The position numbers and the translations under genes were made by a program. The notes beneath the pieces were generated by a model. It saw only the letters and a list, made by a program, of their open reading frames with translations. It was not told the origin of the DNA and ran no database searches. From SAR92 bacterium MED-G29 (GTDB lineage Bacteria > Pseudomonadota > Gammaproteobacteria > Pseudomonadales > Porticoccaceae), in the NCBI GenBank assembly GCA_002457245.1, contig NTJY01000010.1, positions 1 through 33,298 of the forward strand: a stretch of DNA of 33,298 nucleotides, in the 5' to 3' direction. Shown here piece after piece: positions 1 through 33,298 of this stretch. Numbering within the stretch: position 1 is the first letter of the stretch; every line of letters begins with the position of its first letter.

Positions 1-1514
1 GCTATTTTATGAATCTTGTCTTGAGTTGAGTTTCTTCCTGACGCGACTAGATCGAGGAATCGTGAGTAAGTGCCATCTACGCTGGCTTGAATAATTTCTT
101 TTGAGGACTGAGAAAGTGGTTGCTGTATCTGAGCTCTAAAAGCGGTCTTGGAGGTGGTGACGCCATCATAATAAATACCTAAATTCGCGAGAGAGTTACT
201 TAAATCAGGGATTACTCCCCATACGCCAATAGATCCAGTAACTGAGGTAGACATAGCTAAGACATGATCAGCTTCTGCGGCAATCCAATATCCTCCGGAC
301 GCAGCAATGCTTCCCATCGAGACAATAATTGGCATTCCCTTTTTTTGGATTGAACTAATAGAGTCTCTGATGATTTCAGACGCAAAGGCACTACCTCCAC
401 CACTATCAATTCGTAAAACGACCGCTTTTATATTTTTGTTATCTTCTAAATTCCCAAAAATTCCCGCGAGAGTATCTCCTCCAATAGTACCCTCTGGTTG
501 TTGCCCGTCCATTATTGTTCCACTAGCAACAACGACAGCAATCTGATTATTATTATCAGAAATTTTCTCTTTGGAAATTCGGGTATTGGTTAGGTAGCTA
601 TCCATGTCTATGCTATTGAATTCACCGTCAGATCCGGGGATTAGGTCATTCAAATGATCATAGATTTCTGTTCGAGAAGCAATGACATCTATTAACCCAA
701 AAACTTTAGCGACGCGAGCTGCGTCGCCATTATGCTCTTTCATAGCAAGATGCAAAGTATTTGCATAATCATCAATTCTACCTTGGTCGAGTGAACGCAA
801 GAGCTCTATCTCTGAAGTATAGAATCGCCACAGATCACCGAGTAGAAGTTGTGTCTCTTCCTTCACTTCTTGTGACATATTACTCCCCATAAGGGGCTCC
901 ACGGCGCTTTTATATTGCCCAGCCCGGAAGATGTTCATGGTGATCTTTAATTTATCAAGTCCCTCTTTGAAATAGCTACGATAGCTACTGAGTCCGTTAA
1001 TCATCACTTCACCCATCGGATTAAGCATGATTTCGTTTGCATGTGCGGCCAAATAATATTGGGAAGCCGAAAAGCTATCGCCCACCGCAATAATTGGCTT
1101 TTGATCTTTGAAACGCTTCAGGGCTAGTCCAATCTCCTCTAGTTTACTCATACCTCCGCCAAGCAGATAATCCGTATCGATTAGAAGGTGAGTAATTCTG
1201 TTGTCATCTGCGGCAGTATCGATAGCTTCGATAACATCTCTAACTAAAGTTTCACTATCCCCTTGACCGGGTGGGGTAAATATTTGGTTGAGTGGATCAA
1301 TGTAAGTTCTTTGGTCTACTAAATAACCTTGGGGAGCAAGATAAAGAGCCCCCTCTGCAGGGACAGGCTGAACACTATTATCATTTAAAGTGAAAATCGC
1401 AACGATGAAGATAACACTCATTAGCATGACTCCGAGGATATTTCTAAGTCCTGTTAATACTTTAATAATAGCTTTTGTTAAGCGCCGAATCGGTCCGGCT
1501 GATGTGTCAGTCAT
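1..1514 (-). CDS. sppA: Signal peptide peptidase SppA, 67K type (3' end beyond window)
   Basis: Inner-membrane serine/lysine protease that cleaves leftover signal peptides. The ATG at 1514 follows an AGGA ribosome site. The first 504 residues are in the window; the family is about 610-620 residues, so the C-terminus lies off the left edge. A single membrane anchor spans about residues 17-43. Two S49 peptidase halves follow. The first contains GQYKSAVEP, with the catalytic Lys at residue 202. The second contains SIAASGGYW, with the nucleophile Ser at residue 406. E. coli SppA uses Lys209 and Ser409, so spacing and identity agree. It lies 22 bp downstream of the DUF2069-type gene and is probably the last gene of the arsC-wrbA-DUF2069-sppA transcript. 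Confidence 0.95.
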   Translation of the reverse strand, partial: MTDTSAGPIRRLTKAIIKVLTGLRNILGVMLMSVIFIVAIFTLNDNSVQPVPAEGALYLAPQGYLVDQRTYIDPLNQIFTPPGQGDSETLVRDVIEAIDTAADDNRITHLLIDTDYLLGGGMSKLEEIGLALKRFKDQKPIIAVGDSFSASQYYLAAHANEIMLNPMGEVMINGLSSYRSYFKEGLDKLKITMNIFRAGQYKSAVEPLMGSNMSQEVKEETQLLLGDLWRFYTSEIELLRSLDQGRIDDYANTLHLAMKEHNGDAARVAKVFGLIDVIASRTEIYDHLNDLIPGSDGEFNSIDMDSYLTNTRISKEKISDNNNQIAVVVASGTIMDGQQPEGTIGGDTLAGIFGNLEDNKNIKAVVLRIDSGGGSAFASEIIRDSISSIQKKGMPIIVSMGSIAASGGYWIAAEADHVLAMSTSVTGSIGVWGVIPDLSNSLANLGIYYDGVTTSKTAFRAQIQQPLSQSSKEIIQASVDGTYSRFLDLVASGRNSTQDKIHKI

Positions 1515-1536
1515 CTAAGGAGTCCTGTTGTTGAGG

Positions 1537-1929
1537 TTAGTAAAGTGCGATGTTGTTTTTCTGTCTCAGACGAGAGTTTATTGTTGCGGCGATAAATAGC
1601 AAGACTATCAATATGGTCTCCATAATATCAAGATTCTCAGGTTGCGGGCCGCTGAGCTTATAAGTGGCTGTGGCAAAATACATCAGCAAGACGAAGCATA
1701 CCCATATTAAAGTTCGAATATTGCCGTTAAGAATTCCTGGAATAAAAACCAATAGGGGTGTTAGGGCAATAACATAGATAGAAATTGGAGCTTCTTTAAA
1801 CCAGAGATTTAAAGCGAGTGTTGCTAACAACAGGAAGAAACTTATTCTGGTGATAATGTGTGTGATGTTTATCTTGTGTTCTAGAGTCAAAATTATTACC
1901 TGAGGGTCTTGGTGGCAGTAAATTGCCAA
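1537..1929 (-). CDS. DUF2069-type small membrane protein
   Basis: A hydrophobic protein of up to 130 residues with about four predicted membrane segments (roughly residues 26-43, 48-66, 69-87 and 103-117) and a basic C-terminus. The pattern of short helices with FIPGILNG and a WVCFVLLMYF segment resembles the DUF2069 family of predicted proteobacterial membrane proteins, often found beside wrbA. No function is known. The first possible start is a TTG directly abutting the wrbA stop and lacks a clear ribosome site. A second TTG at 1890 is preceded by an AGG and may be the true start, which would give 117 residues. It is probably translated with wrbA. Confidence 0.72.
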   Translation of the reverse strand: MAIYCHQDPQVIILTLEHKINITHIITRISFFLLLATLALNLWFKEAPISIYVIALTPLLVFIPGILNGNIRTLIWVCFVLLMYFATATYKLSGPQPENLDIMETILIVLLFIAATINSRLRQKNNIALY

Positions 1930-2873
<944 letters not shown>

Positions 2874-2950
2874 AGTTAAGGATCTAGTTCAGTTAATTAG
2901 CGATTTCGGATAAATCTGCATCAGGGAAAAGCCCTATGTTAGGATGTTAA

Positions 2951-2983
2951 CCCAATAATTCAGAGAATTGGGAAGGTTTTTTT
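2951..2983 (+). promoter_or_regulatory. Terminator-like hairpin with T-tract upstream of the thioredoxin gene
   Basis: CCCAAT at 2951-2956 pairs with ATTGGG at 2967-2972. An alternative inner stem AATTC/GAATT with a 3-base loop is also possible. Seven T residues follow at 2977-2983. The layout is that of an intrinsic terminator on the plus strand. There is no plus-strand gene to its left, since arsC points the other way, so it is more likely a leader attenuator or a block on stray transcription. Confidence 0.5.
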
Positions 2984-3007
2984 GTTAAATCATATGAGGT
3001 AAAGGTA

Positions 3008-3433
3008 TTGAAAAGAATTCTTTTGTTAACTCTTTTCTTGGTGGCTTGTTCGGGAAATACAACATATCCTCTTCTCGATGGTGGGACCATTGATGTCAAA
3101 GCGCCAAGAAAGGTATTGATAATTAATTATTGGGCTATCTGGTGCGCACCATGTAGAAAAGAAATACCCGAGCTAAATGAATTGGCCTCTCATCACAAGA
3201 AGAAACTAATGGTTGTGGGAGTCAATTTTGATGGATCACAAGGTGAATTATTGGAAAATGAAATTCAAAAATTAGGTATAGAGTTCTCCAGCCTTTTAGA
3301 TGACCCTCGAAATGTTTGGGGCCTAGAGCCTGTATCAGTATTACCTGAAACGCTAATTATCGGCCCAGATGGGAAATTACAGCATCGTCTGATTGGCCCC
3401 CAAACGCTGTCCTCAATTGAGGCTCTACTTTAG
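3008..3433 (+). CDS. TlpA/ResA-like thioredoxin lipoprotein
   Basis: Membrane-tethered thiol-disulfide oxidoreductase facing the periplasm. It is 141 residues. The first dozen form a lipoprotein signal with lipobox LVAC (Cys14), followed by a TlpA/AhpC-TSA-like thioredoxin domain. The active site is WCAPC, with Cys46 and Cys49. The cis-proline loop is in VSVLPETLII near residue 115. The start is a TTG with a GAGG ribosome site 8 bases upstream; no better start exists in frame. It stands alone between the arsC operon and the aldehyde dehydrogenase, without cytochrome c maturation genes. A general reductase or resolving role is likely, but the substrate cannot be told from sequence. Confidence 0.85.
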   Translation: MKRILLLTLFLVACSGNTTYPLLDGGTIDVKAPRKVLIINYWAIWCAPCRKEIPELNELASHHKKKLMVVGVNFDGSQGELLENEIQKLGIEFSSLLDDPRNVWGLEPVSVLPETLIIGPDGKLQHRLIGPQTLSSIEALL

Positions 3434-3508
3434 GAACAAGTTGTTTAGACTGTCTTTGAATAAATGATATCTGGCTATTTTCAACTTTAGATGAAATGAG
3501 AGGAAGAA

Positions 3509-4927
3509 ATGAAAGATTTACGAAAGTTTTATGTCGATGGGGAATGGGTAGATCCAATTTTTGCCAATGACTTAGCTGTAGAAAATCCTGCTACTGAGGA
3601 ATTGGTAGCGACCATTTCAATGGGCGCCATGGCGGACGTGAACAGGGCGGTTGCAGCTGCTAAACATGCATTCCCCTCGTACTCTCGAACTTCAGTGGAT
3701 GAGCGTATCGCCCTTTTGGAAAACCTCTTAAGTATATATTCGGATCGATATGATGAGATGGCTGTAGCGATTTCCATAGAAATGGGAGCGCCAATATCTT
3801 TTTCAACTGCGGCTCAAGCCGATTGTGGCAGAGGACATATAAAGGCTGCTCTCGAGGCGCTTAAAAAGTTCGAATTTGAACGTCAAATTGGCTCCACCAG
3901 GGTTGTTAAGGAAGCCATTGGTGTTTGTGGTTTCATAACTCCTTGGAATTGGCCGATTAATCAAATTAGTTGCAAGGTGGCACCTGCTCTTGCTACCGGC
4001 TGCACGATGGTCTTGAAGCCAAGCGAAATTGCTCCTATCTCAGGGTATTTGTTTACTGAAATGATGCATCAGGCAGGTTTCCCCGATGGTGTTTACAATA
4101 TGATCAATGGAAATGGACCAGATGTTGGAGCCGAAATAGCGGCTCACCCTGATATCGATATGGTCTCGTTTACGGGGTCAACTCGTGCGGGAGTTTTGGT
4201 AGCTAAAGCTGCTGCTGATACCGTAAAGCGAGTTACTCAGGAATTAGGTGGTAAATCCCCAAATATTATTTTTGAAGATGCCAATTTAGAGAAGGACGTT
4301 ACCGCTGGTGTCAGAAGAATGATGAATAATACAGGACAATCTTGTAATGCTCCCTCGCGGATGCTGGTCCAATCTTCAGTTTATGATCAGGCTATTAAGA
4401 TTGCGAAAACAGCAGCCGAAGACATAGCTGTTGATCAGCCTACCAAAGAGGGAGAACACTTGGGGCCTCTCTCTAGTCGAGTTCAGTTTGATAAGGTTCA
4501 AGGCTTAATTAAAAAAGGCATCGAGGAAGGTGCTAATGTTGTTGCAGGTGGCCCAGGTAAACCTGATGGTTTAGATATTGGATATTTCGTAAAACCAACT
4601 GTATTCTCAGGTGTGAGTAACGATATGACGATTGCTCAGGAGGAGATATTTGGTCCAGTTCTTACCATGATCTCTTTCGATACTGAGGAGCAGGCCATAG
4701 AAATTGCAAATGACACTCCCTATGGATTAGCCGCTTATTTTAGCACAGCAAGCGAAGAGAGAGCGGCGCGGGTTGCCAGTCAGTTGAGAGCTGGAATGAT
4801 AAGTGTAAACAGTGCTTCCCAGAATTATACTGCGCCGTTTGGCGGATACAAACAGTCGGGTAATGGCCGTGAATGGGGTGAGTTTGGGTTCGACGACTTT
4901 CTGGAAATCAAAGGAATTACGCGCTAG
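3509..4927 (+). CDS. NAD(P)+-dependent aldehyde dehydrogenase
   Basis: Cytoplasmic aldehyde dehydrogenase of 472 residues that oxidises aldehydes to carboxylates. The ATG follows GAGGAAG. Catalytic features are in order: oxyanion Asn147 in PWNWP, cofactor-binding Lys170 in LKPSE, FTGST at 221-225, general base Glu246 in ELGGK, and nucleophile Cys279 in GQSCNAPSR. The GQSC.APSR form resembles the broad-specificity group close to 3-succinoylsemialdehyde/betaine-type dehydrogenases, but substrate cannot be assigned. Its 3' end converges on the amino-acid permease with only 15 bp between stops. The two are transcribed towards each other, so proximity alone does not prove a shared pathway. Confidence 0.92.
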   Translation: MKDLRKFYVDGEWVDPIFANDLAVENPATEELVATISMGAMADVNRAVAAAKHAFPSYSRTSVDERIALLENLLSIYSDRYDEMAVAISIEMGAPISFSTAAQADCGRGHIKAALEALKKFEFERQIGSTRVVKEAIGVCGFITPWNWPINQISCKVAPALATGCTMVLKPSEIAPISGYLFTEMMHQAGFPDGVYNMINGNGPDVGAEIAAHPDIDMVSFTGSTRAGVLVAKAAADTVKRVTQELGGKSPNIIFEDANLEKDVTAGVRRMMNNTGQSCNAPSRMLVQSSVYDQAIKIAKTAAEDIAVDQPTKEGEHLGPLSSRVQFDKVQGLIKKGIEEGANVVAGGPGKPDGLDIGYFVKPTVFSGVSNDMTIAQEEIFGPVLTMISFDTEEQAIEIANDTPYGLAAYFSTASEERAARVASQLRAGMISVNSASQNYTAPFGGYKQSGNGREWGEFGFDDFLEIKGITR

Positions 4928-4942
4928 CGATTACCTCAAATT

Positions 4943-6241
4943 TTAAATAATTTCGGAATCGCGATTCTTGGAAAATCCGTAAATGATTCCGCCTAGAAAA
5001 ATAATTCCTAACCCTGCCCACGCTTCATCTGGTCTTGAGACCAATACATATCCAAGGGTCCAAACGGTCACTATTAGGTAGATGATTGGTGCAAGGGGAT
5101 ACGCAAACGTTCTATACGCGCCCTCAATAGATAGTTTCTTCTGCCGTAAAATGAAAATTCCGGCAACTGAAAATAAAGTATTTATGCCGAGTACAAAGCT
5201 AGAAAACACTAACACAGATTCAAATGTAGAGCTGATGATAAAAAGAAATGCCAAAGAACTTTGAAACATAATTGCGATTGTTGGAATACCATGACTATTT
5301 ACTCTGCTCAGAGATCTAAATGGCTTAAAGTCCTCTCCGATTACCTGAAGTACGCGTGGTCCAGCCATTGTCATGGCGCTAACCGTCGAGACTAGCAGCA
5401 CGGCCAAGATAGCGCCCATTGCTTTTCCTGCGTGATTGCCAAGGGCATAATTTGCCACAATAACGCCTATCTCTAACTCTCCCTCAATAATTTTAATTGG
5501 CACGGCATTTAGAAAGGTAAAGTTGAGCAATAAATAAATTAACATTACGAGCAGTGTCCCAACGAATAAAACAATAGGTAAATTGCGTTGAGGTTCGTCT
5601 AATTCACTAATTACATAGGTAACTGCGTTCCAACCAGTGTAAGCATAATTCACGTAAATCAGCGATATGGCGAATACTCCACTGAATAAAATATTCTCAT
5701 CGCCTAATTTAGGTACAAGAGAAATATTTTGGGGACTACTGCCCCAGAAAAAGATAATAAAACAAAATATTAATATCAAAGCTACCTTCAAAGCTGTAAA
5801 GGTTTGTTGAAATTTCCCGCTAGTTTGCCTAGAGGCACAGTGAATGACTGTTAATATTGCGAGTAGTGAGCACGCTGATAAAGTTCTTGGTATTTCAGGA
5901 AAGACGGCTGAGAGGTATGCTGCAAAGGTCATAGAAGCAAGAGCTACAGGAGCAGCAAACCCAACCGTTGCCGAGACCCATCCTGAAATAAATCCAGCGC
6001 AGGGGTGGTATAGGCGCCCAAGAAAATTATATTCGCCGCCTGATCGGGGTAAATTGGCTCCTAGCTCCGCATATGTCAGAGCCCCGCAAAGGGCGGTCAG
6101 GCCACCGATAAACCAAAGCATCATTAGTACAAAATATGATTGAATCCCCAGAAGTTGGAACCCCAGACTAGTGAAAACTCCCGTGCCAACCATATTTGCG
6201 ACAATAATCGCAATTCCTGTCGATTTTGAAAATTTTTCCAT
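4943..6241 (-). CDS. APC-superfamily amino-acid permease
   Basis: Inner-membrane transporter of 432 residues with about 12 hydrophobic helices. The N-terminus carries the APC substrate-binding loop as MVGTGVF (residues 17-23), the equivalent of G[ST]G[IV]F. The conserved ALTYAELGANLPRSGGEYNFL follows in helix 2 and its loop, as in the LAT/APA branches. It probably exchanges or imports an amino acid or amine by cation coupling; the substrate is unknown. The ATG at 6241 starts directly before the first helix. It is divergent from the DUF3604 operon, and the 146-bp region between them holds two inverted repeats. Confidence 0.9.
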   Translation of the reverse strand: MEKFSKSTGIAIIVANMVGTGVFTSLGFQLLGIQSYFVLMMLWFIGGLTALCGALTYAELGANLPRSGGEYNFLGRLYHPCAGFISGWVSATVGFAAPVALASMTFAAYLSAVFPEIPRTLSACSLLAILTVIHCASRQTSGKFQQTFTALKVALILIFCFIIFFWGSSPQNISLVPKLGDENILFSGVFAISLIYVNYAYTGWNAVTYVISELDEPQRNLPIVLFVGTLLVMLIYLLLNFTFLNAVPIKIIEGELEIGVIVANYALGNHAGKAMGAILAVLLVSTVSAMTMAGPRVLQVIGEDFKPFRSLSRVNSHGIPTIAIMFQSSLAFLFIISSTFESVLVFSSFVLGINTLFSVAGIFILRQKKLSIEGAYRTFAYPLAPIIYLIVTVWTLGYVLVSRPDEAWAGLGIIFLGGIIYGFSKNRDSEII

Positions 6242-6274
6242 TAAAAATTAGTTTTTTGTGAAGACACACAATAC

Positions 6275-6289
6275 TTTAGCTTAGCTAAA
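6275..6289. promoter_or_regulatory. Perfect 7-1-7 inverted repeat in divergent promoter region
   Basis: TTTAGCT, one base, then AGCTAAA form a perfect dyad 34 bases upstream of the permease start. Its position and symmetry suit a dimeric repressor or activator site for the permease promoter. No regulator gene lies nearby. It is assigned from symmetry only. Confidence 0.4.
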
Positions 6290-6322
6290 TATATGACGCA
6301 TTAACAACTATTAAAAATTGCG

Positions 6323-6358
6323 CATTCGCTGTGGTTTGCATACTATGCAAAGCGAATG
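6323..6358. promoter_or_regulatory. Long imperfect palindrome in front of the DUF3604 operon
   Basis: Inner arms TTTGCATA and TATGCAAA are perfect around a single C (6335-6351). Outer arms CATTCGCT (6323-6330) and AGCGAATG (6351-6358) extend the dyad, with about four unpaired bases on the left. A weak promoter overlaps it: TTGCGC at 6318 and TACTAT at 6341, 17 bases apart. Its end is 29 bases before the first DUF3604 start. It is either an operator overlapping the promoter or a 5'-leader hairpin. Confidence 0.5.
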
Positions 6359-6387
6359 AATTTTAAATATTTACAGGATCGCTAGTT

Positions 6388-8259
6388 ATGAAATTGCTTT
6401 TTGTATTGGTGTTATTAACAATCAGTATTTCAGCTTCTGCGTCAGAGCATAAAAACGTTTACTTCGGCGATACGCATCTTCACACATCCTACTCATTTGA
6501 TGCATTTTTGAATAATAATCATACTGCGGATCCAGATACTGCATATCGTTGGGCGAAAGGACAGCCGGTTATACATCCATATAATCGCACAAGAGTTCAG
6601 ATTAAAACTCCCCTAGATTTTTTGGTTGTTTCAGATCACGCCGAAATGTTAGGTGTAATGCGAGCTGTTCATGAAGGCTCTTTTGTGGAAGAAGATCTCG
6701 GCTGGTATGGCAATATTAAACGACGATATTCTTTTTGGCGGATGAATAAAGCTATTGACTCTGGCACAGGGCTGCAATTTTTCAGGCAGTTTTTACCTCA
6801 GAATCCCACTCTGGAGGGCCGCACTGATCCTGTTAAACACCCTAGTAATAATATATCTGACTTAGCAATTTTTGGAGATACATCTAAAACATCGACCTTG
6901 GCGTGGCATGACATTGTTGAAACAGCCGACCGTCACAATGACCCTGGCAACTTCTCGGCGCTTCTTGGTTGGGAGTGGAGTTCTATTCCAATGGGAGTGA
7001 ATCTCCATAGAATAGTTTTAAGTCCCGACGGTGCAGATAAGGGCAAGCAATTTCTTCCTTATGGCTCAGATAAGAGTCAATATCCAGAGGACCTTTGGGA
7101 CTGGTTAGAGACCACTCAGCAGCGAACAGGCGCAAGATTCCTTGCCATCCCCCACAATTCAAATATTTCTAAAGGCTACATGTTCGATAACACTACTCTC
7201 AAAGGAGAACCAATAACAGCAGAATACTCCCGCCGCAGAATGAAATGGGAGCCTGTTGTGGAGGTTACGCAAATCAAAGGAGACAGCGAAACTCGAAGCG
7301 ACTTCTCTCCTGATGATGAGTTTGCCGATTTTGAGAACTATGATTTTAATATTCAGGTAGGTGGAACTCCTTACAAAGCAAGGGCGGGTGACTTTGTTAG
7401 ACCTGCCCTTAAAAAAGGATTGTCAATCGAAAGAAAAGTTGGCGTGAATCCCTACAAATTTGGATTGATTGGCTCTACCGATTCACATTCAGGTCTAGCA
7501 AGTGCTGAAGAATTAAATTTTATGGGGAAGATGGCTACAGATTCTATCCCTGAGAATAAGACTAGATTGGGAAGCGGACTTGGTAGCAATGGCTGGAATA
7601 TGTCTGCATCAGGTATTGCCGCGGTTTGGGCTACTGAAAATACTCGGGATGCTATTTTTGAAGCTTTCAAAAGAAAGGAGGTTTATGCTACGTCCGGGCC
7701 CCGCATTCGATTGCAAGTTTTTGCTGGATGGAGTTTCCCAAAAAATGCGGAAATTAGTGAGGATTTTTCTAGGATAGGACATTCTTTTGGTGTTCCGATG
7801 GGCGGTGACCTAATTTCACCGAGAGAGCAAAATAGCCCGCCTAGTTTCCTGCTGAGGGCAGTAAAAGATCCTCTAGATGCTAATTTAGATCGTTTGCAGG
7901 TGATAAAAGGATGGATAGATGGTTCTGGTAGGGAGCATGAAAAGGTATACAATGTTGCTTGGTCAGATAATCGTGCACTTGACTCAGAGGGAAATCTTCC
8001 CAAAGTTGGGAACACCGTAGATCTTAGCTCAGGTCAGTTTACCAACACGATTGGTCAGTCAGAGTTCTCGTTAAAGTGGACTGATCCAGACTTTAATCCT
8101 CAGTATCAAGCTTTTTATTATGTGAGAGTGTTGCAGATACCAACCCCCAGAAATGGATTGCTTGATAGCTTAGCACTTCAATTAGATAGCCCGCCCAGAG
8201 GACCAAAGACTATTCAGGAGAGAGCATACTCTTCGCCTATATGGTATCAACCACAATAA
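6388..8259 (+). CDS. DUF3604 family exported PHP-like protein, copy 1
   Basis: A 623-residue protein of the uncharacterised DUF3604 family, with the family's usual length. A Sec signal peptide covers residues 1-19 (SASA/E), so the protein is periplasmic or secreted. Motifs look like those of PHP-type metal phosphoesterases: HxH at 30-32 in GDTHLHTSYSFDA, DHAE at 83-86, His183, His207, His256 in IPHNSN and DSH at 365-367. A metal-dependent hydrolase is therefore plausible, but the substrate is unknown. The C-terminal third ends in conserved QERAYSSPIWYQP. It is the first gene of a four-gene run, and a close paralogue starts 31 bp after its stop. The ATG at 6388 follows an ACAGGA ribosome site. 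Confidence 0.9.
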   Translation: MKLLFVLVLLTISISASASEHKNVYFGDTHLHTSYSFDAFLNNNHTADPDTAYRWAKGQPVIHPYNRTRVQIKTPLDFLVVSDHAEMLGVMRAVHEGSFVEEDLGWYGNIKRRYSFWRMNKAIDSGTGLQFFRQFLPQNPTLEGRTDPVKHPSNNISDLAIFGDTSKTSTLAWHDIVETADRHNDPGNFSALLGWEWSSIPMGVNLHRIVLSPDGADKGKQFLPYGSDKSQYPEDLWDWLETTQQRTGARFLAIPHNSNISKGYMFDNTTLKGEPITAEYSRRRMKWEPVVEVTQIKGDSETRSDFSPDDEFADFENYDFNIQVGGTPYKARAGDFVRPALKKGLSIERKVGVNPYKFGLIGSTDSHSGLASAEELNFMGKMATDSIPENKTRLGSGLGSNGWNMSASGIAAVWATENTRDAIFEAFKRKEVYATSGPRIRLQVFAGWSFPKNAEISEDFSRIGHSFGVPMGGDLISPREQNSPPSFLLRAVKDPLDANLDRLQVIKGWIDGSGREHEKVYNVAWSDNRALDSEGNLPKVGNTVDLSSGQFTNTIGQSEFSLKWTDPDFNPQYQAFYYVRVLQIPTPRNGLLDSLALQLDSPPRGPKTIQERAYSSPIWYQPQ

Positions 8260-8290
8260 ATTTGATACTAAGATTTTTTAGGAGTATTTT

Positions 8291-10165
8291 TTGATTTTTA
8301 AGCTTAAGTTAATTTCACTGCTATTTGCAGTGGCTCTTTTCTTGTACCCCCGAAACGCAGGGGCTGAAACTAAAGTCCTTTTTGGTGACACTCATGTTCA
8401 TTCTGCTTACTCATTTGATGCGTTTCTCAATGATAATCACTCCGCCTTTCCTGACGATGCTTATCGCTGGGCGAGGGGATTACCTGTTGTTCATCCTACT
8501 ACCCGTGTTAGGGCGCAAATAGAGACTCCACTAGATTTCTTAGTTGTTTCGGATCATGCGGAAGTTCTTGGTGTGATTACTGAGCTTCACTCGGACCGAA
8601 GTCTCCTCTCAGATATGGGTTGGTGGGACAGTTTTAAGCGATGGGTCACCCTTGAGATCACTGATTACTTAATCGACAGTGGGCGTGGGGAGCTGGTTTT
8701 TACCTATGGACTACCAAAGCCTGCTGTTGGGACAGGGCATGACCCGGTCGCAGATAAAAATGGTGTAGTGGTAGACGCGGGTCTGGGCGATACGACTGCG
8801 ATTAGAGAGCATGTCTGGGATGATATTATAAATGCTGCCGAAAGGCACAACCGGCCCGGTACCTTTACAAGCTTGATCGGCTGGGAGTGGACTTCTACGC
8901 CCACGGGGGCGAATCTGCACAGGGTAATTTTTACTCCTGATGGAGCTGATAAAGCGGCACAATTCTTACCCTATGGCTCGGATGATAGTCAATATCCTCA
9001 AGATTTATGGGATTGGCTTGTAGCGACTAGTAATAGAACAGGTGCCCGTTTTCTTTCGATACCTCACAACTCTAATTTATCTAAAGGCTATATGTTCGAT
9101 ACGGTCACTTTAGATGGTAGTCCAATTACCGCAGATTATGCGACGACTCGAATGTCTCTGGAGCCCGTTGCAGAGATGACTCAGGTAAAAGGAGATAGTG
9201 AATCACTCCCTAACAGTCCGGGTGATAATTTTTCAGATTTTGAGACCTATGAGTTTTATCTGCAAGCTTATGGGACGGAGTATGAATCAGATCCGGGGGA
9301 TTATGTTCGCTCGGCTCTAAAAAGAGGTCTGGCTATAGCGCAAACTGTTGGTGTCAATCCGTATAAATTTGGTTTTATTGGATCGACGGATTCTCACACT
9401 GGATTGTCCACAGCAGAGGAATACAATTTTTGGGGTAAATATCCAAATGACTCAACGCCGGAGACGAAAGATCAATCGATAATAGGAGATGCAGATAATA
9501 GTGGTTGGTCCATGTCAGCTTCAGGATTGGCAGCTGTTTGGGTAGAAGAAAATACCAGAGAAGAAATTTATGCGGCATTTAAACGCAAAGAAGTTTATGC
9601 GACAACAGGTCCAAGATTACGGCTACAAATGTTTGCCAGTTGGATGTTCCCCGACAATTCTGATCAGGCTGAAGACATATCTAAAATTGGCTACGCTTAT
9701 GGAGTCCCTATGGGTGGCGATCTCTTGCGCACGCCTGAGGCAACGACACCAAAATTTTTAATTCGAGCAGTGAAGGATCCTCTCGGTGCAAATTTGGATC
9801 GTGTCCAGATTATTAAAGGTTGGTTAGATGAAAAAGGGCAACAGCATGAAAAAGTACACAATATTGCTTGGTCTCCGGGACGTCTACTCGATGATAATAA
9901 CAACCTCCCCAAGGTAGGAAATACGGTAGATTTAGATACTGGTCGGTATACCAATAGTATTGGAACCCCCGCACTCTCTGTAATGTGGCAGGATCCTGAT
10001 TTCGATCCTAATCAGAGAGCATTTTATTATGCGCGAGTTCTTCAAATACCTACTGCTAGACACTCCCTATTTGATACTATCGCTCTTCAAGCAGGTGACT
10101 TGGCTAATGGACCCACTACTATTCAGGAGCGCGCCTATACCTCCCCGATCTGGTACACACCCTAA
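8291..10165 (+). CDS. DUF3604 family exported PHP-like protein, copy 2
   Basis: A 624-residue tandem paralogue of the preceding gene, collinear over its whole length. The TTG start at 8291 follows a TAGGAGT ribosome site. The signal peptide covers residues 1-25 (AGA/E). All putative metal ligands are retained: HxH 35-37, DHAE 88-91, His259 in IPHNSN and DSH 367-369. The ending QERAYTSPIWYTP is nearly the same as in copy 1. The two proteins match closely around the ligands but differ at about residues 95-165, which may shape the substrate pocket. Both copies are intact and the gap is only 31 bp, so they are probably co-expressed. Function is unknown beyond a likely metal-dependent hydrolase. 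Confidence 0.9.
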   Translation: MIFKLKLISLLFAVALFLYPRNAGAETKVLFGDTHVHSAYSFDAFLNDNHSAFPDDAYRWARGLPVVHPTTRVRAQIETPLDFLVVSDHAEVLGVITELHSDRSLLSDMGWWDSFKRWVTLEITDYLIDSGRGELVFTYGLPKPAVGTGHDPVADKNGVVVDAGLGDTTAIREHVWDDIINAAERHNRPGTFTSLIGWEWTSTPTGANLHRVIFTPDGADKAAQFLPYGSDDSQYPQDLWDWLVATSNRTGARFLSIPHNSNLSKGYMFDTVTLDGSPITADYATTRMSLEPVAEMTQVKGDSESLPNSPGDNFSDFETYEFYLQAYGTEYESDPGDYVRSALKRGLAIAQTVGVNPYKFGFIGSTDSHTGLSTAEEYNFWGKYPNDSTPETKDQSIIGDADNSGWSMSASGLAAVWVEENTREEIYAAFKRKEVYATTGPRLRLQMFASWMFPDNSDQAEDISKIGYAYGVPMGGDLLRTPEATTPKFLIRAVKDPLGANLDRVQIIKGWLDEKGQQHEKVHNIAWSPGRLLDDNNNLPKVGNTVDLDTGRYTNSIGTPALSVMWQDPDFDPNQRAFYYARVLQIPTARHSLFDTIALQAGDLANGPTTIQERAYTSPIWYTP

Positions 10166-10196
10166 ATTAGAGTAGTGATAAAAAAGTAAACTTCTT

Positions 10197-11108
10197 ATGC
10201 TGATCAACACTTCATTTATTCAATTAACCAGGGAGCCGCTGTTACATTTTGTTGTAATAGCGGCTTTGCTGATAGGCGGTGAGCGATGGATCAATGCGGA
10301 CAGATATGCTGACACCGATTACTCAATACTAGTAGATGACAAGGTACTTTCCCAATATTTGCAACAGCAAGCCAAAACCTTCAGGTCAGAGCAAGCGAAA
10401 AGAGCTCTGGCGGGGATGAATGATGATCAGTATCAAAAATTAGTTGACGATTATGTGCGGGGAGAGGTTTTGTATCGAGAGGCAGTTAAACTGGGCCTGG
10501 ATCGTGATGATCCAATTATTCGGAGGCGCTTAATCCAAAAAATGGATTACTTGTCTCAAGGGTTTTATGATCAAGTTGAAAAGATTACTGAAGCAGATTT
10601 AATTGACTTTTTTAATCGAAGAAAAGAGGACTACAGAGAGCCTGCGAGTGCTACATTTACGCATATCTTCATCTCGAGTCAGGTTGGCTCCTTTGAGAAT
10701 AATAGATTGGATGCTTTAGCGTTGCTTGACGTGGCGAATAAAAGTAATGTTCCTTTTGAAAATGCGGGGCGCTACGGCGATCGATTTCTGTATAACAGAA
10801 ATTATGTCAACCGAGATAGTCAAGAAATCACCAGCCACTTCGGTAAAAAATTTGAACAGCAGTTGTTTGAGCTGGAGGCAGTAAACCCTAACTCCAATGA
10901 ACTTTGGCAAGGTCCGTTAAGATCGGATTATGGTTGGCATCTAGTCTTACTAACCAAACTTTCTGACTCTAGTGTTCCAGCTCTCTCCGAAATTAGCGGA
11001 ATAGTACTAGGGGACGCTCAGCGTGAGCAGCAAGCAGAGGTAAAACGCCAGGCTATTGATAAACTTCGTGAAAAATATCGATTAGATCTAAGGGCGAGAA
11101 GTAATTGA
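10197..11108 (+). CDS. Membrane-anchored PpiC-like peptidyl-prolyl isomerase
   Basis: A 303-residue protein with one N-terminal membrane segment at about residues 16-29 (LLHFVVIAALLIG) and the rest periplasmic. A SurA/PpiD-like helical region covers about 40-130 with YQKLVDDYVRGEVLYREAVKLG. A divergent parvulin domain follows at about 150-255, seen in ATFTHIFIS, the block near YGDRF, and LWQGPLRSDYGWHLVLLT. This fits a peptidyl-prolyl cis-trans isomerase or chaperone. It starts 31 bp after the second DUF3604 gene and overlaps the HupE/UreJ-type gene by 4 bp. That coupling suggests a dedicated folding helper for the exported or membrane proteins of this cluster, which is inference. Confidence 0.85.
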   Translation: MLINTSFIQLTREPLLHFVVIAALLIGGERWINADRYADTDYSILVDDKVLSQYLQQQAKTFRSEQAKRALAGMNDDQYQKLVDDYVRGEVLYREAVKLGLDRDDPIIRRRLIQKMDYLSQGFYDQVEKITEADLIDFFNRRKEDYREPASATFTHIFISSQVGSFENNRLDALALLDVANKSNVPFENAGRYGDRFLYNRNYVNRDSQEITSHFGKKFEQQLFELEAVNPNSNELWQGPLRSDYGWHLVLLTKLSDSSVPALSEISGIVLGDAQREQQAEVKRQAIDKLREKYRLDLRARSN

Positions 11109-12103
11109 TAAAGGACCTTTGTCTCCTGTTGAGCCTTTTAGTTATCCCCATGTTTAGCTTGGCCGATGAAGCAAGGCCCGTGTATGTGGAAGTTAACCAA
11201 ATTTCACAGCAAGAGTATTCTGTGCAATGGAAAATTCCGCCAGTGATAAGAGCTGGAGATGAGCCCAGCATCATTCTCTCTAATGACAGTTGCGCGGCTA
11301 AAGCTATCAGCTCCAAGACTGGATTATTGGGAAAGTCATTTTATTACTGCAGCGAAGCGAATGTAGCTTTTGATATAACGCTTGATTATCCTCGAGGAAA
11401 TCCGGCTCTAACTTCTTTGGTGGTCTTTAAGTCTCCTTACACTGAACCTCAACAAATATTTTCTGGACCAGAGATAACTAGCATACCACTGGGTCAATCT
11501 CAGAGTTCTATTGACGTATCGGAACAATATCTTATTGCGGGTATTGAACATATTTTGGTGGGCTATGATCACTTACTTTTCATTTTATGCCTTATGATTA
11601 TTGCCAGCGGTTTTAAAAGATTACTGTTAACAGTGACGGGTTTTACTGTAGCTCACTCAATCACGCTAAGCTTAGCATCACTAAATATTATTAGGGTCAG
11701 AACTGAGCTTGTTGAGTTACTAATAGCGCTGAGTATTCTCTTGCTGGCTGTTGAAATTATCAAACATTATCGAGTTAAGAACTACGAGAGCTTTACATGG
11801 CGATACCCCATTACTGCATCGTCAGTATTTGGTCTTTTGCATGGGTTTGGCTTTGCTGTTGTTTTGCAAGAACTGGGTCTGCCGCAGTCAATGAAAATTC
11901 ATGCGCTTCTATTTTTTAATATTGGTGTAGAGATCGGGCAGATTATGTTTATTAGTGGAATGGCGATCCTTGGCTACTTTGTTTCCAAGTTCCTACTGAA
12001 GATCAGTGTAAAAAGAGAAATATTTGTTCAGTTTGCTGTTTATTTGATAGGTATTTCCAGCGCCTATTGGCTTTTTGAGAGAAGTTCAGCCATCTTTCTA
12101 TAA
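11105..12103 (+). CDS. HupE/UreJ-2-type membrane protein with periplasmic N-terminal domain
   Basis: A 332-residue protein. A signal-like segment at 1-20 is followed by a periplasmic domain of about 115 residues with three cysteines, then about seven membrane helices from residue 142. The membrane part has the HupE/UreJ-2 motifs GIEHILVGYDHLLF (His149, Asp155, His156), GFTVAHSITLSLASL (His184), LLHGFGFA (His246) and FNIGVEIGQ (Glu276). These conserved His and acidic residues suggest metal handling, by analogy with HupE/UreJ nickel permeases; for this branch the function is not established. The TTG start overlaps the preceding stop as TTGA, so translation is coupled. No hydrogenase or urease genes are present. 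It is the last gene of the DUF3604 unit. Confidence 0.86.
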   Translation: MIKDLCLLLSLLVIPMFSLADEARPVYVEVNQISQQEYSVQWKIPPVIRAGDEPSIILSNDSCAAKAISSKTGLLGKSFYYCSEANVAFDITLDYPRGNPALTSLVVFKSPYTEPQQIFSGPEITSIPLGQSQSSIDVSEQYLIAGIEHILVGYDHLLFILCLMIIASGFKRLLLTVTGFTVAHSITLSLASLNIIRVRTELVELLIALSILLLAVEIIKHYRVKNYESFTWRYPITASSVFGLLHGFGFAVVLQELGLPQSMKIHALLFFNIGVEIGQIMFISGMAILGYFVSKFLLKISVKREIFVQFAVYLIGISSAYWLFERSSAIFL

Positions 12104-12119
12104 TTAAAAGTGGGAAAAA

Positions 12120-12923
12120 TTACTTAAGATGTCCCAAATATTTGGAGACAATTCTCAGAGTAGGTTTAAATAATTTTGGCGTGGTCGCAATAATGTGGCC
12201 GGACCTCAGGAAAGACTCGCCTCCCTGAAAGTCGCTTACTAAACCTCCAGCCTCTCTCACTATGAGTGCTCCTGCAGCAATATCCCAAGGTTTGAGGTGC
12301 ATCTCCCAGAAAACATCAGTTCGACCTGCTGCCAAGTAGGCAAGATCGAGCGAGGCAACTCCAAGGCGCCTTATGCCCGATGAGTTGTCTGCAAAATCAT
12401 ACATGCAGGCTAAGTAGTTAGACATTTCATCAAATGATGGCTTGCTGAAAGGAATGCCGGTCGCATAAAGTGCTCCTGCCTCCTCTAGCCGCCCAGATAC
12501 GCGTATCCTGCGACCATTTAGCTTAGCCCCATCACCTCTGCTTGCTGTAAATTCCTCATGTTTGAAGGGCTCCACAACTACTGCATGCTCTAAGCGACCT
12601 TTCAGTCTACAAGCGATTGATACAGCGACATGGGGAATTCCCCTCACAAAGTTCGTGGTCCCATCCAGAGGATCTATAATCCATTCAAAGTCACTATTGT
12701 CATTTCCGCTTTGTCCCCCCTCCTCTCCAAGAAACCGGTGATCAGGATATGCTTTTTTAATTTGTTCTATAATTAGCTCTTCGGACCGCCGATCAACCTC
12801 TGTAACAAAGTCATGACGGCCTTTCTCATCGACTTTTACGGAGTCCAGATTATCAGCAGCCTTGACGATCATTTCACCGGCCTGACGCGCAGCGCGAAGA
12901 GCAATGTTGACCATCGGTTGCAT
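12120..12923 (-). CDS. suhB: Inositol-1-monophosphatase SuhB
   Basis: Mg2+-dependent inositol monophosphatase; in E. coli the same protein also joins the rRNA antitermination complex. The start is set at 12923, where the protein begins MQPMVNIALRAARQAG, matching E. coli MHPMLNIAVRAARKAG; this gives 267 residues. A longer reading frame to 13004 adds 27 residues with no family counterpart. Metal-site motifs are GEEGG near residues 69-73, the WIDPLDGTTNF block near 84-94, and a C-terminal LKPWDIAAGALIVREAGG. It is divergent from trmJ, as in E. coli, and converges on the HupE-type gene with 16 bp between the stops. Confidence 0.95.
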   Translation of the reverse strand: MQPMVNIALRAARQAGEMIVKAADNLDSVKVDEKGRHDFVTEVDRRSEELIIEQIKKAYPDHRFLGEEGGQSGNDNSDFEWIIDPLDGTTNFVRGIPHVAVSIACRLKGRLEHAVVVEPFKHEEFTASRGDGAKLNGRRIRVSGRLEEAGALYATGIPFSKPSFDEMSNYLACMYDFADNSSGIRRLGVASLDLAYLAAGRTDVFWEMHLKPWDIAAGALIVREAGGLVSDFQGGESFLRSGHIIATTPKLFKPTLRIVSKYLGHLK

Positions 12924-13047
12924 ATTAAATTTCCAAGTTGAAAGTTGACGGCGCGCATTGTACCAGACATATCTGATTCTGATACACTCGGGCCAAGTCT
13001 TCACAGACCTCTCAAGTCCGAGATTATGAATTATTTAGGGGAACTAT

Positions 13048-13794
13048 ATGTTGATTGATAAGCGCCAAGCAAACATTCGTATGGTCCTGGTAAATACCTC
13101 GCATCCGGGAAATATTGGTGGGGCTGCAAGAGCAATGAAAAATATGGGTTTGTTTGAACTTTATTTAGTTCAACCTAAAGAGTACCCGGCACCCAGAGCC
13201 GTCTGGCGGGCAGCTGGTGCTCGCGATGTTCTAGACAATGTGAAAGTGGTCGAGTCTGTTGATCAAGCGATTGAGGGTTGTGGGTTAGTAATTGGAACTA
13301 GTGCCAGAGAGCGGAGAATTCCTTGGCCTATGATTAATCCTAGACAATGTGGGCAGAGAATTTGGAAAGAGTCAGTGACTCATGATGTTGCGCTGCTATT
13401 TGGTCGTGAAGATCGAGGTTTAACAAATAGTGAGCTTCAGAAGTGTAATTATCACGTAAATATACCCTCCAATCCCGACTATAGCTCATTAAATTTGGCA
13501 ACTGCAGTGCAGGTTCTTGCATATGAAATTCGGATGGCTAGTCTTTCCGACGATCAAGGAGTTTTGCAAAACATAGACGAGTGGGATCAGCCTTTGGCAA
13601 CCTCTGATGAGGTGGAGCTTTTTCATGAACATTTGGAGAAAACAATGGAGGAAGTTAAGTTTTACGATCCTGAAAACCCTAAGCAACTCCTTACTCGTAT
13701 GCGAAGACTATTTAATAGGAGCAGAATGGATCAAATGGAGGTTTCTATACTCCGTGGTCTATTGTCCTCAATCGATCGTATAACAGAAAAATAG
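13048..13794 (+). CDS. trmJ: tRNA (cytidine/uridine-2'-O-)-methyltransferase TrmJ
   Basis: SPOUT-fold enzyme that uses S-adenosylmethionine to 2'-O-methylate position 32 of several tRNAs. It is 248 residues, the normal length. Motifs include [19 protein letters not shown] (about 16-34), [30 protein letters not shown] and [19 protein letters not shown], the last forming the trefoil knot that binds the cofactor. The C-terminal [21 protein letters not shown] is also typical. A ribosome site AGGGGA lies about 6 bases before the ATG. It lies upstream of iscR, as in enterobacteria, and the iscR promoter occupies the 98 bp between the genes. Confidence 0.95.
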
Positions 13795-13813
13795 GCACAG
13801 AGCACTTGACCAA

Positions 13814-13838
13814 TTACTTGACTATTTTAGTCAACTAT
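13814..13838 (+). promoter_or_regulatory. IscR type 1 operator in the isc promoter
   Basis: The 25-base site matches 24 positions of the published type 1 IscR consensus, with GACT and AGTC cores around TRWWWY-like centre bases and the final AACTAT half. A promoter overlaps it: -35 TTGACT at 13818-13823 and -10 CATAGT at 13841-13846, with 17 bases between. [2Fe-2S]-IscR bound here would block RNA polymerase, giving the known feedback control of the isc operon. A further TAGTCAAG at 13842-13849 could be part of a second half-site. Confidence 0.85.
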
Positions 13839-13892
13839 TGCATAGTCAAGCCTTGTTTTAAAATTAATAACTCTCTCAAAAAGGCTCCGACT

Positions 13893-14360
13893 ATGCGTTT
13901 AACCACCAGAGGCCGCTATGCTGTGACTGCAATGTTAGATTTAGCATTGCATGCGCAAAAAAAGCCAGTTTCTCTAGCTGAAATCTCCGAGCGACAAACA
14001 ATTTCACTTTCTTACCTGGAGCAGCTATTTTCAAGACTGAGGCAATCCGATCTAGTTACGAGTGTAAGAGGGCCGGGCGGGGGTTACAGGTTATCTCGTT
14101 CTGGAGATAGTGTGAGTGTGGCGGAAATTGTTGATGCAGTTAACGAATCTTTGGATACAACTAATTGTAAAGGTCGAGCAGATTGCCAAGGCGGAAGTAT
14201 TTGCCTCACTCACAATCTTTGGGAAGATTTAAGTCAACAGATCCATAAGTTTTTAAGTGGCATCTCTCTAGCGGACTTAGTGGCCAAAAGAGATGTGCAG
14301 GAAGTAGCCCAGCGTCAGGTAGCTCAGTTGCTTACTTTTGACGAACAAATGCAGATTTAA
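13893..14360 (+). CDS. iscR: Iron-sulfur cluster regulator IscR
   Basis: Rrf2-family transcription factor that senses the cell's Fe-S status. The start is placed at 13893, giving [20 protein letters not shown] and 155 residues, as in other IscR proteins. The same frame runs upstream to 13806, but that extension crosses the operator and promoter and so is not coding. The winged-helix DNA-binding region covers about 1-70 with [11 protein letters not shown]. The [2Fe-2S] ligands are Cys92, Cys98, Cys104 and His107, at the E. coli positions. It is the first gene of the isc operon, and iscS starts 22 bp after its stop. Confidence 0.97.
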
Positions 14361-14382
14361 TTTTAATAATTTGGAGTAGCAA

Positions 14383-15597
14383 ATGAGTTTGCCAATCTAT
14401 TTAGATTATGCATCGACGACACCAGTCGATCCAACAGTTGCCGAAAAGATGATGGAGTTCATGACGCCAGCGGGTCATTTCGGTAACCCTGCCTCACGCT
14501 CGCATATGTTTGGCTGGCAGGCTGAGGCGGCAGTTGAAGAGGCTCGTCAGGATGTTGCTGCCCTAATAGGAGCGGATGCTCGCGAAATTGTTTGGACGTC
14601 TGGAGCAACAGAAGCTAATAATTTGGCGATTAAGGGTTGCGCACATTTCAATCAACGAAAAGGGAAACACATAATTACCTCTCGAATAGAGCATAAAGCG
14701 GTTTTAGATACGTGTCGTCAACTTGAGAGGGAAGGATTTGACGTGACCTATTTAGATCCGGACTCAAATGGGTTAGTTCACCCTGAAATGGTGCTAGAAG
14801 CGATTCGCGAGGATACGACTATCGTGTCCATCATGCACGTCAATAATGAGTTAGGTACAGTGAATGACATAGCAAAAATTGGAAAAATTTGTCGAGATCG
14901 AAAGATAATGTTCCATGTAGATGCTGCCCAAAGTGCGGGTAAGACGCCAATAGATGTTGAGGCGATGTTTGTTGATATGATGTCGTTCTCCGCTCATAAG
15001 ATTTATGGGCCTAAGGGGATTGGCGCTCTTTTTGTGAGAAGAAAACCAAGAGTAAGGATCGAAGCTCAAATGCATGGTGGTGGTCACGAACGTGGAATGC
15101 GTTCGGGTACACTTCCGACTCATCAGATTGTAGGGATGGGACATGCCTTTAAAATTGGTCATGAAATCCTTGCCGATGAAACAAACCGCATAACTGCCCT
15201 CAGAAAAAGATTATGGGACGGAGTAGCAGACATAGAAGAAGTGCACTTAAACGGCTCGGCAGATCAACATGTGCCTGGAATTGTTAATATAAGTTTCGCA
15301 TTTGTTGAGGGAGAGTCTCTCATGATGGCTTTGAGGGATTTAGCCGTATCTTCTGGATCAGCATGTACCTCTGCAAGCTTGGAGCCATCTTATGTTCTTA
15401 GGGCGCTAGGCTTGAATGATGAAATGGCTCATAGCTCAATTCGTTTCAGTATTGGGAGGTATACTTCAGAAGCAGATATTGATGCCGCAATTGCCCAAGT
15501 TAGAACGGCAGTCGAAAAATTACGTCTTCTGTCACCTCTTTGGGATATGTTTAAGGCAGGTGTTGATCTAAATACGGTACAATGGTCGGCACACTAG
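14383..15597 (+). CDS. iscS: Cysteine desulfurase IscS
   Basis: Pyridoxal-phosphate enzyme that takes sulfur from cysteine and hands it to IscU and to tRNA-thiolation partners. It is 404 residues, as in E. coli. The cofactor-binding Lys206 is in [10 protein letters not shown], and the persulfide-carrying Cys328 is in SSGSACTS on the mobile loop. The C-terminal [18 protein letters not shown] forms the IscU/ferredoxin docking end. A GGAG ribosome site lies 7 bases before the ATG. It is the second gene of the isc operon. Confidence 0.98.
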
Positions 15598-15636
15598 TTA
15601 GTTTGTTAATCAACATAGCAGATAGGAGTCATAAAA

Positions 15637-16020
15637 ATGGCTTATAGCGAAAAAGTAATAGACCACTATGAGAACCCAAGGAACGTTGGGCAACTTGATG
15701 AGAATTCAAAGAATGTTGGTACGGGAATGGTGGGAGCACCTGCGTGCGGTGATGTTATGCGTCTTCAAATACAGGTTAATGATGATGGAGTTATTGAAGA
15801 TGCCAAGTTCAAAACTTACGGTTGTGGCTCCGCAATTGCATCTAGCTCACTCTTGACTGAGTGGGTCAAAGGCAAGCATCTTGATGATGCAGAGCAGATA
15901 AAAAATACTCAAATTGCTGAAGAATTGGCTCTTCCTCCCGTAAAAATTCATTGTTCGGTTTTGGCTGAGGACGCAATTAAAACTGCTGTTCGTAATGTAA
16001 GAGAAAAGCAGGGGAGCTAG
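15637..16020 (+). CDS. iscU: Fe-S cluster scaffold IscU
   Basis: Scaffold on which [2Fe-2S] and [4Fe-4S] clusters are built. It is 127 residues. The three cluster-binding cysteines are present at Cys37 (GAPACGD), Cys63 (YGCGSAIASS) and Cys106 (KIHCSVLA), with Asp39 that tunes cluster release. The LPPVK motif at 99-103 is the recognition site for the chaperone HscA. A TAGGAG ribosome site precedes the ATG. It sits between iscS and iscA in the standard order. Confidence 0.98.
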   Translation: MAYSEKVIDHYENPRNVGQLDENSKNVGTGMVGAPACGDVMRLQIQVNDDGVIEDAKFKTYGCGSAIASSSLLTEWVKGKHLDDAEQIKNTQIAEELALPPVKIHCSVLAEDAIKTAVRNVREKQGS

Positions 16021-16029
16021 GCCCTTACC

Positions 16030-16353
16030 ATGGCGATCACTATGACATCAGCTGCGCAGCAGCATGTGCGAAAACATCTTGAGCATCGCGCCTCTGGAGT
16101 AGGAGTTAGACTTGGTGTTCGCACCACAGGATGTTCAGGGCTCTCTTACGTTTTGGAGTTTGTTGATTCGATGGAAACGAGCGATCAAATTTTTGAGTTC
16201 GATGATATCAAATTGGTGATAGACCCAAAAAGCTTACTTTATCTTGATGGTACTGAACTAGACTACGTTAAAGAAGGTTTGAATGAAGGTTTTGAATTTA
16301 AAAACCCGAATGTTAAGGATGAATGTGGTTGTGGAGAGAGCTTCCACGTATAG
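16030..16353 (+). CDS. iscA: A-type Fe-S carrier IscA
   Basis: Carrier that binds iron or Fe-S clusters and passes them to apo-enzymes, chiefly for [4Fe-4S] targets. It is 107 residues, the usual length. The three conserved cysteines are Cys35 in TTGCSGLSY and Cys99 and Cys101 in ECGCGES. It starts 9 bp after iscU, and its last 31 bases overlap the longest reading frame of hscB, suggesting coupled translation. Confidence 0.97.
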
Positions 16354-16925
16354 ACGAGCTGCCAAATGGCTCTCAACTGCAGAGTGATGGCAAATTGAAA
16401 TTTTCAGATAACTTCTTCGAAATATTTGCTATCCCACAGGCGTGGGTCGTTGATTTAAATGGGCTAAATATCCGCTATCGAGCTCTTCAACAAGAGTTCC
16501 ATCCCGACAAATATTCTACCAAGTCGCAGATTGATCAGAGACTAGCCGTTCAGATGACATCTTTGATAAATCAGGCTTTCGAAACGCTAAAGTGTCCGCT
16601 TAAGAGAGCGCAATATCTTCTAGAACTATCCAATATTGATACTGATCAAGAGACACACATAACTACAGATGGTAATTTCTTGATGCAGCAAATTGAATTA
16701 AGAGAGGGTTTGCAAGATATCTTTAATCACAAAGAGCCTTGGGAAATGTTAGAGAGAATGCGACGTGAAATTGAAGATATCTATCTGAACTTACAAGATA
16801 GTTTCCAAGAAAACTATCAAAAAGGATCCCTTGGTGATGCGCTAAATATAACGGCGAAAATGCAATTCTTCTCTAAGCTTCTGATCGAAGTAGAGAATGT
16901 GGAAGCTGAGTTAGAGGATATGTAA
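16323..16925 (+). CDS. hscB: Fe-S assembly co-chaperone HscB
   Basis: J-domain protein that brings IscU to HscA and stimulates its ATPase. The J domain holds the HPD motif in [12 protein letters not shown] at about residues 58-62. A helical C-terminal domain that binds IscU follows. From the ATG at 16323 (preceded by AAGGA) the protein has 200 residues and a 30-residue N-terminal extension, compared with about 171 in E. coli. No other ATG occurs before the J domain. A TTG at 16395 would give 176 residues but lacks a clear ribosome site, so the true start is uncertain. Confidence 0.92.
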
Positions 16926-16928
16926 CCT

Positions 16929-18800
16929 ATGGCCCTTTTACAAATTTCGGAACCCGGACAATCACCGTTACCCCATCAAAAGAAATACGCAATTGGGATC
17001 GATTTGGGTACTACCAATTCCCTGGTATCTATCGTCAGAAGTGGCATGGCCAAAACATTAGCTGATGAGCAAGGCCGACATCTTCTCCCTTCTGTTGTTC
17101 ATTATTGTAAAGAAGGGATGCGCACAGTGGGGTATGAGGCGGCCGCCAAGACCCTTTCTGATCCTCTAAACACATTATCGTCGGTAAAGCGTCTTTTAGG
17201 GCGAGGATCTGGAGAACTAAAGACACTGGGCAATGAAATGCCTTATGAGTTCGAGGTTGATGGTATTGGCATGGCTAAGATAAAAACTGCAGTTGGACTA
17301 GTAAGTCCCGTAGAGGCCTCAGCCGAAATTTTACGCTCACTAGTTAGTCGAGCAGAATCCAATACAGGTTCCTCGATTGATGGTGCAGTTATCACCGTCC
17401 CTGCATATTTTGACGAAGCTCAACGTCAAGCTACCAAAGATTGTGCAACACTTGCTGGAGTCAAGGTTCTTCGGCTTTTAAATGAGCCAACGGCTGCTGC
17501 TATCGCATATGGTCTTGAGAACTCAAATGAAGGAATTATCGTTGTTTTTGATTTAGGTGGGGGTACCTTTGATGTAAGTATTCTGAAACTGTCTAGGGGA
17601 GTTTTTGAAGTTCTAGCCACGGGAGGAGATTCTGCACTGGGTGGTGATGATTTTGATCATTCCATCGCCGAATGGTTGTATGGGCAGACAGGTTTGGATC
17701 GCTCATTAAGTCCGAAAGAGCAAAGACTTCTTTTGGAGACCTCTAAAGCAGCAAAGGAAGAACTTACCAAATCTGATCGAGTAGATATTGATGTACTCGA
17801 TTGGCATGGCACATTGACGATAGAAATTTTTAATGAAATGGTCCAGACTTTAGTTGATAAGACTATCCGCGCTTGCAGGCGTGCGTTAAGAGACGCGGAT
17901 ATTGCCAAAAACGAAATAAATAACGTAGTTCTGGTGGGAGGATCGACCAGAATGCCAATTATTAAAGAAAAAGTTGAGCAATTCTTTGGTCTTGAACCTA
18001 TGACTCGCTTGGATCCTGATCGAGTGGTTGCAATGGGAGCTGCACTGCAGGCTGACGTATTGATAGGAAATAAAACAGGCGATGATATGTTGCTTCTAGA
18101 CGTCATTCCTCTATCTCTGGGAATCGAAACAATGGGAGGTTTAGTTGAAAAAATTATTCATAGAAATACTACAATTCCTATTGCGAAGGCTCAAGAATTC
18201 ACAACATTCAAAGATGGACAAACTGCTATGTCTATACATGTGGTGCAGGGAGAAAGAGAGTTAGTGGATAACTGTCGCTCACTGGCTAAGTTTGAGTTGC
18301 GTGGCATTCCACCAATGGTTGCGGGCGCTGCAAAAATCTGTGTTACCTACCAGGTTGATGCCGATGGTCTACTTAATGTCTCTGCTAGAGAGTTGACGAG
18401 CAATATGGAGTCTCACATTGAAGTCAAGCCATCCTATGGATTAGCGGAAGGTGAAATTACTCAGATGTTACAAGATTCTTTGACCAGTGCTCGAGAGGAT
18501 ATGTTATCGAGAGCGCTCCGCGAGCAGCAAGTTGAGGCAGACAGAATGACTGAGGACTTGTTAGCAGCTCTTAACAAGGATGCTGAGGCGTTGTTAGATA
18601 AGAATGAAATTAGTTGTTTGCATGCTGCTATTGAAGAGTTAAACAAATTGCGTAAAGAGTCAACCGAGCATAGACTTCTCGCGCGCCAAATTGAAGCCGT
18701 AGGAAAACTGAGTGAGAATTTCGCGGCAAAGCGCATGAATGCTTCCATAAAGAAAGCGCTTAAAGGGAAGAGCTTAGATCAAATTGAAAATAATCAGTAG
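16929..18800 (+). CDS. hscA: Hsp70-type chaperone HscA
   Basis: Specialised Hsp70 that binds the LPPVK motif of IscU and drives cluster transfer with ATP. It is 623 residues. The nucleotide-binding domain shows [13 protein letters not shown] (about 21-33), the phosphate-2 motif [15 protein letters not shown] and the adenosine motif [13 protein letters not shown]. The substrate-binding domain starts near residue 390 with [15 protein letters not shown]. The N-terminal tail before the ATPase domain is typical of HscA rather than DnaK. It starts 3 bp after the hscB stop. Confidence 0.97.
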
Positions 18801-18826
18801 TTAGTTTTTAGAGGAATTAATAAATA

Positions 18827-19165
18827 ATGGCTCGAATTACCTTTCTACCTCATAAAGAAATTTGTCCAGATGGTGCAGAAATAGAAGCGGAAAGAGGTGA
18901 ATCTGTTTGTGAGGCGGCTTTGCGCAATGGGATGGAAATTGAGCATGCATGTGAAATGTCCTGTGCTTGTACCACCTGTCACGTATACGTCCGAGAAGGC
19001 TTTGATTCTCTGCCCGAGGCAGATGATCTTGAAGAAGATTATCTTGACAAGGCCTGGGGTGTGGATCCTGATTCTAGATTGAGCTGCCAAGTCCGAGTAG
19101 AAAACGAGGATTTAGTTGTCGAAATTCCGATGTACACGATTAATATGGTGTCAGAAAGACATTAG
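18827..19165 (+). CDS. fdx: ISC-type [2Fe-2S] ferredoxin
   Basis: Adrenodoxin-like ferredoxin that supplies electrons to cluster assembly on IscU. It is 112 residues. The four ligands are Cys42, Cys48 and Cys51 in CEMSCACTTC and Cys87 in RLSCQVRV, at the E. coli positions. The acidic stretch EADDLEEDYLDKAWG lies between them, as in the family. It is preceded by an AGAGGAA ribosome site and followed 23 bp later by iscX. Confidence 0.97.
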   Translation: MARITFLPHKEICPDGAEIEAERGESVCEAALRNGMEIEHACEMSCACTTCHVYVREGFDSLPEADDLEEDYLDKAWGVDPDSRLSCQVRVENEDLVVEIPMYTINMVSERH

Positions 19166-19188
19166 ATGGCAAAAAGAGGAAGAGGCGA

Positions 19189-19386
19189 ATGCTTAAGTGG
19201 ACTGATGTTTATGATATAGCTTTGGAGTTGATTGAAAGTCACCCAGATACAGATCCGCAGTACGTTAACTTTGTTGATCTTCGAGATTGGGTGTTAGCCA
19301 TAGAAGATTTTTCAGATGATCCAGATCGTTGTGGAGAGAAAATCTTAGAAGCAATTCAGATGACTTGGATTGAAGAGTTAGATTAA
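19189..19386 (+). CDS. iscX: Small acidic ISC accessory protein IscX
   Basis: A 65-residue acidic protein that binds IscS and iron and modulates cluster assembly; it is the usual last gene of the isc operon. The family pattern is plain: KWTDVYDIALEL at the start, YVNFVDLRDWVLAIEDF in the middle and IQMTWIEEL at the end. An AGAGGAAGAGG ribosome site precedes the ATG. Behind it lie 131 bp with the ndk promoter region and no obvious terminator. Confidence 0.95.
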   Translation: MLKWTDVYDIALELIESHPDTDPQYVNFVDLRDWVLAIEDFSDDPDRCGEKILEAIQMTWIEELD

Positions 19387-19488
19387 AAGACCAGAGATTG
19401 CCCAAGGTATATAAGAAAAACCCGTTATAAAGCAGTTGTGGCTAGTAGTATTGATAGGTAAAATTCGCCAACTTTTCACCCTGAGCTA

Positions 19489-19494
19489 TATAAT
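19489..19494 (+). promoter_or_regulatory. Candidate -10 box for ndk
   Basis: A perfect TATAAT lies 23 bases before the ndk ATG. No good -35 is found at 16-18 bases spacing, so the promoter is either activator-dependent or weak. It would allow ndk to be transcribed apart from the isc operon. Confidence 0.4.
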
Positions 19495-19517
19495 TTAACT
19501 GACTTTGGAGATTTCTT

Positions 19518-19943
19518 ATGGCGTCTGAACGCACACTATCTATTATTAAACCCGATGCGGTGGCAAAAAATGTCGTCGGCCAAATACTGAGTCGCTTCGA
19601 GTCTGCTGGTCTGACTATTGTTGCATGCAAGATGCAACAGCTATCTCGTGAAGAGGCAGAAGGATTCTATGCAGAGCACTCCGAAAGAGGATTTTTCAAT
19701 GATTTAGTTGAATTCATGACATCTGGCCCTGTGTCTGTTCAGGTACTGGAAGGACAAAATGCGATAGTTATGAATCGAGACTTGATGGGTGCTACCAATC
19801 CTCAAGAGGCTGCCGCTGGAACAATTCGTGCAGATTTTGCCCAATCTATTGATGCTAATGCAGTGCATGGATCAGACTCTGCAATGTCAGCAGAGCGTGA
19901 AATTTCCTACTTTTTTACAGAAGCTGAGATTTGCTCGCGTTAA
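19518..19943 (+). CDS. ndk: Nucleoside diphosphate kinase
   Basis: Transfers the gamma phosphate from ATP to nucleoside diphosphates through a phosphohistidine, balancing NTP and dNTP pools in the cytoplasm. It is 141 residues. The N-terminal [12 protein letters not shown] and the active site NAVHGSDS with His117 are standard. A GGAG ribosome site precedes the ATG. It is followed by rlmN, as in most gammaproteobacteria. Confidence 0.98.
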
Positions 19944-19965
19944 AAATTAAGTCGTGAGGGGTAAA

Positions 19966-21132
19966 ATGTCCCAAGCAGCAACTGAAGAAAAGCTTAAGCA
20001 ATCATCAGAGAAGGAGAAAGCAAACCTTCTTGGGCTCTCTGTGTCTCAATTGGGTGATTGGGTTGAGGCAATTGGAGAAAAACGTTTCAGAGCAACGCAA
20101 ATAATCAAATGGATTCATCAGATGGGTGAATGCCGATTTGATGAAATGAACAATTTGTCGAAAGATTTACGAGCAAAGCTGGAGGTGCTGGCTGAAGTCA
20201 AGTTGCCCGAAGTTGTGAGCTGTCAAGACTCTGTAGACGGGACGCGTAAGTGGTTAATTCGGGTTGATGGCGGAAGCTGTATTGAGATGGTGTTCATTCC
20301 TGAGCGTGATAGAGGGACTTTGTGTGTTTCGTCTCAGATTGGATGTGCGTTAGATTGCAGTTTTTGTGCGACAGGAAAGCAAGGATTTAATCGAGATCTT
20401 ACATCCGCAGAGATTATAGGCCAACTTTGGATAGCTGCTGATTCATTTGGTCAATTTGGCTCAAAAGCAAATCGTCGTGTCTCAAATGTAGTGATGATGG
20501 GCATGGGCGAGCCATTAATGAATTTTGATAATGTCGTCGATGCCATGAGTCTCATGCTAGAGGACAACGCCTACGGGCTGTCTAAGCGAAGAGTTACTCT
20601 AAGCACATCAGGTGTGGTACCAGAGTTAGATAAATTAGGAGATGTTAGCGAAGTCTCTTTAGCCATTTCTCTTCATGCGCCGAACGATGCTCTTCGCAAC
20701 GAGTTGGTCCCTATCAACAAGAAATACCCTCTTGCTAAATTCATAGAGAGTGCAAGAAACTATATTGAAAAAATGCCAGATAGTAAGCGCAAGGTCACTG
20801 TTGAATATACTTTAATGGATCAGGTGAATGATAGATCTGCCCATGCCCGCGAACTAGGAGTCTTACTCAAAGACTTGCCTTGTAAAATCAACCTAATTCC
20901 TTTTAATCCTTTCCCTGGATCAGGCTACAAAAGAGTAACTAATACAGCTCTGAACAGGTTCCGAGACATTCTTTCAGCGGAGGGTTACACTGTAACGGTG
21001 CGGACGACTCGTGGTGATGATATAGCCGCTGCATGTGGTCAACTAGCTGGAGAAGTTAATGATCGTACTAAGCGACAAGAACGTTATAAGAGGCGTTTAA
21101 ACGAAACCCAGCCTTTAAATATCATGGAATAA
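19966..21132 (+). CDS. rlmN: Dual-specificity rRNA/tRNA adenine C2-methyltransferase RlmN
   Basis: Radical-SAM enzyme that methylates A2503 of 23S rRNA and A37 of some tRNAs. The ATG at 19966 is preferred because GAGGGG sits 4 bases upstream; an in-frame GTG at 19954 would add four residues. This gives 388 residues. The [4Fe-4S] motif [12 protein letters not shown] has Cys127, Cys131 and Cys134. The methyl-carrying cysteine pair is expected at Cys120 (TLCVSSQ) and in [12 protein letters not shown] near the end. The stop is directly followed by the ispG ATG, with no pilF or rodZ between. Confidence 0.97.
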
Positions 21133-22308
21133 ATGTTTGTAAACTTAGTTCCGTTTTTAGACATATTAAGTGAGACCGTTTTGAGTTTTAGTGAGTCACC
21201 AATTGTGAGGCGAAAGTCCAAACAGATAATGGTTGGAAACGTACCTGTGGGTGGCGATGCCCCGATTTCAGTCCAAAGTATGACGAATACGCCCACCTCA
21301 GATATAGAAGCCACTGTTGCCCAAATTGAAAGCATTCAACAGGCGGGTGCAGATATTGTTAGAGTTTCTGTACCGTCTCTTGAGGAAGCAGAGGCATTTG
21401 GAGAGATTCGCAAGAGAGTTGACGTGCCTTTAGTGGCCGATATACATTTCGATCATAAAATTGCGCTCAGAGTCGCTGATTTGGGAGTCGACTGCCTTCG
21501 AATTAATCCAGGCAATATTAGCCGAGAGGATAGACTTAAAGAAGTTATCACAAAGGCAAAAGATTTAAACATCCCCATTCGTATAGGGGTAAATGCAGGA
21601 TCTTTGGGTAGAGACCTTTTGCGCAAGTACTCCGAACCCACGGCCGAGGCGATGGTCGAGTCAGCTATGCGTAATGTTGATAGACTAGACAAATACGATT
21701 TTCAAAATTTTAAAGTCAGTGTTAAGGCCTCTGAAATTTTTATGGCTCAAGCAGCCTATCGCGATCTAGCTACTCGTATTGAACAACCTCTACATTTAGG
21801 TATCACTGAAGCAGGAGGCCTTCGATCAGGAACTGTAAAGTCTGCCATAGGTCTCGGTGCACTGCTACTTGACGGAATTGGCGACACAGTAAGAATTTCG
21901 TTAGCAGCTGATCCTGCCGAGGAGGCTAGGGTAGCCTGGTCTATGCTCAGAAGTTTAAGGCTACGATCTAAAGGGATAAATTTTATAGCTTGTCCAAGCT
22001 GTTCTCGACAAAATTTTGATGTCATCTCAACAGTGAATGAATTAGAGGCGCGTTTGGAAGATATTAATGTGCCAATGGATGTATCAATTATAGGCTGTAT
22101 TGTGAATGGTCCAGGTGAAGCCAAAATTTCAGATTTCGGTTTGACAGGGGGAACACCATCAAATCTTGTGTATCTAGATGGTATGCCTGACCATAAAATT
22201 AGCCAAGAAAATTTGGTTGATCAACTCGAAAGTGAAATTCGAGCAAAAGCCGCGGCCAAGGAAGCTGAAATGGCAGTTATGGCCGAACAAATCATAGTAA
22301 AGGGTTGA
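21133..22308 (+). CDS. ispG: 4-hydroxy-3-methylbut-2-enyl diphosphate synthase IspG
   Basis: [4Fe-4S] enzyme of the MEP isoprenoid pathway that converts ME-cPP to HMBPP using reduced flavodoxin. It is 391 residues from this ATG. The cluster ligands are Cys287 and Cys290 in ACPSCSRQ, Cys322 in [11 protein letters not shown] and Glu329. The N-terminus is about 17 residues longer than in E. coli. A TTG at 21181 would give the family's usual start, but the ATG follows a GGA site and abuts the rlmN stop, so coupled translation is plausible. Its 3' end reaches the hisS ribosome site. Confidence 0.96.
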
Positions 22309-22310
22309 AA

Positions 22311-23597
22311 ATGTCTAGGCAATATAAAATCCAATCTCTGCGAGGTATGCATGACATTTTGCCGGACCAGTCCTCTACCTGGCAATATCTGGAGAACACA
22401 ATAGCGGATGTACTAGCACAATATAATTATCGACAAATAAGATTACCGATTGTGGAGCAAACAGAACTTTTTAAACGGTCTGTTGGAGAAGCAACTGACA
22501 TTGTCGAAAAAGAAATGTACTCCTTTGATGATCGAAATGGTGATCGAGTTAGTCTTCGACCTGAGGGCACAGCTGGATGTGTCCGAGCTAGTACACAGAA
22601 CGGTTTGCTGCATAACCAGACTCAAAGGCTATGGTACTCGGGTCCAATGTTTCGGCATGAGCGACCTCAAAAAGGCAGGCAAAGACAATTTCATCAGGTA
22701 GGCGTTGAAGCATTTGGTCTTTTGGGTCCAGATGTCGACGCAGAGTTATTGCTTCTTACCCTGAGGCTATGGAGAACACTTAAAATTGAGCATGCGGTCA
22801 AGTTACAAATAAATTCTTTGGGTTCTCCAAATGATCGGAAAAACTACCGTTTAGCATTGGTAGAATTTCTAGAGCAGCACAAAGATAAATTAGATGATGA
22901 TAGTCGACGCAGACTAGTCACAAATCCTATGAGGATTTTAGATAGCAAAAATACAGATGTGCAGGCTTTGTTGGATAAAGCTCCCAATCTTGCTGACTTT
23001 ATTGATGAGGATTCTAGAATTCACTTTAAGGGTTTATGTTCAATATTGGACTCGGCTGGTATTAACTATGAATTAAATCCGAGGCTGGTAAGGGGTCTAG
23101 ATTATTATTCTAAAACGGTTTTTGAGTGGATAACATCTCACCTAGGAACTCAGGGTACTATTTGCGCTGGAGGAAGGTATGATGGCCTAGTTGAGCAGTT
23201 GGGCGGACGGCCATGTCCAGGCGTTGGTTTTGCGATGGGTTTAGAAAGACTCGTTTTACTGCTTGAGGATTTAAAGGTTGTCCCAAATGATGCGATAGGG
23301 CTCGTAGATATCTACATAGTGGCAGTAGATTCCGCTAACACTCAAGCTATGATTTTGGCAGATGATCTCAGGACGGAGTATCCGTCAATGAGAATTGAAA
23401 GTCATTGCGGTGGTGGTAGTTTTAAGTCGCAAATGAAAAAAGCAGACAAAAGTGGTGCAACATTGGCGCTTGTTCTGGGTGAGGATGAGGTTGGATCGGG
23501 GACAGTTGGAATAAAGTATTTGAGGAAAAAGGATCCCCAGCAAACTATTACTCGGGATGACTTGGGTAATCTACTAGATAAATTTTTTAATGATTGA
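22311..23597 (+). CDS. hisS: Histidyl-tRNA synthetase
   Basis: Class II aminoacyl-tRNA synthetase charging tRNA-His. The ATG at 22311 follows AAAGGG with good spacing; an in-frame TTG at 22305 overlaps the ispG stop and is less likely. The product is 428 residues. Motif 2 is seen in [17 protein letters not shown]. The histidine-specific motifs [13 protein letters not shown] and [13 protein letters not shown] and the class II motif 3 [15 protein letters not shown] follow. The anticodon-binding domain occupies the last 95 or so residues. It is embedded between ispG and yfgM, as in E. coli. Confidence 0.97.
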
Positions 23598-23606
23598 GGC
23601 TTGATT

Positions 23607-24341
23607 GTGGCAGAAGAACGTACTGATGAAGAACAAATTGAAGCGCTGAAGGCTTGGTGGGACGAGAACGGATTTAGAACCGGCTTAGCGATTATTCTTC
23701 TTTTAGGGGCCTATTTTGGCTGGCAGACTTGGGAGGGAAAATTAGCATCTGAGTCTGAAATTGCATCTAAGATATGGCAAGAGACGATGGATATTTTGGC
23801 CACCGAGGATTCAGGCAGAACATTAGGGTTAGATCAAAAAATTGCAGTCAATGAGAAAGCAGATCAGTTAAAACTTGAGTTCAGTGGAACAGCATACGCT
23901 CATTTCGCGGCTGCAATGAAAGCTAAACTAGCCGTCGAGAAGGGAGACTTGGAATTGGCGGCTGAAGAGCTCCAATGGTCTTTGGATAACGGAGCCGAGA
24001 AAGCTACAGAAATTATCATACGACTTAGGCTTGCGAGGGTCGAGTCCGCTAGAGGTAATACAGAGCTTGCTCTGGAGATGATTCAGGGCGTTGATAGCGG
24101 TGCACACAAGTCCGCTTACGAGGAGGCCAAGGGTGATTTCTACATGCAGTTGGGAGATTCAGAGTCTGCCTTTACGGCTTATGAGGCAGCGGTCATGTCA
24201 AATGAATCAACAACTCCTGCATCAAGGAATATTCTTGAGCTTAAAATAGGCCAAGTGCGCCCAGTGAAGAATAGTGCGGAGGTTGATGGAGTAAATGAAT
24301 TGGCTGGGGACGATGATGCTATGAGTGAGGACATTAGATGA
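23607..24341 (+). CDS. yfgM: YfgM-like membrane-anchored TPR chaperone
   Basis: Ancillary SecYEG-associated chaperone; in E. coli it works with PpiD on periplasmic folding. The GTG at 23607 is preferred because GAGG lies 8 bases upstream; a TTG at 23601 would be too close. The product is 244 residues. A short acidic N-terminus is followed by a membrane segment at about 28-44 (GLAIILLLGAYFGW), then TPR-like helices (LELAAEELQWSLDNGAEK, then GDSESAFTAYEAAVMS) facing the periplasm. It overlaps bamB by 4 bp as ATGA, so the two are coupled. Confidence 0.93.
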   Translation: MAEERTDEEQIEALKAWWDENGFRTGLAIILLLGAYFGWQTWEGKLASESEIASKIWQETMDILATEDSGRTLGLDQKIAVNEKADQLKLEFSGTAYAHFAAAMKAKLAVEKGDLELAAEELQWSLDNGAEKATEIIIRLRLARVESARGNTELALEMIQGVDSGAHKSAYEEAKGDFYMQLGDSESAFTAYEAAVMSNESTTPASRNILELKIGQVRPVKNSAEVDGVNELAGDDDAMSEDIR

Positions 24342-25483
24342 AAAAACTAAGTCTTCTGTTCGCCGTTTTAATAATGTCTGGCTGCAGTCTGTTTGGTGCT
24401 GATGAGGACGACGCTGCCATCACTCCGGCTGAGCTTGTGGATTTTTCTCCTGAGGTTACTCTAAAGAGAACTTGGTCGACCAGTGTCGGGTCGGGTAATA
24501 AAAACTATCTAATTACATTGCGCCCTGCAGGAGGTGGAGACGTTGTATTCGCCGCGGATTACAGTGGAGTTATAACTGCGCTAGATGTGAAAGACGGAAG
24601 TAAGATCTGGGATGTAGATCTCGATACCGCATTGACCGGTGGTGTGGGCTATGGTTTTGGTATGGTTATGGTAGGAACAATAGATGGCATTGTTCACGCA
24701 TTGGATTCGGAAGATGGCTCCTCAATTTGGACTCAGCAAGTTAGCTCCGAGGTGCTTTCGAGCCCAAAAACTAACGGACAAATTGTCGTTGTTCATAGCA
24801 TTGATAATCAGATGGTAGCGTTGAGTGCTGAGGATGGAGAGGAGGTCTGGCGACATAACGGGGATGCGCCGATTCTGAGTGTTCGAGGAACTAGCGAGTC
24901 TATAGTTACTTCAAATATGGTTATATCGGGCTTTGATTCGGGAAAGTTGATTTCATTCAATGCGGGTAATGGGTCTATCAACTGGGAGACGAGACTTGCT
25001 TTACCAAAGGGAAAGACCGAACTTGAGAGAATGGTTGATATTGATGGAGAGCCAATTTTAGTAGGAGATGTGGTGTATGCCGCAAGTTATCAGGGAAGGA
25101 TTAGTGCAGTTTCGCGGGGTACTGGAAGAAATTTGTGGTCGCAGGATGCCTCTTCGCATAATGCTCCGGCACATAACGATGGGCAAATTTATATATCAGG
25201 TGCTGAAGACTCCGTCGAGGCCTATGCATCCGGCAGTGGTCAGTTGAACTGGAGTAATGACCAGTTATTTCTTCGGCGATTAACCGGGCCAGCAGTTCTT
25301 GGAAGTAACATTGCAGTTGCCGATTCGGAGGGATTTTTACATTTACTTGATTCCTCTGATGGGCACTTTGTTGGTCGAGTAAAAGTGCATGGCAGTGGAG
25401 TAAGTTCTCCTCTTCTTTCACTTAACGATCAATTGATAATCCAAGCAAATAATGGCTCGTTATCAGCTTATAAAATTCAGTAG
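24338..25483 (+). CDS. bamB: Outer-membrane assembly lipoprotein BamB
   Basis: Periplasmic lipoprotein of the BAM complex that scaffolds BamA during beta-barrel insertion. It is 381 residues. The signal ends in lipobox MSGC, giving lipidated Cys18. An eight-bladed beta propeller follows, with repeated PQQ-like DG(S/E)..W units such as DVKDGSKIWDVDLD, SEDGSSIWTQQVS, SAEDGEEVWRHNGD and GNGSINWETRL. The start overlaps the yfgM stop. A strong terminator lies 24 bp after its stop, so this is the end of the ispG-hisS-yfgM-bamB run. Confidence 0.96.
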   Translation: MKKLSLLFAVLIMSGCSLFGADEDDAAITPAELVDFSPEVTLKRTWSTSVGSGNKNYLITLRPAGGGDVVFAADYSGVITALDVKDGSKIWDVDLDTALTGGVGYGFGMVMVGTIDGIVHALDSEDGSSIWTQQVSSEVLSSPKTNGQIVVVHSIDNQMVALSAEDGEEVWRHNGDAPILSVRGTSESIVTSNMVISGFDSGKLISFNAGNGSINWETRLALPKGKTELERMVDIDGEPILVGDVVYAASYQGRISAVSRGTGRNLWSQDASSHNAPAHNDGQIYISGAEDSVEAYASGSGQLNWSNDQLFLRRLTGPAVLGSNIAVADSEGFLHLLDSSDGHFVGRVKVHGSGVSSPLLSLNDQLIIQANNGSLSAYKIQ

Positions 25484-25506
25484 GGCAAAAATTCCTTATT
25501 TAAAGT

Positions 25507-25540
25507 AAAATGCCGCACGACAAATCTGCGGCATTTTTTG
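25507..25540 (+). terminator. Strong intrinsic terminator after bamB
   Basis: A perfect 11-bp stem (AAAATGCCGCA at 25507-25517 with TGCGGCATTTT at 25527-25537), a 9-base loop and a run of T residues broken by one G (25534-25544). It ends the bamB transcript. It is odd in ending exactly at the ATG of der, leaving no room for a separate ribosome site. Confidence 0.9.
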
Positions 25541-25544
25541 TTTT

Positions 25545-26936
25545 ATGATTCCCGTAATAGCCCTAGTGGGCCGTCCAAATGTAGGAAAATCTACACTCTT
25601 TAATCGACTGACAAGAAGTCGAGATGCGCTGGTGGCCAATTACTCTGGCCTCACAAGAGACCGAAAATATGGCGATGGAGAAATGTTTGATCGTCGTTTT
25701 ATGGTTATTGATACCGGTGGAATTAGCGGCGAAGAGGAGGGTATTGATGCTGAAATGGCAGATCAATCTTTGTTGGCAATGGACGAAGCTGATATCGTAC
25801 TTTTTATCGTTGACTGCCGCTCTGGTGTGACTTCAGCGGATTATATGATTGCAGAAAAGCTGCGCCGCAAGAACCGGAAAGTGTATTTAGTTGCAAATAA
25901 AATTGACGGTCTAGATCCTGCCGCTGCTCTCGCAGATTTCTATCAAATGGGATTTTCAGGTATGTTTCCCACCACGGCAACACATGGACGAGGAGTTCGG
26001 TCCATGATGGAGGAGGTCCTCTTACCATATCCAGAGTACGTTGAACCTGAGGATGATGATTCAAAAGGTATAAAGATTGGGGTTGTTGGTCGACCTAATG
26101 TCGGCAAATCAACCCTCGTTAACCGATTGCTAGGCGAGGATAGGGTTGTTGTTTATGATGAGCCTGGAACCACCAGGGATAGCGTATACATTGAATACGA
26201 AAGACGTGGGCAAAATTATACTTTGATCGATACAGCAGGAATTCGAAAACGTAAAAACGTTAAACTTGCCATTGAAAAATTCTCTATTGTTAAAACTTTA
26301 CAAGCTATTGATGATGCTAATGTTGTTATTTTAATGGTTGATGCTCATGAGGGATTAGTAGACCAAGACCTTCATTTAATGGGTTCCGTTATCGATGCTG
26401 GACGAGGTCTGGTGATTGGGATCAATAAATGGGATGGACTAGATCCGGATAAACGAGAGCATATCAAAGGAGAGATAAAACGAAGACTGCAGTTTGCTGA
26501 CTTTGCTGATGTACACTTTATTTCAGCTCTGCATGGCACAGGAGTAGGAAATTTATATGACTCAATTGAGTTAGCTTATCGCGCGGCGACTGATGCTTTG
26601 AGTGCTTCGAGACTCACCAAGGTGCTAGAGGGAGCGGTTGAAGAGCACCAGCCGCCCATGGTCCATGGTCGTCGAGTAAAGCTTAGATTTGCTCATGCCG
26701 GTGGACGAAATCCGCCAGTGATCATTATTCATGGAAATCAAACAGACTCGGTACCCGCCCAATACACTCGATATCTTGAGAAAATTTTTAGAAGGGAACT
26801 AGGCCTTCAAGGCACTCCAGTGAAGGTTGAGTATCGGACTGGAGATAATCCATATAAGAATAAAGCGGCTTCGCCTAACGACCGCAGACCGGCGAGACGG
26901 AAAAAAATTGTTAAGTACAGTAAACGGAACGACTAG
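25545..26936 (+). CDS. der: Ribosome-assembly GTPase Der (EngA)
   Basis: Essential tandem GTPase needed for 50S subunit maturation. It is 463 residues. The first G domain has GRPNVGKS at 8-15, DTGG and NKID. The second has GRPNVGKS near residue 183, DTAG and NKWD. The C-terminal KH-like domain and the basic tail ([17 protein letters not shown]) contact rRNA. The ATG matches the family start exactly ([12 protein letters not shown]). It has no Shine-Dalgarno, since the 11 bases before it are the terminator T-tract. It converges on xseA. Confidence 0.96.
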
Positions 26937-26949
26937 AGTTTAATCATCT

Positions 26950-28311
26950 TTATTGATTGTCTTGGGAATTCTCGCTGATGGTCTTTGTAACATTGACATA
27001 AATTTCTCCATCAGAAACCCTTCCCTTTAGACTTTCTCCGATATTAACCGACTTTATACTTTTTATAATTTCATGGTTGTTATTTCGAAGTACAGAGAAT
27101 CCGCGATTTAGAATCCTCAAAGGGCTTACTGCATCTAGCAATTGCATCGACTGTTCGACATCATTATTTTTTTGGCTTAGTTGCTGTTTTATTGTTTTGG
27201 ACAGTTGTTGAATTCCATTCTTTAATTTAAGACGTGTTTCCAACAGTATTTCCATCGGAGTCTGGCGAACTAGTCTCTCTGCTGAGTTTGTTGAGATGCG
27301 CCTCTTTTTCTCCAGAGTACTTTGGATGGCTCGGATCAAAAGAGTATCTAAATGATCAAGACGCTGAGCTTGCTCCTGCAATTTTCTTTCAGGATGTTGA
27401 AGTTGATTCTTTAAGTTTATGACCGAATAACTAAGATTTTGGACTCTACGTACAATAGTTTTAGCTAAATCCAATTCAAGATTTCTAAATTGAATACCTA
27501 CTTTATTACAGTCTGGACTAATCAACTCAGCAGCAGCAGAAGGGGTGGGTGCTCGGAGATCAGCCACAAAATCGGCAATGGTAAAGTCGATTTCATGGCC
27601 AACTGCGCTGACGATAGGAATTCGACTACTATGTATTGATCGTGCTACCGATTCCTCATTGAATGACCACAGGTCCTCTAAGGAGCCACCTCCTCTACCT
27701 ACAATAAGAACATCGCAACGGTTATCATCGTTCGCATTAGTAATAGCTTCTACGATTTGGCTTTGAGCCTGTTCTCCTTGAACTGCAGTTGGGTAAATGG
27801 TGACTGCAATACTTGGAAAACGGCGACGTAATACCGAGAGAATATCTTTTATTGCTGCTCCGGTGGGAGATGTCACGATGCCTGCGTGACGAATAGAAGA
27901 GGGGATCTCTCTCTTATGAGAGGGGTCGAAAAGGCCTTCTTTAGATAAAGAGGCTTTTAGCTGCTCAAATTGACGCTGAAGAGCTCCAAAACCTGCCTCC
28001 TCCATATGCTCGATAACTAGTTGGTATTCACCACGGCCCTCGTAAATACCTGCCTTACATCGAACCAGCACAGACATCCCATTAGCTGGTTCGAAACCAA
28101 CTCGCATATTACTGCCTTTGAACATCGCGCAGCGGACTTGCGATTTCTCATCTTTGAGTGTCATATACCAGTGGCCAGATCCAGGACGAGCGAAGTTCGA
28201 AATCTCACCTTCTACCCAAAGTAGCGTTAATGAATTCTCCAGAAGTTGACGAACAGTTCGATTCAGTTCACTTACTGAAAAAATTTGGCGGTTATTAGTA
28301 TTTTTTTCCAT
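26950..28311 (-). CDS. xseA: Exodeoxyribonuclease VII large subunit
   Basis: Large subunit of the single-strand DNA exonuclease ExoVII. It is 453 residues, near the E. coli 456. An N-terminal OB-fold (WVEGEISNFARPGSGHWYMTLKD) is followed by the catalytic domain with GVVTSPTGAAIKDIL-like residues, DVLIVGRGGGSLEDLWSFNEE and PIVSAVGHEIDFTIADFVADLRAPTPSAAAEL. The C-terminal half is a long coiled coil, and the end (RILNRGFSVLRN) is family-typical. The small subunit gene xseB is not in this window. It is divergent from guaB, as in E. coli. Confidence 0.96.
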   Translation of the reverse strand: MEKNTNNRQIFSVSELNRTVRQLLENSLTLLWVEGEISNFARPGSGHWYMTLKDEKSQVRCAMFKGSNMRVGFEPANGMSVLVRCKAGIYEGRGEYQLVIEHMEEAGFGALQRQFEQLKASLSKEGLFDPSHKREIPSSIRHAGIVTSPTGAAIKDILSVLRRRFPSIAVTIYPTAVQGEQAQSQIVEAITNANDDNRCDVLIVGRGGGSLEDLWSFNEESVARSIHSSRIPIVSAVGHEIDFTIADFVADLRAPTPSAAAELISPDCNKVGIQFRNLELDLAKTIVRRVQNLSYSVINLKNQLQHPERKLQEQAQRLDHLDTLLIRAIQSTLEKKRRISTNSAERLVRQTPMEILLETRLKLKNGIQQLSKTIKQQLSQKNNDVEQSMQLLDAVSPLRILNRGFSVLRNNNHEIIKSIKSVNIGESLKGRVSDGEIYVNVTKTISENSQDNQ

Positions 28312-28456
28312 GGTTTTATTCTAAAAAATTCCCTCGCTAAAGGTAAGTGCTCAAGTAATGATAATGCTAGAAATATAGCGTTAAATAAAGCAAAAAAAAC
28401 ATCAAAATCAATAATTTAAAGTCATTTTGACCTCCCGACAACTCAGCAAATAATTG

Positions 28457-28485
28457 TTTACGCCGCATTGCCCTAGAGTTATACT
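28457..28485 (+). promoter_or_regulatory. Candidate sigma-70 promoter of guaB
   Basis: -35 TTTACG at 28457-28462 and -10 TATACT at 28480-28485 with the ideal 17-base spacing, leaving a leader of about 60 bases before guaB. No PurR-type box was recognised. The rest of the 239-bp gap is AT-rich and holds the xseA promoter side. Confidence 0.55.
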
Positions 28486-28550
28486 GCGTTGCTTACTTTT
28501 AAATCTGTCTGTAAAGACTTAATTTAGAACTACTGAGGTAAGCGGTCCCT

Positions 28551-30023
28551 ATGTTACGAATCTCGAATGAAGCACTTACTTTTGATGATGTCCTTTTAGT
28601 ACCTGGGTACTCTGACGTCACTGCAAAAGATGTGACTACGCATACTCAGCTTACTCGCAAAATTACCATGAACATTCCGCTAATATCAGCGGCGATGGAC
28701 ACAGTCACCGAATCTCGTCTTGCTATTGCTATTGCCCAAGAGGGTGGCGTCGGCATTGTCCATAAAAGTATGTCAATTGAAGATCAGGCAAGGGAAGTTT
28801 GGGCTGTAAAGAAGTACGAGAGCGGTGTCGTTAAAGACCCATTCACTATAGAGTCATCTGCTACCTTAGAGCAACTGAGAGCGCTGACTGAAGCGAATAA
28901 TATTTCCGGAGTTCCAATCCTTGAGAACGGAAATTTAGTTGGGATAGTAACTCGGCGTGATGTTAGGTTTGCTACCGACATGAGGGCCTCTGTTACCTCC
29001 GTAATGACTCCAAAGGAAAAACTAGTCACCGTCAAAGAGGGCGCGGGCGCTGATGAAGTTCGTGCGTTATTGCACAAACATAGAATTGAAAAGGTCTTAG
29101 TCATCAACGATGACTTTGAACTTAAAGGATTAATTACTGTAACTGATATCGATAAGGCTGAGCAGTACCCAAACGCGTGTAAGGATGATCAGGGACGTTT
29201 GATTGTGGGTGCCTCAGTCAGTGTTGGCGATGGAACTGATGACAGGGTTGCGGCTCTTGTTCATGCTAATGTCGATGTTCTTGTTGTTGATACAGCTCAT
29301 GGTCATTCTTTAAATGTTCTTAATCGAGTCAAGTGGATTAAGAAGAATTTTCCTGATGTTGAAGTGATCGGAGGTAATGTTGCCACTGGGGAGGGAGCTA
29401 AGGCACTTGTTGAAGCGGGGGCAGATGGTATAAAAGTTGGTATCGGACCAGGCTCAATTTGCACAACAAGAATAGTGACTGGAATTGGAGTGCCTCAGGT
29501 TACCGCTATTGCAAGCGCAGTTGAAGCGTTAAAAGGTACGGGTGTGCCTGTGATAGCAGATGGGGGAATTCGTTACTCCGGTGACATGGCAAAGGCCATA
29601 GTTGCTGGTGCTGGATCTGTCATGATGGGATCTATGTTGGCTGGGACTGAAGAGGCGCCCGGAGAGATTGAAATGTTCCAGGGTCGGTCTTATAAAAATT
29701 ATCGTGGGATGGGGTCTTTGGGTGCCATGTCCCATTCTATGGGCTCAAGCGATCGATATTTCCAAGACGCGAGTGCAGTTGAAAAATTAGTGCCTGAGGG
29801 TATAGAGGGCCGAGTTCCTTATAAGGGGCCAGTGGCAAATATTATTCATCAAATGATGGGTGGCTTACGCTCTGCTATGGGATATACCGGATGCACATCA
29901 ATTGAGCAGATGCGAACTGAGCCAGAGTTTGTGCGTGTGACCTCCGCAGGTGTGGGTGAGAGCCATGTGCATGATGTCCAAATTACAAAAGAAGCGCCTA
30001 ACTATCCGGCGGGTGGTCGATAG
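28551..30023 (+). CDS. guaB: IMP dehydrogenase
   Basis: Oxidises IMP to XMP with NAD+, the first committed step to GMP. It is 490 residues. The (beta/alpha)8 barrel is interrupted at about 92-205 by two CBS domains ([11 protein letters not shown] belongs to the second). The catalytic Cys304 is in [13 protein letters not shown], and the mobile flap has [10 protein letters not shown]. The C-terminal region [17 protein letters not shown] is standard. It is followed 81 bp later by guaA, with a stable hairpin between them. Confidence 0.97.
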
Positions 30024-30060
30024 GACCTTGGTTAGATAGGATAAATACTGATTGAATGGG

Positions 30061-30084
30061 GGGCTGGGCTGTATAGCCTGGCCC
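30061..30084 (+). promoter_or_regulatory. Stable hairpin between guaB and guaA
   Basis: GGGCTGGGCT and AGCCTGGCCC pair over ten positions (two G-U) around a GTAT loop. The downstream T content is weak (TCTTACTTT), so full termination is unlikely. Partial attenuation or protection of the guaB message end would fit. The guaA ribosome site AAAGGGA follows directly. Confidence 0.55.
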
Positions 30085-30104
30085 TCTTACTTTAAAGGGA
30101 ACTG

Positions 30105-31682
30105 ATGTCAGATCTACATTCGCAAAAAATACTTATTCTTGATTTTGGCTCCCAGTACACACAGTTGATTGCCAGACGTATCAGAGAGATTGGTGTTTTT
30201 TCTGAAATTAGGGCTTGGGATATTACTGAGGAGGAGATTCTTGAGTTTGGTCCTCAGGGAATTATTTTATCTGGCGGCCCCGAGTCAGTAACCGATGGTA
30301 TCGATGCTCCAAGAGCTCCAGAGTGTGTGTTCAATATGGGATTACCTATATTGGGAATTTGCTATGGTATGCAGACCATGGCGGGGCAGTTAGGTGGAAA
30401 GGTTGATACGTCAGATATTCGAGAGTTTGGCTATGCCCAAGTAACGGTGGAGGGGAAGTCGTCTTTACTCTCCGAGATCAAAGATCATGTAGATAATGAA
30501 AACAAAGCTCTGCTCGATGTCTGGATGAGTCATGGTGATAAAGTTGTATCCATGCCCCAAGGCTTTCACTTAATGTCCTCAACACCTTCTTGTCCCATTG
30601 CGGGCATGGCCAACGAAGAAAAACGATTTTATGGCATTCAATTTCATCCTGAAGTCACTCACACCCTTCAAGGAGAGGCAATTTTTAAACGCTTTGCGTT
30701 AGAGATTTGTGGTTGTGAACCACTCTGGACTGCCGCTGCGATCATTGAGGATCAGATCAATCGCGTCACTGAGCAGGTGGGCGGTAGCCATGTTCTTTTG
30801 GGTCTATCAGGCGGCGTTGATTCTTCAGTAGTGGCGGCCCTGCTGCATAAGGCGATCGGCGATCAGTTGACCTGTGTTTTTGTTGATAACGGATTATTGC
30901 GCAAGAATGAAGGTGAAATGGTGATGGAGATGTTCGCCAAAAACATGGGCGTTAAAGTGATTCGGGCAAATGCACAAGATAAATTCTTGAGCGCTCTCGC
31001 TGGTGTCAGTGATCCAGAGGCCAAGCGTAAAGTGATTGGTAACACCTTTATTGAGGTGTTTGATGAAGAATCCCATAAAATTAATAATGTTAAATTCCTA
31101 GCTCAAGGAACTATTTATCCCGACGTTATTGAGTCTGCCGCATCAAAAACAGGTAAGGCACATGTCATTAAATCCCACCACAACGTCGGCGGACTGCCAG
31201 ATGACATGGCTTTGGATTTGGTTGAGCCATTACGCGAGTTGTTTAAAGACGAAGTGCGTAAAATTGGCGTTGAATTAGGCCTCCCGTATGACATGGTCTA
31301 TCGTCATCCCTTCCCAGGCCCTGGTCTTGGAGTGCGCATTCTTGGGGAAGTAAAAAAAGAGTACGCTGACATCCTTCGTGAGGCTGATGCGATCTTTATT
31401 GAAGAATTACATAACTCTGGTTGGTACCATAAAACTAGCCAGGCTTTTGCTGTCTTTCTACCGATTAAATCAGTAGGTGTGGTCGGTGATGCTCGCCGCT
31501 ATGAGTGGGTGATCGCTCTGCGTGCTGTTGAAACTATAGACTTTATGACAGCTCGATGGGCGCATCTTCCTTATGAGCTGTTAGAGAAAGTTTCTAATCG
31601 CATTATCAACGAAATTACTGAGGTTTCTCGGGTTACCTATGATGTTTCTAGCAAGCCGCCAGCCACCATCGAGTGGGAGTAG
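30105..31682 (+). CDS. guaA: GMP synthase (glutamine-hydrolysing), possibly mosaic
   Basis: Converts XMP to GMP using ATP and glutamine amide. It is 525 residues, full length and intact. The amidotransferase triad is Cys86 (GICYGMQ), His181 and Glu183 (FHPEVTHT). The ATP-pyrophosphatase loop is GLSGGVDSS at 233-241, and the dimerisation end is [11 protein letters not shown]. The arginine codons change inside the gene: before residue 196, 4 of 7 are AGA/AGG; from residue 196 onward, none of 16 are. guaB has 7 of 24. This suggests the 3' two thirds were replaced by incoming DNA. A second copy of the last 19 codons lies 1.1 kb downstream. Confidence 0.97.
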
Positions 31683-31849
31683 TGAAGTTGGCTGGAACCT
31701 CATAAGCAATAAGAGGGTTGCATTTACAAACCTCTGACAAATTGCGGGGCTTGCTGATTGTTTTAATCGGGTTGCTCGTCTTGGACGATCGTTGCAGCAG
31801 CGCTATCTTTAAGCGTTGATTGCACCAAACATGAAAAAGGAGGCAGGTT

Positions 31850-32737
31850 ATGAAAACCAATCCCGAGCTGTGGCTAGAAGATACGAGCCTGCGTCGCAAG
31901 AGCATTGGTATTGAATTTCATGGGAACGAGTTTTTGGGCCACATGGTTGCGCCATCTGAAGCCTCTGGACCACGCCCTCTGGTCTTGGTCATACACAACT
32001 ATCAGGGCCTGAAAGGTTTCGATGTCGACGTTGCCGAATACCTTGCCCGAGTGGGTTACGTTGGATTGGCAATCGACATGTATGGGAACGACGTTCCCGC
32101 CGATGAGCGAGACTTTCCCGCAGATACAACGCAAATCATGCACTTTCAAAAGCAGTGCTTTGAGGCGATGGTGAAACTTGATCACGACCATGCGTTGCTT
32201 CGTTCGCTTCTCGACTGCTGGATTCGGGCAGGTGTTGCCGAGGAATGGGTCGCCAGCGACAGCGCGCCATCGGCGATCGGTTACTGTTTTGGCGGCATGG
32301 TGGTGATAGAAGGTGTGCGAGGCGGCTTAAATCTCGCAGGGGTGGTGTCTTTTCATGGTTTACTGCAAACCGGCGAAGATCCCAGTGCCAGCAATTTCGG
32401 TGCGGAACGGCCCGCGCTTAAACCCTGTGAAAACCGGTACAACACTCGCTCTGTAATCTTGATAGAAAACGGCGCCGAAGATCACTTGGTCACAGCGCAA
32501 AATCGAGAACGTTTTTTCGCCGAGATGGATGCGGCTGACGTGGATTGGAGCTTTCATGATCACGCCAAAACCCCTCACGGTTTTGCGTTACCGGCTCGGC
32601 TAGGGCCGCCTGGCCAATTGCACGAGACTGCAGATCGCCGCTCAACACAAAACATGTTGAGTCTGTTTCGCGAACTTTACCCAGATGTTGAGCAGAAGGC
32701 CGTGTCACCAAATGCCGCTGGTACCCGGATCCCTTAG
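31850..32737 (+). CDS. Dienelactone hydrolase family protein
   Basis: An alpha/beta hydrolase of 295 residues. It carries the dienelactone-hydrolase form of the triad: Cys146 in GYCFGGM, Asp211 in NGAEDHLV and His243 in KTPHGFALP. The N-terminal LVLVIHNYQGLKGFDVDVAEYLARVGYVGLAIDMYG is typical. The natural substrate is unknown; no aromatic ring-cleavage genes are near. There is no signal peptide, so it is cytoplasmic. A very strong AAGGAGG site lies 8 bases before the ATG. Codons are richer in G/C-ending triplets than in the core genes. It is alone between the true guaA end and a second guaA 3' fragment, so it looks like cargo of an insertion. Confidence 0.9.
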   Translation: MKTNPELWLEDTSLRRKSIGIEFHGNEFLGHMVAPSEASGPRPLVLVIHNYQGLKGFDVDVAEYLARVGYVGLAIDMYGNDVPADERDFPADTTQIMHFQKQCFEAMVKLDHDHALLRSLLDCWIRAGVAEEWVASDSAPSAIGYCFGGMVVIEGVRGGLNLAGVVSFHGLLQTGEDPSASNFGAERPALKPCENRYNTRSVILIENGAEDHLVTAQNRERFFAEMDAADVDWSFHDHAKTPHGFALPARLGPPGQLHETADRRSTQNMLSLFRELYPDVEQKAVSPNAAGTRIP

Positions 32738-32755
32738 TTTTTTAGGTTGTCAGTA

Positions 32756-32812
32756 TCCCGAGTGGTCTACGACGTTTCCAGCAAGCCGCCGGCGACAATT
32801 GGGTGGGAGTAA
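32756..32812 (+). pseudogene. Remnant of a second guaA 3' end
   Basis: Nineteen codons ending in TAA translate as [18 protein letters not shown], against [18 protein letters not shown] at the end of the intact guaA (31626-31682). At DNA level 43 of 57 bases agree and nearly all differences are in third positions. It therefore derives from a separate guaA lineage rather than from a recent local duplication. There is no start codon or upstream guaA sequence. It marks one boundary of an insertion at guaA. Confidence 0.85.
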
Positions 32813-32837
32813 AGAAATCGTCTGACACCCCTATATA

Positions 32838-32885
32838 ACAAAGGTTTAAACCAATATAAAGTGTGACAAACCTATAGGTTGGGTA
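32838..32885. repeat. Cluster of short perfect palindromes after the guaA remnant
   Basis: GGTTTAAACC at 32843-32852 and AACCTATAGGTT at 32869-32880 are perfect palindromes 16 bases apart and share the AACC/GGTT theme. ACAAACCT at 32866-32873 also occurs at 31726-31733, behind the intact guaA stop. They could be recombinase or regulator binding sites; this rests on symmetry only. Confidence 0.35.
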
Positions 32886-32939
32886 GGGTAATATGGGTGA
32901 AAAAATGACGATACTATGCCAGCCACTCTTGTATTCTAT

Positions 32940-32953
32940 TGATTAACTAATCA
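32940..32953. repeat. 6-2-6 inverted repeat upstream of the sulfatase
   Basis: TGATTA and TAATCA flank two bases, 39 bases before the sulfatase ATG. It could be an operator, but a dyad this short in AT-rich DNA may be chance. Confidence 0.25.
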
Positions 32954-32992
32954 GTATCAAGTGCACTGAAGAAAATATATTAGGCCAATTGA

Positions 32993-33298
32993 ATGTTGAG
33001 CTCATCTTTACTTTCAATACGCACAACACTTGTGACGTTGATTCTTGCGATCCTGCCCCTGCCAGCATTTTCCGAGCGACCAAATATTCTGTGGATTGAT
33101 ATTGATGATCAATCTCCTTGGTATAATGTCTATGGAGACGAGACAGTTAGCACACCCAATCTGGACGCTCTGGCAAACGAGGGCGTTGTTTTTGAACGCG
33201 TCTATGCAGCAAGCCCTATTTGCGCTCCCAGCCGATCAGCCATGATTACAGGCGTCTATCCTATTCGTGCCGGTACTCATGATATGCGTGCCGGACGG
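32993..33298 (+). CDS. Type I sulfatase, exported (3' end beyond window)
   Basis: The first 102 residues of an alkaline-phosphatase-fold sulfatase. A signal peptide covers about 1-27 (LPLPAFS/E). The metal-site opening RPNILWIDIDDQ is at 29-40, with TPNLDALANEGVVFERVY after it. The signature CAPSR at 77-81 carries Cys77, which is turned into formylglycine by a sulfatase-maturing enzyme. It is therefore a Cys-type sulfatase acting in the periplasm or outside the cell, probably on sulfated polysaccharide or another sulfate ester. The maturase is not in view. The ribosome site is weak. It lies just beyond the guaA remnant and shares its neighbours' lack of AGA/AGG codons. Confidence 0.92.
   Translation, partial: MLSSSLLSIRTTLVTLILAILPLPAFSERPNILWIDIDDQSPWYNVYGDETVSTPNLDALANEGVVFERVYAASPICAPSRSAMITGVYPIRAGTHDMRAGR

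Follow-up and report, generated by a model that had tools for sequence, protein, structure and literature searches.

A conserved unit of DUF3604, parvulin-like and HupE_UreJ_2 genes as a possible route for folding exported enzymes and supplying them with metal

Metal delivery to enzymes outside the cytoplasm is an open question, with few helpers known. A four-gene unit in the window, that is, the whole 33,298-nucleotide stretch of SAR92 bacterium MED-G29 analysed here (contig NTJY01000010.1), raises this question, as it encodes a parvulin relative and a HupE_UreJ_2 membrane protein together with two proteins of DUF3604, a family with no function assigned in Pfam and named in the open-access literature only in a table row. 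The original prediction had regarded the unit as a candidate undescribed periplasmic system, and our literature search agrees: within the open-access literature, no description of such a unit was found, and, among the papers listed, nothing relevant, by title and start of abstract, on UreJ with a prolyl isomerase or DUF3604 or on SoxB with HupE.

The locus and its proteins

The unit and its flanking genes are as follows.

6388-8259, + strand: D1, DUF3604 protein, 623 aa, ATG start
8291-10165, + strand: D2, DUF3604 protein, 624 aa, TTG start
10197-11108, + strand: P, anchored parvulin relative, 303 aa, ATG start
11105-12103, + strand: H, HupE_UreJ_2 protein, 332 aa, TTG start
4943-6241 and 12120-13004, strand opposite to the unit: flanking genes

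All four open reading frames were found at the predicted positions on one strand, with gaps of 31 bp between D1 and D2 and 31 bp between D2 and P, and with the sequence TTGA shared by P and H. The closest named relatives are SAR92/Porticoccaceae bacteria. Since promoter-like and terminator-like sites were not commoner than in shuffled sequence, a specific promoter or terminator was dropped, and the four genes are probably co-transcribed, judging only by their spacing and conservation.

D1 and D2 (750.4 and 733.8 bits, respectively, against the Pfam profile PF12228; cut-off, 20.4; about the whole profile covered) are paralogues with 59% identity and the same ligand candidates. D1 consists of a Sec-type signal peptide, a PHP-like hydrolase domain and a beta-rich C-terminal domain; the signal peptides and the membrane anchor of P are readings of the sequence, aided by helix positions in the D1 and H models. 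In a structure search with the predicted structure of D1 (mean pLDDT, 93.4), only two matches had E values of 0.001 or below, and both were to 3e38, a protein of two domains with a PHP-like fold, each to a different chain (identity, 10%; rmsd, 13.8; TM by target, 0.44; probability, 1.00; best E, 1.4e-6). The predicted fold of D1 is that of the PHP superfamily. The ligands proposed from the sequence (HxH, DHxE, H and DxH) are all present, and eleven candidates are kept in 119–120 of 120 homologues; the claim falls short only at the Glu of DHxE (E86), which is Glu in 103 of the 120 and mostly Asp in the rest. The candidates, which may form one metal site, sit at or after strand ends in the model, and this placement, with the PHP-like best structural match, supports the PHP-like nature ascribed to the DUF3604 proteins. 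The CehA/McbA carbaryl hydrolases resemble D in that the hydrolase encoded by mcbA is periplasmic (PMC11302072, excerpt) and D is predicted to be exported, but the match of D1 and D2 to the CehA/McbA profile NF038032 is weak (13.6 and 20 bits; cut-off, 80), and membership in that family was rejected at this cut-off.

P combines an N-terminal hydrophobic stretch, recognized by reading, with a divergent parvulin domain that matched Rotamase_2 modestly in Pfam (31.2 bits; cut-off, 27). Its profile matched the known parvulin chains 3rfw (E, 1.1e-11) and 5ez1 (E, 9.8e-6), and S243 and H248 are invariant and H156 is conserved to at least 90%. On these sequence grounds, P has a parvulin domain, with isomerase activity as a prediction, and the earlier idea that a PpiC-like protein could help D to fold is strengthened. 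PrsA is a parvulin, and like PrsA, Cell-binding factor 2 (3rfw) and HP_0175, P would be extracytoplasmic; indeed, its profile aligns to the 3rfw and HP_0175 chains through both the N-terminal helices and the parvulin domain. P differs from these proteins in its divergent central motif and in its linkage to one enzyme family.

H matched HupE_UreJ_2 (PF13795) at 151.3 bits (cut-off, 24.5) and HupE_UreJ at 33.7 bits (cut-off, 23) in Pfam. Its model contains a signal helix, an exported beta-sandwich with strands within residues 26–129, and the helical HupE_UreJ_2 membrane domain (135–331), in which H149, D155, H156, E204, E217, H246, N272, E276 and Q279 are invariant among 27 rows. Excerpts of PMC12537917 and PMC5557971 present HupE/UreJ relatives as permeases for nickel or as nickel accumulators. 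In line with these relatives and the invariant His, Asp and Glu residues, metal handling stands as the likeliest role of H, as was predicted. The same order of signal peptide, exported beta-sandwich and HupE_UreJ_2 membrane domain occurs in the anglerases Ang-1 and Ang-2, which are fused to HupE/UreJ-2 (PF13795); exported domains of this other type bind Cu and Ni, and metallophosphatases are frequent among the neighbours of the Ang-2 type (PMC12537917, excerpt). H differs from the anglerases, however, in its linkage to P and D and in its mature N terminus, where Asp takes the place of the copper-binding His that directly follows the signal peptide in Ang-1. With cleavage sites read from the motif, the window and SAR92 H proteins begin with DEARP after Ala or Ser, and several other P-linked H proteins with HEGRP after Ala. 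Moreover, neither the window H, the H profile nor the H of L088 matched the solved anglerase exported domain 9gce in sequence, whereas the H of L168, a His-type relative used as a positive control, did so at an E value of 1.4e-8; on sequence, H was not classed as a 9gce-type anglerase.

Linkage of the three families across genomes

Co-occurrence across genomes, which the original prediction had named as its own check, was found in all three sets searched. In 200 same-phylum genomes, all 13 places with P above 100 bits had adjacent H and D, one D being a remnant; in 274 same-class genomes, P above 70 bits had H adjacent at 13 of 14 places and D at 11 of 14. The class and phylum labels were inferred from the window's named relatives, the two samples have the window's genome and some others in common, and the P matches in G350 and G025 each span one stop codon. 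Among 80 named DUF3604 loci, 44 carried D, P and H, and five carried D and P without H; outside this set, G138 likewise lacks H beside D and P. The genome counts rest on sequence-search tables, from which adjacency was mostly judged by eye, because the gene caller misses genes in high-GC loci (H was recovered in 55 of 60 survey regions, themselves part of the HupE_UreJ_2 places found). P and H lie close together: 59 of the 67 same-strand pairs overlap, usually by 1 or 4 bp, and the other 8 are within 50 bp, the overlap counts being inflated because ORF starts were set mechanically.

The arrangement is thus far beyond chance, and a chance neighbourhood was rejected by the adjacency counts in both genome samples and the named loci. 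A single inherited neighbourhood was rejected as well. The SAR92 genomes retain the flanks of the locus, but the three genes are also found together at other places and in different orders (L034, L038, L042, L044, L099, L132, G331 and G334). In the D tree (120 rows), the label 'with P and H' changes 16 times against 29.6 in shuffles, at least 12 of the 16 changes being forced by starred branches. The H proteins linked to both P and D likewise form approximately one subfamily (10 label changes against 43.7 in shuffles; 131-row tree); both trees carry long-branch warnings.

The linkage has its exceptions. P and H occur without adjacent D in 3 of the 14 same-class genomes, two of which have D elsewhere (G005 and G244) and one of which yielded no D (G264). 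Solo DUF3604 genes, with neither P nor H nearby, account clearly for 26 of 136 rows; 31 of the 80 named loci are of this kind too, although some of these lie at the end of a contig. Since these solo proteins are common and keep the same ligand candidates as the linked ones, the helpers P and H would not always be needed, or would act in trans.

Gene neighbours and alternative readings

Outside SAR92, genes of the SDR, acyl-CoA dehydrogenase and AraC families are the most frequent neighbours of D. Three loci (L090, L092 and L118) have RND efflux genes close to the D cassette, and HlyD_D23 occurred three times and OEP twice among the 115 D neighbours surveyed. The survey compared 115 of 247 D neighbours, from loci up to L113 and after 35 of 150 had been dropped by hand (mostly short or very long ones, including the RND of L090), with 115 of 187 control genes, from which 150 had been drawn at random and 35 dropped, either for their length or for being last in the list. 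The neighbours suggest lipid or ester catabolism with some metal efflux; phosphatase, though still conceivable, was dropped as the favoured activity of D, since they give no hint of it. These catabolic neighbours would also suit an ordinary catabolic operon, in which D attacks a nutrient ester, H imports the product and metal plays no part; such an operon is highly improbable, as the helices of H hold invariant His, Asp and Glu, its relatives handle metals, and P would be left with no special role.

Other HupE_UreJ_2 genes have other partners, one of which offers a parallel to D. Among the matches listed, a SoxB-like exported metallohydrolase adjoins a HupE_UreJ_2 gene at 20 of 27 places, in contrast to none of 90 ordinary SoxB matches; these figures cover 27 long-form and 90 uninterrupted matches, with weaker or partial rows (e.g. 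G099) left out. All 12 SoxB-like partners read have a twin-arginine motif, a sign of folding ahead of export, and H therefore need not act alike for SoxB-like and DUF3604 partners. Equally frequent neighbours of HupE_UreJ_2 genes are DUF6488 (11 slots), DUF3240 (10) and SoxB-like (11), and DUF4198 is found beside them as well.

The last of these, termed a nickel-binding protein in the excerpt of PMC12537917, is in keeping with metal scavenging: in the periplasm, D would free metal by cleaving an organic complex or ligand of it, H would import this metal, and P would help D. The same paper describes H relatives as nickel permeases whose exported domain captures metal, which fits this explanation too. 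D is often found without H, however, and its neighbours outside SAR92 are mostly the SDR, acyl-CoA dehydrogenase and AraC genes, although RND, HlyD_D23 and OEP are also among them, and we consider scavenging unlikely. Slightly less likely again is metal export or tolerance, with H as an efflux or storage carrier merely co-regulated with an envelope hydrolase and a foldase. The RND, DUF3240 and DUF6488 genes adjoining HupE_UreJ_2 genes, the RND, HlyD_D23 and OEP genes near D, and the HupE/UreJ domain in the top nickel-induced gene of Sphingobium sp. ba1 (PMC5557971, excerpt) speak for this explanation, while the near-separate subfamily of P- and D-linked H proteins and the finding that D and H are the neighbours common to the strong P places speak against it.

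A candidate module for folding and metal loading

The explanation that we prefer, at somewhat less than an even chance, is that the unit encodes the exported metallohydrolases D1 and D2 together with their own foldase P and metal carrier H. With its Sec-type signal, as read, D should fold in the periplasm; P, as a PrsA-like foldase facing the periplasm, would keep D foldable while it leaves the translocon. A difficulty for the simplest form of the earlier idea is that the literature presents HupE/UreJ relatives as permeases or accumulators of nickel, so that metal supply to D folding there would need export or hand-over at the periplasmic face. In the preferred explanation, H would hand D a divalent transition metal at that face, with Mn, Zn, Co or Ni as candidates, and its exported domain may be the docking or transfer part. 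With lower confidence, D may hydrolyse an ester-type bond (of a carboxylic, carbamic or sulfuric ester) in a lipophilic nutrient, in the manner of the periplasmic carbaryl hydrolase, and, also with lower confidence, D1 and D2 may differ in substrate. Counting against this explanation are the uptake-permease descriptions of H relatives, the twin-arginine motifs of the SoxB-like partners, the solo DUF3604 genes and other exceptions to the linkage, the DUF6488 and DUF3240 neighbours and the RND genes near D cassettes, which fit metal efflux, and the Asp in place of the copper-binding His at the mature N terminus of the window H.

A comparable arrangement is known in Bacillus subtilis, where two membrane proteins of the TerC family, MeeF and MeeY, supply exported enzymes with Mn and are recovered with PrsA in co-immunoprecipitation (PMC10550928, excerpt). 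By analogy, H and P may likewise pair a membrane carrier that metalates exported enzymes with a foldase; MeeF and MeeY, however, belong to another protein family and serve several clients. It is possible, though rather doubtful, that HupE_UreJ_2 subfamilies are partner-specific metal loaders, one (with the parvulin) for DUF3604 and another for SoxB-like enzymes, and not only uptake permeases. On that reading, the unit would be a self-contained module for exo-metalation and folding.

Collectively, the conserved linkage of D, P and H suggests a dedicated route by which enzymes outside the cytoplasm are folded and given their metal. The cassette also offers a handle on the role of HupE_UreJ_2 exported domains, and, being conserved across the phylum, with solo DUF3604 proteins for comparison, it makes both the role of DUF3604 and exo-metalation testable in culturable relatives.

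Composition and conservation of the D-P-H unit

Computation established the composition and the conservation of the unit, along with a model of D and its conserved ligand candidates; the unit consists of genes for two exported DUF3604 proteins (D1 and D2; D in general), a membrane-anchored parvulin (P), and a HupE_UreJ_2 membrane protein with an exported beta-sandwich (H).

6388-8259, +, D1, DUF3604 (750 bits, nearly whole profile covered)
8291-10165, +, D2, DUF3604 (734 bits, nearly whole profile covered)
10197-11108, +, P, Rotamase_2 (31.2 bits; cut-off, 27)
11105-12103, +, H, HupE_UreJ_2 (151 bits; HupE_UreJ weaker, 33.7 bits)

The coordinates of the four same-strand ORFs agreed exactly with the original prediction, Pfam returned the families it had named (two DUF3604, one parvulin, one HupE_UreJ_2), and the spacing was as described (gaps of 31 and 31 bp and a TTGA overlap of P and H). 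Opposite-strand genes flank the unit (4943-6241 and 12120-13004), namely an amino acid permease gene and an inositol-monophosphatase-family gene, whose clusters recur in 34 and 29 examined loci. The nearest named relatives of the window are SAR92 clade/Porticoccaceae bacteria, and the highest tblastn identity of D1 among them is 78% (L053). The window genome (80% complete, 53 contigs) contains a third DUF3604 gene (L003, 1489-3741 on contig 51), with neither P nor H within the surrounding 4.9 kb; its product has a lipobox-like sequence by reading, and the adjoining gene reads as a putative short-chain dehydrogenase.

The expected co-occurrence of the families across genomes was borne out in the class, phylum, and named-locus counts. 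Among 274 same-class genomes, DUF3604 occurs in 26 and HupE_UreJ_2 in 79, and a P profile built from 31 rows matches in 23, of which 14 score >70 bits and the remainder ≤58 bits, mostly within ORFs of 640–693 aa. In the 14 genomes, P is adjoined by H in 13 (exception, G138) and by D in 11; in G005 and G244, D lies elsewhere in the genome. No DUF3604 was found in G264 (given as 97% complete), which has an N-terminally short P with H (L193, 280-2021 on contig C24). A weaker P match in G229 (51 bits, running over a stop) also adjoins H. Among 200 same-phylum genomes, the window's own included, DUF3604 occurs in 12, HupE_UreJ_2 in 38, and P in 24; P at >100 bits occupies 13 places in 10 genomes, flanked by H and D in 13/13, a count that takes in G423, where D is a remnant with a stop (L202 on contig C12; a match of 96 positions, with the stop in frame, beside P and H). 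P at >70 bits was found in 13/18 same-class genomes having D at >100 bits versus 1/256 others (p = 2e-17), and P at >100 bits in 10/11 same-phylum genomes with such D versus 0/189 others (p = 5e-16), both values being computed per genome with relatedness ignored. The best 80 of 204 named DUF3604 loci comprised 44 with D, P, and H, 5 with D and P, and 31 with D alone, several of the last sitting at contig ends. The window order D-D-P-H recurs in 12 of these 80; Other arrangements include P-H ahead of D and D genes that diverge from or converge on P-H. A single ORF of ~330 aa (L043, 8037-9023; G012, contig C2) joins a DUF3604 start to a HupE_UreJ_2 end and may have arisen by deletion within a D-P-H-like unit.

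With mechanically assigned ORF starts, P and H overlap in 59/67 pairs on a common strand (by 4 bp in 28 pairs and by 1 bp in 19) and are spaced within 50 bp in the remaining 8, whereas D-P gaps (n = 65) are looser (29 at 0–50 bp, 24 at 51–200 bp, and 12 overlapping). A single inherited neighbourhood as the source of the link was rejected, since the label 'with P and H' changes repeatedly when mapped onto a quick D tree of 120 proteins (16 changes, of which starred branches force at least 12, versus 29.6 in shuffles). When 131 H proteins are placed on a tree, the P- and D-linked label changes 10 times (at least 5 forced) versus 43.7 in shuffles, which makes H proteins with P and D nearly one subfamily; both trees carry long-branch warnings.

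Predicted fold and candidate ligands of D

The predicted model of D1 (mean pLDDT, 93.4) gave 3e38, a two-domain PHP-like protein, as its top PDB match (E = 1.4e-6; probability, 1.00), in line with the PHP-like nature suggested originally. Domain placement probably differs between the two, because TM by target is 0.44 and rmsd 13.8 at 10% identity. The candidate ligands sit at or just past the ends of successive strands in the model:

H30, H32: strand 23-31
D83, H84: strand 78-81
E196: strand 189-197
H256: strand 252-255
E292: strand 290-292
D365, H367: strand 359-361

Among 120 D homologues (94 linked, i.e., with P and H nearby, and 26 solo), H30, H84, E196, E292, D365, and H367 are kept in all 120, and H32, D83, H207, H256 (one unread residue), and E301 in 119. 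The PHP-like ligand candidates are thus nearly invariant, except that the Glu of DHxE (E86) is Glu in only 103/120 and elsewhere mostly Asp. The CehA/McbA profile matched D1 and D2 only weakly. By reading, D1 has a Sec-type signal, and a loose twin-arginine-like motif occurs in 8/136 D ORFs.

P, H, and SoxB-like proteins near other HupE_UreJ_2 genes

P, whose N terminus is hydrophobic, is a parvulin that profile comparison relates to Cell-binding factor 2 (3rfw) and HP_0175. In the predicted H model (mean pLDDT, 87.5), a signal helix precedes beta strands lying within 26-129 and nine helices (≥4 residues) between 135 and 331; H149, D155, H156, E204, E217, H246, N272, E276, and Q279 do not vary across 27 H rows. 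A 2025 study (PMC12537917) reports HupE/UreJ-2 proteins whose exported metal-binding 'anglerase' domains start with His, and lists metallophosphatases among the gene neighbours of the Ang-2 type. By motif reading, H of the window and SAR92 begins with Asp, in contrast to anglerases, whereas several other P-linked H proteins begin with His as anglerases do. Because the solved anglerase domain 9gce matches H of the relative L168, yet gave no sequence match to window H, the H profile, or L088 H, the exported domain of window H is probably of another type.

HupE_UreJ_2 genes away from D were surveyed in 60 regions, with H recovered in 55. P adjoins H in two of these, both in genomes carrying DUF3604 elsewhere. 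The neighbours recurring within two genes of H included DUF6488 (11 slots), a ~640-aa protein (11), DUF3240 (10), a protein that matches no Pfam family (7), DUF4331 (4), DUF4198 (4), and RND efflux (3). The NCBIfam equivalog identifies the ~640-aa protein as SoxB in 4/4 scanned (709–723 bits; cut-off, 550). In the class sample, 27 long-form SoxB were among the matches listed (25 insertion-broken, two of 678 and 685 bits), 20 of them having an H gene no more than 4 kb away, and 4/90 uninterrupted SoxB among the matches listed share a contig with a listed H, the closest 13 kb off. SoxB is a dinuclear manganese enzyme. Long-form SoxB-like proteins near HupE_UreJ_2 were read in L166, L167, L172, L176, L178, L179, L180, L182, L184, L186, L189, and L192 (identity by scan in 4 of the 12), where readable H starts are Asp after the signal. 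By analogy, this parallel supports the reading that H may serve exported metallohydrolases; it does not argue for one common mechanism, since all 12 SoxB-like proteins have twin-arginine motifs.

Neighbouring genes and a possible mechanism

The SAR92 D loci share the same neighbours and tell little about the substrate. Outside SAR92, D cassettes were surveyed whether or not P and H accompany them; the 115 genes lying up to three genes away include 6 SDR, 5 acyl-CoA dehydrogenases, 5 AraC-type regulators with Arabinose_bd, 3 thiolases, 3 sulfatases, two each of alkyl-sulfatase dimerisation domain, wax ester synthase, CoA transferase III, Abhydrolase_3, and GMC oxidoreductase, and the efflux-type genes HlyD_D23 (3) and OEP (2). 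The 115 control genes include 2 SDR, the other named families being absent among the 25 families listed for them. From these neighbours we infer the type of substrate: they suggest that D acts in ester or lipid catabolism, although a minority of the contexts are of the metal-efflux kind. RND efflux genes lie close to DUF3604 cassettes in L090, L092, and L118.

The closest functional precedent for D-P-H is TerC in Bacillus, where MeeF and MeeY, which co-immunoprecipitate with PrsA, assist in the loading of exported enzymes with Mn (PMC10550928). For D-P-H, we infer a hand-over of metal, together with its direction and the metal itself. The D-P-H unit would then represent the TerC/PrsA idea packed into one set of genes.
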